This document shows, piece by piece, positions 1-64,000 of a stretch of 64,000 nt of DNA. Made by a program: the position numbers and the translations under genes. Source of the stretch: Bacillota bacterium. GTDB lineage: Bacteria > Bacillota > Sulfobacillia > JAJYWN01 > JAJZPE01. The DNA lies in assembly GCA_021787335.1 (NCBI GenBank), contig JAJYMC010000065.1:60414-124413 (forward strand), read 5' to 3'. How positions within the stretch are numbered: the first letter of the stretch is position 1; each line of letters starts with the position of its first letter. The notes beneath the pieces are model-generated. The model searched no databases. It was not told the origin of the DNA and saw nothing but the letters and a program-made list of their open reading frames with translations.

Positions 1-184
1 TCAAGATGAGGAGGTAGGCCCCACCCCTCGGGCCGGCGCCCGGGGGTGTCCGGAGGTCCTCATACGTCAGGCGGGCCGGCCCCCGGGAAGGGTGGCCGGC
101 CCGGTGCGTGTGGGGCCTCCCGTCATAATCGGGCCAGCCTCCCGGTAGAATAAGGCCGAGGAACGCTTGTCCGGGGGTGGAACG

Positions 185-694
185 ATGGGTGCTCGCCGCT
201 TCGTCCTTGGGTTCGCCCTGGGGGTCATCACCACGCTGTTGGCCATGGGCCTTGCGGCCCTTGGCGTGGCTCACCGGGGGATCGGGCTCGCCGTGGACCT
301 CGAGCCGCTGGCGGCCTCCGTGCGGGAGGAGGTCCGGGCGCAGGCCGCCGAGGCCCTGCCGGACCTGATCGAGGCAGCCAAGCGGGCCGTTCCCACCGAG
401 GTGGCCGCCGAGGTGAAGGGGAAGCTGGGTGGGGCCAGCCTGCAGATAGCTGACCTGACCCTGGCCTTCCCCCCGTCGGTCGTCGCCGCCCTCGAGGCGC
501 GCGTGGTGGTGATGGTCGAGGCGGTCGTCAATGAGGTCTTCGACCAGATGGACACCGACGCGGCCGCCGATGAGCTGGCCGATCAGGCCGAGAGGATGGT
601 CCGTGAGCGTTTTTTGACCGCCGCCACGGGGACGCCGGTGGAAGTCAGAGTGCTGCCGTGGCTGACCGTGCCGGTCATGCTCACCGGGAAATGA
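185..694 (+). CDS. Hypothetical protein with one N-terminal membrane segment
   Basis: I do not recognise this 169-residue protein. Residues about 5-30 form one hydrophobic segment after Met-Gly-Ala-Arg-Arg, so it is probably a membrane-anchored protein with the rest outside or on the membrane surface. The remainder is Ala/Glu/Val-rich and looks helical. The ATG at 185 is preferred because GGGGGTGG lies just upstream; a TTG at 167 in the same frame would add six residues. It ends about 60 bases before a strong promoter for rpsB, so it is probably transcribed separately. Codon use resembles the neighbours. No function is inferred. Confidence 0.6.
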   Translation: MGARRFVLGFALGVITTLLAMGLAALGVAHRGIGLAVDLEPLAASVREEVRAQAAEALPDLIEAAKRAVPTEVAAEVKGKLGGASLQIADLTLAFPPSVVAALEARVVVMVEAVVNEVFDQMDTDAAADELADQAERMVRERFLTAATGTPVEVRVLPWLTVPVMLTGK

Positions 695-753
695 TGGTCA
701 TCGGCCGACCGGCCGGCGCTGACGGTCGGCGGCGGTCGGCGGCGGGCTGTCTG

Positions 754-783
754 TTGCCAAGCCGTGCCGGGCCATGGTATACT
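754..783 (+). promoter_or_regulatory. Sigma-A promoter for rpsB-tsf
   Basis: TTGCCA at 754-759 and TATACT at 778-783 are 18 bases apart, with an extended -10 TGn directly before TATACT. Transcription would start near 790 and leave an rpsB leader of about 120 bases. That leader contains a CCCCTT/AAAGGGG hairpin near 834-850, which could be an S2 autoregulatory element; this is not demonstrated. Confidence 0.75.
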
Positions 784-908
784 GTCATTTGGCGTCTTTT
801 CCAAAACACACGTCGGCGGACCGGCCGGTGGTGCCCCTTGAAGAAAGGGGTTCCGGCCCGGGAAGATGCCGGCGGAGGACAAAACCAGCGGGGGGGAGGT
901 GAACACAA

Positions 909-1652
909 ATGTCGGTCATTTCCATGAAGCAACTCCTTGAGGCGGGCGTCCATTTCGGGCACCAGACCAGGCGTTGGAACCCAAAGATGGCTCCTTACAT
1001 CTTCACCGAGCGGAACGGCATCCACATCGTGGACCTGCAGAAGACGGTGAAGAAGGTCGAGGAAGTCTACAACCACGTCCGCAGCTTCTCCCAGCAGGGT
1101 GGAACGCTTCTCTTCGTGGGGACCAAGAAGCAGGCCCAGGATGCCGTGCGCGAGGAAGCCGCGCGGTGCGGGATGTTCTACGTCAATCAGCGTTGGCTCG
1201 GCGGGATGCTGACCAACTTCTCGACCATTCGCCGCCGCATCGAGCGGCTCCATGAGCTCGAGCGGATGGAGCAGGACGGCACCTTCGCCCTCCTGCCGAA
1301 GAAGGAAGTCGCCGGTTACATGCGGGAGAAGGACAAGCTCTCCAAGTACCTCGGCGGCATCAAGGAGATGCGCAAACTGCCTTCCGCCCTCTTCATCATC
1401 GACCCGCGGAAGGAGAAGATTGCTGTCTCCGAGGCCAGGAAGCTCAAGATTCCGGTCATCGCCATCGTCGATACCAACTGCAACCCGGACGAGATCGATC
1501 TGATCATCCCGGGCAATGACGACGCCATCCGGGCGGTCAGGCTGCTGACGAGCAAGATCGCCGACGCGGTCATCGAAGGCCGCGCGGCCATCGAGCCCGA
1601 GGAGCAGCCGGCGGCCGTCGCAGCGGCGCCTTCGGAACAGCCGGTGGTGTGA
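909..1652 (+). CDS. rpsB: 30S ribosomal protein S2
   Basis: This 247-residue S2 protein is the usual length and opens with the typical S2 start ([20 protein letters not shown]). The conserved [20 protein letters not shown] and [13 protein letters not shown] stretches follow in order. S2 binds the 30S head late in assembly and helps recruit S1 or mRNA. The ATG has a strong Shine-Dalgarno GGAGGTG eight bases upstream. The last 25 residues are an Ala/Glu/Pro-rich tail. Tsf follows 134 bases later without a clear terminator between them, the classic rpsB-tsf operon. Confidence 0.98.
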
Positions 1653-1786
1653 CGTTTCAGGCCGCGGTCCGCGCGACGGGCGCGGCGGCCGGTGATAACT
1701 GCCAGTGTAAGCCAGGGCCGGGCCGGCGAACCAGGCCCGGCCCGTTCTTCGGCCCGGCCGAACCGGGCTGCTTTGGAGGGAAAGAA

Positions 1787-2410
<624 letters not shown>

Positions 2411-2416
2411 ACGAGA

Positions 2417-2450
2417 AGAGAAGACAACACCCGGTGTTGTCTTCTTTCTT
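2417..2450 (+). terminator. Rho-independent terminator after tsf
   Basis: A perfect 10-bp stem (AAGACAACAC, 2421-2430, with GTGTTGTCTT, 2434-2443) is extended by about four more pairs and followed by a T-rich run. It separates rpsB-tsf from pyrH. Confidence 0.85.
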
Positions 2451-2471
2451 TGTCCGTGTCCCGCCGACTGA

Positions 2472-3275
<804 letters not shown>

Positions 3276-3833
3276 ATGGTCAAGGATGTCTTGCGGGAGT
3301 CCGAGGACAAGATGAAGCGGACCTGTGAGCTGTTCCGGAAGGAACTGGCCGGGCTTCGCGCCGGCCGGGCGACCCCGGCCCTCCTGGAGAGGGTGGTGGT
3401 GGACTACTACGGCACCCCGACACCCGTCAACCAGATGGCCAACGTGTCCGTCCCCGAGCCCCGGCTGCTGGTCATCCAGCCGTGGGACAAAGGCCAGGTC
3501 CAGAGCATCGAGCGGGCCATCCTCAAGTCCGACCTGGGTCTGACGCCGAAGACCGACGCCGGCATCATCCGCCTGGTCATCCCGCCGCTCAACGAGGAGC
3601 GCCGGCGGGACCTCGTCAAACAGGTCAGCAAGAAGGCCGAGGAGCAGCGGATCGCCCTCCGCAACGTCCGTCGGGACGCCAACGACTTCCTCAAGGACCT
3701 CGAGAAGGAAGGCGAGATCACCGAGGATGAGCTGCGGCGGGGCCAGGATGAGGTCCAGAAGCTCACCGACAAGTACATCACCGAGGTCGACAACGTGGTC
3801 AAGGCCAAGGAGAAGGAGATCATGGAGGTTTGA
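3276..3833 (+). CDS. frr: Ribosome recycling factor
   Basis: RRF splits post-termination ribosomes together with EF-G. At 185 residues it is full length. Typical segments are [23 protein letters not shown] (residues about 29-51), the [19 protein letters not shown] hinge region and the charged C-terminal helix. GGAGGGG lies nine bases before the ATG, inside the last codons of pyrH. The stop codon overlaps the TTG start of the next small gene, so the two are probably translationally coupled. Confidence 0.98.
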
Positions 3834-4063
3834 GCTTCTCCCCGGTCATCGGCCTCACCGCGGAGGAGGCCCGGGAGGAACTCCGCCGGATCGGCACGCC
3901 GGTCATCGAAGAACTGGTCACCCGGCCGCCCTGGCCGGGAGAGCCGGATGGCTCCCTGCGCGTGATCACCGTGCGGGAGGCAGCCAGAGGCGTGATCCTG
4001 GTCATGGCCCACGAAGGGTACCACCGGGCCGCGCAAGCTGAAGGAGGACACCGTCGTGCCTGA
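3830..4063 (+). CDS. Small PASTA-like protein between frr and uppS
   Basis: This 77-residue protein overlaps frr by four bases at its TTG start and uppS by eight bases at its end. It lies in the same tight operon and is likely real. The pattern [17 protein letters not shown], then [20 protein letters not shown] and GVILVMAHE resembles a single PASTA-like unit (hydrophobic-x-Gly-Leu, a helix, then strands ending in V-x-L-V). This is an inference from the residue pattern, not a database match. Function is unknown; its place suggests a link to envelope lipid or peptidoglycan precursor synthesis. Confidence 0.6.
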
Positions 4064-4793
4064 CCCCGGACCGGGCGTCGGCCCTGTCCCTGAGCACGTG
4101 GCGATAATCATGGACGGAAACGGCCGCTGGGCCCAGCGGCGCGGACTCCCGAGAGTGGCTGGTCATCGCGCCGGCGCCGAGTCGATCCGCGACGTGATCA
4201 AAGCCTGCCGGGCGTGGGGGATCCGCTATCTGACCCTCTACGCTTTTTCCACGGAGAACTGGAGCCGGCCGCTCGAAGAGGTCTCGGCCCTGATGGATTT
4301 GTTGGTCGAGTATCTCGACCGGGAACTGCCCGAGCTGAAGCGGGAAGGCGTGCAGATCAGGGCCATAGGTCGCTGGCGCGACCTGCCGGAGCGGCAGAGC
4401 CGCAAGGTCCAGGCGGCGATCGAGGCCACCCGGGCCAACGACAAGCTGGTCGTGGCCTTCGCCCTGAACTACGGCGGCCGCGGGGACATCGTCGATGCCT
4501 GCCGGGCTTTGGCCGAAGAAGCCGCGGCCGGCGGCGGGCGACCGGAGGACATCGATGAGGAGTCTTTCCGCGCCCGGCTCAGCACGGCCGGGATGCCCTA
4601 TCCCGACCTCCTGATCCGGCCCAGCGGGGAACTCCGCATCTCCAACTTCCTCCTGTGGGAGATGGCCTATACGGAGTTCCGGTTCGACCAGGTCCTCTGG
4701 CCCGACTTCCGCCGGGAGCACCTCCGGGCGGCCATCGACGACTTCCGGAATCGCCGCCGTACCTTCGGCGCCCTACCCGAGCAAGGCAGGTGA
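4056..4793 (+). CDS. uppS: Undecaprenyl diphosphate synthase
   Basis: This cis-prenyltransferase extends farnesyl diphosphate with isopentenyl diphosphate to the C55 lipid carrier of peptidoglycan synthesis. The diagnostic HVAIIMDGNGRWA box is near residue 14, with the catalytic Asp and the following Asn-Gly-Arg-Trp. YAFSTENWSR and the C-terminal PDLLIRPSGELRISNFLLWEMAYTE motif are also present. Length (245) is normal. The GTG start has AAGGAGG eight bases upstream. Stop and next start (cdsA) are six bases apart. Confidence 0.97.
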   Translation: MPDPGPGVGPVPEHVAIIMDGNGRWAQRRGLPRVAGHRAGAESIRDVIKACRAWGIRYLTLYAFSTENWSRPLEEVSALMDLLVEYLDRELPELKREGVQIRAIGRWRDLPERQSRKVQAAIEATRANDKLVVAFALNYGGRGDIVDACRALAEEAAAGGGRPEDIDEESFRARLSTAGMPYPDLLIRPSGELRISNFLLWEMAYTEFRFDQVLWPDFRREHLRAAIDDFRNRRRTFGALPEQGR

Positions 4794-4798
4794 CCTGA

Positions 4799-5590
4799 GT
4801 GCTGAAGACGAGAGTCATCACCGCCCTGGTGGGCGTACCGGTCGTGTTGGCTTGCGGGTACTGGGGCGGAGCCCCTCTTTTTGTTCTCCTCGCCGCCCTC
4901 TCGCTGCTGGCCATGGGCGAGTTCTGGGGCATGCTGGGGGAAAAGGGCGTCCGTGGCTTGCGGGCCCTGAGCGGCGCGGCCGCCGTGGCCATGGTCGCCG
5001 CGGGCGTCGCCGGGCGGGAGGACGTCCTGGCCGCCGTGCTGGCCGTCTCGGTCATTCTGGCCCTCGGCGTCCAGGTCTTCCGGCGCTCCGCATACACTGT
5101 CGTGGACGCCCATGCCACCCTCGCCGGGCTGGTCTATCTGGGCTACCTGAACGCCTATCCGGGGCTCCTCAGGCACCTCGGTCTGTGGCCGCTGGCCCTG
5201 GCCGTCGGGGTGACCTGGGCGACCGACACGGCCGCCTACTTCACCGGGATGGCCATCGGGCGGCGGAAGCTCTGCCCCGACCTGAGTCCGGGGAAGACCA
5301 TCGAAGGGGCGGTCGGCGGGATGATCGCGGCGGTCGTCTTCGGCGGCCTGGGGGGCGTCTACCTGGCCGGCCTGAGCGTCGCCGGGGCGGCGGCCTTCGG
5401 GCTGGTCACCGGGGCGGCCGCCCAGGTGGGAGACCTGGCCGAGTCGGCCCTCAAGCGGTCCTGCGGGATCAAGGACTCGGGTCGCCTCCTGCCGGGTCAC
5501 GGGGGGGTCCTGGACCGCTTTGACAGCCTGCTCTTCAGCGCCCCGGTGGCCTACTACGCCCTCAACCTGCTGGCCCTGATGAGGCGGTGA
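4799..5590 (+). CDS. cdsA: Phosphatidate cytidylyltransferase
   Basis: CDP-diacylglycerol synthase is an integral membrane enzyme that activates phosphatidate with CTP for phospholipid synthesis. The protein (263 residues) is almost entirely hydrophobic helices. It carries the CTP-transferase signature near residues 215-245: SALKRSCGIKDSG, then LLPGHGGVLDRFDSLLFSAP. The upstream WATDTAAYFTG...GRRKLCPDLSPGKTIEGAVGG region is also conserved. It starts with GTG five bases after uppS, a common gene pair. Confidence 0.96.
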   Translation: MLKTRVITALVGVPVVLACGYWGGAPLFVLLAALSLLAMGEFWGMLGEKGVRGLRALSGAAAVAMVAAGVAGREDVLAAVLAVSVILALGVQVFRRSAYTVVDAHATLAGLVYLGYLNAYPGLLRHLGLWPLALAVGVTWATDTAAYFTGMAIGRRKLCPDLSPGKTIEGAVGGMIAAVVFGGLGGVYLAGLSVAGAAAFGLVTGAAAQVGDLAESALKRSCGIKDSGRLLPGHGGVLDRFDSLLFSAPVAYYALNLLALMRR

Positions 5591-5594
5591 TTGT

Positions 5595-6650
5595 TTGCGT
5601 CCCGCGACCTGGCTATACCTTGGGGCCGCTCTGCTTCTGGGGTTCCTGACCCTCAAGTTCGTCCTGCCCTATCTCTTGCCGTTCGTCCTGGCGGCCTTCA
5701 TCGCCGTGCTCATCGACCCCCTGGTCAGCTGGATGGAGGGGCGGCTCAGGATGCGCCGCGGGTTGGCGGTGGCGGTCATCCTCCTTATCGTCCTCGCGGC
5801 CCTGGCCACCGGGATCATCGCCGGCGTCTCCAGGCTGGCCGTGGAAGCCAAGGAGATGACGGATGACCTCCCGCGGTGGCAGACCACGGCCGAGGGTTGG
5901 TTGGCCCGCCTGGGGGAGGTCTCGATGAATCTGCCGGACCCGGCCCGCCAGGCCATCGAGAAACAGATGACCTCGGTCTCCAGCGGGCTCTCGGGGCTGG
6001 CCGAAAGCCTCGTCAACTCGCTGGCCGGTCTGCCGCGGGCCCTGATGTTCATCTTCGTGACCTGTCTGGCGACCTTCTTCGTCAGCCGTGACAAGCGAGA
6101 GCTCAACCGGTTCCTGGTCGGGCTCCTGCCGCCGGCCTGGCGTGGCCACGCCCGAGCCGTCGAGCGCGAGGTCCTGGCCTCGTTCCTCGGATACATCCGG
6201 GCCCAACTGGTCCTGGTCCTCCTGACGGCGGTGGGCTGCATCATCGGCCTGGGGCTGGTCGGCGCGCCGTACGCGCTGCTGATCGGGATAGGCGCCGGGA
6301 TCCTGGATCTCTTCCCGATGGTCGGCCCGGCGACCCTCTTCCTGCCGTGGGGACTGTACCATGTCTTCCTCGGCGACCACGGCTTTGGCCTTGGCCTGCT
6401 CATCGTCCTGGGGGCGGTGACGGCCATCCGCCAGTTGGTCGAGGCCAGGGTCATCGGAGCCAGGATCGGCCTGCATCCTCTGGCCACCCTGATGGCCATC
6501 TATCTGGGCCTGGCCATCTTCGGCGGACAGGGCCTCCTCATCGGGCCGCTGGCTGCCGTGGTCCTCAAGGCCCTGGCTCAATCGGGGCTCTGGCCCAGCT
6601 ACGGTCCACCGAGCGCGGCCGAGCGGCCCCCATCCCGACCAGTCGCATGA
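5595..6650 (+). CDS. AI-2E family transporter-like membrane protein
   Basis: A 351-residue polytopic protein with about seven or eight membrane segments. Paired N-terminal helices (LPYLLPFVLAAFIAVLIDPLV) come first, then a long soluble amphipathic region (residues about 75-150), then a C-terminal helix bundle with GAPYALLIGIGAGILDLFPMVGP. This is the layout of the AI-2E/PerM/YtvI family (PF01594). YtvI-like members are linked to sporulation in Bacillus; others have been implicated in ion or autoinducer transport. The substrate cannot be inferred here. It begins with TTG four bases after cdsA and is followed closely by dxr. Confidence 0.85.
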   Translation: MRPATWLYLGAALLLGFLTLKFVLPYLLPFVLAAFIAVLIDPLVSWMEGRLRMRRGLAVAVILLIVLAALATGIIAGVSRLAVEAKEMTDDLPRWQTTAEGWLARLGEVSMNLPDPARQAIEKQMTSVSSGLSGLAESLVNSLAGLPRALMFIFVTCLATFFVSRDKRELNRFLVGLLPPAWRGHARAVEREVLASFLGYIRAQLVLVLLTAVGCIIGLGLVGAPYALLIGIGAGILDLFPMVGPATLFLPWGLYHVFLGDHGFGLGLLIVLGAVTAIRQLVEARVIGARIGLHPLATLMAIYLGLAIFGGQGLLIGPLAAVVLKALAQSGLWPSYGPPSAAERPPSRPVA

Positions 6651-6660
6651 GGTGACACCC

Positions 6661-7839
6661 TTGCCCGACCGCAACGAGAACCAACGTCATCTGGCCATCA
6701 TCGGCTCCACGGGTTCCATCGGCCGCCAGGCCCTGGAGGTCGTGGCCGCCGACCCGGAGCGTTTCCGGGTGGTGGCCCTGTCCGCCGACAAGAACGTCGA
6801 TCTGATCGAAGAGCAGTGCCGGCGTTTCCACCCGGAACTGGTGGCTGTCCGCGACCCGGCGGCCGCGGACGAACTGAGGCGGCGTCTGGAGGGCGAGCGG
6901 CTCCCGGTCTACTCCGGCCGGGGGGGGCTCATGGCGGCGGCCACGGCCGGCGAGGCCGACCTGGTGGTCATGGCCGTCGTGGGTTCGGCCGGGCTGCCCT
7001 TGACCCTGTCGGCCATCGCCGCCGGCAAGGACGTGGCCCTGGCCAACAAGGAGACCCTGGTGGCCGGGGGTGAGCTGGTCACCCGGGCGGCCCGCGAGCG
7101 CGGCGTCCGCCTCATCCCCGTGGACAGCGAGCATTCGGCCCTCCTGCAGTGCCTGGCCGGGAGCCGCACGGTCGAGGTCAAGCGCCTCGTCCTGACGGCG
7201 TCGGGCGGGCCTTTCCGCGGGTATACCCGCGAGCGGTTGGCCGGGGTCACCCCCGAGATGGCCCTCAACCACCCGACCTGGGCCATGGGTCCGAAGATCA
7301 GCGTCGACTCGGCCACCCTGATGAACAAGGGGCTGGAGGTCATCGAGGCCCACTGGCTCTTCGGCGTGGGGTACGACCGGATCGACGTCGTCGTCCACCC
7401 GCAGAGCCTGGTCCACTCGTTGGTCGAGTTCGTCGACGGCACATACCTGGCCCAGATGGGACCGCCGGACATGCGCCGGCCGATCCAGTACGCCCTGACC
7501 TATCCTCACCGGCGCCCTGCCGCCTGGCCGGGGCTGGACCTGGCCAAAGCGGCCACGATGACCTTCGAGCCGGTCGACACGAGGACCTTCGCTTCCTTGC
7601 GACTGGCTTATGAGGCTGGTAGAATGGGGGGGACGGCGACCGCCGTCCTGAGCGCCGCCGACGAAGTGGCCGTGGGCCTCTTCCTCGAGCGACGCCTCGG
7701 TTTCCTGGATATCGAGCGAGTGGTCGAGGAAGTCCTGATGCGGCACATCCCGCAGCCGGCGCCGACGCTGGCCGGGATCATGTCCGCCGACGAATGGGCC
7801 CGCGCTGAGGCGAGGAAGGCCGCCGCGGGCAGAAGGTAG
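6661..7839 (+). CDS. dxr: 1-deoxy-D-xylulose-5-phosphate reductoisomerase
   Basis: DXR converts deoxyxylulose phosphate to methylerythritol phosphate with NADPH, the first committed step of the MEP isoprenoid pathway. An N-terminal Rossmann motif GSTGSIGRQALEVV is followed by ALANKETLVAGGE, VDSEHSALLQCL, TASGGPFR and the metal/substrate loop HPTWAMGPKISVDSATLMNKGLE. I choose the TTG at 6661 (392 residues) because GAGGTG lies six bases upstream; a GTG at 6652 would overlap that Shine-Dalgarno. rseP and ispG follow, the usual order. Confidence 0.97.
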   Translation: MPDRNENQRHLAIIGSTGSIGRQALEVVAADPERFRVVALSADKNVDLIEEQCRRFHPELVAVRDPAAADELRRRLEGERLPVYSGRGGLMAAATAGEADLVVMAVVGSAGLPLTLSAIAAGKDVALANKETLVAGGELVTRAARERGVRLIPVDSEHSALLQCLAGSRTVEVKRLVLTASGGPFRGYTRERLAGVTPEMALNHPTWAMGPKISVDSATLMNKGLEVIEAHWLFGVGYDRIDVVVHPQSLVHSLVEFVDGTYLAQMGPPDMRRPIQYALTYPHRRPAAWPGLDLAKAATMTFEPVDTRTFASLRLAYEAGRMGGTATAVLSAADEVAVGLFLERRLGFLDIERVVEEVLMRHIPQPAPTLAGIMSADEWARAEARKAAAGRR

Positions 7840-7848
7840 GGCCGTCAC

Positions 7849-8451
7849 TTGACAACAGTCATCGTCTCCATCCTCGTCTTCGGCCTCCTGATCATGGTCC
7901 ATGAGCTCGGCCATTTCCTGGCCGCCAAGCGGGCCGGCATCCACGTGCCCGAGCTGGCCTTCGGCTTCGGGCCGAAGATCGTCGGCTTCCGGGCCGGGGA
8001 GACCGAGTATAACCTGCGCCTGTTCCCCCTGGGCGGCTTCTGTCGGATGGCCGGGAGCAACCCCGACGACCCCGAGGACATGAACGACCCGCGGGGCTTC
8101 AACCGTCGCACCGTGGGTCAGCGGATGGGGGTCATCGCCGCCGGGCCGGCGATGAACTTCCTCCTGGCCGTGGTCCTCTTCAGCGTCCTCTTCGCGGCCT
8201 CGGGCGTGGCCGAGGCGGTACCCGGAAGCACCGTCGTGGGTGAGGTCATCCCCGGCTTCCCGGCCGCGGCGGCCGGCGTCCAGTCCGGGGACCGCATCGT
8301 CGCCATCGAGGGTGTGGCCATCAATGACTGGGACCAGCTCGTGGCGGTCATCCAGAAGAACATCGGCCGGCCAGTGCAGTTGACCGTGGAGAGGGCCGGG
8401 CGGAACCTGACCCTGCCGATCGGAAGTGACCCCGGTGGAGAACCCCAATGA
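7849..8451 (+). CDS. rseP: RseP site-2 protease, N-terminal part (frameshifted)
   Basis: This part encodes the zinc-binding HELGH (His18 to His22) in the first membrane segment, the FGFGPKIVGF and YNLRLFPLGGFC membrane-reentrant region, and one PDZ domain (residues about 120-190, VIPGFPAAAAGVQSGDRIVAI). It stops after residue 200, where a full RseP would continue to a third and fourth membrane segment. The missing part is encoded in the next frame (8426-8902). Alone it lacks the LDG motif that supplies the third zinc ligand and should be inactive. RseP/RasP cleaves anti-sigma factors and signal peptide remnants inside the membrane. Confidence 0.88.
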   Translation: MTTVIVSILVFGLLIMVHELGHFLAAKRAGIHVPELAFGFGPKIVGFRAGETEYNLRLFPLGGFCRMAGSNPDDPEDMNDPRGFNRRTVGQRMGVIAAGPAMNFLLAVVLFSVLFAASGVAEAVPGSTVVGEVIPGFPAAAAGVQSGDRIVAIEGVAINDWDQLVAVIQKNIGRPVQLTVERAGRNLTLPIGSDPGGEPQ

Positions 8452-8902
8452 CAAGTCGCACGGATTCCTGGGGGTCTCACGGGAGGTCGTCGTCCGCAAG
8501 GAGCCTCTGCCGACGGCCGTCAAGGACGGCTTCGTCCAGACCATCAGCATCACCGTCCTGTGGCTGAAAGGCCTGGTGATGATGGTCCTGCGGCGGGCTT
8601 CGCCCGACCTGACCGGGCCGGTCGGAATCACCCAGATGATCGGCCAGGCGGCTCAGGCCGGCCTGGTCAGCGTGGTCTCGTTCGCCGCCGCCCTGTCGGC
8701 CAACCTGGGGCTATGGAACCTCCTGCCGATCCCGGCCCTCGACGGCTCGCGCCTGGTCTTCCTAGGCTTCGAGAAGCTCCGTGGGCGGCCGGTCGCGCCG
8801 GAGAAGGAGAACTTCATCCACGTCCTGGGCTTCGCCTTTCTGATCCTGCTCATCGTCGTCGTGACCTACCGCGATATCCTGCGGCTGCGGGTCTCATCGT
8901 GA
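8426..8902 (+). CDS. rseP: RseP site-2 protease, C-terminal part (frameshifted)
   Basis: This continues RseP in frame +1 relative to the N-terminal part. It reads VTPVENPN, the usual end of the PDZ domain, then GFLGVSRE, DLTGPVGITQMIGQAAQAG and NLLPIPALDGSRLVFL with the catalytic LDG, and a final membrane segment. The two frames overlap for 26 bases, so a single extra base (or two missing bases) near 8425 explains the split. The GTG at 8426 has no convincing Shine-Dalgarno, which argues against an independently translated subunit. It is a sequencing error, a true mutation or recoding. Confidence 0.85.
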   Translation: MTPVENPNDKSHGFLGVSREVVVRKEPLPTAVKDGFVQTISITVLWLKGLVMMVLRRASPDLTGPVGITQMIGQAAQAGLVSVVSFAAALSANLGLWNLLPIPALDGSRLVFLGFEKLRGRPVAPEKENFIHVLGFAFLILLIVVVTYRDILRLRVSS

Positions 8903-8923
8903 GCCGGTGAGGGAGGGGCGGTC

Positions 8924-9982
8924 ATGACCAGGAGAGCTTCGCGACAGGTGAAGGTCGGGGCGGTGGCCATCGGGGGCGGCGCCCCGATCGCCGTCCAGAC
9001 GATGACCAAGACGGATACTCGGGACGTGACCGCGACCGCGGCCGAGATCAGGCGGCTCGCGGAGGCCGGGACCGACCTCGTGCGCCTGGCCGTCCCCGAC
9101 CACGAGGCCGCGGAAGCCCTGGCGGCGCTGGTCCACGGCTCACCGGTACCGCTGGTCGCCGACATCCACTTCGACTACCGCCTAGCCCTGGAGGCCCTCC
9201 GGGCCGGGGTGGACAAGCTCCGGATCAACCCCGGGAACATCGGCGGGGCCGACCGGGTGAGGGCCGTGGCCACGGCCGCCAAGGAACGCGGCGTCCCCAT
9301 CCGCATCGGGGTAAACGCCGGCTCGCTGGAGGACCGGCTCATCGACAAATACGGCGGGCCGACTCCGCAGGCCATGGTCGAGAGCGCCCTGACCCAGGCA
9401 GCCGTCCTGGAGGGCCTGGGCTTCGGAGACATCGTCATCTCCCTGAAAGCATCGGACGTGCGGCGGACGGTGGAGGCCTATCGGTTGGCCGCCGGGCGCT
9501 GCGACTACCCGTTGCACCTCGGGGTGACCGAGGCCGGCGGGCTCTTGCCGGGGACGGTCAAGTCCTCCGTCGGTCTGGGCCTGCTCCTGGCCGAGGGCAT
9601 CGGCGACACCATTCGGGTGTCCCTGACCGAGGATTCGGCCCTTGAAGTCCGGGCGGGCTTCGAGATATTACGCGCTCTCGGCCTCAGGTCGTCGGGGCCG
9701 GAGATAATCTCCTGCCCGACCTGCGGGCGGTGCCAGGTGGGCCTGCCCGAGGTGGTCCGCGAGGTCGAGGCCGGTCTGCGCGGGCTCCGCGCACCGATCA
9801 AGGTGGCCGTCATGGGTTGCGCGGTCAACGGCCCCGGGGAGGCCCGGGAGGCCGACGTCGGAGTGGCCGCGGGGAAGGGCGGCGGTCTCCTCTTCCGAGG
9901 CGGCCAGGTGGTCGGCCGAGTGCCCGAGGGAGAGCTGGCCAAGGTCCTCATCGAGGAGGTCCGGCGGTTGACCCGTGGTTGA
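8924..9982 (+). CDS. ispG: 4-hydroxy-3-methylbut-2-enyl diphosphate synthase
   Basis: IspG (GcpE) is the [4Fe-4S] enzyme that makes HMBPP in the MEP pathway. The TIM-barrel part carries VQTMTKTDTRDV, the VADIHFDYRLAL motif and RINPGNIGG. The C-terminal cluster-binding part has SCPTCGRC and MGCAVNGPGEA (three Cys ligands plus the conserved Glu). Length (352) is normal for the short bacterial form. GGGAGGGG precedes the ATG. Its last codons lie inside the tandem GGTTGAC repeats that form the proS promoter. Confidence 0.97.
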   Translation: MTRRASRQVKVGAVAIGGGAPIAVQTMTKTDTRDVTATAAEIRRLAEAGTDLVRLAVPDHEAAEALAALVHGSPVPLVADIHFDYRLALEALRAGVDKLRINPGNIGGADRVRAVATAAKERGVPIRIGVNAGSLEDRLIDKYGGPTPQAMVESALTQAAVLEGLGFGDIVISLKASDVRRTVEAYRLAAGRCDYPLHLGVTEAGGLLPGTVKSSVGLGLLLAEGIGDTIRVSLTEDSALEVRAGFEILRALGLRSSGPEIISCPTCGRCQVGLPEVVREVEAGLRGLRAPIKVAVMGCAVNGPGEAREADVGVAAGKGGGLLFRGGQVVGRVPEGELAKVLIEEVRRLTRG

Positions 9983-10013
9983 CACCCGCGGTTGACCCGC
10001 GGTTGACAGCCCC
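9966..10013 (+). repeat. Tandem GGTTGAC direct repeats over the ispG end
   Basis: GGTTGAC occurs four times, at 9966, 9977, 9990 and 10001, with spacing 11, 13, 11. This is a roughly 24-base unit present twice. The ispG stop codon lies in the second copy. The last copy extends to TTGACA, the -35 box of the proS promoter. Confidence 0.8.
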
Positions 10014-10031
10014 GCCCCGCTCTGTTACCAT
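10003..10031 (+). promoter_or_regulatory. Sigma-A promoter for the proS T-box transcript
   Basis: TTGACA at 10003-10008 and TACCAT at 10026-10031 are separated by 17 bases. Transcription would start near 10038 and give a leader of about 340 bases before proS. Confidence 0.7.
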
Positions 10032-10037
10032 TGATGT

Positions 10038-10345
10038 GTACCAACAAAGCCCAGAACGCCATAGGGTTCAGGCGATGACGGGAAGAGTAGGAGCTTGTGG
10101 CCGCGCGACAGGGACCCGGGTCCGAGATTGAGAGGCCCGGGCGCGATGGCCGCTCCGAAACCCAACCCGAAGCCAGGACTAAGCCGGCCAAGAGGCCGGC
10201 CCAAACCTCCGCCCCGCCGGTTACGCGGGCCGTCATTGACGGAAAAGATGAGGCTGGCGGTTCACGCCGGCGAAGAAGGGTGGCACCGCGAGTCTACGGA
10301 CCTTCGCCCCTTTGGTGGGCGAGGGTCTTTGTGGTTTCTGGAGGA
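10038..10345 (+). promoter_or_regulatory. T-box riboswitch leader of proS
   Basis: The stretch between ispG and proS carries the T-box core GGGTGGCACCGCG at 10278-10290. A terminator follows whose 5' arm (CCTTCGCCC) can also pair with the CGAAG before the T-box, the usual antiterminator arrangement. An AGTA-type motif (GAAGAGTAGGAGC) near 10083-10095 would mark the base of Stem I; GGAGC and GCTCC can close that stem. T-box leaders read the charging state of a tRNA through a specifier codon; with proS downstream, tRNA-Pro is expected. I could not assign the specifier triplet by eye. Open reading through this region is an artefact of the GC-rich leader. Confidence 0.88.
10299..10336 (+). terminator. 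T-box terminator hairpin
   Basis: An 11-bp stem (10299-10309 with 10317-10327; one G-U pair) is closed by a CTTTGGT loop and followed by TTTGTGGTTT. It is the terminator half of the T-box switch and overlaps the antiterminator 3' arm. Confidence 0.85.
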
Positions 10346-10378
10346 CGATTCTGGGAACGATGGGAGAGGGTGGTTCAG

Positions 10379-11845
10379 TTGGCTGAAGAGTCCAAGAAGG
10401 GCGCGGCGGGGCAGGATTTCGTCAAGGAGATAACCGCTCGGTCGGTCGACTTCTCGCGGTGGTACATCGATGTCATCCGCAAGGCCGACCTGGTGGACTA
10501 TGCCCCCGTGCGTGGGTGCATGGTCATCAAGCCGGGCGGCTACGCCATCTGGGAGAAGGTCCAGGAGGGTCTGGACCGGCGGTTCAAGGCCACCGGCCAC
10601 CGCAACGCCTACTTCCCGCTGTTCATCCCGGAGAGCTTCGTCCAGCTCGAGAAGGAGCACGTGGAGGGCTTCGCGCCGGAGCTGCCGTGGGTCACCGAGG
10701 CGGGGGGCGAGAAGCTGACCGAACGGTTGGCGGTGCGCCCGACCTCGGAGACGATCATCTGCTCCATGTACGCCAAGTGGATCCAGAGCTACCGCGACCT
10801 GCCGATGCTCCTGAACCAGTGGTGCAACGTGGTTCGCTGGGAGAAGCGAACCCTCCCCTTCCTCCGCACGTCTGAGTTCCTGTGGCAGGAGGGGCACACG
10901 GCCCATCGGACCGCCGAGGAGGCCGAGGAAGAGACGATCCGGATGCTCCGGGTCTACCAGGATTTCGTCGAGAACGACCTGGCCATCCCGGTCATCCCGG
11001 GACTCAAGAGCGACAAGGAGAAGTTCGCCGGGGCCGTCCGGACCTACTCCATCGAGGCCATGATGCAGGACGGTAAGGCCCTTCAGGCAGGGACCTCGCA
11101 CTTCCTCGGGCAGAATTTCGCTGTTCCCTTCAACATCCAGTTCCTTGACGCCGACGGGCAACTAAAATATGTCTGGCAGACCTCGTGGGGGCTGAGCACG
11201 CGGATCATCGGGGCCCTGGTCATGGTCCACGGCGACGACCGCGGCCTGGTCATCCCGCCGAGGGCCGCCGAGATCCAGGTGGTCATCGTCCCCATCGCTC
11301 CGGTCAAGGAGCGCGGGAACGTTCTGGCCGAGGTCGGGAAGGTCGTGGCCGAGCTGCGCGAGGTGGCCCGGGTCCACGTCGACGACGACGAGGAACACTC
11401 CCCCGGCTGGAAGTTCAACGAGTGGGAACTCAAGGGCGTGCCCGTGCGCCTGGAGATCGGACCGCGCGACCTCAAGGCCGGACAGGCGGTGCTGGTCCGG
11501 CGGGACACTGGGCTCAAAGAGGCCGTGCCCCTGACTCAGCTCAAGGGGCGCGTGGTCGAGACCCTGGCCGACATGCAATCATCCCTGCTGGCGAAGGCCA
11601 GGCGGCGGCTGGAGGAACAGACCACCACGGCCGGCTCGTACGACGAGTTCAAGCAGGTCATCGAGGACCGGCGCGGCTTCGTCGTCGCCGGTTGGTGCGG
11701 TGACGCCGCCTGCGAAGCCAAGGTCAAGGAAGAGACCGGGGCGACCATCCGGAACCTGCCCTTGGATCAGCCGGCCGACGCCGGGGCCTGCCTCGTGTGC
11801 GGCGGCAAGGCCAAGCACCAAGCCTATTTCGCGCGGGCCTATTAG
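10379..11845 (+). CDS. proS: Prolyl-tRNA synthetase, archaeal/eukaryal type
   Basis: This class II synthetase charges tRNA-Pro. It is of the shorter type without the bacterial editing insertion and with a C-terminal zinc-like domain. FVKEITARSVDFSRWY and PVRGCMVIKPGGYAIWE start the protein, then LAVRPTSETII, WCNVVRWE, FLRTSEFLWQEGHTAH (motif 2) and HGDDRGLVIPP (motif 3). The C-terminus has Cys pairs in GWCGDAACE and CLVCGG. I place the start at the TTG at 10379 (488 residues, MAEESKKG...) because GAGAGGGTGG precedes it and the upstream frame is T-box leader. Regulation is by the T-box. Confidence 0.95.
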   Translation: MAEESKKGAAGQDFVKEITARSVDFSRWYIDVIRKADLVDYAPVRGCMVIKPGGYAIWEKVQEGLDRRFKATGHRNAYFPLFIPESFVQLEKEHVEGFAPELPWVTEAGGEKLTERLAVRPTSETIICSMYAKWIQSYRDLPMLLNQWCNVVRWEKRTLPFLRTSEFLWQEGHTAHRTAEEAEEETIRMLRVYQDFVENDLAIPVIPGLKSDKEKFAGAVRTYSIEAMMQDGKALQAGTSHFLGQNFAVPFNIQFLDADGQLKYVWQTSWGLSTRIIGALVMVHGDDRGLVIPPRAAEIQVVIVPIAPVKERGNVLAEVGKVVAELREVARVHVDDDEEHSPGWKFNEWELKGVPVRLEIGPRDLKAGQAVLVRRDTGLKEAVPLTQLKGRVVETLADMQSSLLAKARRRLEEQTTTAGSYDEFKQVIEDRRGFVVAGWCGDAACEAKVKEETGATIRNLPLDQPADAGACLVCGGKAKHQAYFARAY

Positions 11846-11952
11846 GCCGTCGGCAGGAGACGCCCGACCGGGCCGAGAATACTCCTGTCTGGCCGAAAAG
11901 GCCGAGGGCCGGCGGGACCCATGGGTCTCAGGGTCCGTCGGCGGAGGTTAAT

Positions 11953-12615
11953 GTGACGCAGAGCCAGCAGTCCAAGGCCGTAAGGCTGGCGGTGATCATC
12001 CCCGCCTACAATGAAGAAAAGACCATCGGCTCCGTCCTCGACGCCATCCAGGAAGTGCCCGAGGCCGGGGAGGTCATCGTGGTCAGCGACGGGTCCACCG
12101 ATACGACCGTCCGCGAGGCCCAGCGTCGCCATGGGGTCAAGGTCATCGAACTGACCGAGAACCGCGGCAAGGGCGCGGCCATGAAGGCGGGCGTCGACGC
12201 CACCGACGCCGAGGTGGTCGTCTTTCTCGACGCCGACCTGATCGGGCTCAGCCGGACTCACCTCCGGCAACTCATCGGGCCCGTCCTCAAGGGCGAGGCC
12301 GACATGACCATCGGCCTCTTCGGTGGCGGACGGCTGGCGACCGACCTGGCTCAGATCGTCACGCCGTTCCTGTCCGGCCAGCGGGCGGTGAAGAAGCCGC
12401 TCCTCGCCGACCTGGACGAGATGGAAGTGGCCCGCTTCGGCATCGAGGTGGCCCTGACCCGCAAGGCCCAGAAGGCCGGGATGCGCGTCCAGCAGGTCGT
12501 CCTCGACCAGTTGACGCACGTCATGAAAGAAGAGAAGCGCGGGTTCTGGAAAGGACTACGCGACCGCCTGAAGATGTACTGGGAGATCGTCCGTTACGCT
12601 CAGAGGAGTTCGTAG
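11953..12615 (+). CDS. Family 2 glycosyltransferase
   Basis: The 220-residue protein is a GT-A fold glycosyltransferase: AVIIPAYNEEKTIGSVL at the N-terminus, VSDGSTDTT, the ENRGKGAAMKAGV loop and the metal-binding FLDADL (DAD) motif. It has no clear membrane segment. Acceptor and donor cannot be told; related small GT2 proteins are often linked to envelope glycolipids. The GTG start has GGAGG about six bases upstream. It lies 107 bases after proS in a spacer with a 12-bp palindrome at 11916-11927, and is followed by mgtC. Confidence 0.85.
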   Translation: MTQSQQSKAVRLAVIIPAYNEEKTIGSVLDAIQEVPEAGEVIVVSDGSTDTTVREAQRRHGVKVIELTENRGKGAAMKAGVDATDAEVVVFLDADLIGLSRTHLRQLIGPVLKGEADMTIGLFGGGRLATDLAQIVTPFLSGQRAVKKPLLADLDEMEVARFGIEVALTRKAQKAGMRVQQVVLDQLTHVMKEEKRGFWKGLRDRLKMYWEIVRYAQRSS

Positions 12616-12636
12616 CAGTCGGGGAGAGGTGGAGAC

Positions 12637-13296
12637 GTGCCCTTTTGGGAGATGCTGGCCCGCCTGGGGGCCGCCCTCGTCTTCGGCGGTCTGATCGGGC
12701 TGGAGCGGCAGAGCACCAGACGGCCGGCGGGACTGCGGACGCACATCCTTGTGAGCGTCGGGTCGGCCCTGATGATGGTCGTCTCGATCCAGATGTTCGA
12801 GACTTTCCGGACGGCCACGGTCGACCCGGGGCGCATCGCCGCCCAGGTCGTCAGCGGCATCGGCTTCCTCGGGGCCGGGACGATCCTCCGGGAGGGGGCC
12901 ACCGTCCGCGGTCTGACCACGGCGGCCAGCCTTTGGGTGGTCTCCGGCGTCGGCCTCGCCGCCGGCGCCGGCTTCTATTCGGGAGCCGCCGCGGCCACGG
13001 TGCTGAGCCTGGTGGCCCTGATCGTCCTGGGCCGGGCCGAACGGGCCTATCTGGCCGGTAAGCACCTGCACCTGTTGACCCTGCGGATGAGCGACGAGCC
13101 GGGGATGATCGGGCGCATCGGCTCGCACCTAGGGGCCAACGGCGTCGACATCAGGAACATCACCATGCATGAGCTCGACAACAAGCAGGTCGAGGTGGAA
13201 CTCCAGGTCCGCCTGGGGCCGAAGTTCACCCCACAGCGTCTGGTGGACGAGCTCTTCACGGTCCCCGGGGTTCACTCCGTCGACCATACCGGCTGA
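12637..13296 (+). CDS. MgtC/SapB family membrane protein
   Basis: Residues 1-135 hold four or five membrane helices with the family motifs GGLIGLERQSTRRPAGLRTHILVSVGSAL and GIGFLGAGTILREG...RGLTTAASLW. Residues 145-219 look like an ACT-like soluble domain (LTLRMSDEPGMIGRIGSHLGANGVDIRNI). MgtC proteins are associated with growth at low Mg2+ and with modulation of ATP synthase in pathogens; the role in free-living Bacillota is not settled. The GTG start has GGGAGAGGTGG upstream. A 9-bp hairpin (13317-13339) without a T-run lies before polC. Confidence 0.9.
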   Translation: MPFWEMLARLGAALVFGGLIGLERQSTRRPAGLRTHILVSVGSALMMVVSIQMFETFRTATVDPGRIAAQVVSGIGFLGAGTILREGATVRGLTTAASLWVVSGVGLAAGAGFYSGAAAATVLSLVALIVLGRAERAYLAGKHLHLLTLRMSDEPGMIGRIGSHLGANGVDIRNITMHELDNKQVEVELQVRLGPKFTPQRLVDELFTVPGVHSVDHTG

Positions 13297-13367
13297 AGAC
13301 ATCACCGACTTTCAGAGGAGCCGCCGGAGGGGCGGCTCCCATCGCGTTCGGGGCAGGGGGAGAGACC

Positions 13368-16300
13368 TTGGCTTCGTCGAGTCCGTCTGGGAAAGGCCGC
13401 GCCGAGGGCGCGGTCGAGGCCTTCCGGCGGCTGGTCGCGTCAGGCGACATGCCTGACGGGCTTCGGCCGGTCCTGAGCGCGTCGGAGGTCAAGAAGGTGA
13501 GGATCTCCCTGGCCGACCGGGCCTGGGAGGTCGAGTTGGTCGTGCCACGCCTCCTCAGCGAGGAAGAGACGGCCGCTGCCGAACGCTTCCTCATCGGCAA
13601 GGTGCCGGGACTCGAGCGGGTGAGCCTCATCTGCCGGGCGACGCCCCAGACCCCGCCGGCGGACCCACGGGAGGCTCTGGCCGCCCAGTGGGAGGCCGTC
13701 CTCGACGCGCTCCAGGAGTCGGTCCCGTCGGTGCGGGCACTTCTCCGCGGGGACTCCTGGCGGCTGGACGGGAACCGCCTGGAGGTGACCGTGGCGGGCG
13801 CCGCCGGGACCGAGTTCCTGAACCGCCGGGGGGTCACCCGCGAACTCGAGCGGCTGGTCCTGTCGAGGACCGGCGCGGCGGTGACCGCGGCCCTCGTCGC
13901 CGGGCCGGAGCCGGAATTGGCCGAGGGCACCGAGGACCTGGCCCCCGAGGTCTACGTGGCCAGCTACATCGAGAAGCCCGGGGTCGTCCGGGACCGCGTC
14001 CTTCTGGGGCGGCGGGTCGAGAAGGCGCCCCGACCGGTCAAGGACGTGGTCACTGAGGAACGCGAGGTCGTCCTGGTCGGCGAGGTGGCTCGGGCCCAGG
14101 TGCGCGAGCTGAACACGGGACGCAAGCTGATCACCTTCGACCTCACCGACTACACCGATTCCATCACCGTGAAGGCCTTCGCCGGCAAGGCCAACGGGAA
14201 GAACGGCAACGGCAAGGGCGGCTCGTCCGCCGCCGGGAGCGACATCGACTGGGGCGAGAACCTCAGTGACGGGGCCTGGGTGCTGGTTCGCGGGCAGGCT
14301 CAGGTCGACCGGGTCAGTCAGGAACTGACCGTCATGGCCGAGGACATCGTCCGCGGCAGGCGGCCCGAGCGGGTCGATGCGGCCGAGGAGAAGCGCATCG
14401 AGCTCCACCTGCACACCAAGATGAGCGCCATGGACTCGGTGGTCGACGTCAGCGAAGCCGTCCGCCGGGCTTCGTCGTGGGGCCACCCGGCCCTGGCCAT
14501 CACCGACCACGGCGTCGTCCAGGCCTTCCCGGAGGCCTTCGCGGCCGGGAAGAAGTACGGGGTCAAGGTCATCCTCGGGGTCGAGGCCTATCTCATCGAT
14601 GACCTCACCCCGCCGTGCCGGCGCCCGCGGGCGACCCCGCTCGACCAGGAGGACCTGGTCGTCGTGGATGTCGAGACGACCGGCCTGTGGCCGCTGGTCG
14701 ACGAGATCATCGAGATCGGGGCCGTCCGGATCGCCGGCGATGGCCCACGCGAGTTCCAGACCTTCGTCCGCCCGTCGCGGCCCATCCCGCCCAAGGTCGG
14801 CGAGCTGACCGGGATCACCGACGAGATGGTGGCCAAGGCGCCCCCGTCCGAGGAGGCCATCGCCGCCTTCCTCGACTTCGCCGGCGGAGCCTGCCTGATC
14901 GCCCACAACGCCGGTTTCGACCTCGGCTTCCTGAGGGCGGCCGTGCGCCGTGCCGGTCGGCCCGACTGGTCCCCGACCGTCATCGACACCCTGGCCGTGG
15001 CCAGGGCCCTGTTGCCCGAGCGGACCCACCACAAACTGGACAAGCTCGCCGCTGAGTTCGGCGTGGCCCTGGACCGGCACCATCGGGCCGTGGACGACGC
15101 CCGGGCGACGGGGCAGGTCTTCCGCCACCTGCTGGAGCGCCTGCCGGAGGGCGTCGAGCGGACCACGGCCGGCCTCAACGCGCTGGTCGGGCGGGTGCCG
15201 ACGGCGCTCTTGCCCGACCATCACGCCGTCATCCTCGTTCGCGACCAGGCCGGGCTGAAACGCCTCTACAAGCTGGTGTCTCACGCCCACACCCGCGAAC
15301 TGCGGCGGAACCCGAGGATCCCGAAGAGCCTTCTTTCGGCCAACCGCGAGGGACTCATCATCGGCTCGGCCTGCGAGGCGGGGGAGGTCTTCCAGGCCGT
15401 CCTGCGCGGGGAAGGCCCCGATGAGGTGGCCGAGCGGGCGGGTTTCTACGATTACCTGGAGATCCAGCCGATCGGCAACAACGCCTTCCTCCTGGGGGAG
15501 GGGGCGGTGGCCTCCGAGGCCGCCCTGACGGCCATCAACCGGACCATCTACGACCTCGGGCAGACCCTGCGGCGGCCGGTGGTGGCCACCGGCGACGTTC
15601 ACTTCCTTGACCCGCACCAGGCGGTCTACCGGGCCGTCCTGATGCATTCCAACGGCTACGAGGACGCCGACCGGCAGGGCCCGTTCCACTACCGGACGAC
15701 CGAGGAGATGCTCGCCGCCGTCGGCGACCTTGGCGATGATGTCGCCCGTGAGGTCGTCCTGACCAACCCGGCCAAGGTGGCGGCCATGGTCGAAGACGTC
15801 CAACCCGTGCCGACGGGGGTCTTCCCGCCGGACATCGAAGGTGCGGCGGAGATCGTCCAGGAGACGGCTTTGGGCCGGGCCAAGGCCCTCTATGGCGACC
15901 CGCTCCCCGGGATCGTCGCCCAGCGGTTGGAACGGGAACTTCATTCGATCATCAACAACGGCTACGCCGGGATCTACCTCCTGGCCGCCCGCCTGGTCGA
16001 GAAGTCGATGGGGGACGGTTATCTGGTCGGGTCGCGGGGGTCGGTGGGCTCGTCGCTGGTGGCGACGATGTGCGGGATCACCGAGGTCAACCCGCTACCG
16101 GCCCATTACCTGTGCCCCAATGAGGATTGCCGATACAGCGAGTTCGTCTCCAGCGCCGCGGGCCAGTCGGGCTTCGATCTGCCGGCCAGGGACTGCCCCC
16201 TATGCGGGACCCCGCTAAAGAAGGACGGGCACGACATCCCCTTCGAGACCTTCCTCGGCTTCGAGGGCGACAAGGTGCCCGACATCGACCTCAACTTCTC

Positions 16301-17696
16301 GGGGGAATACCAGCCGCGGATCCACGAGTACGCCGAGGAACTCCTTGGGAAGAGCGCCATCTACCGCGCCGGGACCATCGCCACGGTGGCCGAGCGGACG
16401 GCCTTCGGCTACGTCCGCGGCTACATGCGCGACAAGGGTCTGGGCCTCCGGAGGCCGGAGGTGACCCGCCTGGCGACCGGCTGCAGCGGCGTACGGCGGA
16501 CCACCGGTCGGCATCCTGGCGGGCTCGTCCTTGTCCCCAAGGGTCGCGAGATAGAAGACTTCTGCCCGATCCAGTTCCCGGCCAACGACGTCAAGGCCGG
16601 GCAGACGACGACCCACTTCGACTACCACTCCATCGAGTGCCTGGTCAAACTGGACCTCCTCGGGCACGACGACCCGACCGCCCTGCGCATGCTGCAGGAC
16701 CTTACGGGCATCGACGTCCGCGGCATCCCCTTCGACGACCCGGGGACCCTGAGCCTCTTCTCCGGCCTGAAAGCCGTCGGTCTGGCCGAGGGGCAGATCG
16801 AAGGGGACGTGGGGACCATCGGGGTCCCCGAGTTCGGCACCCGCTTCGTCCGGCAGATGCTCCAGGACACCCGGCCGACCACCTTCACCGAACTGGTCCG
16901 CATCTCCGGTCTCTCCCACGGGACCGATGTCTGGCTGAACAACGCCCACGACCTCATCAAGGAGGGCACGGCCGACCTCCGCGAGGTCATCTGCTGCCGC
17001 GATGACATCATGGTCTACCTGATCTTCAAGGGGCTCCAGCCGGGGTTGGCCTTCAAGATCATGGAGGACGTCCGGAAGGGCCGCGGGCTCAAGCCGAACC
17101 AGATCGAGGCCATGCGGGAGAAGGGCGTAAAGGATTGGTACATCCAGTCCTGCCTGACCATCCGGTACATGTTCCCGAAGGCCCACGCGGCGGCCTACGT
17201 GATGATGTCGTTCCGCGTGGCGTTCTTCAAGGTGCATCACCCGGCGGCCTTCTACGCCGTCTATTTCACCGTCCGCGGGGACGACTTCAACTCCTCGATG
17301 ATCGTCCGGGAGCCGGACGAATTGCGGCGCCAGATGAAGGAAATCATGGACAAGGGGAACGAGGCCACGGCCAAGGAGAAGAGCACCCTGACCGACCTCG
17401 AGGTCGCCCACGAGATGTACCTCCGCGGCCTGTGCTTCCTGCCGGTGGACCTGGAGCGCTCGGAGGCCGCGCGGTTCCTGATCACGCCCGACGGACTCCT
17501 GGCGCCGTTCGTGGCTCTGACCGGCTTCGGCGCCGCCGCGGCCGCCGGCGTCATCCAGGCCCGAGCGGAAGCGCCGTTCACCTCGGTCGAGGACCTGACG
17601 ACCCGCGCTCGTCTCTCCCGCGCTCACGTCGACATCCTCCGCGAGCACGGTTCTCTCCGGGGGTTGTCGGAGACCAACCAACTGTCACTGTTCTGA
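13368..17696 (+). CDS. polC: DNA polymerase III PolC-type alpha subunit
   Basis: This is the Gram-positive replicative polymerase, 1442 residues, close to the Bacillus length. Domains in order: N-terminal region; OB fold (about 225-320, VLVGEVARAQVRELNTGRK); PHP domain starting ELHLHTKMSAMDSVVD (about 344); inserted DEDD 3'-5' exonuclease (VVDVETTGLW, about 427, to the HHRAVDDA motif); resumed PHP; then the polymerase core with SRGSVGSSLVATM and PDIDLNFSGEYQ (metal-binding Asp pair about 972-974). A zinc-like cluster is CPNEDC...CPLCG. The TTG start has GGGGGAGAG upstream. Confidence 0.98.
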   Translation: MASSSPSGKGRAEGAVEAFRRLVASGDMPDGLRPVLSASEVKKVRISLADRAWEVELVVPRLLSEEETAAAERFLIGKVPGLERVSLICRATPQTPPADPREALAAQWEAVLDALQESVPSVRALLRGDSWRLDGNRLEVTVAGAAGTEFLNRRGVTRELERLVLSRTGAAVTAALVAGPEPELAEGTEDLAPEVYVASYIEKPGVVRDRVLLGRRVEKAPRPVKDVVTEEREVVLVGEVARAQVRELNTGRKLITFDLTDYTDSITVKAFAGKANGKNGNGKGGSSAAGSDIDWGENLSDGAWVLVRGQAQVDRVSQELTVMAEDIVRGRRPERVDAAEEKRIELHLHTKMSAMDSVVDVSEAVRRASSWGHPALAITDHGVVQAFPEAFAAGKKYGVKVILGVEAYLIDDLTPPCRRPRATPLDQEDLVVVDVETTGLWPLVDEIIEIGAVRIAGDGPREFQTFVRPSRPIPPKVGELTGITDEMVAKAPPSEEAIAAFLDFAGGACLIAHNAGFDLGFLRAAVRRAGRPDWSPTVIDTLAVARALLPERTHHKLDKLAAEFGVALDRHHRAVDDARATGQVFRHLLERLPEGVERTTAGLNALVGRVPTALLPDHHAVILVRDQAGLKRLYKLVSHAHTRELRRNPRIPKSLLSANREGLIIGSACEAGEVFQAVLRGEGPDEVAERAGFYDYLEIQPIGNNAFLLGEGAVASEAALTAINRTIYDLGQTLRRPVVATGDVHFLDPHQAVYRAVLMHSNGYEDADRQGPFHYRTTEEMLAAVGDLGDDVAREVVLTNPAKVAAMVEDVQPVPTGVFPPDIEGAAEIVQETALGRAKALYGDPLPGIVAQRLERELHSIINNGYAGIYLLAARLVEKSMGDGYLVGSRGSVGSSLVATMCGITEVNPLPAHYLCPNEDCRYSEFVSSAAGQSGFDLPARDCPLCGTPLKKDGHDIPFETFLGFEGDKVPDIDLNFSGEYQPRIHEYAEELLGKSAIYRAGTIATVAERTAFGYVRGYMRDKGLGLRRPEVTRLATGCSGVRRTTGRHPGGLVLVPKGREIEDFCPIQFPANDVKAGQTTTHFDYHSIECLVKLDLLGHDDPTALRMLQDLTGIDVRGIPFDDPGTLSLFSGLKAVGLAEGQIEGDVGTIGVPEFGTRFVRQMLQDTRPTTFTELVRISGLSHGTDVWLNNAHDLIKEGTADLREVICCRDDIMVYLIFKGLQPGLAFKIMEDVRKGRGLKPNQIEAMREKGVKDWYIQSCLTIRYMFPKAHAAAYVMMSFRVAFFKVHHPAAFYAVYFTVRGDDFNSSMIVREPDELRRQMKEIMDKGNEATAKEKSTLTDLEVAHEMYLRGLCFLPVDLERSEAARFLITPDGLLAPFVALTGFGAAAAAGVIQARAEAPFTSVEDLTTRARLSRAHVDILREHGSLRGLSETNQLSLF

Positions 17697-17726
17697 CGGC
17701 GCGCACCCGGCGCGGGCCGCCACAGC

Positions 17727-17755
17727 TTGCATCGGTCAGTGCGGTGTGCTATAAT
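17727..17755 (+). promoter_or_regulatory. Sigma-A promoter of the rimP-nusA-infB operon
   Basis: TTGCAT at 17727-17732 and a perfect TATAAT at 17750-17755 are 17 bases apart, with an extended -10 TGn. It is among the best promoters in the window and drives the long rimP-to-ribF transcript. Confidence 0.85.
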
Positions 17756-17796
17756 CGTGCTGGTAATCGTGTTTTCCAGGCGCTGTCACTGTCGGG

Positions 17797-17823
17797 AGAG
17801 TGGGTATCGTACCCACTCTTTTA
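17797..17823 (+). promoter_or_regulatory. Leader hairpin/attenuator before rimP
   Basis: A perfect 10-bp stem (AGAGTGGGTA with TACCCACTCT, loop TCG) is followed by a short T-run, about 40 bases downstream of the promoter start and 70 bases before rimP. It looks like an intrinsic terminator inside a leader. Because the operon contains nusA, feedback attenuation is plausible but inferred. Confidence 0.7.
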
Positions 17824-17894
17824 TGTCGAATAGCCTGTTATCCGGCGACATCGGCCAGGCGCCGGCCACGTTACGCAGTAGGAAAGGGTTGAAC

Positions 17895-18425
17895 ATGCGC
17901 GAAGGATTGACTCATCAGATCGAGGAACTGGCCGTGCCGGCCTGCGAACAGGCCGGGGTGGAACTGGTTGACATCGAGTACGTCCGCGAGAGCGGGCGCT
18001 GGTTCCTCCGGCTCTACATCGACAAGCTCGGTGGGGTGACCCTCGACGATTGCCAGCTCGTCCACGAGGACGTCGGACGGCGGCTGGACGAGAACGACCC
18101 CATCGGCCACCCGTACACGCTCGAGGTCGCTTCACCCGGTCTGGACCGGCCGCTGAAGCGGGAAGCCGACTTCGAGCGTTTTGCCGGTGAGCCGGTGGAG
18201 GTCCGCACGACGGAGCCCGTTGAGGGCAACCGCCGGACGCGCGGCCGTCTCCTCGGCCTGACCCGACCGGCCCAGGGCTCCCCTGGCTCCGATGATCCTC
18301 GGGTCCGCGTGGCCCTGGTGGACGGTCAGGTCGTTGAAGTGCCTCTATCGGTCATCTCGAGGGCCCGACTGGCCCCTGAGCTGGACCCGCCGAATGGGAA
18401 GAGAAAGGGTGGAGGTCGCAGATGA
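17895..18425 (+). CDS. rimP: Ribosome maturation factor RimP
   Basis: RimP helps assemble the 30S subunit. The 176-residue protein has the family pattern LVDIEYVRESGRWFLRLYIDK, DDCQLVHEDVGRRLDENDPI and YTLEVASPGLDRPLK in its N-terminal domain, then an SH3-like C-terminal domain ending in PLSVISRARLAPEL. The ATG at 17895 has GGAAAGGG upstream; the open frame further 5' is leader, including the promoter and hairpin. The stop codon overlaps the nusA ATG (ATGA), so translation is coupled. Confidence 0.96.
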   Translation: MREGLTHQIEELAVPACEQAGVELVDIEYVRESGRWFLRLYIDKLGGVTLDDCQLVHEDVGRRLDENDPIGHPYTLEVASPGLDRPLKREADFERFAGEPVEVRTTEPVEGNRRTRGRLLGLTRPAQGSPGSDDPRVRVALVDGQVVEVPLSVISRARLAPELDPPNGKRKGGGRR

Positions 18426-19873
18426 ACCGGGAGTTCATTGACGCTCTGGATGACATCGAGCGAGAGAAAGGCATCTCCAAGAACATCCTCTTGGATGCGA
18501 TTGAGGCCGCCCTGATCTCAGCCTACCGCCGGAACTTCGGCTCGAACCAGAACGTCCGGGTCGTCATCGACCGGGATAACGGCGACATCCGAGTGCTCGC
18601 CGGGCGGGTCGTCAGCGAAGAGGTGTCGGACCCGAGGGTGGAGATCCCCCTCGAGGAAGCCCGCGAGATCGACCCGGGCTACGAGCTCGGCGACAACGTC
18701 GAGTTCGAAGTGACCCCGATGGATTTCGGCCGCATCGCCGCCCAGACGGCCAAGCAGGTGGTCGTTCAGCGCATCCGGGAGGCCGAGCGCGGCATCATCT
18801 ACGAGGAGTACTCCAGCCGGGAAGGGGACATCGTCACCGGGCTCATCCACCGGCAGGAGGGTCGGAACATCCTGGTCGACCTGGGCAAGGTCGAGGCCGT
18901 CCTGCCGCCGACCGAGCAGGTCATCAACGAGCGTTTCCGCCAGGGCGAGCGGGTCAAGGCCTACATCGTCGAGGTCAAGCGGACCACGAAGGGGCCGCAG
19001 ATCGTCCTCTCCAGGACTCACCCCGGGCTGGTCAAGCGCCTCTTCGAACTGGAAGTCCCGGAGATCCACGACGGCGTCGTCGAGATAAAGTCCATCGCCC
19101 GCGAGGCCGGCTCACGGACGAAGATGGCCGTCTGGTCCAATGACGAGCGCATCGACGCCGTCGGCGCCTGCGTCGGCCCGAAGGGGATGCGCGTCCAGGC
19201 GGTCGTCAACGAACTCCGCGGGGAGAAGATCGACGTCGTCAACTGGGACCCGGACGCGGCAAGGTTCGTCGCCGAAGCGCTTTCGCCGGCCAAAGTGGTG
19301 ACGGTCTACATCGACGAGCGCAACCGGGTGGCCCGGGCGGTCGTCCCCGACTACCAGCTGTCGCTGGCCATCGGCAAGGAAGGCCAGAACGCGCGCCTGG
19401 GGGCCAAGCTGACAGGCTGGAAGATCGACATCAAGAGCGAGACCCAGATGGCCAAGCTCATCGAGGAAGGCGCCTTCGAGGTCCCCGGCGCTGAGGCCGA
19501 GGTACCGCCCGAAGCGGCTGAGACCTTGGAAGGCGCGGAGACCGTCGCTCCCGCGCCGGCCGAGGAGGTCACCGGTGAGAGGACCCAGCCCGAGGTGGCC
19601 GGACCCGCGGAGACCGCGCCGGAGGAAACCGCGCCTGAGGCGGTGCCTGAGGCGGCTCCTTCGGAGACCGATGAGACCCTGCCGGTCGAGCCGCTTGCGG
19701 CCGAGCCCGCGCCGGGACCTGTCACGCCGCCTGCCGAGGGCGGTGGCGCGGCCATCCCGGGTCAGGCGCCTGTTCCCCCGGTCTGGACCGGGCATGAGGA
19801 CGAGTGGGGCGGAGAAGACGAAGACGGGAAAAAGAAGAAGAAGCGCCGGACGGGTGCCCGCCACCGTCCGTGA
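18422..19873 (+). CDS. nusA: Transcription termination/antitermination factor NusA
   Basis: NusA binds RNA polymerase and RNA to control pausing and termination. Residues 1-125 are the N-terminal domain; about 133-200 an S1 domain (GDIVTGLIHRQEGRNILVDLG); about 205-345 two KH domains (VGACVGPKGMRVQAVVNELRGEKIDVV and SLAIGKEGQNARLGAKLTGWKIDI). Unlike the short Bacillus protein, it continues for about 130 residues as an Ala/Pro/Glu-rich disordered tail that ends in a Lys/Arg cluster. It overlaps rimP by four bases; ylxR follows after 30 bases. Confidence 0.96.
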   Translation: MNREFIDALDDIEREKGISKNILLDAIEAALISAYRRNFGSNQNVRVVIDRDNGDIRVLAGRVVSEEVSDPRVEIPLEEAREIDPGYELGDNVEFEVTPMDFGRIAAQTAKQVVVQRIREAERGIIYEEYSSREGDIVTGLIHRQEGRNILVDLGKVEAVLPPTEQVINERFRQGERVKAYIVEVKRTTKGPQIVLSRTHPGLVKRLFELEVPEIHDGVVEIKSIAREAGSRTKMAVWSNDERIDAVGACVGPKGMRVQAVVNELRGEKIDVVNWDPDAARFVAEALSPAKVVTVYIDERNRVARAVVPDYQLSLAIGKEGQNARLGAKLTGWKIDIKSETQMAKLIEEGAFEVPGAEAEVPPEAAETLEGAETVAPAPAEEVTGERTQPEVAGPAETAPEETAPEAVPEAAPSETDETLPVEPLAAEPAPGPVTPPAEGGGAAIPGQAPVPPVWTGHEDEWGGEDEDGKKKKKRRTGARHRP

Positions 19874-19903
19874 ACGGGCGGACCGATTTCGAGGTGATTA
19901 CCG

Positions 19904-20227
19904 GTGAAGAAGCGCCGCGTTCCGTTGCGGCTGTGCCTGGGTTGCCGAGAGATGAAGCCGAAGAAGGAACTCATCCGGGTGGTCAGGACCCCGGAGGGGA
20001 CCGTCGAGATAGACCTGACCGGCAAGAAAGCCGGGCGAGGTGCTTACATCTGTCCTGACCCGGCCTGCTTCGATCAGGCCGCGAAGGCGAAGAGCTTGGA
20101 GAAAGCCCTCGAACAGAGCCTTTCCCCAGAGATTCTAGCCACGCTGAGGCAGACGCTGTTGGAGAGCGCGGACCGAAAGGCCGCGCCGGGCGGACCCGCA
20201 GAGGGGCCAACCGGCATTCGGGGGTGA
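19904..20227 (+). CDS. ylxR: YlxR family RNA-binding protein (RnpM-like)
   Basis: A 107-residue protein with the YlxR fold (DUF448): [28 protein letters not shown], then [13 protein letters not shown], including the CxxC and C-x4-C Cys positions. YlxR is reported to bind RNA and, as RnpM, to modulate RNase P in Bacillus. The C-terminal 25 residues are a variable extension. The GTG start has GAGGTG upstream. In Bacillus the next gene would be ylxQ; here infB begins five bases after the ylxR stop. Confidence 0.93.
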
Positions 20228-20231
20228 TGGG

Positions 20232-23219
20232 GTGAACAAGATAAGAGTCTACGAACTGGCCAAAGAACTGGATCAAGAGAGCAAGAAGGTCCTCGAGACC
20301 ATGCTCGCTATGGGCGTGAAGGTCCAGAACCATATGAGCGTCGTCGAAGAGGCGGACGCCGACAAGATGAGGGCCGCTTTCAAGGCCGGAGCGAAGCAAC
20401 CGGCCGAGTCCAAGGCGGCTCCGACCGCCGTGCGCCAGGCCCCGGCGAAGGCCGCCGCGGCGCCGGTCGGGGCGCCCGCCGCGCCCAAGGCCAAGACCAT
20501 CACGCCGGTCCAGGCGACGGCGCGGCCCGGCATCAGACCGGCCACGCCCGCCCCCAGCGCCGGTGGTTCCATCCTCAGCAAGGGCATCGGACGGCCGCTC
20601 CCGAAGGCGGAGTCGTTCCAACCGCCGAAGACGCCGCCCCCGGAGGCGGAGAAGGCCGCCAAACCTGAAGAGGTCGCCGCACCCGCCCAACAGCCGGCCG
20701 CGCCGGTCGCTCCGGTCGCACCGATCGCGGCGGTCGCCCCGATCGCTGCGAAGGCGGCCCCCGCCGCCGCGCCGAAGCCGGTGACGACTACCACCCCTGC
20801 CGCGACACCCACCGCCAGGGCCGTCCCGCAGGCAGCGCCGGCACCAAGGGCGGCGGCTCCAGCCGCGCCAGCCCAGGCGCGTCCACCCGCCGCTCCGGCG
20901 GCTGGCCAAGTAGCCGGTCCGGCTCCTCGACCGGCTCAGATGCCTTTCGCCGGCCCCCGTCCGCAGGCGCAGGGCCAACCCCGTCCGCAGGCGCAGGGCC
21001 AACCCCGTCCGCAGGCGCAGGGCCAGCCCAGGCCGCAGGCGCAAGGCCAGCCCAGGCCGCAGCCGCAGGGCCAGCCCCATCCGCAGGCGCAGGGCCAGCT
21101 CAGGCCGCAACCCGGCGCTGGCCGTCCGAGCGGCGGCGCTCCCGGGCGAGATTACCAAGGGCGTCCTGGTCAGAGAGTCTTCCCGGCAGCACCCGGTCAG
21201 CCCGCGCCGGGTCAGCCTGGTCGCGCCCCGCAGTACCCCGGGCCAGGACGGATGCAACCCAGCCAGCCGTCGGCCAGACCGCAACCTGGTCGTGGTCCGG
21301 CGCCGCAGGGGCGTCCGTTCGTCCCGCCGGGACGGCCTTCCGGCCGTGGTCCCGCGGCCCGAGGTCCGGCGGCCAGGGCCTATGGCCGGCCTGGTCAGGG
21401 GCAGGGTCAGGCCCGCCAGACCGCCGAGGCCAAGAAGCCGGTGGCCCGCCTCAACAAACCCGTCCGCCTGAGCGGGCCTCTCACCGTCGCCGAACTCGCC
21501 GTCAAGCTTGCCCTCAAAGGCAGCGACGTGATACGGTCGCTGATGGGCATGGGCATGATGGTCAGCTTGAACCAGGAGATCGACTCCGATACCGCCCGCA
21601 TCGTCGCCACCGAGCTCGGCTACACGGTCGAGGAGGTCAAGGCCGAGGTCGAGGTGGAGACGGAGGTCCTCGAGAAGGAGAAAGAGGAAGATCCGACCCT
21701 GCGCAAGAACCGCCCACCGATCGTCACCGTGATGGGCCACGTCGATCACGGCAAGACTTCGTTGCTCGACGCCATCCGGAAGACCAACGTGACGGCCACT
21801 GAGGCCGGGGGGATCACCCAGCACATCGGCGCCTACACGGTGGACCAAGGGGACCGCCGGATCACCTTCATCGATACCCCGGGCCACGAGGCCTTCACCT
21901 CGATGCGGGCCCGCGGCGCCCAGATCACCGACGTGGCCGTCCTGGTCGTCGCGGCCGAGGACGGCGTCATGCCGCAGACCATCGAGGCCATCAACCACGC
22001 CAAGGCCGCTGAGGTGCCGATCGTCGTCGCCATCAACAAGATCGACAAGCCCGAGGCTCAGCCGGAGCGAGTCAAGCGCCAGTTGGCCGACCTGGGCCTG
22101 TTGGCCGAGGACTGGGGCGGCAAGACGGTCATGGTGCCGGTGTCGGCCCGCACGCGACAGGGCCTGGACACCTTACTCGAGATGATTCTGCTGGTCGCCG
22201 ACATGGAGGACATCAAGGCCAACCCAGACCGTGACGCCCGCGGCACGATCATTGAAGCCAAGCTGGACAAGGGCCGCGGCCCGGTGGCCACCCTCCTGGT
22301 CCAGTCGGGGACGCTCCGCGTGGGCGATGTCTTCACCTGCGGCGCTACCTGGGGCAAGGTCCGGGCGATGGTCGACGACAAGGGTAAGCGGGCCAAGAAG
22401 GCCGGCCCCTCGCAGCCGGTGGAGGTCCTCGGTTTCGAAGAGGTACCCGCGGCCGGCGACACCTTCGTCGTCATCGGTGATGAGCGGAAGGTCAGGGAGA
22501 TCGCCGACCGGCGGCAGGAGAAGAAGCGTAAGGAAGAGCAGGAGCAGGCCCGCCGCCTGACCCTTGACGACGTCTACCGGCAGATCAAGGAAGGGCAGAT
22601 AAAGGAGCTCAACCTGATCGTCAAGGCCGACGCCCAGGGGTCCGTGGAAGCCCTCGAGAAAGCCCTCTCCGGCATCCAGCAGGGTGAGGTCAAGGTCAAG
22701 GTGATTCATGGCGGCGTCGGCTCCGTCAACGAGAGCGACGTCATGCTGGCCTCGGCCTCCGGGGCGATCATCATCGGGTTCAACGTCAGGCCGGATCCCA
22801 ATGCCCGGCGGGTCGCCGAACGGGAGAAGGTCGACATCCGGGCCTACCGGATCATCTACGAGGCCGTCGACGACGTCAAGTCAGCCATCGTCGGCCTCCT
22901 CGCGCCCGAGTTCAAGGAAGTCGTCATCGGCCGGGCCGAGGTCAGGCAACTGTTCAAGGTGCCGAAGATCGGCGTCGTCGCCGGCTGCTCGGTCACCGAC
23001 GGCAAGATCACCAGGACCGCCGGCGTGCGGGTCATCCGCGAGGGTCGGGTCATCTGGGAAGGCAAGATCGATTCTCTGAAGCGCTTTAAGGACGACGTCC
23101 GCGAGGTAGCCGAGGGCTACGAGTGCGGTATCGGCCTGGAGAACTACAACGACATCAAAGAAGCCGACGTCTTCGAGGCCTATGTCTCCGAGGAAGTGAA
23201 GCGCGAGGTCACCCCGTAA
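20232..23219 (+). CDS. infB: Translation initiation factor IF-2
   Basis: IF-2 is the GTPase that places initiator tRNA on the ribosome. Residues 1-50 are an N-terminal helical domain ([23 protein letters not shown]). About 55-400 is an Ala/Pro/Gln/Arg low-complexity linker with a repeated RPQAQGQP octapeptide. About 405-470 is a second IF2_N domain. The GTPase core starts near 495 with MGHVDHGKT (G1), DTPGHEAF (G3), NKID (G4) and SART (G5), followed by domains II-IV. The GTG start is five bases after ylxR. The linker is unusually long and repetitive. Confidence 0.97.
20955..21110 (+). repeat. 24-bp coding minisatellite in infB
   Basis: Six and a half tandem copies of a 24-base unit encode RPQAQGQP, with small changes in the last copies (PQPQ, PHPQ, LRPQPG). 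The first three copies are nearly identical at DNA level, so copy number may vary between strains or be misassembled. Confidence 0.9.
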
Positions 23220-23251
23220 GACGACGGCCTCATGAAACGCAGGTGGGACAG

Positions 23252-23638
23252 ATGTCTCAGACCAGGGTGGAGCGGCTGAACTCGGCGTTCCAGGAGGAGA
23301 TCAGCGATATCCTCCGGAACGACATCAAAGACCCCCGGGTCGGTTTCGTCAGCATCACGCGGGTCGACCTGACCCAGGACATGCGCCAGGCCAGGGTCTA
23401 CTTCAGCGTCCTCGGTCCGGAGGAAAGCCGCGAGGCGAGCCTCGAAGGTCTGCAGAGCGCGGCCGGTTTCATCCGGTCCGAAGTGGCCAGACGGATCAGG
23501 CTGCGTTACGCCCCGGAAATCGTCTTCCGCCTGGACGACTCGATCGTCCACGGCGTCCGGATCATGGAACTACTGAATCAGGTCAAGCGGGAAGAGGAGG
23601 CCGGGCAACCGGCCAAACCACCGCGGGGGAAGCGTTGA
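23252..23638 (+). CDS. rbfA: Ribosome-binding factor A
   Basis: RbfA binds the 30S subunit near helix 1 of 16S rRNA during maturation. The 128-residue protein has the family pattern RVERLNSAFQEEISDILRNDIKDPRVGFVSITRVDLTQDMRQARVYFS and a C-terminal FRLDDSIVHGVRIMELL. The ATG at 23252 is chosen for the CAGGTGGGA upstream and the family N-terminus; the frame stays open 5' inside the infB 3' end. The stop codon overlaps the next start (TGATG). Confidence 0.96.
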   Translation: MSQTRVERLNSAFQEEISDILRNDIKDPRVGFVSITRVDLTQDMRQARVYFSVLGPEESREASLEGLQSAAGFIRSEVARRIRLRYAPEIVFRLDDSIVHGVRIMELLNQVKREEEAGQPAKPPRGKR

Positions 23639-24609
23639 TGAATCTCGAGGTTCCGGCGGGAATCCTGGGGGTCCTGCGGAAGGGGCGGCGTTTCCTGGCC
23701 GTCCTGCACGAGAACCCCGACGGGGACAGCCTGGGGACGACCTTCGGCTTGGCCCTGGCCTTGAGTTCGCTGGGCAAAGAGGTCGTGGTGGCCGGCGGCG
23801 ACCCGTTGCCCCCGGCCTACGCCTTTCTTCCGGGGAGCGACCGGCTCCGCGGCCCGTCCGAGGTCGTCGGACCGTTTGACGCGGCCATCCTGCCCGATTG
23901 CGCCGACCTCGGGCGGACCGGCACGGTCAGACCGGCCGTCGAGAGCTGCCCCGTGGTCCTGAACATCGACCATCACGGATCCAACGACCGTTTCGGCACC
24001 CATGCCTGGGTCGTCCCGGAGGCCTCGGCCGCCGGTGAGCTTGTCTATCACGTCATCATGGCCCTCGGGGCGAAGATGACGCCGGCCCTGGCCATGTGTC
24101 TCTATACGGCCATCGTCACCGACACAGGGTCATTCCACTATGAGAGCACCACCCCCGAGGGCCTGGAAGTGGCGGCGGCGCTGGTGCGGGCCGGGGCCAG
24201 CCCGTGGCTCCTGGCCAGCCGGCTGTACGAGACCCGCAGCGAATCCAGCCTGCGTCTCCTGGCCCGGGCCCTGAACACGCTCGAGGTCAGCCCGCGGGGC
24301 AAGGTCTCCTGGGTCACCCTGACGCCGGCCGACTTCGCCGCGGCGGCCGCGCCCGAGAGCGAGAGCGACGGCATCGTCAACTATCCACGGCAAATCGCCG
24401 GGGTGGAGGTGGCCGTGTTCTTCCGGGTCCTGGGACCCGACCAGGTGCGGGTGGGCTTCCGCTCCCGCGGCCGGGTCGACGTGGCGGCCCTGGCGGCCCG
24501 CTACGGCGGCGGCGGACATACCAAGGCGGCCGGCTGCGTCGCCTCCGGGTCTCTTGACATGGTCAAGGCTGCCGTGCTGGGGGCCGCTCTGGAGGCGGCC
24601 GGGGAGTGA
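23638..24609 (+). CDS. nrnA: DHH phosphoesterase NrnA (nanoRNase/pAp phosphatase)
   Basis: NrnA degrades short oligoribonucleotides and dephosphorylates pAp. Metal-binding motifs of the DHH family are visible: HENPDGDSLG near residue 24, PDCADLGRTG, the DHH box in NIDHHGSNDRFG (about residue 110) and a DTGSFHYEST motif. The C-terminal DHHA1 domain has GGGHTKAAGC (about residue 290). Length (323) is typical. The ATG at 23638 is preferred to the TTG three bases earlier. It is translationally coupled to rbfA and, by GTGA overlap, to truB. Confidence 0.94.
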   Translation: MNLEVPAGILGVLRKGRRFLAVLHENPDGDSLGTTFGLALALSSLGKEVVVAGGDPLPPAYAFLPGSDRLRGPSEVVGPFDAAILPDCADLGRTGTVRPAVESCPVVLNIDHHGSNDRFGTHAWVVPEASAAGELVYHVIMALGAKMTPALAMCLYTAIVTDTGSFHYESTTPEGLEVAAALVRAGASPWLLASRLYETRSESSLRLLARALNTLEVSPRGKVSWVTLTPADFAAAAAPESESDGIVNYPRQIAGVEVAVFFRVLGPDQVRVGFRSRGRVDVAALAARYGGGGHTKAAGCVASGSLDMVKAAVLGAALEAAGE

Positions 24610-25559
24610 ACGGCGGGTTCATCGTCCTCAAGCCGCCCGGGATGACCTCGCACGACGTGGTCACCGCGGTCAGGCGCCTCACCGGCGTGCGGCGCGTGGG
24701 ACACAGCGGTACCCTCGACCCGGCGGCGGCCGGGGTCCTTCCGACCTGCGTCGGGCCGGCGGTGCGGCTCACCGAGTATCTCCAGGAGGGGCGCAAGGTC
24801 TACCGTTGCCAGCTCATCCTGGGGGTGACCACGGACACCCAGGACGCCGGGGGCCAGGTGGTCGAGCGCCGTCCGGTGGCCACCGGCCGCGCCGATCTCG
24901 AGGCCGTTCTCCCCGCCTTCACCGGCCATCTGGAACAGGTCCCGCCGATGTACTCGAGCCTTAAGAGCGGCGGTCAGCCCCTCCACCGGCTGGCCCGGCG
25001 GGGCGTCGAGGTCGAGCGGCCGCCCCGGCCGGTGACCATTCACGGCCTGCGCCTCCTCAGCTACGCCACTGCCGGTGAGGTGGCCGTGGCGGTCCTCGAG
25101 GTCATCTGTTCAAAAGGCACTTACGTCCGCACTCTGTGCGTGGATATCGGCGAGCGCCTGGGGTCCGGGGGCCATATGGGGTTCCTGGTTCGACTCGAGA
25201 GCGGTGGTTACCGGGCCGACGAAGCGGTCACCCTCGAGGAGCTGGCGGCTGCCCGTTCCCGCGGGGAGTTGCCCGCTTTTCTGCGCCCTCCGGCCGACCT
25301 CCTCCGGGGCTGGCCGGAGATGGCCGTCAGGCCCACCGATGCCGAAGCCGTCACCAGCGGGCGCCGGCGGACGGTGACCGGCCGGCTGACCGTGCCGCCC
25401 GGTCCGGAAGGGGAAGGCCCGGGGCCGGGGGGGCAGGGGCTGGCCAAGGTGACCTGCGACGGCGAGCTGGTGGCCGTTGGAGCCCTGGAACCGGGGGAAT
25501 CTGGTGACCGGCCCGTGGTTCGGGTCGAGAAGGCTTTTCCGCGAGGTAGCGAAGGATGA
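24606..25559 (+). CDS. truB: tRNA pseudouridine(55) synthase
   Basis: TruB makes pseudouridine 55 in the T-loop of tRNAs. The catalytic loop RVGHSGTLDPAAAGVLP contains the nucleophilic Asp (near residue 40). GGFIVLKPPGMTSHDVV opens the protein, and VICSKGTYVRTLCVDIGERLG is the C-terminal substrate motif. At 317 residues it includes a short PUA-like C-terminal domain, with a Gly/Pro/Glu-rich insertion near residue 270. The start overlaps the nrnA stop (GTGA) and the stop overlaps the ribF start (ATGA). Confidence 0.96.
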   Translation: MNGGFIVLKPPGMTSHDVVTAVRRLTGVRRVGHSGTLDPAAAGVLPTCVGPAVRLTEYLQEGRKVYRCQLILGVTTDTQDAGGQVVERRPVATGRADLEAVLPAFTGHLEQVPPMYSSLKSGGQPLHRLARRGVEVERPPRPVTIHGLRLLSYATAGEVAVAVLEVICSKGTYVRTLCVDIGERLGSGGHMGFLVRLESGGYRADEAVTLEELAAARSRGELPAFLRPPADLLRGWPEMAVRPTDAEAVTSGRRRTVTGRLTVPPGPEGEGPGPGGQGLAKVTCDGELVAVGALEPGESGDRPVVRVEKAFPRGSEG

Positions 25560-26512
25560 GGATCATCACCGACCCGTCCCGGCTGGGGCCGGGGAAGAGG
25601 GCCGTCGCCATAGGGGTCTTCGACGGAGTCCACCTGGGCCACCGGAGGCTGCTCAACGAGGTCGTGAGTCAGGCCGCCGCGCGCGGCTTGGAGAGCTTGG
25701 CCGTGACCTTCGAGCCGCATCCCCTGCGGGTCTTGCGGCCTGATCTGGCGCCGCCCCTCCTGACCAGCTTTGAAGAGAAGGCCGAACTCATCGCGGCCTT
25801 GGGGGTCCAGACCCTGGTGGTCCACCCCTTCGACGCGGCCTTCGCGGCCACCCCGCCGGCGGAGTTCATCACCCGCTATCTCCGCGAGGAGCTCGGGGCG
25901 GTGCTGGCGATGGTCGGGTTCAACTTCTCCTTCGGGGCCGGCGGGAAGGGGACGCCGCAGCTCCTCCTGGAGCATGGCCGGGCGGTCGGGCTCGAAGTCG
26001 AGGTCATCCCCGCCCTGAAGTGCGGCGGAGTCGCCGTGTCGAGCACGGTCATCCGCCGGGCTGTCGCCCAGGGTGAGGTGGAACAGGCGGCGCGCCTGCT
26101 GGGCCGCCCATACGCGATCAAGGCCGACGTCCGCCACGGCGACGGGCGCGGCGCTGAGCTGGGCTTTCCCACGGCCAACCTGGCCGCCCCGGCCGACCGG
26201 GTCATCCCGGCCAACGGCGTCTATGTCGTCGGCGTCTCCGCCGGCGGCCAGCGATGGGGAGGGGTCGCCAACGTCGGCCATCGCCCGACGTTCGGCGGGG
26301 GCGCGCGAGGCATCGAGGCCCATCTCCTGGATTACTCCGGCGACCTCTATGGAAAACCGGTGGAAGTGGCGTTTCTCACGCGTCTGCGCGATGAGATGAC
26401 CTTCCGCTCGGCCGATGAGCTCCGTTCGCAGATCGCCTGGGACGTCCGGCGGGCGCGGGAAGCCTTGGCCGCCGGACTGGCGAGGTTTTACAACCCGCCA
26501 GCTTTGTGTTAG
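25556..26512 (+). CDS. ribF: Bifunctional riboflavin kinase/FAD synthetase
   Basis: RibF phosphorylates riboflavin to FMN and adenylylates FMN to FAD. The N-terminal nucleotidyltransferase domain has AIGVFDGVHLGHRRLL (residues about 17-32) and the conserved FNFSFGAGGKG and SSTVIRRAV motifs. The C-terminal flavokinase domain has GRGAELGFPTANLAAP and HLLDYSGDLYGKPVEVAFLTRLRDEMTF. Length (318) is usual. It is coupled to truB. The rpsO promoter lies in its last nine codons. No FMN riboswitch is present upstream. Confidence 0.97.
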   Translation: MRIITDPSRLGPGKRAVAIGVFDGVHLGHRRLLNEVVSQAAARGLESLAVTFEPHPLRVLRPDLAPPLLTSFEEKAELIAALGVQTLVVHPFDAAFAATPPAEFITRYLREELGAVLAMVGFNFSFGAGGKGTPQLLLEHGRAVGLEVEVIPALKCGGVAVSSTVIRRAVAQGEVEQAARLLGRPYAIKADVRHGDGRGAELGFPTANLAAPADRVIPANGVYVVGVSAGGQRWGGVANVGHRPTFGGGARGIEAHLLDYSGDLYGKPVEVAFLTRLRDEMTFRSADELRSQIAWDVRRAREALAAGLARFYNPPALC

Positions 26513-26515
26513 AAT
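26487..26515 (+). promoter_or_regulatory. Sigma-A promoter for rpsO
   Basis: TTTACA at 26487-26492 and TAGAAT at 26510-26515 are 17 bases apart. The -10 box overlaps the ribF stop codon. Transcription would start near 26522. Confidence 0.75.
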
Positions 26516-26521
26516 GGGGGA

Positions 26522-26608
26522 CGTGGCGACGCGTCGTCGCCTTATCCGCGAGCTCGGATGACCGAGGCTCCGACGGCTTCTTGGCCCGCGGGGATGCTTG
26601 AAACAAAG
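26522..26608 (+). promoter_or_regulatory. Candidate S15 autoregulatory leader
   Basis: The roughly 100-base rpsO leader contains two inverted repeats: GGCGAC with GTCGCC around 26525-26541, and GAGCTCGG with CCGAGG(C)TC around 26552-26576. They lie before a strong Shine-Dalgarno (AAAGGAGGTGG). Firmicute rpsO leaders are known to bind S15. The similarity is by position and general fold only. Confidence 0.5.
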
Positions 26609-26625
26609 GAGGTGGAAGAGCACCA

Positions 26626-26895
26626 ATGGCTCTTCCGACGGAAAAGAAGCAAACGATCATCGACCAGTACCGCATCCACGAGAAGGATACGGGCTCACCC
26701 GAAGTCCAGATCGCCATCCTCACCGAACGCATCAACTACCTGACCGAGCACCTCAAGGAACACAAGAAGGACCATCACTCGAGGCGCGGGCTCCTGAAAA
26801 TGGTCGGGCAGCGCCGGGCACTCTTGAACTATCTCAAGGAGTCCGAAGTCGAGCGTTATCGGAAGATCGTCGACCGCTTGGGCCTCCGGAAGTAG
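26626..26895 (+). CDS. rpsO: 30S ribosomal protein S15
   Basis: S15 binds the 16S rRNA three-way junction in the central domain. The 89-residue protein is full length with [44 protein letters not shown], the classic S15 core. The ATG follows AAAGGAGGTGG at the usual distance. It has its own promoter and a strong terminator after it, so pnp is at least partly separate. Confidence 0.98.
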
Positions 26896-26906
26896 CGTCC
26901 GAACGT

Positions 26907-26938
26907 AGGCGGGACCCGTTCCCGCCTTTTCATTTTTT
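26907..26938 (+). terminator. Rho-independent terminator after rpsO
   Basis: AGGCGGGA (26907-26914) pairs with TCCCGCCT (26920-26927) around a CCCGT loop, followed by TTTCATTTTTT. Confidence 0.9.
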
Positions 26939-27036
26939 CCTCACGGCAGGAAATACTATTTGGAGCGTCGAACGAAAGTCCCAGCCAAAACAAGGATTCA
27001 TGACACTTGAAGGGACCTAAGGAGGAAAGATTAGGG

Positions 27037-29235
27037 GTGCAGAAAAACTACACCATGGACCTGGCCGGCCGCCCGCTCACGATGGAGACGGGGAAACTGG
27101 CCAAGCAGGCCGGCGGGGCTGTCCTCGTGCGGTATGGCGACACGGCCGTACTGGTGGCCGCCACCGCTTCGGCAGCGCCCCGGGAGGGCATTGATTTTTT
27201 TCCGCTCACCTGCGACGTGGAAGAGAGGACGTACGCGGTCGGGCGGATCCCGGGCGGCATCTTCAAGCGAGAGGGAAGGCCTACCGAGAAGGCCATCCTC
27301 GAGGCCAGGTTGACTGATCGGCCCATTCGACCCCTCTTCCCTGAGGGGTTTCGTAATGACGTGCAGATCATCGCTACCATCATGTCGGTGGACCACGATC
27401 ACTCGCCGGAAGTCTGCGCGATGATCGGGGCCTCCGCCGCCCTGACCATCTCCGACATCCCGTTCAACGGACCCATCGGAGCGGTCATCGTCGGCATCGT
27501 CGACGGCGAGTTCGTCGTCAACCCGACCAACGAGCAGTCCCAGAAAAGCCGGATGCACCTGGTCGTGTCCGGCACCAAGGACGCCATCCTGATGGTCGAG
27601 GCGGGGGCCAAGGAAGTCACCGAGAAAGAGGTCCTCGACGGCATCCTCCTCGGGCACGAGAAGATCAAGGAGATCATCGCCCTGCAGGAAGAGATGCAGC
27701 GGGAGATCGGCAAGCCGAAGCGCGAGATGGTCGTCTTCGAGCCGTCCAAGGAGATCGCCGTGGCGGCCCGGGCGACGGCCACGGAGGCCCTCCGGCGGGC
27801 CGTCTCCAACCCGGACAAGAAGGCCCGGGAGAAGGACACCCAGGAGGTCATTTCCCGCTTCGTGACTGAGCTTTCGGCTCAGTTCCCGGAGAAGGCGAAG
27901 GAGATCTCGGCCGTCCTTGGCAAGATCCTGAAGGAACAGGTCCGGGACATGATCGTCAACCAGGGGCTGCGTCCGGACGGCCGGAAGCTCGACGAGATCC
28001 GGCCCATCACCTGCGAGGTCGGCATGCTGCCACGGGCTCACGGGTCGGGCCTCTTCACCCGCGGGCAGACCCAGGTGATGACGGCGACCACCCTCGGGAC
28101 GGTCTCCGATGTTCAGAAACTCATCGACCTCTCGCCTGACGAGGTCAAGCGGTACATGCACCACTACAACTTCCCGCCCTTCTCGGTCGGAGAGACCCGG
28201 CCGCTCCGCGGGCCGGGCCGCCGCGAGATCGGCCACGGCGCCCTGGCCGAACGGGCCCTCGAACCGCTCATCCCGGGCGAGGAAGAGTTCCCTTACGCCA
28301 TCCGCCTGGTCTCCGAGGTCCTCGAGTCCAACGGCTCATCCTCGATGGCCAGCGTCTGCGGCAGCACCCTGTCCTTGATGGACGCCGGCGTGCCCCTCAA
28401 GGCGCCGGTGGCCGGCGTGGCCATGGGCCTGGTCCAGTACGACGGCAAGGTCGCCGTCCTCACCGACATCCAGGGCATCGAGGACGCCCTCGGCGACATG
28501 GACTTCAAGGTGGCCGGGACGGCCAAGGGCATCACCGCCATCCAGATGGACATGAAGGCGTCCGGCATCAACGCCGAGATCCTCCAGCGCGCCCTCGAGC
28601 AGGCCCGTCTCGGACGGCTGTTCATCCTGGACAAGATCCTGGCGACCATCCCGGCGCCGCGGCCGGAGCTGTCGCCGTTCGCGCCGCGGATCATCGTCAT
28701 GCAGATCGACCCGGAGAGGATTCGCGAGGTGATCGGCCCGGGCGGCAAGACCATCAACAAGATCATCGCCGACACGGGCGTGGAGATCGATATCGAGGAT
28801 GACGGCCGCGTATACATCGCCTCGACGGACATGGAGAGCGGCAACAAGGCCGCCAAGATCATCGAGACCCTCCTCAAGGACGTCGAGATTGGGGCGACCT
28901 ACCTGGGCAAGGTGCAGCGCATCGTCGACTTCGGAGCCTTCGTCGAGATCCTCCCCGGCAAGGAAGGACTGGTCCGCATCGGCGAGTTGGCCGAGGGTCG
29001 CATCGACCGGGTCGAGGACGTGGTCAACGTGGGTGACGAGATCATGGTCAAGGTCATCGAGATCGACCGTCTTGGCCGGATCAACCTGTCCCGACGTGAA
29101 CTCCTGCCAGGGGTGACGCCGCACGACCACAGCGACCGCGGTGACCGGTTTGGAGACCGCGGTGGCGACCGTGACCACCGTGGCGGTGGCGGTCGGCCCC
29201 CGCGGGGACGGGATCGGGACGACCGGCGCCGTTAA
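27037..29235 (+). CDS. pnp: Polynucleotide phosphorylase
   Basis: PNPase is a phosphorolytic 3'-5' exoribonuclease of mRNA decay. Two RNase PH domains are visible: [23 protein letters not shown] to ICATIM-like segments at the N-terminus, and [19 protein letters not shown] with the active-site region [23 protein letters not shown] ([16 protein letters not shown]) and S1 ([25 protein letters not shown]) domains follow. A GTG at 27037 fits AAGGAGG 11 bases upstream and the usual N-terminus (732 residues). The last 35 residues are an Arg/Gly/Asp-rich tail not typical of Bacillus. Confidence 0.97.
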
Positions 29236-29251
29236 CCGGAGGTGACCGCCC

Positions 29252-30103
29252 ATGCGTTTCGGTGCCCACCTGTCGATTGGCCGGGGCTGGCTGGCCCTGG
29301 CCAGGACGGCCCGGGCCGAGGGCATGGAAGCGGTACAGGCCTTCTCGCGTAGTCCACGGGGCCGTCAGGCCAAGGCCATCGACCCCGCCGACGCGGAGGC
29401 CATGCGTAGGGAACTGGAGACAGGGGGCATCCGCCCCCTGGTCATCCATGTTCCCTATTTTGTCAATCTGGCCACGGCCGACCTGCAGGCGAGGCAGTAC
29501 ACCGTCGAGACGATCGCCCTGGACCTCATCCGCGCCGCTCAGCTGGGGGCTTCACAGGTGATAACGCACTTGGGGTCGGCCCCCGGCGACCGGGGGGAAG
29601 CCCTGAACCGGGTGGCCTCGGCTCTGGCCATGGTCCTGCAGGCCTCGGCCCGGACCGACCCGGCTTCCCGGCGGGTGGGACTGCTCTTGGAGAACAGCGG
29701 GGGCGGCGGCGGGGACGTCGGCGCACGCCTCGAGGAACTGGCCGCGGTGCTGAAGACCATCAGTCGTGGGCCGGCCGGCCGGTTGGGGCTGTGTCTGGAT
29801 ACTTGTCATGCCTTTGTCGCCGGCTACGACCTATCGTCGCCGGCTGGGCTCGGCGGGTTTCTGGACGAGGTCGACCGGCTCATCGGTCTTGACCGGGTGA
29901 AGGCCTTTCACCTCAACGACTCGCAGGGGGCCTTGGGCTCTCACCTCGACCGGCACGCCCCCATCGGCCAGGGCCGGTTGGGCCTGGGCACCTTCGCCGG
30001 CCTCAACGGGCGGCCGGAGTTCGGGGACACCCCTGGCCTCCTGGAGACGCCGGAGGAGAGCCGCGCGGCCGACCTGGCCGTGCTGAAGGGTCTCCGGTCG
30101 TGA
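29252..30103 (+). CDS. nfo: Deoxyribonuclease IV (AP endonuclease)
   Basis: Endonuclease IV cuts the backbone at abasic sites in base excision repair. The TIM-barrel zinc enzyme motifs are present: FGAHLSIGRGW at the N-terminus, HVPYFVNLA, VITHLGSAPG, LLENSGGGGG, the LCLDTCHAFVAGYD motif and HLNDSQGALGSHLDRHAPIGQGRLG. Length (283) is normal. The ATG has GGAGGTGACC upstream, 16 bases after pnp. The stop overlaps the next start (GTGA). It sits where Bacillus has the ylxY deacetylase. Confidence 0.95.
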   Translation: MRFGAHLSIGRGWLALARTARAEGMEAVQAFSRSPRGRQAKAIDPADAEAMRRELETGGIRPLVIHVPYFVNLATADLQARQYTVETIALDLIRAAQLGASQVITHLGSAPGDRGEALNRVASALAMVLQASARTDPASRRVGLLLENSGGGGGDVGARLEELAAVLKTISRGPAGRLGLCLDTCHAFVAGYDLSSPAGLGGFLDEVDRLIGLDRVKAFHLNDSQGALGSHLDRHAPIGQGRLGLGTFAGLNGRPEFGDTPGLLETPEESRAADLAVLKGLRS

Positions 30104-31653
30104 GCGCGTCCGGTCGGCCCATCCGGGTCCTCGCCGGCCTGATCGTCGGCGGCACCGTGCTGGCCATGAGCGGGCGCGCCCTGGCCGCCTCGGACGGGCC
30201 GACCGTGCGCATCGGCGTCAACGAGAAGAAAGCGGCCGTGCGGCTGAACGTGACCGGCCAAGCGGTCGCCGGTCCTGCCGGTGGCGGGCAGACGCCTCTG
30301 CCGGTGACGGAGCGCGGGGCGACCGTCCGCCTGGCCGGCTACGCCGTGGCCGGCCCGCTGAGCCCGTCCTCCTGGATGGCCCGGTCGCTGGCCGTCGAGA
30401 TGCGGTCGTCCGGACTGCCGGCCGTGACCTGGGCCGAGGCTGGCGGCTACCGGGCGGCGGCTGGTCCCTTGGCCGGGTCCGCCGAGGCCACCACGGCTGC
30501 TACGTCCAGCCGAGAGGCGGGTCTGCCGGCGGGGGTGGCCGGCGTGGCCGACGGCCGGCCCGAGGCCGCCGGGCTGGAGATCATCACGGCCGAAGGACGG
30601 TCGACCGGAGTGGTCGCCGGACCGATCAGCGTGACTCGCACTGGAGCGGCCGACCTGAGAGTCAACGGGCGCCGCTATCGGGGCGAGTTCCTGGCCGTCC
30701 GCGATCCCCAGGGGCTGATCAGCGGGGTCAACCGATTGCCTTTGGAGCAGTACCTGCGGGGAGTCGTCCCCGAGGAGATGCCCTCGGCCTGGCCACTGGA
30801 GGCCCTCAAGGCGCAGGCCGTGGCCGCGCGGACCTACACCCTGGCCAACCTGGGCGCCTTCGAGAAATACGGCTACGACCTCAGCGCCACCGTCCGCAGC
30901 CAGGCCTATGGCGGACAGGACAGCGAACGGCCGTCGACGGACACGGCCGTGGCCGGGACACGCGGGCTGGTGGCGACCTACGGCGGTAAGCTCATCTCGA
31001 CGTACTACCACGCCCACGCCGGGGGACGGACGGACAGCTCCCTGGACGTCTGGGGGTTCGACGAGCCCTATCTCCGGGGCACGGCGGAGACGTATGAGAA
31101 GCCCAATCCATGGTGGGTCGTCTATAACCGACGAGGGCTGGAACGGACGGTCGACGGCTTCCTCCCCGCCTCGGTGAACCGGGCGGGGGCCAGCATCGGC
31201 ACCCTCTTGCGGGTCGTTCCCGGCCGATTCACGCCGGCTGGGCGGGCCCTCGACGTCACCCTGGTCGGCACCGGCGGCACGTTCACGGTCCCCAGCGAGC
31301 GGCTCCGGGGTGCGGTCGGGGCGACGCGGATGAAGAGCATCTTGTACTCCGTCCAGGGCTGGCCGGAGGTGACCTTCATCACGGCCGGGGCCGCGGGCCG
31401 GGCGTTTCGCTTCGTGGCCCGCGTGGGTGGCCGACCGTCGGTGGTCAAGGTCGTCAGGCCGCGGTTCGGCCCCACGGTGCCCCTCGTCGGCCGCGCCCCC
31501 GAGCTGTTCGTGTTGACGGGCCAGGGTTACGGGCACGGGGTGGGGATGAGCCAGTGGGGCGCCTACGAGATGGCCGCCCGCGGCTTCACCTTCGACCGCA
31601 TCCTGAATCATTTCTACCAAGGAACCAGCGTCAGTCCGATGTCCGGACGGTGA
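30100..31653 (+). CDS. SpoIID/LytB domain secreted protein
   Basis: The 517-residue protein has a signal peptide or anchor (residues about 8-30, ending ALAASDG) and a long N-terminal region. A SpoIID domain follows from about residue 205 (FLAVRDPQGLISGVNRLPLEQYLRGVVPEEMP...LKAQAVAARTYTLANL). Near the C-terminus is the signature GQGYGHGVGMSQWGAYEMAARG. SpoIID of Bacillus is a lytic transglycosylase acting with SpoIIP during engulfment. This protein is longer than SpoIID itself and may instead act in cell-wall remodelling. Coupled to nfo by GTGA. Confidence 0.88.
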   Translation: MSASGRPIRVLAGLIVGGTVLAMSGRALAASDGPTVRIGVNEKKAAVRLNVTGQAVAGPAGGGQTPLPVTERGATVRLAGYAVAGPLSPSSWMARSLAVEMRSSGLPAVTWAEAGGYRAAAGPLAGSAEATTAATSSREAGLPAGVAGVADGRPEAAGLEIITAEGRSTGVVAGPISVTRTGAADLRVNGRRYRGEFLAVRDPQGLISGVNRLPLEQYLRGVVPEEMPSAWPLEALKAQAVAARTYTLANLGAFEKYGYDLSATVRSQAYGGQDSERPSTDTAVAGTRGLVATYGGKLISTYYHAHAGGRTDSSLDVWGFDEPYLRGTAETYEKPNPWWVVYNRRGLERTVDGFLPASVNRAGASIGTLLRVVPGRFTPAGRALDVTLVGTGGTFTVPSERLRGAVGATRMKSILYSVQGWPEVTFITAGAAGRAFRFVARVGGRPSVVKVVRPRFGPTVPLVGRAPELFVLTGQGYGHGVGMSQWGAYEMAARGFTFDRILNHFYQGTSVSPMSGR

Positions 31654-31668
31654 AAGGGGCAGTTTCCT

Positions 31669-32958
31669 TTGCTGACCACGCTACCCAACGGTCTCACGGT
31701 CATCGTCGAGGAGATCCCGCACGTGCGCTCAGTGGCCGTGGGCCTGTGGGCCAAGGCCGGTTCCCGCTATGAGGAACCGTCGCAGGCCGGTCTGTCCCAC
31801 TTCCTCGAGCACATGTTCTTCAAGGGTTCGACCCACCGGACCGCTAAGCAGATCGCCGAGGCCATCGACGCCGTCGGCGGGCAGCTCAACGCGTTCACGG
31901 GGAAGGAGCACTCCTGCTTCTATGCCCGCGTCCTCGACGAGCACTTCGTCCTGGCCCTGGACATCCTCAGCGACATGCTGATGAACCCGCTCTTCGCCCA
32001 GGACGACATCGAGCGAGAGCGCAACGTCGTCCTCGAGGAGATCAACTCGTACGAGGACACCCCGGACGACCTCATCCACGACCTCATCCTGGAGGCCTTC
32101 TGGGAGGACCACCCGCTGGGGCGGAGCATCCTCGGCCCGGAGGAGGTCGTCAAGGGCTTCGAGCGCGAGCAGGTCCGCCAGCTCTGCGAGGAGCGCTACA
32201 CCCCCGACAACATGGTCGTCGCCGTCGCCGGGCGGGTCGACCCGCGGCTGGTCGCCGACGAGGTCGAATCCAGGCTGGGGGCCATGCGGGGGCGTGGCCG
32301 GACGACCGATGAGCGGGCGCCGCGGCCGGCGGCCGGGCGGCTCTTCCGCGAGAAGGACAGCGAGCAAGTCCATCTATGCCTGGCGGGGCCGGGTCAGCCG
32401 GCCTCCGAGGACCGGTCCTTCTATGCCGCCCAGGTGCTGAGCACGATGGTCGGCGGCGGGTCGAGCTCCCGCTTGTTCCAGCGGATCCGCGAGGAACGCG
32501 GCCTGACCTACTCGATCTACACCTACACGAGTTCTTACCAGGATGGTGGCCTGTTGGCCACATACGCCGGGGCTGGTCCGGCCCAGAGCCGGCAGGTGCT
32601 CGACCTCATCTTGGAGGAACTCGAGCGGTTTCGGCGTGAGGGTCCGGACGAAGAGGAACTGCAACGCGCCCGCGCCCAGCTCAAGGCCGGGGTCGTCCTG
32701 GGCCTCGAGAGCACGACCAACCGGATGATGCGTCTGGGCCGGCTGCAGCTGACCCTGGGGCGGCAGGTCAGCCCGGATGAGGTCATCAGCCGTGTCGATG
32801 CCGTCACCAAGGACGAGGTGATGGCCGTGGCCGCCGACTCCCTCGACCGGGACAAGCTGGCGGTGGCCGCGCTCGGGCCGTCCGAGGCGCTGGCTGACCT
32901 GGAGCGGGCCTTCGCACCGAACTCGGCCGGGGGCCGGGGCGCGGGAGGCGCAAAGTGA
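31669..32958 (+). CDS. M16 family zinc metallopeptidase (MlpA/PqqL-like)
   Basis: The 429-residue protein is an M16 (pitrilysin/processing-peptidase) member. It has the inverted zinc motif HFLEH (His44, Glu47, His48) in the first half and the distal Glu in [16 protein letters not shown] (about 121-129). The second half is the inactive partner domain with [17 protein letters not shown]. Homologues (MlpA/YmxG) sit at the same place after pnp in Bacillus; their substrate is not well known. The TTG start has AAAGGGG nine bases upstream. Confidence 0.92.
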
Positions 32959-33437
32959 TGAGCGCTGAGGTGACGGTCCGGATCGCCCGGCGGCCGGGGA
33001 ACGACGACCTGCCGCTACCGGCCTACATGAGCGAGGGCGCGGCGGGGCTGGACCTCCCGGCGGCGGTCGAGGGCGCCCTGGTCATCGCTCCCGGCGAGCG
33101 CAGCCTCGTCCCGACCGGGTTCTCCATCAGTCTGCCGGTCGGCCACGAGGCCCAGGTCAGGCCGCGGAGCGGCCTGGCCGTGCGGCACGGCCTGGCCGTC
33201 CTCAACGCGCCGGGGACCATCGACGCCGACTACCGCGGCGAGGTCAAGGTCATCCTGGCCAATCTGGGCTCCGAGTCGGTGACCATCCGGCGCGGCGACC
33301 GCATCGCCCAGCTCGTCGTGGCCCCGGTGGTGCGAGCGCGGTTGCTTGAAGTCGACGACCTCGACGGCACCGAGCGCGGTGAGGGCGGGTTCGGGCACAC
33401 CGGCTCCGGGCGCGTGCCGGACAAGGGCTCGGTCTGA
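32958..33437 (+). CDS. dut: dUTP diphosphatase
   Basis: dUTPase hydrolyses dUTP to dUMP and keeps uracil out of DNA. All five trimeric dUTPase motifs are visible in 159 residues: [34 protein letters not shown] (motifs 2-3), GDRIAQLVV (4) and [12 protein letters not shown] (5). The ATG at 32958 overlaps the M16 stop (TGATG); a GTG three bases earlier is possible. It ends the rpsO-pnp-nfo-spoIID-M16 run. Confidence 0.96.
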
Positions 33438-33462
33438 ATAGGACGACCTTTCCAGACGAAGA

Positions 33463-33514
33463 CTAGGCTCGTTGAAGGACCGGCTATCGACCGGTCAAAA
33501 CGGAGCCTAGGAGG
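33463..33514 (+). promoter_or_regulatory. Nested inverted repeat over the Shine-Dalgarno
   Basis: CTAGGCTC (33463-33470) pairs with GAGCCTAG (33503-33510), and inside it GACCGG (33478-33483) pairs with CCGGTC (33491-33496). The outer stem ends in the first two bases of the AGGAGG Shine-Dalgarno of the next gene (33509-33514). No T-run follows, so it is not a plain terminator. Confidence 0.6.
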
Positions 33515-33521
33515 TTCAGTG

Positions 33522-34085
33522 ATGAGCCACAACGAAAAGACGGTCATCGGCGTGTTCAAGTCTCGGAGCCAGGCGGACAAGGCCATCGACGAACTGCAGC
33601 AGAAAGGGTTCAAGAAGAGCGAGATCAACGTGGTCGCCAAGGGCCAGGGCGGGCAAGGACAGGGGCAGGGGCCGCGGGGCAACTTCGGTTCGACCGGCCG
33701 CGGCGGCGGCATGGTCAGCGGGACCGGCGGCAGCGCGCCGACGGGCCTGGGCGGCGGCGGCGAGGACGTCAGTGCGGGCGTGACCACCGGGGGAACCCTC
33801 GGCGGTTTGGCCGGGCTTCTGGCCGGCGCCGGGGCCCTGGCCATCCCGGGCATCGGGCCCTTGCTCGCCGCGGGGCCCATCGCCGGGCTGCTGACGGGGG
33901 CCGTCACCGGCGGGGTCGCCGGCGGGCTGATCGACTACGGCATCCCGGAGGAAAGCGGCCGTCACTATGAGGAACAGGTCAAGCAAGGGAACATCCTGGC
34001 GCTGGTCAAGACCAGCGAGAACAAGGTGAACGAAGCGGCCCTGATCTTCCGGCAGAACGGGGCGACCGACGTCGAGACCCATTGA
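33522..34085 (+). CDS. General-stress-type protein (YflT-like domain, Gly-rich)
   Basis: The N-terminus (KTVIGVFKSRSQADKAIDELQQKGFKKSEINVVAK) matches the YflT/general stress protein 17M-type alpha/beta unit. A Gly/Gln/Ser-rich stretch follows (residues about 42-85), then a glycine-zipper-like hydrophobic region (about 88-145) that may enter a membrane. The C-terminal YGIPEESGRHYEEQVKQGNILALVKT unit is common in this family. The function is unknown; homologues are stress-induced. The ATG at 33522 fits AGGAGG seven bases upstream. A terminator follows. Confidence 0.85.
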   Translation: MSHNEKTVIGVFKSRSQADKAIDELQQKGFKKSEINVVAKGQGGQGQGQGPRGNFGSTGRGGGMVSGTGGSAPTGLGGGGEDVSAGVTTGGTLGGLAGLLAGAGALAIPGIGPLLAAGPIAGLLTGAVTGGVAGGLIDYGIPEESGRHYEEQVKQGNILALVKTSENKVNEAALIFRQNGATDVETH

Positions 34086-34111
34086 CGGACGCCATTAGCT
34101 CGGTGAAGAAG

Positions 34112-34141
34112 AATGCGGTTCCCAGTGAGCCGCATTTTTCT
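34112..34141 (+). terminator. Rho-independent terminator after the stress protein gene
   Basis: AATGCGG (34112-34118) pairs with CCGCATT (34130-34136), followed by TTTCT. Confidence 0.85.
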
Positions 34142-34142
34142 A

Positions 34143-34171
34143 TTGACCGGAAAGAATGGATAGGCTATGCT
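34143..34171 (+). promoter_or_regulatory. Sigma-A promoter for dapB
   Basis: TTGACC at 34143-34148 and TATGCT at 34166-34171 are 17 bases apart, directly after a terminator. dapB starts about 55 bases past the expected transcription start. Confidence 0.65.
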
Positions 34172-34229
34172 TGTCCCATAAAAATGGCCGCTGGAACCGG
34201 GAATCCCCCGGGGGAGGTCAGCTGTTTCG

Positions 34230-34997
34230 ATGAGCCGTAAGCTCCGCGTGGTCATCACCGGGGCCACCGGGAAAATGAGTCAGGAGGCCGCTCGAGCCGT
34301 CCTCGACCAGTCCGATGTGGAGCTGGTGGGGGCGGTGAGCCGCAGCCGCGCCGGCGACGACCTCGGTCCGATCATCGGTCGAGGGTCGCTCGGGTGGGTC
34401 CTCGCCCCCTCGCTGTCCGCCCTGTTGGATAAGACCGGGGCGGACGTTGTCATTGATTTCACCCGAGCCGAGGTGGCCCGGGAGAACATCGCCGTCGCCC
34501 TGAGCCACGGGGTGCGCCCGGTCGTCGGGACGACCGGACTCTCCCAGGTGGAACTGGATGGGCTCGACAACCGCTGCCGCGGCCTGGGGCTCGGCGCGGT
34601 GGTCTGCCCGAACTTCTCGGTCGGGGCCATGCTGTTGGCTCGCTTCGCCCGGGAGGCCGCCGCCTACCTACCCGACGTGGAAATCATCGAACTGCACCAC
34701 GAGACCAAGGTCGACGCCCCTTCGGGCACGGCCCTGCGGCTCCGGGTCAGTGTCGACGAGGCCATCGCGGCCGGGCTGCGGCGCCCCACACCGATTCACA
34801 GCGTTCGCCTTCCCGGGTTGGTCGCCCACCACCGGGTCATCTTCGGCGGGCCGGGGGAGCTGTTGACCCTGAGCCACGACAGCCTGTCGCGGCAGAGTTT
34901 CCTGCCCGGCCTGATGCAGGCGGCGCGGGCGGTCATGACTTTCACCGGCTTGGTGAGCGACCTGGCCGTCCTTCTGGAGATGGGAAAGCGGCCCTGA
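34230..34997 (+). CDS. dapB: 4-hydroxy-tetrahydrodipicolinate reductase
   Basis: DapB reduces the DapA product in lysine/meso-diaminopimelate synthesis. The protein has an N-terminal Rossmann motif VVITGATGKMSQEAA, DVVIDFTRAEVA, GTTGLS and the catalytic region EIIELHHETKVDAPSGTAL with the His-His and Lys. Length (255) is normal. It is the first of a diaminopimelate/dipicolinate cluster. The product of DapA is also the substrate of dipicolinate synthase encoded next door, so dapB and dpaAB compete for one intermediate during sporulation. Confidence 0.95.
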   Translation: MSRKLRVVITGATGKMSQEAARAVLDQSDVELVGAVSRSRAGDDLGPIIGRGSLGWVLAPSLSALLDKTGADVVIDFTRAEVARENIAVALSHGVRPVVGTTGLSQVELDGLDNRCRGLGLGAVVCPNFSVGAMLLARFAREAAAYLPDVEIIELHHETKVDAPSGTALRLRVSVDEAIAAGLRRPTPIHSVRLPGLVAHHRVIFGGPGELLTLSHDSLSRQSFLPGLMQAARAVMTFTGLVSDLAVLLEMGKRP

Positions 34998-35031
34998 CCG
35001 GCCGGGTCAAAGGCACCACCCAGGACCCCCT

Positions 35032-35040
35032 CATATACTA
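35032..35040 (+). promoter_or_regulatory. Candidate sporulation-sigma -10 element before dpaA
   Basis: CATATACTA at 35032-35040 fits the CATAnnnTA -10 consensus of sigma-K/sigma-E promoters. A CACC, 14 bases upstream, is a weak -35 candidate. spoVF (dpaAB) of Bacillus is a sigma-K operon. A very similar ATACTAGT-R-GG string precedes tepA. Confidence 0.5.
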
Positions 35041-35089
35041 GTAGGGCAAGGACGGAGGCCCGCTGGGCCGCTGTGAGGGGGCGCTTTAG

Positions 35090-35995
35090 GTGGCCGTTGA
35101 TTGGTCCCGCCTGAACCTGGCGGTGCTCGGAGGGGACGACCGCGAGGTCGTCGTGGCTCAGACCTTCCTTCGCCTGGGGGTGCCGGTCAGCGTCATCGGA
35201 CTGCCCCTGGGCGAGGCGTTGGCCGGGGCCACGCCCGTGCCGAACCTGGCCGAGGCGGTCTCCGAGAAGGATGTCCTGGTCGCTCCGGTCCAGGGCATCG
35301 ACGATGACAACACCCTCCGGGCCCGTTTCGCCGTCAACCCGTTGCAGATGACCGAGGACGTCCTGAGCCGGATCAAGCCTGGCGCGCTCTTCTTCATTGG
35401 CAAGGGTAACCTGACCCTCCTTCAGGCCGCCGCGCGCTACGGCTTCAAGCTCATCGAGATCCGGGACCGGGACGACTTCGCCGTCTACAACTCGGTTCCG
35501 ACGGCCGAAGGGGCCATCCAGATGGCGATGTCCGAGCTGCCCATCACCCTCCACGGGGCGAGGGCGCTCTGCATCGGTTTCGGTCGGGTGGGGAAGACCT
35601 TGGCCCGCAAGCTTCGGGGCCTTGACGTCGAGACGGCCGTGGCCGCCCGCCGTACGGCGGACCTGGCGCGAGTCTTCGAGCTGGGGTGCCGCCCGGTACC
35701 CCTGGCGGCTCTCGCCGACGAGATCGGCCGGGTCGACGTCATCTTCAACACCGTCCCGGCCATGCTCCTGGGCGCGGGGATGTTGTCGCGGGTGCGGAAG
35801 GGCACTCTCATCATCGACCTGGCCTCGCCCCCGGGTGGCACCGACTTCGGCGCCGCCCGCGAACTCGGCCTTAAGGCCATCCTGGCGCCGGGGCTTCCCG
35901 GCAAGGTGGCCCCGAAGACGGCCGGGGAGATCGTCGCCACCGTCCTTGTGGAGCTCATCGCGGACGAACTCGGACAGGGGGTTCAGTCGCGGTAG
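35090..35995 (+). CDS. dpaA: Dipicolinate synthase subunit A
   Basis: DpaA (SpoVFA) is the NAD(P)-binding subunit of dipicolinate synthase, which makes the dipicolinic acid of the spore core. The protein (301 residues) has an N-terminal domain with LNLAVLGGDDREVVVAQTFLRLGVPVSVIGL and a Rossmann domain near residue 155-185 (RALCIGFGRVGKTLARKLRGLD). The conserved IFNTVPAMLL and IIDLASPPGGTDFGAARELG segments follow. It starts with GTG behind GAGGGGG. Mother-cell expression late in sporulation is expected from the family. Confidence 0.95.
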   Translation: MAVDWSRLNLAVLGGDDREVVVAQTFLRLGVPVSVIGLPLGEALAGATPVPNLAEAVSEKDVLVAPVQGIDDDNTLRARFAVNPLQMTEDVLSRIKPGALFFIGKGNLTLLQAAARYGFKLIEIRDRDDFAVYNSVPTAEGAIQMAMSELPITLHGARALCIGFGRVGKTLARKLRGLDVETAVAARRTADLARVFELGCRPVPLAALADEIGRVDVIFNTVPAMLLGAGMLSRVRKGTLIIDLASPPGGTDFGAARELGLKAILAPGLPGKVAPKTAGEIVATVLVELIADELGQGVQSR

Positions 35996-36012
35996 CACTG
36001 AGGAGGTTGGCC

Positions 36013-36609
36013 ATGGGTCTCGAGGGCAAGCGGATCGGTTTCGGATTGACGGGTTCGCACTGCACCCTTGACCGGGTCTTGAAGCCCCTCGAGGCCGTCG
36101 TGGCCGCGGGGGCCGAAGTGATCCCGGTCGTGTCCATGTCCGTTTCGGGGAGCGACACCCGCTTCGGGCAGGCCGAGCAATGGTTGGCACGGGTTCAGGA
36201 GATCACCGGTCGCAAACCTCTGGCCAGCGTGGTCGAGGCGGAGCCAATCGGGCCGAAGCGCATCCTGGACGCCATGATCATCGCCCCCTGCACCGGCAAT
36301 ACCCTGGCCAAGCTGGCTCAGGGCATCACCGATGGACCGGTGACGATGGCCGCGAAGGCGACCCTGAGGAACGGTCGGCCGGTCATCATCAGCCCCTCGA
36401 CCAACGACGGTCTGGGCCTCAACGCCAAGAACATCGGCCTCTTGCTGGCCACCAGGAACATCTATTTCGTGCCCTTCGGGCAAGACAATGCGGTTGAGAA
36501 GCCGACCTCCATCGACGGCCACCTCGAATTGCTGGTCGAGGCGGTGGAAGCGGCCCTCAGGGGGACCCAACTGCAGCCGGTGCTCCGCGAATGGCGGCGT
36601 TCCGGTTGA
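36013..36609 (+). CDS. dpaB: Dipicolinate synthase subunit B
   Basis: DpaB (SpoVFB) is the flavoprotein-like partner of DpaA and belongs to the HFCD family. LEGKRIGFGLTGSHCTLDRVLKPLEAVVAAGAEVIPVVS, the IIAPCTGNTLAKLAQGITDGPVTMAAKATLRNGRPVIISPSTNDGLG core and ARNIYFVPFGQDN-type ending are typical. The ATG at 36013 is preferred (AGGAGG at 36001-36006); a TTG at 36007 would touch that Shine-Dalgarno. It follows dpaA by 17 bases and belongs to the same operon. Confidence 0.95.
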   Translation: MGLEGKRIGFGLTGSHCTLDRVLKPLEAVVAAGAEVIPVVSMSVSGSDTRFGQAEQWLARVQEITGRKPLASVVEAEPIGPKRILDAMIIAPCTGNTLAKLAQGITDGPVTMAAKATLRNGRPVIISPSTNDGLGLNAKNIGLLLATRNIYFVPFGQDNAVEKPTSIDGHLELLVEAVEAALRGTQLQPVLREWRRSG

Positions 36610-36644
36610 CGGGCGCCACCATGAAGATCTGGAGGTAGACAGAT

Positions 36645-37658
36645 TTGCGGAGCTACAACGTGGCGGTCGTCGGAGCCGCCGGGCTGGTCGGTCACAAGAT
36701 CCTGGAGGTGCTGGCGGAGCGCGGGTTCCCGGTCGGAGGGCTGACCCTGATGGCCACGGCCAGGTCGGCCGGACAGACCGCCGAGTTCCAGGGCCGGAAG
36801 GTCACCATCCAGGAGGCTCAACCCGAGCTCTTCGACCGCGTCGATCTGGTCTTCTTCGCCGCCACCGGCGCGGCCAGCCAGAACCTGGCGCCGGAGGCCG
36901 TCCGCCGCGGAGCGGTGGTCATCGACAAGTCGGCCACCTTCCGGATGACCGAGGGCGTTCCTCTGGTCGTCCCGGAGGTCAACCAGGAGGCCCTCGACGG
37001 GCACCGAGGCATCATCGCCAGCCCCAACTGCTCGACCATCCAGATGGTCCTGGTCTTGGCCCCGCTGCACCGGGCCAGGCCGCTGAAGCGGGTCGTGGTC
37101 TCCACCTACCAGGCTGTCTCGGGCACGGGCCGCGAGGCCGTCGAGGAGCTGGACGCGCAGACGCGCGACCTCCTGGCCGGGCGACCCGCCACGGCCAACG
37201 TCTACCCGCATCAGATCGCTTTCAACATCCTCCCTCACATCGACAAGTTCACCCCTGACGGCGACACCCTCGAAGAGATCAAGATGATCCAGGAGACGCG
37301 CAAGATCATGTCCCTTCCCGACCTGCCGATAACGGCGACGACCGCCCGGGTGCCGACCCGGGTCGGGCACGCCGAGTCGGTCAATGTCGAGCTGGCCGGC
37401 CCGCTGGCCCCGGAGGAGGCCAGGGCCATTCTCAGCGCGGCCCCCGGGGTGACGGTGGTGGACGACCCGTCAGCCAACCTCTACCCGCTGCCCATCGAGG
37501 CCGCGGGCCGCGACGACACTCTGGTCGGCAGGATCCGCCGCGACCAGTCGGTGCCTCACGGTCTCAACCTCTGGGTCGTCTCCGACAACCTCCGCAAGGG
37601 CGCGGCCACGAACGCGGTCCAGATCGCTGAGACTCTCGTCGCCCGCAAGCTGCTGTAG
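36645..37658 (+). CDS. asd: Aspartate-semialdehyde dehydrogenase
   Basis: ASADH reduces aspartyl phosphate to the semialdehyde, the branch point to lysine/DAP, threonine and methionine. VAVVGAAGLVGHKILEVL is the NADP-binding motif, SPNCSTIQMVL holds the catalytic Cys (near residue 129), and YQAVSGTGREAVEEL and PHIDKFTPDGDTLEEIKMIQETRKI are the other active-site regions. Length (337) is usual. The TTG start has GGAGGTAGAC upstream. Same gene order as spoVF-asd-dapG-dapA in Bacillus. Confidence 0.96.
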   Translation: MRSYNVAVVGAAGLVGHKILEVLAERGFPVGGLTLMATARSAGQTAEFQGRKVTIQEAQPELFDRVDLVFFAATGAASQNLAPEAVRRGAVVIDKSATFRMTEGVPLVVPEVNQEALDGHRGIIASPNCSTIQMVLVLAPLHRARPLKRVVVSTYQAVSGTGREAVEELDAQTRDLLAGRPATANVYPHQIAFNILPHIDKFTPDGDTLEEIKMIQETRKIMSLPDLPITATTARVPTRVGHAESVNVELAGPLAPEEARAILSAAPGVTVVDDPSANLYPLPIEAAGRDDTLVGRIRRDQSVPHGLNLWVVSDNLRKGAATNAVQIAETLVARKLL

Positions 37659-37672
37659 CAGAAGGAGAAGCC

Positions 37673-38893
37673 ATGCGGATCATCGTCCAGAAGTTCGGCG
37701 GCACCTCGGTGTCCTCGCCCGCCCAGCGGGAGGCGGCCGTAAACCACGTCTTTGAAGCCATCAGCCAGGGTTTCCGCCCGGCCGTGGTGGTCTCGGCGAT
37801 GGGCCGGGCCGGGGACGCATATGCCACCGATACCCTGTTGTCCCTGGCTGAGGCGGTCGGCCCGCGGACGAACCCGCGGGAACTCGACCTGATCGCGTCA
37901 TGCGGAGAGGTCATCTCCGCCGTGCTCATGGTCAACACCCTTCGGGCGCGCGGCATCGAAGCCTGCGCCTTCACCGGCGCTCAGGCCGGACTGTTCACTG
38001 ACCAGAACCACACCTCGGCCGGCATCGTCCGGTTGAACCCGGCCCGGATAGTGACGGCCCTGGAGGCCGGCAAAGTGGTGGTGGTGGCCGGGTTCCAGGG
38101 AGTGACCGAGGACGGCGAGGTGACCACCCTTGGCCGCGGGGGCAGCGACACCACGGCGGCGGCCCTCGGAGTAGCCCTCCGGGCGGAGGTGATCGAGATC
38201 TACACTGATGTCGAAGGGGTCAAGACGGCCGACCCGCGGATCGTTCCGGAGGCCAAGACCATCGACCAGTTGACTTACCACGAGATAAGCCAGATGGCCC
38301 ACGAAGGAGCCAAGGTCGTGCACCCGACGGCGGTGGAGATCGCCATGAGCAAGAACATCCCCGTCCGGATCCGCTCGACCTTCAGCTCGGCCCCGGGCAC
38401 GTTGATCACCGGGGCTCCGCGGGAGGACGGCGTCTGGCCCGAGCTCCGCGCGGCCAAGGTCATCACCGGGGTCACCCACATGCCCGGGATGGCCCAGATC
38501 CGCGTGGACACCCCGGAGGGGGACCGCTCCGAAGAGCTTCGCATCTTCACGACCCTCGCGGACGCGGGAGTCAGCGTCGACCTCATCAACGTCTCACCGG
38601 AGCGCAAGTCCTTCATCGTCAAGGAGGACGCCGCCGACCGGGCCAGGGCGGTCCTGGCCGACCTCGGGTTCCAGGTTGGCCTGAAGCGCGGGTGCGCCAA
38701 GGTGTCCGTGGTCGGGGCGGGGATGCGCGGCGTCCCCGGGGTCATGGCCAACGTCGTCAAGGGCCTGGCCAAGGCCGGGGTGCGGATCCTTCAGACGTCC
38801 GACTCACACCTGACTATTTCTTGTCTTATCGAGCAAGCTGACATGGAGAAGGCCGTGCGGGCCCTGCACGAGCAGTTCGGCCTGGGCGGCTGA
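37673..38893 (+). CDS. dapG: Aspartate kinase (DapG-type)
   Basis: Aspartate kinase phosphorylates aspartate to open the aspartate family pathway. The kinase domain (residues 1-245) has IVQKFGGTSVSSPAQREA, GRGGSDTTAAALGVALRAEVIEIYTDVEGV and DPRIVPEAKTIDQLTYHE. Two ACT domains follow (about 265-405: TRVTHMPGMAQIRVD-like and CAKVSVVGAGMRGVPGVMANVVKGLAKAGVRI). Length (406) and location match the DapG isozyme, feedback-inhibited by meso-diaminopimelate in Bacillus. Allosteric control is inferred from the family. Confidence 0.95.
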   Translation: MRIIVQKFGGTSVSSPAQREAAVNHVFEAISQGFRPAVVVSAMGRAGDAYATDTLLSLAEAVGPRTNPRELDLIASCGEVISAVLMVNTLRARGIEACAFTGAQAGLFTDQNHTSAGIVRLNPARIVTALEAGKVVVVAGFQGVTEDGEVTTLGRGGSDTTAAALGVALRAEVIEIYTDVEGVKTADPRIVPEAKTIDQLTYHEISQMAHEGAKVVHPTAVEIAMSKNIPVRIRSTFSSAPGTLITGAPREDGVWPELRAAKVITGVTHMPGMAQIRVDTPEGDRSEELRIFTTLADAGVSVDLINVSPERKSFIVKEDAADRARAVLADLGFQVGLKRGCAKVSVVGAGMRGVPGVMANVVKGLAKAGVRILQTSDSHLTISCLIEQADMEKAVRALHEQFGLGG

Positions 38894-38969
38894 GGTCCGT
38901 GGTCCAGACCGGGCGGCGACGCCGCCCGTCGCCTTTCGGACATAGGAACCGTGCCAAGGAGGAGAAGAC

Positions 38970-39860
38970 ATGCTCGACCTCGGTAGAGTATTGACGGCGA
39001 TGGTCACCCCGTTCGACTCCAGGTTGGAGGTCGATTACGGCAAGGCCCGGCAACTGGCCGATAAGCTGGTCAAGGAGGGCTCCGACGGTCTGGTGGTGGC
39101 CGGGACGACGGGCGAATCCCCAACCCTCAGCAAGGAGGAGAAGGTCAGGCTGTTCGAGACGGTCATCGAGGCCGTCGGCGACCGGGCCGTGGTCGTCGCC
39201 GGGACCGGGACCAACTCGACGTCCGACTCCATCGCCATGACCAAGGCCGCCGCGGCCGCCGGGGCCAAGGCCATCATGCTGGTCGGTCCATACTACAACA
39301 AACCGCCGCAGGAGGGGCTGTACCAGCACTTCGCAGCGGTGGCCCGGGCCACTGAGCTGCCCATCCTGCTCTACAACGTCCCCGGCCGGACCAGCGTGAA
39401 CATCCTCCCGGAGACGGTGGCCAGGTTGGCCAAGGTCCCGAACATCATTGCCATCAAAGAGGCCAGCGGCAGCTTGGACCAAGTCGCCGAGGTGGTCCGA
39501 ACAACCCCGCCGGAATTCCAGGTGCTCAGCGGGGACGACAGCCTGACCCTTCCGATCATGGCCGTCGGCGGCCGCGGCATCGTCAGTGTCGCCTCCCATG
39601 TCGTCGGCCTGCAGATCAAGCGAATGGTCGAAGCCTTCGCCGCCGGCCGGGTGGGCGAGGCCCGCGACCTGCATCTGAAACTCCTGCCGTTCTTCAAGGC
39701 CTGCTTTGTGACGACCAACCCGATCCCGGTGAAGGCCGCCCTCCGCCTGACCGGCTTCGAGGCAGGCGGATTGCGGTTGCCCCTCGTCGAGGCCAACCCG
39801 AAGGAGCTCGACGTCCTTCGGAAGAGCCTGACCGACCTGGGAGTGCCCGTCCAGGGTTGA
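38970..39860 (+). CDS. dapA: 4-hydroxy-tetrahydrodipicolinate synthase
   Basis: DapA condenses pyruvate with aspartate semialdehyde through a Schiff-base Lys. The TIM-barrel protein (296 residues) carries [45 protein letters not shown] (catalytic Tyr) and [13 protein letters not shown] (Schiff-base Lys near residue 162). AAGGAGGAG precedes the ATG. A GC-rich hairpin (38910-38928) lies between dapG and dapA but has only a weak T-run. A good terminator follows the gene. Confidence 0.97.
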
Positions 39861-39871
39861 GCGGCGGCGGC

Positions 39872-39903
39872 GGCCGGACCGCGTTACGCGGCCCGGCCTT
39901 TTC
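39872..39903 (+). terminator. Rho-independent terminator after dapA
   Basis: A 12-bp stem with one mismatch (39872-39883 with 39887-39898), TTA loop, followed by TTTTC. It closes the lysine/dipicolinate operon. Confidence 0.88.
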
Positions 39904-39921
39904 ATTCCCGGCGGGTCGCGC

Positions 39922-39950
39922 TTGTGCCGACCCCGGGAATTCGTTATAAT
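39922..39950 (+). promoter_or_regulatory. Sigma-A promoter for the RNase J gene
   Basis: TTGTGC at 39922-39927 and a perfect TATAAT at 39945-39950, 17 bases apart. It should give a leader of about 90 bases from near 39957. Confidence 0.8.
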
Positions 39951-39956
39951 GTTAGA

Positions 39957-40047
39957 GTGTGGGACGAGCTCCCAACAGACCGGATCCTTCGGTCAGAGCT
40001 GATGGCGGCACCGTCTGCCCCCGAAGGGCAGTTTTTTTGCTTCAACC
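39957..40047 (+). promoter_or_regulatory. Structured leader of the RNase J gene, class unknown
   Basis: The leader has small hairpins (GGGA/TCCC at 39961-39973; GACCG/CGGTC at 39978-39994) and then a strong terminator. CAGAC-C-GG (39976-39983) can pair, with one bulge, to CCGTCTG (40011-40017). That pairing would break the terminator 5' arm, so two exclusive folds are possible. I could not match it to a known riboswitch class. Confidence 0.55.
40015..40038 (+). terminator. Intrinsic terminator inside the rnj leader
   Basis: CTGCCC (40015-40020) pairs with GGGCAG (40026-40031) around CCGAA, followed by seven T residues. It lies between the promoter and the coding region, so it is an attenuator rather than an end-of-operon terminator. 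Confidence 0.85.
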
Positions 40048-41748
40048 ATGGACCAAGGAGGTGAAATCTCTCTGCGCGACAAGGCAACAAAATCATCCAA
40101 ACTGATTCTCATCCCTCTCGGTGGCCTCGGCGAGATCGGAAAGAACCTTCTCGTCGTCGAGTCCGGAGAGGAGATCGTCGTCGTCGACGCCGGGCTGACC
40201 TTCCCCGAGGAAGAGATGCTGGGCATCGACATCGTCATCCCCGACTTCAGTTACCTCACGGAGAACGCCGACCGGGTCAAGGGCATCGTCCTCACCCACG
40301 GCCATGAGGACCACATCGGGGCCCTTCCGTACCTTTTGTCCCGCTTGCAGGTCCCGGTCTACGGGACCAAGCTGACCCTCGGCCTGGTCCGGGGGAAGAT
40401 CGAGGAACACGGTCTCGACCTGCCCCCCGGCTCGCGCCAGGTCAACCCGGGCGAAACGGTCTGGGTCGGTTCCACCCAGGTGGACTTCTTCCTGGTCAAC
40501 CACAGCATCCCCGACGCCGTTGGGCTGGCCCTGCATACGCCGGTCGGGGTGGTCGTCCACACCGGGGACTTCAAGTTCGACCAGACGCCTGTCGACAGTC
40601 GCCCAGCCGACCTGCACAAGCTGGCTGAACTGGGCGACCAGGGGGTCCTCGTCCTGATGTCCGACAGCACCAATGCCGAACGTCCGGGCTACACGCCCTC
40701 GGAACGGGGCGTCGGCAAGGTCCTCGACGACATCTTCCGGGTGTCCAAACAGCGGTTGCTGGTGGCTTCCTTCGCCTCCAACATCCACCGCATCCAGCAG
40801 GTCATCTACGCCGCCGCCAAGGCCGGCCGGAAGGTGGCGGTCACCGGGCGGAGCATCGAGAACGTCATCGAGGTCGCCAGCGAACTGGGTTACCTCGACA
40901 TCGCCCCGGGCCTTTTCGTCACCGTGGAGGAGGCCAACCGGCTTCCCCCGGACGGGGTGGTCATCCTGACCACAGGTAGCCAGGGCGAACCGCTCTCGGC
41001 CCTGACCCGGATCGCCACCGACGACCACCGCAAGGTGGAGATCAAGCCGGGCGACACGGTGGTCATCGCCGCGACGCCCATCCCCGGCAACGAGAAGATG
41101 GTCGGCCGGACGGTCGACCACCTCATGCGCCGCGGCGCGGAGGTCATCTATGGGGCCGGCTCGGGGATCCACGTCTCCGGCCACGCCAGCCGGGAAGAGC
41201 TGAAGCTCATGCTCAACCTGGTCCGGCCGAAGTACTTCATCCCCGTCCACGGCGAGTATCGGCACCTGGTCCGCCACGCCGAACTGGCTCGCGAGTTGGG
41301 CATCCCGGCCGACCACGTCTTCGTCGGCGAGAACGGGACGGTCTTCGAGTTCACGGCCGAGCGAGCGCGGACGGCCGGGCGGGTCACCGCCGGCAACGTC
41401 CTCGTCGACGGCCTCGGCGTGGGCGACGTCGGCAATATCGTCCTTCGCGACCGCAAACAGCTGGCTCAGGACGGCATCCTCATCGTCGTCCTGACCATCG
41501 ACCGGCAGAACAACCAACTCGTCGCCGGGCCCGACATCGTCACCCGCGGTTTCGTCTATGTCCGCGAGTCCGAACAACTTCTCGAGGAGGCCAAGGCCAA
41601 GGTCCGGGAGGTCCTGACGACTCCGGACGGCGGGCCTCTCCCTGAGTGGTCGGTGATCAAGGGTAACGTGCGGGAAGCGCTCGGGAAGCTCCTTTACGAG
41701 CGCACCCGTCGCCGTCCGATGATCCTGCCCATCGTCATGGACGTCTGA
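40048..41748 (+). CDS. rnj: Ribonuclease J
   Basis: RNase J is a metallo-beta-lactamase/beta-CASP nuclease with endo- and 5'-3' exonuclease activity in mRNA and rRNA processing. The zinc motif is LTHGHEDHIGAL (His84-His89 from the ATG). GGLGEIGKNLL, MSDSTNAERPGYTPSE, FASNIHRIQQV and the C-terminal VHGEYRHLVRHAELA region are also typical. The start is unsure. The ATG at 40048 has no Shine-Dalgarno, while AAGGAGGTG at 40055-40062 lies inside the frame and points to a CTG at 40072. It sits at the locus of rnjB in Bacillus. Confidence 0.95.
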   Translation: MDQGGEISLRDKATKSSKLILIPLGGLGEIGKNLLVVESGEEIVVVDAGLTFPEEEMLGIDIVIPDFSYLTENADRVKGIVLTHGHEDHIGALPYLLSRLQVPVYGTKLTLGLVRGKIEEHGLDLPPGSRQVNPGETVWVGSTQVDFFLVNHSIPDAVGLALHTPVGVVVHTGDFKFDQTPVDSRPADLHKLAELGDQGVLVLMSDSTNAERPGYTPSERGVGKVLDDIFRVSKQRLLVASFASNIHRIQQVIYAAAKAGRKVAVTGRSIENVIEVASELGYLDIAPGLFVTVEEANRLPPDGVVILTTGSQGEPLSALTRIATDDHRKVEIKPGDTVVIAATPIPGNEKMVGRTVDHLMRRGAEVIYGAGSGIHVSGHASREELKLMLNLVRPKYFIPVHGEYRHLVRHAELARELGIPADHVFVGENGTVFEFTAERARTAGRVTAGNVLVDGLGVGDVGNIVLRDRKQLAQDGILIVVLTIDRQNNQLVAGPDIVTRGFVYVRESEQLLEEAKAKVREVLTTPDGGPLPEWSVIKGNVREALGKLLYERTRRRPMILPIVMDV

Positions 41749-41761
41749 TTCGACAGCAAAG

Positions 41762-41789
41762 GACCGCCGGTCATCCGACCGGCGGTCTT
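41762..41789 (+). terminator. Hairpin terminator after rnj
   Basis: A perfect 11-bp stem (GACCGCCGGTC with GACCGGCGGTC, loop ATCC) at 41762-41787 is followed by only two T residues, so termination may be incomplete. Confidence 0.65.
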
Positions 41790-41843
41790 GGCGTCTGCGG
41801 CAAGGCGGACGAAACGGCTGCTCATTAATTCCCCCGGACCGCC

Positions 41844-41856
41844 CATACTAGTGGGT
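41844..41856 (+). promoter_or_regulatory. Candidate sporulation-sigma -10 element before tepA
   Basis: CATACTA at 41844-41850, followed by GTGGG, fits the CATnnTA -10 of forespore sigma factors and is close to mother-cell CATAC-type boxes. ATTAAT lies 14 bases upstream. It resembles the element before dpaA. Confidence 0.45.
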
Positions 41857-41871
41857 GAAGTCGAAGAAAGG

Positions 41872-42753
41872 ATGATCCGGTTGGAGCAGCCAGGACCGAC
41901 CATCGAACCACACGTTCCAGGCAAACAGCCCGGACGGCCGCCCCGGGGACGGGGACGACCGCCGCACGGCGACGGAGAGAAGCGTGGCCGTAAGCCGCGG
42001 ACCTCGGCCACCGTCGAAAGCATCGAAGCCCTCGGGACCACCCAGGCCCCGGTGAACAAGTCGAACATCCATGTCATGACCATCATCGGGCAGATCGAAG
42101 GCCACCTGACCCTGCCGCCACAGAATAAGACAACCCGCTATGAGCATATCATTCCGCAGCTGGTGGCGGCCGAACTGAACCCGGAGATCGAGGGCATCCT
42201 GACCATCCTCAACACGGTCGGCGGCGACGTCGAGGCCGGGTTGGCCCTGGCCGAGATGTTCGCCTCGCTCTCCAAACCCACCGTGTCGCTGGTCCTGGGG
42301 GGCGGCCACAGCATCGGCGTGCCCATCGCCGTGGCCGCCGACTACTCCTTCATCGCCCACACGGCGACCATGACCATCCACCCGATCAGACTCTCGGGGC
42401 TGGTCATCGGCGTCCCCCAGACCTACGAGTATCTCGACAAGATGCAGGACCGGGTGGTAAAATTCGTGGTGGCGAATTCCCGGATCAGCGAGGGCAAGTA
42501 CCGGGAGTTGATGTTCCGGACCGGGGAGCTGGCCCGGGACATCGGCACGGTGCTGGTCGGGAAGGACGCCGTCAAGGTCGGGTTGATCGACGACGTCGGG
42601 GGCGTGTCCGAGTCGGTGGCCAAGGTCCAGGAGCTGATCCGCCGGCGCCGGGCCTCGCGGCCGGTGAGGGGCGCTCCGCGTGGTCCGGGTCCCTTCGTCC
42701 CCGGACCGGCGCCCGGGCCCGGGTCCGCCCCGCCGGGAGGCAACCAGACATGA
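41872..42753 (+). CDS. tepA: TepA-like ClpP-family serine protease
   Basis: The protein has a disordered Pro/Arg/Gly-rich N-terminus (about 55 residues), then a ClpP fold: [36 protein letters not shown], the nucleophile region [19 protein letters not shown] and THMTIHP-type His motif ([12 protein letters not shown]). A Pro/Gly tail ends it. TepA of Bacillus sits next to spoIIIE and is described as a ClpP-like protease acting on small acid-soluble spore proteins in outgrowth. Start: ATG 41872 or, with AAAGGA at a better distance, TTG 41881. The stop overlaps the next ATG. Confidence 0.88.
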
Positions 42754-42962
42754 TCCTTTACACGCCGCTGTCGCTGGAAGACGTCCTCGAGGGTTTTCCC
42801 GCCGCCGCGCCGCGGACCATGGAGGTCCGGTCGGGAGACGCGCTCCTCCTGGTGGAGGACATCGGGAGCGGGCAGGGCCGGCTCGTCCGGCTGATCAGCG
42901 GGAATCCGTATGATTACCTGAAGCCCGAATGGATGCCGGGGGCGGTTCTCCGGCTGCCCTGA
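42750..42962 (+). CDS. YlzJ-like small protein
   Basis: This 70-residue protein ([15 protein letters not shown]...[25 protein letters not shown]) matches the YlzJ-like family, whose genes follow tepA in Bacillus. The function is unknown. Its ATG overlaps the tepA stop (ATGA), so it is translationally coupled, which suggests a role tied to TepA. Confidence 0.85.
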
Positions 42963-42983
42963 GGGCGCGGGGGGAGTGGGCGC

Positions 42984-43772
42984 GTGGCCGATTGGCGTAT
43001 CGCCGTCCTCGGCGTGGTCCAGGGTCTGACCGAGTTCCTTCCCGTTTCGAGTTCGGCCCACCTGGTCATCCTGGATAACCTGCTCGGGGTCAAACAGCCG
43101 ACCATGAGCCTCGCCATCTTCCTGCACCTGGGGACGCTTCTGGCGGTGGTCGTGGTCTATTTCCGGCAGCTCCTGCGGATCCTGGTCGGGATGTTCGCCG
43201 GCCGCCGTGAGGGGCGTCTGGGCTGGTTCATCGTCATCGGGAGCATCCCGGCGGCGGTCCTCGGGATCGCCCTGAAGGATGTGTTTGCCAAAGCCTTTTC
43301 TTCGGTCCTGTTGTCGGGGGTCATGCTCCTCGTCACCGGGGCCATTCTGTTCTGGTCCGGGCGTCTGTCACGGGGGCGCCGCGATGAACGGGCGATGACC
43401 GCCGGCGATGCCCTGGCCGTTGGGGCCTTCCAGGCGGTGGCCATCCTACCGGGCATCTCCCGATCGGGCTCGACCATCGCCGGCGGCCTCTGGCGCGGGC
43501 TCGAGCCCAAATTGGCGGCGGACTTCTCCTTCCTGTTGTCGGTGCCGGCGGTGCTCGGGGCCGGCCTCCTGGACATCCGGGAGGCCCTGAAGGGCGGCGA
43601 GGTCTTCGACCTCCGCGGTCTCGTCCTGGGGACGGTTCTGTCGTTCATCTTCGGGTACATCGCCATCAAGTGGCTCATCGCCGTGGTCAGGCGGGGTAGG
43701 ATCGAAGCCTTCGCCTACTATTGCTGGGCGGTCGGCCTGGCGGTCATCATCTGGCGGGTGGCGGTGCGGTGA
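42984..43772 (+). CDS. uppP: Undecaprenyl-diphosphate phosphatase
   Basis: UppP (BacA) recycles the lipid carrier by dephosphorylating undecaprenyl diphosphate at the membrane. The two signature regions are present: GVVQGLTEFLPVSSSAHLVI near residue 10 and FQAVAILPGISRSGSTIAGGLWRGL near residue 150. About eight membrane segments are visible over 262 residues. GTG start behind GGGGGGAG. In Bacillus this gene is not at the tepA-spoIIIE locus, so it is an insertion in a conserved order. Confidence 0.95.
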   Translation: MADWRIAVLGVVQGLTEFLPVSSSAHLVILDNLLGVKQPTMSLAIFLHLGTLLAVVVVYFRQLLRILVGMFAGRREGRLGWFIVIGSIPAAVLGIALKDVFAKAFSSVLLSGVMLLVTGAILFWSGRLSRGRRDERAMTAGDALAVGAFQAVAILPGISRSGSTIAGGLWRGLEPKLAADFSFLLSVPAVLGAGLLDIREALKGGEVFDLRGLVLGTVLSFIFGYIAIKWLIAVVRRGRIEAFAYYCWAVGLAVIIWRVAVR

Positions 43773-43779
43773 TGACGCC

Positions 43780-43802
43780 CCGAGCGCGGCTTCCGCGCTC
43801 GG
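43780..43802 (+). terminator. GC-rich hairpin after uppP
   Basis: A 10-bp stem (CCGAGCGCGG with CCGCGCTCGG, loop CTT) lies in the 97-base gap before ftsK. No T-run follows, so it is at best a weak terminator. Confidence 0.4.
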
Positions 43803-43869
43803 ACTGGTCGGGCCGGAAAGGGAAACCGGCCCTCGGCGCAGAATGATTGCCCCGAGGTGAGCCTTCCCG

Positions 43870-46161
43870 ATGCCTGAGCCGGCGCGGCCAGCGGAGGAGT
43901 CCCGGACCACAAACCATCTCCGATATGAAGTTCTCGGGGTCCTGTTCATCGCCCTGGGGCTTCTTTCTTTGTTCGCTTTAGCCAGCCCCTCCTCGGGGGC
44001 GGTCAACGGGCTGATGGCCAAAGCCCTGGACACCGTCTTCGGTGTGGGGGCTTATCTGTTCCCCGTGCTGACCTGCATCTATGGGGTCAGCCTGCTGATC
44101 GTCAAGGACAACACCATCTTCACCCGTCAGGGCATCGGGGCCATGTTCCTGGCCCTGGCCATCCTCGGCGGTTTGCACGTGAGGTACCCGGCGGGCAGCG
44201 AGTTCGTCTACGGGGTCCGCGGGTACGGCGGGGGGGTCATCGGCGGCACGGTGAGTTGGCTGCTCATGAAGGGCTTCGGAAGCCTCGGACGGGTGCTCCT
44301 GCTGGTCACCGTCGGGCTTCTGGGGCTCATCCTCGTGGCCGGGTCCGCCCTCGGCCGGGGCCTCGTCCGGGCCAAGGTCTGGGCCGTGGACTTCGGTCGC
44401 GGCCTGGTCGAGGAGGTCCGTGAGTTCTTCTTCCTGGTCGGTGATGAGGAAGAGCGGGTGGAGAAGGGAAGGCGCCGCTCCAGGCGCGACGACGCGCCCC
44501 CCGCGGCCCAGGCGGGCGCGACGGCTGAGGTGGTACCTGAATCGGAAGGCCAGGTCGAAGCGGAGAACGACGGTCCGGGCGAAGCGGCCGCCGCCCTCCG
44601 GCCGGCCCCGGCCATGGCGGGCCAGCCCAGGTCGCGCGCGGAGAACGTCCCGCCGACCATGTCGGCTCCGCCGGAAGAGCTCGTCGAGGGGAACTTCGAG
44701 CAGGTGGAGATGGCCTTGCCCATCGAGTATGAGTTGCCGGCCCTCTCCATCCTCGACCGGGTGACCCGGCGGGCCCGGTCGAACCCGCGTGAACAGACCG
44801 ATAAGGCGAAGGTCATCGAGGAGACCCTCGAGAGCTTCGGGGTCAAGGCCAAGGTCGTCAACACCAGCAGCGGGCCGGCCATCACCCGCTTCGAACTGCA
44901 GCCGGCGCCGGGGGTCAAGGTGCGCCAGATCGCCAGCCTCGAGGACGACCTGGCCCTGGCCCTGGCCGCGCAGTATGTCCGCATCCAGGCCCCCATCCCG
45001 GGGAAGGCCGCCGTCGGCATCGAGGTGCCGAACCGGGAGGTGGCCAAGGTCTTCCTCCGCGAGGTGCTGGAGACCGACGAGTTCCGCAACTCGTCCTCCA
45101 AGCTGACCATCGCCCTGGGGAAGGACATCGCCGGGCGGCCCATCATCGGCAACCTCGAGCGGATGGTCCATCTGCTCATCGCCGGGACGACCGGGTCCGG
45201 CAAGAGCGTCTGCATCAACACCATCATCGCCAGCCTGCTCTTCAAGGCCCGCCCGGACGAGGTCAAGTTCCTGATGATCGACCCGAAGGTGGTCGAGCTG
45301 TCCATCTTCTCGGGAATCCCGCACCTCCTGGCCCCGGTGGTGACCGACCCGAAGAAGGCCGCCGCCGCGCTGAACTGGGTGGTCCGGGAGATGGAACGAC
45401 GGTACGAGCTGTTCGCCGCTTCGGGCAGCAGCGTGCGGGACATCAACCGCTATGACCGGCTGGTCGAGGAGCGGGGGGACGGGAGCCAACCAAGGCTGCC
45501 CTATATCGTCGTCATCATCGACGAGTTGTCTGACCTGATGGTGGTCGCCCCTCGGGAGGTCGAGGAGGCCATCTTCCGTCTGGCCCAGATGGCCAGGGCG
45601 GCCGGCATTCACCTCATCGTGGCCACCCAGCGGCCGTCGGTGGATGTCATCACCGGCGTGATCAAGGCCAACATCCCTTCGCGTGTCGCCTTCGCCGTCT
45701 CGTCGCAGGTGGATTCACGGACCATCCTCGACGAGGGCGGGGCGGAGAAGCTCCTCGGCCGCGGGGACATGCTGTACCTGCCGGTCGGGCAGGGGCGCGC
45801 GGTGCGCGCGCAGGGCGCCCTGATCGAGGACAAGGAGGTCGAGGCCCTCGTCGGCTTCGCCAAGGGGCAGGCCGAACCGCGTTTCGAGGATGGCGTCCTG
45901 GCCGTGCCGGTCGAGACCGAGGGCGAGCCGGTCTTCGAGGAGGACCCCCTCTTCAAGGACGCCGTCCGGCTCATCGTCGAGAGCGGGGTGGCTTCGATCT
46001 CCATGGTCCAGCGCCGCTTCCGGGTCGGCTACAGCCGGGCCGCGCGGCTCATCGACCAGATGGAGCAGCGGGGCATCGTCGGCCGGTTCGAGGGGTCGAA
46101 ACCGCGCGAGGTGCTGATCACCCCGGACCAGATGCGACGGCTGTTCGAGAGCGAGAAGTGA
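43870..46161 (+). CDS. ftsK: DNA translocase FtsK/SpoIIIE
   Basis: This membrane-anchored motor pumps chromosomal DNA through the division or sporulation septum. Residues about 15-170 hold four membrane segments; about 190-280 is a charged linker; from about 285 the alpha and RecA-like motor domains follow. Walker A is GTTGSGKSV (about 440) and Walker B is VVIIDELSDLM (about 550). The C-terminal winged-helix gamma domain (about 700-763, SISMVQRRFRVGYSRAARLID) reads KOPS/SRS-like signals. Length (763) matches SpoIIIE. Adjacent tepA and ylzJ support the sporulation assignment. Confidence 0.96.
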   Translation: MPEPARPAEESRTTNHLRYEVLGVLFIALGLLSLFALASPSSGAVNGLMAKALDTVFGVGAYLFPVLTCIYGVSLLIVKDNTIFTRQGIGAMFLALAILGGLHVRYPAGSEFVYGVRGYGGGVIGGTVSWLLMKGFGSLGRVLLLVTVGLLGLILVAGSALGRGLVRAKVWAVDFGRGLVEEVREFFFLVGDEEERVEKGRRRSRRDDAPPAAQAGATAEVVPESEGQVEAENDGPGEAAAALRPAPAMAGQPRSRAENVPPTMSAPPEELVEGNFEQVEMALPIEYELPALSILDRVTRRARSNPREQTDKAKVIEETLESFGVKAKVVNTSSGPAITRFELQPAPGVKVRQIASLEDDLALALAAQYVRIQAPIPGKAAVGIEVPNREVAKVFLREVLETDEFRNSSSKLTIALGKDIAGRPIIGNLERMVHLLIAGTTGSGKSVCINTIIASLLFKARPDEVKFLMIDPKVVELSIFSGIPHLLAPVVTDPKKAAAALNWVVREMERRYELFAASGSSVRDINRYDRLVEERGDGSQPRLPYIVVIIDELSDLMVVAPREVEEAIFRLAQMARAAGIHLIVATQRPSVDVITGVIKANIPSRVAFAVSSQVDSRTILDEGGAEKLLGRGDMLYLPVGQGRAVRAQGALIEDKEVEALVGFAKGQAEPRFEDGVLAVPVETEGEPVFEEDPLFKDAVRLIVESGVASISMVQRRFRVGYSRAARLIDQMEQRGIVGRFEGSKPREVLITPDQMRRLFESEK

Positions 46162-46178
46162 ACATCTGAGGAAGATTA

Positions 46179-46219
46179 AGAGGCGGGGCGCCGGCGACCC
46201 GCCTCTTCGTTCGTCTTTA
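46179..46219 (+). terminator. Bidirectional terminator between ftsK and the DUF2512 gene
   Basis: AGAGGCGGG (46179-46187) pairs with CCCGCCTCT (46198-46206), then TCGTTCGTCTTT. It lies between convergent genes and can serve both. Confidence 0.75.
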
Positions 46220-46244
46220 AGCGGCAGACGGCGATGGGCTCGAC

Positions 46245-46604
46245 CTAGGGCTGCTTGGTCTGGACGACGTTCGCCCGCTGCAGCCAGGTGTGGAAGAAGA
46301 ACTCGCCGACGCCGATGATGACGGCGGTAACGGCGGCCGCGGTGAAGCTGATGGTCAGGGTCCCGACGACGAACTGGGCGGCCCAGAGGGTCAGGAAGGC
46401 CAGGACAGCGTTGACGACGGTGGCCGCCCAGTTGCCGAAGTTCGGCAGGACGAGCAGGTCACCAAGGATGTAGGCGATGACGGTGAGGGCGACGGCCAGC
46501 CCGATGGCCTGGACCGCGGTGACATTGGCCAGGAAGGGCAGGGCGATCAGGCAGACCAGACCGATCATCAGGAACTTGATCACCAGGGCGGTGAGGTGGC
46601 GCAT
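46245..46604 (-). CDS. DUF2512 family membrane protein (YndM-like)
   Basis: A 119-residue protein with four predicted membrane helices (LTALVIKFLMIGLVCLIALPFL, LAVALTVIAYILGDLLVLP, WAATVVNAVLAFLTLWAAQFVV, FTAAAVTAVIIGVGEFFFHTWL). The GDLLVLPNFGN region is typical of the DUF2512/YndM family of spore-formers. The function is unknown. The start at 46604 has GGGGGAG upstream on the minus strand, inside the end of the DUF1540 gene four bases away, so the two form an operon. Confidence 0.82.
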   Translation of the reverse strand: MRHLTALVIKFLMIGLVCLIALPFLANVTAVQAIGLAVALTVIAYILGDLLVLPNFGNWAATVVNAVLAFLTLWAAQFVVGTLTISFTAAAVTAVIIGVGEFFFHTWLQRANVVQTKQP

Positions 46605-46608
46605 GGGA

Positions 46609-46983
46609 TCAACTCCCCCTCTCGAAGGTCGAGCAGTCGGTCTCTTCGCAGGTATTGGCGGAACTGCCGAAGACCTCGATGGAATCGGCCTCGCAGCGGT
46701 CGCCGGAGGCCCAGTAGGCACACTCGTGGACGGTGCACGTCACCGAGGGCGTGATCTGGTGGCCCTCTTGGAAGGGCTCGCGGACCATGCCGCCCCAATT
46801 CACGTTATCCAGCCCGCCGACCATGTTGGCGACACTGCTCCGAAGCTCGAAGGTCTTGCATTTGGTGTCCTCGGAGGTCTTGGCCTCTTCGTCGAGGATA
46901 TCGATGTTGCCCGCACCGCAGGCATCATCGGGCAACCAGTGGACGCAGGTGTCGACGGAGCACTTCACGACAGGGTTGGTCAT
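46609..46983 (-). CDS. Tandem DUF1540 cysteine-rich protein
   Basis: A 124-residue protein made of two DUF1540 units. Each begins C-x4-C-x8-C and ends with Cys in a (K/D)CxTF motif: VKCSVDTCVHW to TKCKTFEL, and VTCTVHECAYW to TDCSTFER. The second unit has one extra Cys. Spacing suggests metal binding, not demonstrated. DUF1540 proteins are common in spore-forming Bacillota and small. Start 46983 gives MTNPVVKC; the frame stays open 5' but that stretch crosses the divergent intergenic region. Confidence 0.85.
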   Translation of the reverse strand: MTNPVVKCSVDTCVHWLPDDACGAGNIDILDEEAKTSEDTKCKTFELRSSVANMVGGLDNVNWGGMVREPFQEGHQITPSVTCTVHECAYWASGDRCEADSIEVFGSSANTCEETDCSTFERGS

Positions 46984-47125
46984 CTCGGGCAATCCCGCCT
47001 TTCTCTGGCTTCTGGTCCTTATTCTGGCCGCGTGGAGCGGCCCGTATGCGGCGCCGCGGGCGCGCCGAAGGCAGGAAGCCGGGGCGCGACGGCGTATTCT
47101 AACCGCTGACGGAAGGAGCGCGACG

Positions 47126-48562
47126 ATGCCCTCTCGACATCCATCCTGGCTCAACCACGCGCCCTTTGACGCGGCCATCGTCGGGGCCGGCGTCGTCGGC
47201 GCCTTGACCGCCCGAGCCCTCACCCGGGTGGGCTTGAGGGTCATTCTCGTGGAGGCCGGCGCCGACCCGGCCGGGGCGACCAAGGCCAACAGCGGCATCG
47301 TCCACCCCGGGTACGACCCGGAGCGCGGGACGCTCAAGGCGGCCCTCGGATTGGCGGGGGCCCGCGCTTTTGAAGTCACGGCGGCCGCCCTTGGCGTGCC
47401 GTTCCGGCGGACCGGCTCGTTGATGCTGGCCTTCGACGAGAGCGAAGGTCAGACGCTCCGGCATTATCTCGCCCAAGGCCGCGGCCGGGGGCTGAGGGGC
47501 CTCCGGCTGTTGGACCGCGAGGAGGTCCTTACCCGGGAGCCGGCCGTCAATCCGGCGGTCTTGGCCGCCCTCTACTCGCCCGACACGGCCGTCACTTCAC
47601 CCTTCGAACTGGCGGTGGCGGCCGTCCAGGGGGCCATCGCCGGCGGGGCCGAAGCCTGGCGGGAGGCCGAGGTGACCGGCGTCGAGCGGGGCGCCGCGGG
47701 GTTCACCATCGGGACGAGCCGCGGACAGGTCCGCGCCCGCCGTCTGGTGAACGCCGCCGGGCTGGGCGCGAAGCGAGTCGCCGGCCTGGCCGGCCATCAG
47801 GGTCTCGATGTCCGTGGCCGGGTCGGCGAATACCTGCTCCTCGACCGGGATGTCGAGGAGCTGGTGAAGATGGTCCTTTATCCGGTGCCCAGCCCGTTCT
47901 CGAAAGGCATCCTGGTGGTGCCGACGGTGCACGGGAACGTCCTCCTCGGCCCCAACGCCGAGAACCTCGCCGACGCCGATGCGCGAGCCAACGCCGTCAC
48001 CAGGCAGGGGTTGGCCGAAGTCGCCGAGGGGGCCAGGCGGTTGGTCCCGGGATTGCCCATCGATCGGGTCATCGCGACCTTCTCCGGGACGCGGGCGGTG
48101 GCCGGGGGCGACTTCGTCATCGAACCGTCGGAACAGGTGCCGGGACTCATCAACGTGGTGGGGATCGCCTCGCCGGGGCTGACCGCGTCGCCGGCCATCG
48201 CCGGCCACGTGACCCGGCTGCTCTCCGGCCGGACGCCCCCGCCTGAGGAGCCCGCAACCGGGGCGACGGCGCTTTCCGAGTCTCCCCGCCGCACGCCGGG
48301 GGGCGGCCGGATCGTCTGCCGTTGCGAAGGCGTGACCGAAGCCGAGGTCATCGCGGCCATTCGCGGGCCGTTCGGAGCGACGACCCTCGACGGGGTCAAG
48401 CAGAGGACCAGAGCCGGGATGGGCCGCTGTCAGGGGTCCTTCTGCGGCCCGCGGGTAGTCGAGATCATGGCCAGGGAACTGGGTGAGCCGGTGTCCCGGG
48501 TGACCAAGGCCGGGGCTGGGAGTGAACTGTTCTCGGGACGGACGAAGGAGGCTGGACCATGA
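47126..48562 (+). CDS. FAD-dependent glycerol-3-phosphate dehydrogenase-like protein with BFD Fe-S domain
   Basis: The 478-residue protein starts with an FAD Rossmann motif (IVGAGVVGALTARAL, residues about 18-32) and a DAO-type oxidoreductase domain. It ends with a BFD-like [2Fe-2S] domain whose four Cys lie in CRCEG (about 398) and CQGSFC. This is the build of GlpA-like anaerobic glycerol-3-phosphate dehydrogenases and of LhgO-type enzymes. The operon with a lipase and glycerol kinase favours glycerol 3-phosphate as substrate (inference). No GlpB/GlpC partner is adjacent. ATG at 47126 follows GGAAGGAG. Confidence 0.85.
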   Translation: MPSRHPSWLNHAPFDAAIVGAGVVGALTARALTRVGLRVILVEAGADPAGATKANSGIVHPGYDPERGTLKAALGLAGARAFEVTAAALGVPFRRTGSLMLAFDESEGQTLRHYLAQGRGRGLRGLRLLDREEVLTREPAVNPAVLAALYSPDTAVTSPFELAVAAVQGAIAGGAEAWREAEVTGVERGAAGFTIGTSRGQVRARRLVNAAGLGAKRVAGLAGHQGLDVRGRVGEYLLLDRDVEELVKMVLYPVPSPFSKGILVVPTVHGNVLLGPNAENLADADARANAVTRQGLAEVAEGARRLVPGLPIDRVIATFSGTRAVAGGDFVIEPSEQVPGLINVVGIASPGLTASPAIAGHVTRLLSGRTPPPEEPATGATALSESPRRTPGGGRIVCRCEGVTEAEVIAAIRGPFGATTLDGVKQRTRAGMGRCQGSFCGPRVVEIMARELGEPVSRVTKAGAGSELFSGRTKEAGP

Positions 48563-49428
48563 GCGACAAGGTGTATCGGGAGACCGAGGGCCACTTATCG
48601 GGCAAGGGCGGGGCAGACCTTTTCTACCGGAGCGTCAGACCGCCGGAGGGAGGCCCGGGACCGCGGGCGGTGTTGGCCGTCGCCCACGGGGCGGGGGAGC
48701 ACTCCGGCCGCTACGTGGGCTTCGCCCGGCGATTCGCCGACCGCGGGCTGGCCGTCTACGCCCTCGACTTCCGGGGGCTGGGCCAATCCTCCGGGAGACG
48801 TGGGCACGTCGGGTCATTCAACGAGTATCTCGATGACTACGACGCCCTCGTCGAGTTGGCGCGCCGGGAGAACCCGGGGCTGCCGGTGGCGGCCTACGGG
48901 CACAGCATGGGCGGGCTCATCGTCCTCTTCCATGGGGTGACGGGCCGCCCCGGACCAATGGCGTATATCGCCTCGGCGCCGGCCCTCGCCCTGAGCTTCA
49001 GGGTGCCCCCGGCCAAGTTAGCCCTGGCCCGGGTGGCCGGGAAGCTGATGCCGACGTTCTCCCAGCAGAACGAGATCAGCCCAGGGGCGCTCTCCCGAAA
49101 CCCTGAGATCGGGCGGGCCTACGTGGCCGACCCGCTGGTCTGCAGGGTGGTCAGCGCCGGCTTCTTCCTTGCCTTCACGGCGACCATGGAAGCGACCATG
49201 GCCGGAGCCGGCCGGTTCGCCCGGCCGCTGCTCATCCTCCAGGGCACCGCCGACAAATTGGTCGACCCGGCGGCCTCCCGGTCGTTCTTCGAGCGAGCCG
49301 GTTCGACCGACAAGACCTTCCGGTCCTACGAAGGCTTCTATCACGAGCTCCACAACGAGGATGAGCGGGAGACGGCCCTCGGCGACGTCGACCGGTGGCT
49401 GGCGGAGAGGATCGGGGAGAAGGGGTAG
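48559..49428 (+). CDS. Monoacylglycerol-lipase-like alpha/beta hydrolase
   Basis: The 289-residue protein is a Hydrolase_4-type lysophospholipase/monoacylglycerol lipase. [45 protein letters not shown] is the oxyanion and core region. GHSMGG holds the Ser nucleophile (about residue 116), GTADKLVD the Asp, and FYHELHNE the His. No signal peptide is seen, so it acts on internalised substrate. It overlaps the dehydrogenase by ATGA and is followed directly by glycerol kinase; release of glycerol from mono- or lysolipids is the simplest inferred role. Confidence 0.87.
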
Positions 49429-50948
49429 TGACCTTGGCCGCAAACCTTTTGATGGCGCTGGACCAGGGGACGACCAGCAGCCGGGCGATGATTTTCGACC
49501 CGGACGGCGCCGTCCGGTCCATCGCCCAGCGGGAGTTCACGCAGCACTATCCGCAACCGGGCTGGGTCGAGCACGACGCCGCGGAGATCTGGGCGACGCA
49601 ACTCGACGTGGCCCGCCGAGCCCTGGCCGAAGCCGGCCTGTCGGCCGGGGACCTGGCGGCGGTGGGCCTGACCAACCAGCGCGAGACGACGGTCGTCTGG
49701 GACCGGCTGACCGGGCGCCCGCTGGCCCCGGGCATCGTCTGGCAATGCCGGCGGACGGCGGCGATGTGCGAGGACTTGCGGCGCCAAGGTCTCGAGGATG
49801 AGGTCAAGCGGCGCACCGGGCTGGTCATCGACGCCTACTTCTCCGGCACCAAACTGGCCTGGTTGCTCGACAAAGTCCCGGGACTGAGGGAGCGGGCCGA
49901 ACGCGGCGAGGCCCTCTTCGGGACCATCGACAGCTGGCTCATCTGGAACCTGACCGGCGGTCCCGACGGCGGGCGGCATCTGACGGACTACTCCAACGCC
50001 TCCCGGACGATGCTCTTCAACATCCACGACCTCGCCTGGGACAGGTTCATCCTTGAGCGGCTCGGCATCCCTGAGGCGATGCTCCCGGAGGCGCGACCGT
50101 CAGCCGGCGACTTCGGGCTGACCGCCAAGGGGCTCCTGGGCGGCCGCGTGCTTCTCGCCGGGGTGGCCGGCGACCAGCAGGCCGCGCTCTTCGGCCAGGG
50201 CTGCTTCTCCCCGGGCCTGGCCAAGAACACGTACGGGACGGGGTGTTTCCTCCTCCTCAACACCGGGGCGGAGGCCGTGCCGTCCAAGTCCGGGCTCTTG
50301 ACCACGATCGCCTGGGGCCTGCCGGGGGGCGTCACCTACGCCCTCGAGGGAAGCGTCTTCATCGCCGGGGCGGCCGTCCAGTGGCTGCGCGACGGCCTCG
50401 GCATCATCGCCTCGGCCGGCGAGACCGAGGCCCTGGCGCGTTCGGTCCCGGATGCGGGCGGCGTCTACTTCGTCCCGGCCTTCGTCGGCCTTGGCGCTCC
50501 ATACTGGGACATGCACGCCAGGGGGGCGCTCCTCGGGCTCACCCGCGGGACCACCCGGCCCCACCTGGTCCGGGCGGCCCTGGAGGCCATCGCCTATCAG
50601 ACCCGCGACCTCCTCGAGGCCATGAGCGCAGACTCAGGTGTCGTCCCGTCTTCCCTGCGGGTCGATGGCGGGGCCGCCAGGAACGACTTCCTCCTGCAGT
50701 TCCAGGCGGACCTCCTGGGGGTCACCGTGGAACGACCCGCGGTCACCGAGACCACCGCCTTCGGCGCCGCATGTCTGGCCGGTCTGGGCGTCGGACTGTA
50801 CCATGACCTGGAGCACCTGGCCGGGCGGCGGCGGGTCGAGCGGCGCTTCGCCGCGACCGGCTCGCGGCAGCAGCCGGACCGGCTCTACCGAGCGTGGCAG
50901 GCGGCCGTGCGGGCGACGCGCGGGTTCCGGCCGGAGGTGGCCGAATGA
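49428..50948 (+). CDS. glpK: Glycerol kinase
   Basis: GlpK phosphorylates glycerol to sn-glycerol 3-phosphate. [17 protein letters not shown] is the FGGY-family phosphate loop, followed by [43 protein letters not shown], and the C-terminal ATP motif region [22 protein letters not shown]. Length (506) is usual. The GTG at 49428 shares a base with the lipase stop codon (TAGTG) and has AGAAGGGG upstream. It completes a three-gene glycerolipid unit. Confidence 0.96.
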
Positions 50949-51106
50949 ACTCACCGGGCATCACCGTCACGCCCGCGGTCACGCGCCGCGACCGCAAGGC
51001 GTTCATCGAGCTGCCGTTCGACCTCTATCCCTACCGGATCTACCGCAAGCCATTCGGCGCCGCTCGAGCGGAGGGCGCCCAAAACTCTGGAGGCCATGAT
51101 GCCTGA
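50945..51106 (+). pseudogene. Collapsed remnant of a GNAT-type acetyltransferase
   Basis: This 53-codon frame overlaps the glpK stop (ATGA). Its first 25 residues (ITVTPAVTRRDRKAFIELPF) look like the start of a GNAT-type protein family normally about 370 residues long, in which LPF-x-LY is followed by more conserved sequence. Here YRIYRKPF follows at once, which resembles the C-terminal end of such proteins. An internal deletion joining both ends would explain it. The remaining residues run into the Shine-Dalgarno of the next gene. The family call is from memory of the pattern. Confidence 0.5.
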
Positions 51107-52517
51107 GAAGACAGTCATCGAGTTCATCGAGAAAGCACGGGAGGAGCTGACCGAGGCGGCCCGCCAGATCTTTAGCCTGGCCGAGGTCGGGCTGAAGGAG
51201 ACGAAGTCGGCCGAGGTCCTTATCGAGATCTGCCGTCGCCACGGCTTCACCGTCGAGGAGGGCGTGGCCGGGATGCCGACCGCCTTCGTCGCCAGCTATG
51301 GCTCCGGGCACCCGGTCATCGGTCTGCTGGGCGAGTACGACGCCCTGCCGGGCCTGTCCCAGAAGCCGGTGCCGGTGAAAGAGCCGCTGGAGCCGGGCCG
51401 CCCGGGTCACGGCTGCGGCCACAACCTATTGGGCGTGGGGGCCCTGGGGGCGGCCATCGCCGTGAAGGATGCCATGGCTCGGCACCGGCTGCCGGGGACG
51501 GTCAAGCTGTTCGGGTGCCCCGCGGAAGAGACCCTCGTCGGCAAGGTCTTCATGGTCCGCGACGGCCTCTTCAAGGACGTCGACGCCGCCATCACCTGGC
51601 ATCCCGGATCGACCAACTCGCTCTGGGCCGGCAGTGCCCTGGCGATGAACTCGGCCAAATTCACCTTCCACGGCCGGTCGTCGCACGCCGCCGGCGACCC
51701 GCAGTCGGGCCGCAGCGCCCTGGACGCCGTCGAGCTGATGAACATCGGCGCCAACTACCTCCGGGAGCACATCATCCAGGATGCCCGGCTGCATTACGTC
51801 ATCACCAAGGGGGGCGGTGAGCCGAACATCGTCCCGCCTGTCGCCGAGTCCTGGTACTATGTCCGGGCCCCCAAGCGGAAACAGGTCGAGGAGATCTTCG
51901 AGCGCCTGAAGAAGATCGCCGACGGGGCCTCTCTGATGACCGAGACGACCTACGACATCGAGTTCCTGACCGGTTGCTACAACACCCTCCACAATGACGT
52001 CATCGGCGACCTCCTCTTCGAGCGGTTGACCGAGGTCGGGGCGCCGCCCTTCGACCCCGCCGACCAGGAGTTCGCCCGGGCGATGGTGGCCAGCTATCCG
52101 GCCGGGCAGATGGAGGGCACCTACGAGTGGTACCGCGAGCGCGGCCAGAACATGGACGGCAAGGTCCTCCACGACGGGGTCATGCCGCCGCTCGACAAGG
52201 GCAAGGTCTCGTCCGGTTCGACCGACGTCGGTGACGTCAGTTTCGTGACCCCGACGGCCCAGTTGACCACGGCCTGCGTGCCCCTGGGCGCGCCGGGGCA
52301 TTCCTGGCAGGTGACGGCGGCCTCCGGGGCCCCGTTGGGCTTCAAGGGGATGCTCGTCGCCGCCAAGGTCATGGGACTGGCCACCCTGGACCTCTTGTCC
52401 AAGCCGGAGACGTTGGCCAAGGCCCGCCAGGAGTTCCAGGCGGCGACCAAGGACAGTCCGTACGTCTCGCCGCTCCCGCCGGGCCTGAAGGCGCCCCTGC
52501 ACCAGCTGGACCACTGA
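51099..52517 (+). CDS. M20 family amidohydrolase (AbgB-like)
   Basis: A 472-residue M20/AbgB-type metallo-amidohydrolase. The dinuclear metal site motifs are GLLGEYDALPG, HGCGHNLLG (His and Asp/His ligands), CPAEE, and TWHPG. The dimerisation insert starts FHGRSSHAAGDPQSGRSALDAVELM. A late STDVGDVS with SWQVTAASG closes the site. AbgB cleaves p-aminobenzoyl-glutamate; related enzymes act on indole-acetyl or other amide conjugates, so the substrate is open. The second of two adjacent ATG codons (51099) is best spaced from TGGAGG. A GAAA-loop hairpin follows. Confidence 0.88.
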   Translation: MPEKTVIEFIEKAREELTEAARQIFSLAEVGLKETKSAEVLIEICRRHGFTVEEGVAGMPTAFVASYGSGHPVIGLLGEYDALPGLSQKPVPVKEPLEPGRPGHGCGHNLLGVGALGAAIAVKDAMARHRLPGTVKLFGCPAEETLVGKVFMVRDGLFKDVDAAITWHPGSTNSLWAGSALAMNSAKFTFHGRSSHAAGDPQSGRSALDAVELMNIGANYLREHIIQDARLHYVITKGGGEPNIVPPVAESWYYVRAPKRKQVEEIFERLKKIADGASLMTETTYDIEFLTGCYNTLHNDVIGDLLFERLTEVGAPPFDPADQEFARAMVASYPAGQMEGTYEWYRERGQNMDGKVLHDGVMPPLDKGKVSSGSTDVGDVSFVTPTAQLTTACVPLGAPGHSWQVTAASGAPLGFKGMLVAAKVMGLATLDLLSKPETLAKARQEFQAATKDSPYVSPLPPGLKAPLHQLDH

Positions 52518-52561
52518 GCGGACGGTGCTGGTCGCCGGCCGCGCGAGCGCTTCTGGGGGGA

Positions 52562-52587
52562 AGGCCGCCGGGGAAACCCGGCGGCCT
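52562..52587 (+). terminator. GNRA-loop hairpin after the amidohydrolase gene
   Basis: An 11-bp perfect stem (AGGCCGCCGGG with CCCGGCGGCCT) closes on GAAA. Only CTCTC follows, so it may be a weak terminator or a 3'-end stabiliser. Confidence 0.5.
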
Positions 52588-52616
52588 CTCGCCCGAGGTC
52601 GAAAGGGGTTTCCGCG

Positions 52617-53288
52617 ATGAGCATCGGGAGTCTGTTCATAACCGCTTTCATCGTCGGACTGTCAGGCGCACTCATGCCCGGACCGCTCCTGACGGTCGTC
52701 GTCGGCCAGGTCGCCGGGCGTGGCTTTTGGGCCGGGCCGCGGGCGGTTGCCGGCCATGGCCTGCTCGAGGTCATGGTGGTGGTCGCCCTCGCCTTCGGAT
52801 TCGGTCGCTATCTGGCCCAGCCCTCGGTCACCGGCGTCATCGGCGTGGCCGGCGGGTTGGTCCTCATCTGGTTGGCCTGGCAGAGCGGACGGAGCGCCGC
52901 GGAAGTGGCCCGCGGACTGGCCGACCTCGGCGGAGCGCAGTCGGCTCCCGGGGCGGGGGCCGGTCGGCTTCGCGGGTTGCCAGAGCCGTTCCTGGCCGGG
53001 TTGGCGGCCAGCGCGGGGAACCCTTACTGGGTTCTCTGGTGGGCGACGGTGGGCGCCGAGTATGTCACTCTGGCCTTGGCCGGCGGGGTGGCCGCCGTCG
53101 CCGCCTTCTATGCCGGGCACATCTTGTCTGACCTGGTCTGGTACGTCGCCGTGTCCGGGACCATCGTCGGGGGACGCCGGCTCTTCGGTCCGGGGACCTT
53201 CCGGGCGGTCCTCGTCGCCTGCGGTGTGTTCCTCGCCGGACTGGGGGTCTACTTCGTCTTTTCCGGGGCGCGTCTCCTCGTCAGGTGA
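52617..53288 (+). CDS. LysE family exporter
   Basis: The 223-residue protein has six predicted membrane segments and the LysE/RhtB start FITAFIVGLSGALMPGPLLTVVVGQ with the conserved Gly-Pro. A second typical region is LAASAGNPYWVLWWATVG. LysE proteins export amino acids such as lysine, arginine or threonine; the substrate cannot be inferred. The neighbouring amidohydrolase releases an amino acid in related systems, so export of a product is possible (inference). ATG with AAAGGGG upstream. Confidence 0.88.
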   Translation: MSIGSLFITAFIVGLSGALMPGPLLTVVVGQVAGRGFWAGPRAVAGHGLLEVMVVVALAFGFGRYLAQPSVTGVIGVAGGLVLIWLAWQSGRSAAEVARGLADLGGAQSAPGAGAGRLRGLPEPFLAGLAASAGNPYWVLWWATVGAEYVTLALAGGVAAVAAFYAGHILSDLVWYVAVSGTIVGGRRLFGPGTFRAVLVACGVFLAGLGVYFVFSGARLLVR

Positions 53289-53394
53289 TCCGCCGAGGGG
53301 CCAAGAAATACTGGCTAAGCAGGACATTTGGCCGCTAACAGCCAATCATCCAGGGGAGACCGTGAGACAATCCAGTCCAGGAGGCTGGTCCCGG

Positions 53395-54948
53395 ATGGCA
53401 CGAGGTCAGGTCAGCTCGAGAAAACGCGGGCCCTGCGCCGTCGGCCTGGCGGCGTCGCTCGTCATCATGCTGTTGGTCGGCTACGCCCGCCCCGTTCTGG
53501 CCGGAGACTGGCCGGGGTATGGCCGCGGTCCCGATCACCTTGGGGCCGTCGACGACCGGCTCGGCTCGGTGCTCCTACAGCGGTGGGCGACGGCACCCGG
53601 GCCGCAGGCCCAGGGCGATCCGGTCGTCCTCGGCGGCACCGTCTTCGCCGGGGCCGATGACCGTGTCTTCCGCGCCCTGGACGCCAAGGACGGCCAGACC
53701 AAGTGGACCTTCACGACCGCCGGGTTGCTGCGTTCGGCGCCGGCGGTCTCGGATGACGCCGTCTATGTCGTCGACTTCAGCGGCGACGTGTACGCCCTGC
53801 GGACCACCGACGGTCTGCTCCTGTGGCAGGCGTCCATCGGCGACCGCGCCGGCTCCTCGCCCGTGCTCGGCGACGGGGTTCTCTTCGTGGCCGGCGCGCA
53901 GGGGGTCGTGCAGGCTTTCGACACGGCAAGCGGGAAGCTGATATGGCGGGTTGACGCCGGCCTCCCGATCTGGTCCACGCCGGCTTACGGCTCCGGGTTC
54001 CTCTATGTCGAGGACTATAGCGGCGGAGTCCACGCCCTCGACGGCCGCGACGGGCATCAGGTCTGGAGCTACCAGACCAGCGGTGAGCTGCGGATGTCGC
54101 CGGCTCTGTACGGGCAGAAGCTCATCGTCGCCTCGAGCGGCTATGAGGCCGGCGGGGTCGTGGCCCTGGACGCCGTCACCGGAGCCGTCCTCTGGACCCG
54201 CTCCATCAGCGGGAACAACCTGTGGAGCGCCCCCGCCGTGGCCCGCACGGCCGACGGGCGGTCGCTGGTCCTCTTGGGCAACCTCGGCTGGCTCTATGCC
54301 ATCGACGCAGACAGCGGCGAGGTCGTCTGGAACACCCGCATGACCCCGATCAAATACGGCGGCCGCACGAAGTACCCGACGATGATGACCCCGGTCGTCG
54401 GCCGGGACCACGTCTATGTCGGGGCCTATTACGCCGTCGACGCGCCCAGTTGCGTCTACACGTTCGACCTCAGTGACGGCCGGCTCCTGTGGACCTCGCC
54501 GGTGGCCGGCAAGATCGCGACACCACTGGCCTACGCCGACGGCAGCGTCTACTTTGGCAGCTACGATGGACGGGTTTACGCCTATGCCCCGATCCGGGTG
54601 TTCATCGGGGGGAAGCCGGTCGACTTCGGCGATCTGTCACCGGTGGTCCGGTCGAACCGTTCGCTGGTGCCGTTCCGCGCCCTCTTCGAGGCCATCGAGG
54701 CCACGGTCACCTGGGACCAGGCGGCCCAGCAGGTCACGGCCAAGCGCGGCGACCGGCTCATCCAGCTGACCGTCGGGTCGACCGTGGCGACGGTCGACGG
54801 ACGCCAGGTGACCCTCGAGGTCGCCCCGGCCATCATCAACGAGCGGACACTGGTCCCCCTGCGGTTCATCGCCGAGGCCCTCGGCAAGCTCGATTGGGAT
54901 CAGGCGGGCCTGCGGGTCGACGTGACCCTGCCGGACCAGACGCACTGA
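53395..54948 (+). CDS. Secreted PQQ-like beta-propeller protein with copper-amine-oxidase-N domain
   Basis: Residues about 10-32 form a signal peptide ending VLAGDW. About 35-395 is a PQQ-like beta-propeller with repeats of the type VYVVDFSGDVYALRTTDGLLLWQ, LYVEDYSGGVHALDGRDGHQVWS and VYFGSYDGRVYAYAPI. About 400-510 is a copper amine oxidase N-terminal-like domain (IGGKPVDF, RSNRSLVPFRALFEAIEATVTWD, NERTLVPLRFIAEALG), common in surface proteins of high-GC clostridia. No PQQ or copper chemistry is implied. It may bind the wall or assist folding of other proteins. ATG 53395 fits AGGAGG ten bases upstream. Confidence 0.87.
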   Translation: MARGQVSSRKRGPCAVGLAASLVIMLLVGYARPVLAGDWPGYGRGPDHLGAVDDRLGSVLLQRWATAPGPQAQGDPVVLGGTVFAGADDRVFRALDAKDGQTKWTFTTAGLLRSAPAVSDDAVYVVDFSGDVYALRTTDGLLLWQASIGDRAGSSPVLGDGVLFVAGAQGVVQAFDTASGKLIWRVDAGLPIWSTPAYGSGFLYVEDYSGGVHALDGRDGHQVWSYQTSGELRMSPALYGQKLIVASSGYEAGGVVALDAVTGAVLWTRSISGNNLWSAPAVARTADGRSLVLLGNLGWLYAIDADSGEVVWNTRMTPIKYGGRTKYPTMMTPVVGRDHVYVGAYYAVDAPSCVYTFDLSDGRLLWTSPVAGKIATPLAYADGSVYFGSYDGRVYAYAPIRVFIGGKPVDFGDLSPVVRSNRSLVPFRALFEAIEATVTWDQAAQQVTAKRGDRLIQLTVGSTVATVDGRQVTLEVAPAIINERTLVPLRFIAEALGKLDWDQAGLRVDVTLPDQTH

Positions 54949-55024
54949 CCCGATCGGCCGTCGCGCCGCCCGGCGCGACCGGCAAAGAGGTCCACCCCGG
55001 GCATAATAGCCCGGGTGATGTCGT

Positions 55025-55963
55025 TTGAAGCGGAGAATGCCGTTCCGCGTCGGTCTCTTGCTCCTGAGCATCCTGGCCATGGGGTCGCTGGCGGCGGCCG
55101 GCGCGGCCCGCCCGTCGACGGACTGGCGGCGGCGGTGGACCACGGAGCCGGTCATCTCGATCTTCCTCGATGACCAGGGGTACGCGATCAACCTCCCGAT
55201 GGAGGAGTACCTCGCCGGGGTGATCGCCGCCGAGATGGACCCGGACTGGCCGGTCGAGGCCCTCACGGCGCAGGCCATCGTCTCGCGGACCCTGACCCTG
55301 AAAGACATGGAACTGGGTGAGGGTCCGCGGAAGATCCATGGCACCGACGCGTGCACCAGCCCTGAGCACCTGCAGGCCTATGGTCCGCAGCGGGTCAACG
55401 CCAACGTCCGAGCGGCCGTCGCCGCCTCGCGGGGCCAGGTCCTGACCTACAACAGGGACCTCATCTTCGCCATGTACTCGGACTCGGCCGGAGGCCTGAC
55501 GGCGACCGGACGGGAGGCCTTCCCGGCCCTCGAGGAGCCGGCGCCGTACCTGCCCAGTGTGCCCTCGCTGGGCGACGCCCTGACCCCGCCGGGCGAGGAA
55601 GTCTGGAAGCTGGCCGTGCCCCGGTGGGAGGTGGAAGGGGTGGCCAGGGCACCTTCGGGGTCATCTCAGAACCTGACGGTGACCTACGGCGCGTCCGGCC
55701 GGGTCGTCCAGCTCAAGCTGGGGGGCAAGGCCATCAACGGAGCCGACCTCCGGATGGCCATCGGGCCCGACCGCTTCCGCTCGACCCTGATCACCTCCAT
55801 CCAGCAGGCGACCGGCTCGGTGGTCTTCACCGGACGGGGCTGGGGACACGGGTCAGGCCTTGACCAGCGCGGCGCCCAGGCCCTGGCGGCCGCCGGATGG
55901 CGGGCTCCGGCCATCGTCGGCCACTATTTCCAGGGGGTGTCCATCGAGCGCCTCTGGAAATGA
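55025..55963 (+). CDS. SpoIID-type protein
   Basis: The 312-residue protein has an N-terminal membrane segment (about residues 6-26) and then a full SpoIID domain: YAINLPMEEYLAGVIAAEMDPDWPVEALTAQAIVSRTLTLKDM, FAMYSDSAGGLTA and the C-terminal GRGWGHGSGLDQRGAQALAAAGW. SpoIID enzymes act on peptidoglycan during engulfment. This copy is nearer to SpoIID in length than the one at 30100. The start is TTG 55025 (GGGTGATG upstream); an ATG at 55037 is possible. Confidence 0.88.
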   Translation: MKRRMPFRVGLLLLSILAMGSLAAAGAARPSTDWRRRWTTEPVISIFLDDQGYAINLPMEEYLAGVIAAEMDPDWPVEALTAQAIVSRTLTLKDMELGEGPRKIHGTDACTSPEHLQAYGPQRVNANVRAAVAASRGQVLTYNRDLIFAMYSDSAGGLTATGREAFPALEEPAPYLPSVPSLGDALTPPGEEVWKLAVPRWEVEGVARAPSGSSQNLTVTYGASGRVVQLKLGGKAINGADLRMAIGPDRFRSTLITSIQQATGSVVFTGRGWGHGSGLDQRGAQALAAAGWRAPAIVGHYFQGVSIERLWK

Positions 55964-56137
55964 GCCCAACGGGCAGGAGTATGTGCCCGCGCGGACGAAT
56001 AGGAGCATGAAGCGGGGCGTTGCCCCGCCTGAACCGCACGAAACCGCGACGGTCTAAGCATCGTAAATAGAGCAGGCGGCCGGATGCTATCCCGCCGACC
56101 CCGGCCGGTCACGGACTCCTGAGAGGAGGCCTCCGCT

Positions 56138-58888
56138 TTGCGCAATTCCTGGTTCCTGCGGGTCTTCTTTATTTTGTTGGCCCTGGCCCTGGTGGCTTTC
56201 TGGATCTTCTCCGAGTTCTACACGGACTACCTCTGGTTCGGCTCACTGGGCTACGCCAAGGTCTTCACCTCCATCCTGTGGACCAAGATCTGGCTGGGCC
56301 TGCTCGTGGGGGCCGTGGTCGCCGTGTTCGTCTGGGCCAACCTCTGGTGGGCCAAGGGGCGGCTGTGGCAGTTCCATGGGGAACTGCTCGAGGCGACCAT
56401 CGGGCGGACGGTCACCCCCCGCTGGATCAAGTTCATCCTGAGCGCGGCCGCCGGCGCCGTGGGCGTCGTCGCGGGCCTGAACTTCGCCGGCTACTGGGAG
56501 ACGTTCCTCCAGTTCCGCAGCCGCACTCCCTTCGGCATAGCCGACCCGATCTTCCACCGCGACGTGGCCTTCTACGCCTTCCAGATCCCGTTCTATGAGG
56601 CTCTCTATGGGACGGCCATGGCGGCCATCGTCATCGCCCTGGCCGGCGCGGCCGTCGTCTACGTCTTCAACCGGCAGGTGGTCTTGACCGGGTCGATTCC
56701 CGAGCTCATGCCCCAGGCCCGCCTGCACCTGTCGCTGCTCCTGGCCGCGGCCTTCCTGGTCAAGGCCGGCGGCTACCTGCTGCGCATGTTCAGCCTGGTC
56801 TACTCGGCCCGCGGGGTCGTCTATGGGGCGAGCTACGCCGACGTCCACGCGGAACTGCCGGGCTTGCGGGTGCTGACCGTGCTCATCGTCGCCCTGGCCG
56901 TGACGACCATCGTCGCCGCCTTCCTGCGGCGGACCAACCTTGTGGTCATCGGCTTCGGCGTCCTCCTGGCCGCCTCACTGGTCGCCGGGACGGTCTACCC
57001 GTTCTTCGTCCAGCAGTTCGAGGTCACCCCGAACGAGTTCACCAAGGAAAAGCCTTACATCGAGTACACCATCGCCTTCACCCGCCAGGGCTTCGGCCTC
57101 GACAAGGTGCAGGAGCAGGAATTCCCGGCGATGGATGGCCTGACCCCGCAGAGTCTGGCGGCCAACCAGGGGACCATCGAGAACATCCGCATCTGGGACC
57201 GGCCGCAGCTGCAGAACACCTACACTCAGCTCCAGGCCATCCGTCCCTACTACAAGTTCAACGATGTCGACGTCGACCGCTACACGGTCAACGGGCGCTA
57301 TCGCCAGGTCACCGTGTCCGCCCGAGAACTTGATAAGAGCGCCCTGGCGAACATGAAGTCGGACACCTGGGTCAACCGGCACCTGAACTACACCCATGGC
57401 TACGGCGTCGTCTTCGCGCCGACCACCGAGGTCACCCCGGAGGGCCTGCCCCTTCTGATGATCAAGGACATCCCCCCGAAGTCGTCGGTCAACGTCGCCG
57501 TCACTCGGCCGGAGATCTATTTCGGCGAGTTGACCAACGACTACGTCCTCGTTGACACCAAGCAGAACGAGTTCGACTACCCCATGGGCGATGACAACGC
57601 CTATGCGAAGTATCAGGGGACCGGCGGGGTCGTTCTCTCGTCGCCACTGGTCAAGTTGGCCTTCGCCCTGCGGCTGGAGTCATACCAGATGCTCCTCTCC
57701 GACGTCGTCCAGCGCGGTAGCCGCGTCCTGCTCTATCGGAACATCAAGCCGTCGGCGGAGGCCCCCCTGACGCGGCAGGCCAAGATCGCCCCGTTCCTGT
57801 CCTACGACGATAACCCATACGTCGTCATCGGCGATGACGGGCGGCTCTTCTGGATCATCGACGCCTACACGACCACGAACCGCTACCCCTATTCGGAGTC
57901 CACGGCCGGCGGGGTCAACTACATCCGCAACTCGGTCAAGGTTGTCGTCGACGCCTACAACGGAGATACTTCGTACTACGTGGTCGACCCGAGCGACCCC
58001 ATCGTTGCGACGTATCAGAAGATGTTCCCGACGCTCTTCCAGGACATCAGCCAGATGCGGCCGGACCTCAGGCGGCACATCCGCTATCCCCTCGACCTCT
58101 TCAAGGTCCAGGCCGAGCGGTACCAGATCTACCACATGCTCGACCCGATGGTCTGGTACAACAAAGAAGACAAGTGGCAGGGCGTCGGCCTGACGACCGA
58201 CGGGACGCCGACGGGGCAGATGACCGGGCAACAGGCGGTCAGCGACCCCGAGTACATCATCATGCGGCTCCCCGGGCAGACGAGCGAGGAGTTCGTCCTG
58301 ATCATGCCCTACACCCCGACCACCAAGCAGAACATGATCGCCTGGATCGCCGCCCGTTCGGACGGGGAGCACTACGGGCAACTCCTGGTGTTCAAGTTCC
58401 CGAAGCAGACCCTGCTCTACGGACCCGAGCAGATCAAGGCTCGGATCAACCAGGACCCGGAGATCGTCCGCCAGCTGACCCTGTGGACCAGCGCCAACCA
58501 GGGTGACCTGATGGTCATCCCGATCGGCAACTCCATCGTCTACGTCCGCCCGCTGTACCTGGAATCGGCCACGAACAAGCTCCCCGAGCTGAAGCGGGTC
58601 ATCGTCTCCTACGGAGACCGGGTGGTCATGGAGCCGTCCTTGGGTGAGGCCTTCGCCCGCATCTTCGGAACGCCCGTGTCGCCGGGGACCACGCCTGGAC
58701 CCACCACCGGCACCGGCGGGACCCCGACCGGGCAGCCGTCGGCCGCCGTCCAGTCCCTCATCACTCAGGCCAACGACCTGTACCGCCAGGCCCAGGAGGC
58801 CATCACCGCCGGCGATTGGGCCGCCTATGGGAAGGCCGTTCAGGACCTCGGCGATGTGCTCCGGCGGTTGCAGGACGCCACGAGGTAA
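56138..58888 (+). CDS. UPF0182 family membrane protein
   Basis: The 916-residue protein has seven predicted N-terminal membrane segments (residues about 5-290, with FSEFYTDYLWFGSLGYAKVF, a hallmark of UPF0182). A large extracytoplasmic domain rich in Tyr, Asp and Asn follows (NIRIWDRPQLQNTYTQLQAIRPYYKFNDVDVDRY). The C-terminus has a Thr/Gly/Pro linker and a short helical tail. UPF0182 is found in Bacillota, Actinomycetota and Cyanobacteria; function unknown. TTG start behind GAGAGGAGG. Confidence 0.9.
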   Translation: MRNSWFLRVFFILLALALVAFWIFSEFYTDYLWFGSLGYAKVFTSILWTKIWLGLLVGAVVAVFVWANLWWAKGRLWQFHGELLEATIGRTVTPRWIKFILSAAAGAVGVVAGLNFAGYWETFLQFRSRTPFGIADPIFHRDVAFYAFQIPFYEALYGTAMAAIVIALAGAAVVYVFNRQVVLTGSIPELMPQARLHLSLLLAAAFLVKAGGYLLRMFSLVYSARGVVYGASYADVHAELPGLRVLTVLIVALAVTTIVAAFLRRTNLVVIGFGVLLAASLVAGTVYPFFVQQFEVTPNEFTKEKPYIEYTIAFTRQGFGLDKVQEQEFPAMDGLTPQSLAANQGTIENIRIWDRPQLQNTYTQLQAIRPYYKFNDVDVDRYTVNGRYRQVTVSARELDKSALANMKSDTWVNRHLNYTHGYGVVFAPTTEVTPEGLPLLMIKDIPPKSSVNVAVTRPEIYFGELTNDYVLVDTKQNEFDYPMGDDNAYAKYQGTGGVVLSSPLVKLAFALRLESYQMLLSDVVQRGSRVLLYRNIKPSAEAPLTRQAKIAPFLSYDDNPYVVIGDDGRLFWIIDAYTTTNRYPYSESTAGGVNYIRNSVKVVVDAYNGDTSYYVVDPSDPIVATYQKMFPTLFQDISQMRPDLRRHIRYPLDLFKVQAERYQIYHMLDPMVWYNKEDKWQGVGLTTDGTPTGQMTGQQAVSDPEYIIMRLPGQTSEEFVLIMPYTPTTKQNMIAWIAARSDGEHYGQLLVFKFPKQTLLYGPEQIKARINQDPEIVRQLTLWTSANQGDLMVIPIGNSIVYVRPLYLESATNKLPELKRVIVSYGDRVVMEPSLGEAFARIFGTPVSPGTTPGPTTGTGGTPTGQPSAAVQSLITQANDLYRQAQEAITAGDWAAYGKAVQDLGDVLRRLQDATR

Positions 58889-58968
58889 GTAATGACTCGG
58901 CGGCGCCACCCCCAGAAAAGGGGCGGCGACCGCCGAGAATACTAGGATAGAGCAGGGGGTCTATTGGG

Positions 58969-60261
58969 TTGACGGTGACCACCATCAGCGATCTGTCGGG
59001 CCACGTCGGGCAAGAGGTCGAACTCCACGGTTGGGTCTACAACCGCCGGTCGAGCGGAAAGATCCAGTTCCTCATCATCCGCGACGGGACAGGCATCGCC
59101 CAGACCGTGGTGTCCGAGAAGGAAGTGGGCCCGGCGGCCTTCGCCGCCTGTGACGAGCTGACGCAAGAGTCGTCGCTGGTCATTCGCGGCCTCGTCCGGG
59201 AGGACAAGCGAGCCCCGGGCGGCTACGAACTCACCGTGACCGGGCTCGAGGTCGTCCGCGTGGCCGAGGACTACCCGATCACCCATAAGGAGCACGGCGT
59301 CGAGTTCCTGATGGACAAGCGTCACCTGTGGATCCGGACGCCTCGGCAGGTGGCCATCCTGCGCATCCGCGCCGAGGTCATCCGGGCGATGGAGGACTAC
59401 CTGCACGAGCAGGGGTTCACCCGGGTCGACGCGCCCATCCTGACCCCCAGCGCCTGCGAGGGGACGACGACCCTCTTCGAGACGACCTATTTCGAGACCA
59501 AGGCCTACCTGAGCCAGAGCGGCCAACTCTACAACGAGGCCACGGCCGCCGCCCTGGGCAAGGTCTACTGCTACGGCCCGACTTTCCGGGCCGAGAAGTC
59601 CAAGACCCGCCGCCATCTCATCGAATTCTGGATGCTCGAACCCGAGGCGGCCTTCTTCACCTATGAGGATAACATCCGCCTGCAGGAAGGCATGGTCAGC
59701 TACGTCGTCGCCCGGGTCCTCGAGCGGAACCGCAAGGAGCTCGAGGTCATCGGCCGCGACGTCACCCCGCTGACCAAGGTCACCGCCCCCTTCCCGCGGA
59801 TAACCTACGACGAAGCCCTGGAACGGCTCCGCGCCGCCGGCCGGGACATCCCCTGGGGCGAGGACTTCGGCGCCCCCGATGAGACCATCATCTCGGAGCA
59901 GTTCGACCGGCCCGTATTTGTCACGCACTTCCCGGCCAAGATCAAGGCTTTCTACATGCAGCCTGACCCGGCCCGCCAGGAGGTCGTCCTGGCGGCCGAC
60001 CTGTTGGCCTCCGAAGGTTACGGAGAGATCATCGGGGGTTCTCAGCGCATCGACGACCTCGACCTCCTCGAGCGCCGGCTGCGCGAGGAGAGGCTGCCGG
60101 CCGAGGCCTATCAATGGTACCTCGACCTGCGACGGTATGGCAGCGTGCCGCATTCCGGCTTCGGGATCGGGATCGAACGGACCGTGGCCTGGATCTGCGG
60201 CTTGGAGCATGTCCGGGAGACCATCCCGTTCGCTCGTTTGTTGAACCGGCTCACTCCGTGA
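58969..60261 (+). CDS. asnS: Asparaginyl-tRNA synthetase
   Basis: A class IIb synthetase with an N-terminal OB anticodon domain ([26 protein letters not shown]) and a catalytic domain. It carries [29 protein letters not shown] (motif 2 region) and [14 protein letters not shown] (motif 3). The Glu-Gly-Thr-Thr in the active site and the sequence [24 protein letters not shown] point to AsnRS rather than AspRS. Length (430) is normal. TTG start behind AGCAGGGGG. No T-box leader was seen, unlike proS. Confidence 0.95.
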
Positions 60262-60331
60262 GTCTGATGTCTTAGTACGAAGGACTTCCGCCCCGCGCGT
60301 CGAATGGTGCCAATGGATCGGGAGGGAAGGA

Positions 60332-61327
60332 ATGGCCGTGGATGAGGCCGGTAACAAGCGACCGCAGGGGTCGGAAGGGCCGTCGAGCCTGAGCGCGATC
60401 GGCGAGTTGCTTCGCCGGACGCGTGAGGCTAAAGGGCTGGCTCTGGCCCAGGCCCAGATGGACACGAAGATAAGGACGAAGTACCTGGAGGCCCTGGAGA
60501 ACGGCAACGACGCCGGGACTCCGGGAGAGGCCTATTTCAAGGGTTTCCTCCGTTTCTACGGCAACTATCTCGGACTCGACGGGACGGCCCTGGTCGCCCG
60601 GTACAAGGAGCTCAAGGCGGCCCAGGGCGCTTTGCCGGTCAACGCGGCCGACACGGCCGTCGCGGAGCCGGCCAAGCCGCCGGTGCCGGAACGCCCTGTG
60701 CCTGCGCCGGCGGGAAGCCTGAGCCGGCGGGAGAGCCGGCAGACCATTCGTCGGAGCGGGCCCCGCCGTTTCCCGTACGCGCTGGCAGCGGCCGTCCTCG
60801 TGGTGGTGGTCGGGCTCCTCGGTTGGGCGTACGCGCGGGGCCACCGCGCGCCGGCCAGCCCTGGCGGGCAGGCCGGACAGACGGCCGGCGGCGGAGAGAC
60901 CGGCGGCGGGACGGGCGGCCCTTCAGGCCAGACGGGTCAGACCGGCGGGGGTGGCTCGACGTCCGGGACGACCGAGACAGGTACCTCCGGCACCACCGGT
61001 GGCCAAGCGGCGCCGGACTTCTCGAAGCTGGTCGTCCAGAGCACCGTGGTCGACAAGGAGACGACGAGCTACATCCTCAACGTCAGTGACCTGACCATCG
61101 ACGTGGACACCGCTGAAAGATGTTGGGTCAGGGCTGAGGCCGACGGCAAGCTCGTCTTCGAGGAGATCATCGAAGCCGGGCACCAGATGCGGTGGACGGC
61201 CAAGAGCAAGTTCGTGATCCGCTTCGGCAACCCGGGAGGCGTCAAGCTCAAGGTCAACGGGGCTTCGGTGGACACCGGCCCGGTGGAGCAGTCGCCCCGG
61301 ACGTATGAGTTCAAGGTCAAGGGATAG
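60332..61327 (+). CDS. RodZ-like protein (HTH plus DUF4115)
   Basis: Residues about 20-95 are an HTH_25 domain (IGELLRRTREAKGLALAQAQMDTKIRTKYLEALEN). Residues about 147-168 form one membrane segment (FPYALAAAVLVVVVGLLGWAYA), followed by a Gly/Thr/Ser-rich linker and a C-terminal DUF4115 beta domain (SYILNVSDLTIDVDTAERCWVRAEADGKLVFEEII). This is the RodZ/YmfM build; RodZ links MreB to the elongation machinery. ATG behind GGAGGGAAGG. A strong terminator follows. Confidence 0.9.
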   Translation: MAVDEAGNKRPQGSEGPSSLSAIGELLRRTREAKGLALAQAQMDTKIRTKYLEALENGNDAGTPGEAYFKGFLRFYGNYLGLDGTALVARYKELKAAQGALPVNAADTAVAEPAKPPVPERPVPAPAGSLSRRESRQTIRRSGPRRFPYALAAAVLVVVVGLLGWAYARGHRAPASPGGQAGQTAGGGETGGGTGGPSGQTGQTGGGGSTSGTTETGTSGTTGGQAAPDFSKLVVQSTVVDKETTSYILNVSDLTIDVDTAERCWVRAEADGKLVFEEIIEAGHQMRWTAKSKFVIRFGNPGGVKLKVNGASVDTGPVEQSPRTYEFKVKG

Positions 61328-61352
61328 CGCTGGAAAGCGTGTCTGGTGAATG

Positions 61353-61384
61353 GAGCCCGCCTGAATGGCGGGCTCTTGTTGTTT
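61353..61384 (+). terminator. Rho-independent terminator after the rodZ-like gene
   Basis: GAGCCCGCC (61353-61361) pairs with GGCGGGCTC (61367-61375) around TGAAT, followed by TTGTTGTTT. Confidence 0.9.
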
Positions 61385-61480
61385 CCTTCAGCCGGTGCGG
61401 CCGGCGGCCTTTAAGCGGCACCGACTAAAGGCGGCGGGCCGACATAGAATCTTGCAAGACCCTCGACAGGGGGGCAAGCC

Positions 61481-62689
61481 ATGGCCATCTCAAGCCGGTC
61501 GCGGGCGACGCGCGGCCGCGGCCACCGATCACCGGCGGCCGTCCTGTTGACCCTGAGCATCCTCCTGGGCGTCTGGACCGGCCCGGTGTGGGGTGCGGCC
61601 GCCGATGCGTCCGGCGGGAAGTTGAGGATGAGCGCGGACTCGGCCGTGCTCATCGACTGGAACACGGGACGCATCCTCTACGCCAAAGCGGCCACCAAAC
61701 CACGGCCGATGGCCAGCACGACCAAGATCATGACCGGGCTCCTGGTGTTGGAGAAGGGCAACCTCTCGGACGTGGTCACCGTATCCAGGCGGGCCGCCGC
61801 GACGCCTGGTTCCTCGATGCACATCAGGACCGGTGAGCGGCTGACCCTTGAACGGCTCCTCTACGGGGTCCTGATGCGCTCGGGCAACGACGCCTCGGTG
61901 GCCGTCGCCGAGCACATCGCCGGCACTGAGGCGGCCTTCGTGGCCATGATGAACGCCAAGGCCAGAGCCCTGGGCGCTTACAACACCCAATTCCGCAACC
62001 CCCACGGCCTGACCGCCCCGGGACACTATTCGACCGCCTTTGACCTGGCCCTGATGGCCCGGGCGGCCCTGGCCAACCCGGCCTTCGCGGACATCGTGGC
62101 GACGCGGGAGAAGCTCTTCGTCACCGCGGAGGAGGAGCGCCAGGTCACCCTGAGGAACACCAATCGCCTGCTGTGGAGCTTCGAAGGGGCGGACGGGGTG
62201 AAGACCGGCACGACTTCCGCGGCCGGCAAGTGTCTGGTCGCCTCGGCCACCCGCGGGGACGAGAAGCTCATCGCCGTCGTCCTCCACAGCTCGGACCGAT
62301 ACGGCGACGCGGCCAAGCTCTTGAGCTACGGGTTCGACCACTATCGGGTCGTCCGCCTGGCCGGGGCCGGTGAGGTCGTGCGGACGCTGCGGGTCAGCGG
62401 CGGGATAGCGCTACGGGCGGCGATCGTCGCCGTCGATCAGTACGCCGCCGCCCTGAGCGAGGAGGAGATGGCCCGGTCCCGCGTGGAGTGGGACCTGCCG
62501 GCGACGCTCCGCGCGCCGCTCGACGCGGGTGAGCTGGTCGGGGAGGTCCGCGTCTATGTCGACGGGGAGATCCGCGAGACCTACCCGCTGGTCACCCGGG
62601 ATGAGAACCCGCGCCGGACGCTGTGGCTAGTCTTCCTTCGCGGCTTCCTGCCTCTGGTGAGGTGGCTGGCCGGGGTCGGCATCGGTTAG
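61481..62689 (+). CDS. dacF: D-alanyl-D-alanine carboxypeptidase (DacF-like)
   Basis: A penicillin-binding protein of the low-molecular-mass S11 family that trims pentapeptides in peptidoglycan. The signal peptide is residues about 18-40. The active site has STTK (Ser79, Lys82), SGN (about residue 132) and KTGTT (about 245). A C-terminal beta-rich domain and a hydrophobic anchor (VFLRGFLPLVRWLAGVGIG) complete the protein, 402 residues. In Bacillus dacF is a forespore gene near spoIIA; no spoIIA is in this window. ATG behind AGGGGGGC. Confidence 0.93.
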   Translation: MAISSRSRATRGRGHRSPAAVLLTLSILLGVWTGPVWGAAADASGGKLRMSADSAVLIDWNTGRILYAKAATKPRPMASTTKIMTGLLVLEKGNLSDVVTVSRRAAATPGSSMHIRTGERLTLERLLYGVLMRSGNDASVAVAEHIAGTEAAFVAMMNAKARALGAYNTQFRNPHGLTAPGHYSTAFDLALMARAALANPAFADIVATREKLFVTAEEERQVTLRNTNRLLWSFEGADGVKTGTTSAAGKCLVASATRGDEKLIAVVLHSSDRYGDAAKLLSYGFDHYRVVRLAGAGEVVRTLRVSGGIALRAAIVAVDQYAAALSEEEMARSRVEWDLPATLRAPLDAGELVGEVRVYVDGEIRETYPLVTRDENPRRTLWLVFLRGFLPLVRWLAGVGIG

Positions 62690-62706
62690 GCGACGGCAGG
62701 GTTTCG

Positions 62707-64000
62707 GTGACCGTCCAGGGAATAGAGTGGGATGACCGATGGGCGGCCCAGAGCCGCCCGGAGGTCAGACCGTCCGGGAAGGCGGGGAACGGCTTGCCGG
62801 TGACCCTTTCGGAACTGGCCTTCGATTTGACGACCAAAGATGGACAGGCCCTCGAAGAGACCGTCGTCCGGCTGCTGCAGCGCGGGGGAGCGGGCCTCCA
62901 GACCGTGCTCCGGGCCTGTTCCGAGCCCGCTTCGGAGAAGCGGGTGAAGGCGGCCGTGGCCGGCGCTTCGGCCCGGGTGGCCGAGGCCTTTGCCTCGTTG
63001 CCGACCAAGGCGCGCGAGGGGGCGGGCCTCCGACTGCTCGACCTGCTGCGCCCGGAGGTCCTCGAGGCCAAGGGCCACGAGATCCTCAGCCGGGGGGCGG
63101 AAGAACCGGCCCGGCAGTTCGCCAAGGTCCTCGCGGGCACGGCGGGCTTCGCCGGAGCCGCCAGAAGGCTGGAGACGGCCTGCGCGATGTGGGCCGGGAA
63201 TCTGGGCGAGGCGCTGTCGCTGGCCCGCGGGGGTGGGCCGGAGGTAGCCCCGGCCCTCGTGCCGATGCTCCTGGCCCAGGGGCGTCGCTTCAGTGAGGCG
63301 GCCGACGAACTGAACGGGGCGACCGGGGCCCCGGACGACGCCGCGCGGGTTATCGCGGCCATCCTGGACATGGTCCCGGCGGGCGACCCCGACGGGGTCG
63401 TGGCGGGCGTCGTCGATCGGCTGACGTCATCCGGCGCGTTCGACAGGGCCGCCATCGGCGCCGCCGTGGAGGAGTACCTCAGCCTCCAATCGGGTGAGGC
63501 GGGCGCCGCGGTGGAAGCCATCATTGGAGCGCTGAGGGCCCTGGGCGAGACCTTCGGGCACGTCGAGGAAGCCGGGCGCCAAGCGGGCGCGGCCAACTGG
63601 ATCGACGGCGTCGGGGCGGCCGGACTGCCCGGAGCCCTCACGGAGTCGGTGGACCGCCTGCGAGAGGCGGTGGCCCCCTACACTTCGGTGGCCGGCGAAC
63701 CGGTCGACCTTCTTTCGGCGATGGAGCGGGCAGCGGAAGGCCTTGCCGTGCGCACGGCCGGCTCTGACCAGGCGCCGGCGTATGCCGACCGGTGGATGGC
63801 CACGACCGCGCTGCGGCGGGTGCTGACTGAGGCGGCCGTCCTCGCCGGGCGGTGCCGCCTGGTCCTGGCCACCAGGGCGACTGAAGGTGGTAGGAGCGTT
63901 GTTCAGGTCACCGCTGAGCCGGGCGACGAGACTGATCCGCGAGAGATACGGGCCTTCCACCCGACCCTGACCGGTCCGGGCGATGGCCTGCCGGCCGGGT
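62707..64000 (+). CDS. Unrecognised protein, open at the window edge
   Basis: A reading frame runs without a stop from a GTG at 62707 to the last base, at least 431 residues; the C-terminus is outside the window. It is rich in Ala, Leu, Glu and Gly and looks wholly helical, with no signal peptide or membrane segment. I see no known motif. Repeated helix pairs (for example TAGFAGAARRLETACAMWAGNLGEA) suggest an alpha-solenoid-like or coiled protein, which is inference. The start is weakly supported (GCAGGG upstream); a GTG at 62800 is an alternative. It follows dacF by 17 bases. Confidence 0.6.
   Translation, partial: MTVQGIEWDDRWAAQSRPEVRPSGKAGNGLPVTLSELAFDLTTKDGQALEETVVRLLQRGGAGLQTVLRACSEPASEKRVKAAVAGASARVAEAFASLPTKAREGAGLRLLDLLRPEVLEAKGHEILSRGAEEPARQFAKVLAGTAGFAGAARRLETACAMWAGNLGEALSLARGGGPEVAPALVPMLLAQGRRFSEAADELNGATGAPDDAARVIAAILDMVPAGDPDGVVAGVVDRLTSSGAFDRAAIGAAVEEYLSLQSGEAGAAVEAIIGALRALGETFGHVEEAGRQAGAANWIDGVGAAGLPGALTESVDRLREAVAPYTSVAGEPVDLLSAMERAAEGLAVRTAGSDQAPAYADRWMATTALRRVLTEAAVLAGRCRLVLATRATEGGRSVVQVTAEPGDETDPREIRAFHPTLTGPGDGLPAG

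Follow-up and report, generated by a model that had tools for sequence, protein, structure and literature searches.

Should a site-2 protease gene whose two halves lie in different reading frames be regarded as a new kind of protein, split or frameshifted, or as an ordinary gene that has been broken, be it in the cells or in the assembly of their genome? The question is raised by positions 7849-8902 (plus strand) of the window, that is, of the whole stretch of 64,000 nucleotides that was analysed, where the list of open reading frames and the sequence itself reveal two halves of one RseP/RasP, head to tail, in frames 1 and 2. Most likely, the gene was either disrupted by a recent mutation of an ordinary sort or misassembled, and no novel type of protein, split or frameshifted, is involved.

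Two halves of one RseP/RasP in two frames

The split as such is confirmed. The one continuous reading frame of RseP/RasP is absent: frame 1 meets a stop at 8449, and frame 2, preceded by a stop at 8408-8410 and with its first GTG at 8426, is open from 8411 to the TGA at 8900-8902, with both open frames overlapping over 8411-8448. In the comparisons, G000 is the window's own genome, G001 the sole genome of the same genus and G002 one genome of the same family. The features of the locus are as follows.

6652-7839, plus strand: dxr, intact (TIGR00243, 468.8 bits)
7849-8451, plus strand: N-half of rseP, with a TTG start, the HELGH zinc motif, the PDZ domain and a TGA stop at 8449-8451; 200 aa
8416-8425, plus strand: site of the 7-bp insertion, with four equivalent 7-base placements, from the alignment with G001 and G002
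8422-8429, plus strand: weak Shine-Dalgarno-like GGAAGTGA, 5' of the in-frame GTG at 8435-8437; -7.2 kcal/mol
8426-8902, plus strand: C-half of rseP in frame 2, with the NLLPIPALDG motif; 158 aa counted from GTG 8426
8443-8446, plus strand: CCCC run, a conceivable site for a +1 slip, with the frame-1 stop two codons further on; absent from G001 and G002
8924-9982, plus strand: ispG, intact (NF001540, 481.2 bits)

Both halves match RseP, as had been proposed from the sequence at the outset. In terms of Pfam PF02163 (Peptidase_M50), the N-half corresponds to positions 3-106 (7.7e-34) and the C-half to positions 107-221 (1.2e-23), and the two, scored apart against NCBIfam TIGR00054 (RseP; curated cut-off 147.55 bits), reach 155 and 110.4 bits, respectively. 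The HExxH zinc motif is present in the N-half (VHELGHF) and the NxxPxPxxDG motif in the C-half (NLLPIPALDG), while a PDZ_6 match at 129-182 of the N-half (4.4e-11) places the PDZ domain between the two, as in RseP/RasP. Solved RseP-type structures are also matched by both halves (RseP 7w6x and aq_1964 9j82). The locus therefore has in common with the RseP/RasP (YluC) site-2 protease (TIGR00054, PF02163) the HELGH motif, the PDZ domain, the NLLPIPALDG motif and the gene order dxr-rseP-ispG, but differs from it in that the gene occupies two frames, owing to seven extra bases.

The seven extra bases and the relatives

The original prediction described the break as a +1 frameshift. The split and the net shift of +1 between the halves hold, both in the list of open reading frames and in the sequence, but a single-base lesion does not: aligned with G001 and G002, the window carries seven extra bases directly 5' of 8426, i.e., before GTGACCCCGG. 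In each of these two relatives rseP is a single open frame of 351 aa, and the flanks of the insertion are well aligned on both sides (83% identity with G001 and 77% with G002), one blastn alignment dividing the insertion into 1 + 6 bases. With a difference of seven bases, a one-base homopolymer error is ruled out at this site, and seven bases in a non-homopolymer context are atypical of base-calling error. It is possible that an in-frame 6-bp change and a one-base error, instead of one 7-bp insertion, underlie the difference; however, none of the 32 aligned relatives has its VTP strand directly preceded by two additional residues. The site lies near a loop of variable length.

A search within 1 kb found no tandem repeat at the break, in the sense of an adjacent direct copy of any of the placements, and the longest match to any placement over that distance is either the 8-base palindrome CCGATCGG itself or a 6-mer. 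In a control for templated insertion, 11% of random sites had a local match of at least 10, a figure to be taken as approximate, since the start offset of the control missed the CCTGCCGATC match itself. This 10-mer (8412-8421) occurs twice in 762 kb of the genome, both times in rseP, once at the insertion and once, as read by eye, ~310 bases downstream of that copy.

How far does the split extend among relatives? In a set of 61 genomes that includes G000 itself, 59 have a match to the C-half, and in 56 of these the match lies in a single frame no shorter than 338 aa. Among the remaining three, G011 and G043 are cut by contig ends (the G011 match begins at contig base 7, and the end in G043 was judged from coordinates, with no motif found in the piece), and the window alone is split. 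Where the two motifs were looked for, both lie in one frame at 32 of 35 loci (L037 apparently repeating L008); the other three, L024, L040 and L042, fall outside the motif patterns used, although the match in L024 is nonetheless within a 351-aa frame. In a wider survey, the C-half is matched in 149 of 154 genomes of the class and in 395 of 398 of the phylum sample, and among the matches listed, no other split rseP was found in the short best-match frames followed up (G152 was left out of this follow-up), each of these frames being accounted for by truncation at a contig end, by a protein that lacks the PDZ domain or by an N run. Specifically, the short frames of G078, G092 and G097 reach contig ends; in G494 (L170), an N run inside the gene alters the apparent frame; and the candidate in G141 (L045) was discarded because both motifs sit in one frame that is too short to accommodate a PDZ domain. 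In G058 and G046, the flagged stops leave the 344-aa ORFs uninterrupted. The G141 protein, RseP-like and of the M50 type, is short, the frame that contains its two motifs having 239 aa, and is an observation in its own right.

As far as seen in these sequences, the split appears confined to G000. Because the window alone is split, neither a conserved two-part protease nor conserved programmed frameshifting is supported. Comparison of the same position in relatives, which had been suggested as a check, leaves a null mutation and an assembly error live among the options originally listed, but provides no conserved support for the other two.

Broken allele, artefact or working enzyme

On balance, we lean slightly towards a single-copy rseP/rasP that has been broken by a recent 7-bp loss-of-function insertion. 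The seven bases would have hit the linker after the PDZ domain of this site-2 intramembrane metalloprotease gene, recently in the window lineage, so that translation from the TTG at 7849 would produce the HELGH half, the PDZ domain and about ten altered residues before stopping at 8449, and the LDG half would be made poorly or not at all. Since it is to this latter half that the third zinc ligand of E. coli RseP, Asp402, belongs (according to excerpts of PMC10024687), the protease would be expected to be inactive. Both the presence of the insertion in the cells and the loss of activity are what we infer. No second RseP was found in the genome, whose other M50 matches are SpoIVFB-like and Rip-like proteins, names that reflect our own reading of the sequences and their neighbours.

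Could a cell afford such a loss? Excerpts of PMC10024687 describe RseP as essential in E. coli, but parts of two other reports point the other way: B. subtilis grows when rasP is deleted (PMC5381017, in part), and enterocin-resistant isolates carry out-of-frame rseP alleles through gain or loss of an 8-bp repeat in E. faecalis and rseP alleles through transposons in E. faecium (PMC5413573, in part). Given the viable deletion and the E. faecalis alleles, as these parts describe them, the lesion would be tolerable. The likeness to E. faecalis resistant to enterocin EJ97/K1 lies in a short, out-of-frame length change that breaks rseP in a Firmicute; there, however, it is a tandem repeat under bacteriocin selection that is gained or lost, whereas the window has seven bases with no tandem copy found (PMC5413573, same part). 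The B. subtilis deletion resembles the window in that loss of the protease would be compatible with growth, but it was engineered and is accompanied by secretion defects (PMC5381017, same part). If real, the allele would mean that a probable spore-former has naturally lost the sole RseP found in its genome, which would agree with a dispensable RseP in the phylum and perhaps with its loss under bacteriocin-like selection.

Selection provides a constraint on the age of the break. Against G001, dN/dS is ~0.26 for the N-half and ~0.14 for the C-half, with ~0.12 for dxr and ispG. Using G002 as outgroup, the synonymous/nonsynonymous codon changes amount to 9/6 (N-half) and 15/2 (C-half) in the window lineage, and to 16/9 and 13/4 in the G001 lineage. 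Both halves still show purifying selection, as would be expected after a very recent break, with no decay visible and, because neither has decayed, the break must be of very recent origin, absent from the cell, or harmless.

This lack of decay is equally expected of a local sequencing or assembly artefact, which is less probable than a real insertion but deserves serious weight: rseP would be intact in the cells, and a bad read end, the remnant of an adapter or the closing of a gap would be the source of the seven bases. Written as ATCGGAA or as GATCGGA, the insertion lies within AGATCGGAAGAGC, a string that papers contain and that we take to be the start of a common Illumina adapter, and GATCGGAAG, matching that presumed start, spans 8418-8426. 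A 7-mer of this kind, in any of four placements, is found at only 440 of 108,866 sampled sites (0.4%), and GATCGGAAG itself only 9 times in 3.55 Mb. Besides, G000 is a draft of 65 contigs, of which the pieces that were analysed contain short stretches of N, and one other genome of the phylum sample has its rseP broken by an N run. Nonetheless, the adapter match is a post hoc one, tied to the placement chosen (two of the four match), a simple adapter tail does not account for flanks that continue exactly, and seven of the eight other GATCGGAAG sites lie inside coding-like open frames that run through them, the eighth (L059) being in no clearly coding frame as judged by GC3.

The assembly was also screened for frameshifts in general. 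A crude screen found two-frame ORFs in 13 of 95 cases in G000 versus 5 of 99 in G001, although most of these 13 are suggested to be wrong-strand or over-extended ORFs, and an indel screen with blastn gave too much noise to be of use. A stricter screen of 104 gene pairs each way, covering ~762 kb of readable G000 and ~541 kb of G001, left four two-frame cases in G000 (rseP included) and three in G001. When the alignments were read, the clean indels were reduced to rseP alone in G000 and two one-base changes in G001; the G000 case at C50 157.8k, whose one-base gap falls where the alignment is poor, was judged not clean. The idea of an assembly full of frameshifts was therefore discarded and, with no other clean frameshift among the 104 gene pairs, a generally error-ridden assembly is unlikely, which also weighs against an artefact at rseP. 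Should the seven bases prove to be one, they would serve as a warning about frameshifts seen in single genomes; real or artefactual, they would leave the understanding of RseP unchanged.

A working two-part protease, with the C-half arising from coupled internal initiation at GTG 8435 and the halves assembling in the membrane, is improbable, and its more specific version, in which the insertion itself created a two-cistron site-2 protease whose HELGH/PDZ and LDG halves are overlapping, coupled genes, active once assembled, even more so. It would agree with the complementary parts of the M50 domain in the two halves, with the strong purifying selection on the C-half, and with the Shine-Dalgarno-like GGAAGTGA 8 bases ahead of GTG 8435 (measured from GGAAG), a start that would overlap the end of the N-half by 17 bases. 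That no ribosome binding site precedes the second half, as originally stated, is true of GTG 8426 (anti-SD pairing of -3.5 kcal/mol, equalled or bettered by 57% of 2,358 internal GTGs), but not of GTG 8435, the only other early in-frame start, whose pairing is moderate and unremarkable: 13.4% of the same ordinary internal GTGs do as well or better, which is a point against the two-part enzyme. Moreover, the split is not seen in any other relative with a readable gene, and the observed selection is indistinguishable from that preceding a young break. A limited literature search found no report of such a two-part protease; if true, a two-cistron rseP would be a natural test of an intramembrane protease working as two pieces.

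Least likely of all is programmed +1 frameshifting that would give a full-length protein, for instance at CCC.C (8443-8446) ahead of the TGA at 8449: the frames do overlap there, the CCCC run precedes the stop and a slip at it would change the linker only locally, but the stop is not in the codon adjoining the run, the shift is due to seven bases seen in G000 alone, and neither shift site nor frame break is kept in relatives, which have one open frame there, the two nearest needing no shift and having no CCCC run. Two-part or frameshifted, a functional enzyme is possible but unsupported.

Genes around rseP

Besides dxr and ispG, which flank rseP, its neighbours include uppS, a cdsA-like gene, ytvI and proS. 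The isoprenoid operon had been described as otherwise intact, and this is indeed so for uppS, dxr and ispG, all of them full-length, with ytvI and the cdsA-like gene between uppS and dxr. The former of these, at 5595-6650, matches the sporulation membrane protein YtvI (TIGR02872, 266 bits) and lies inside the isoprenoid cluster, between the cdsA-like gene and dxr. Finally, the proS ORF (10097-11845) carries ~110 residues ahead of its match to the ProRS family, which begins at residue 114, and the true start of proS is probably further in than that of the ORF.
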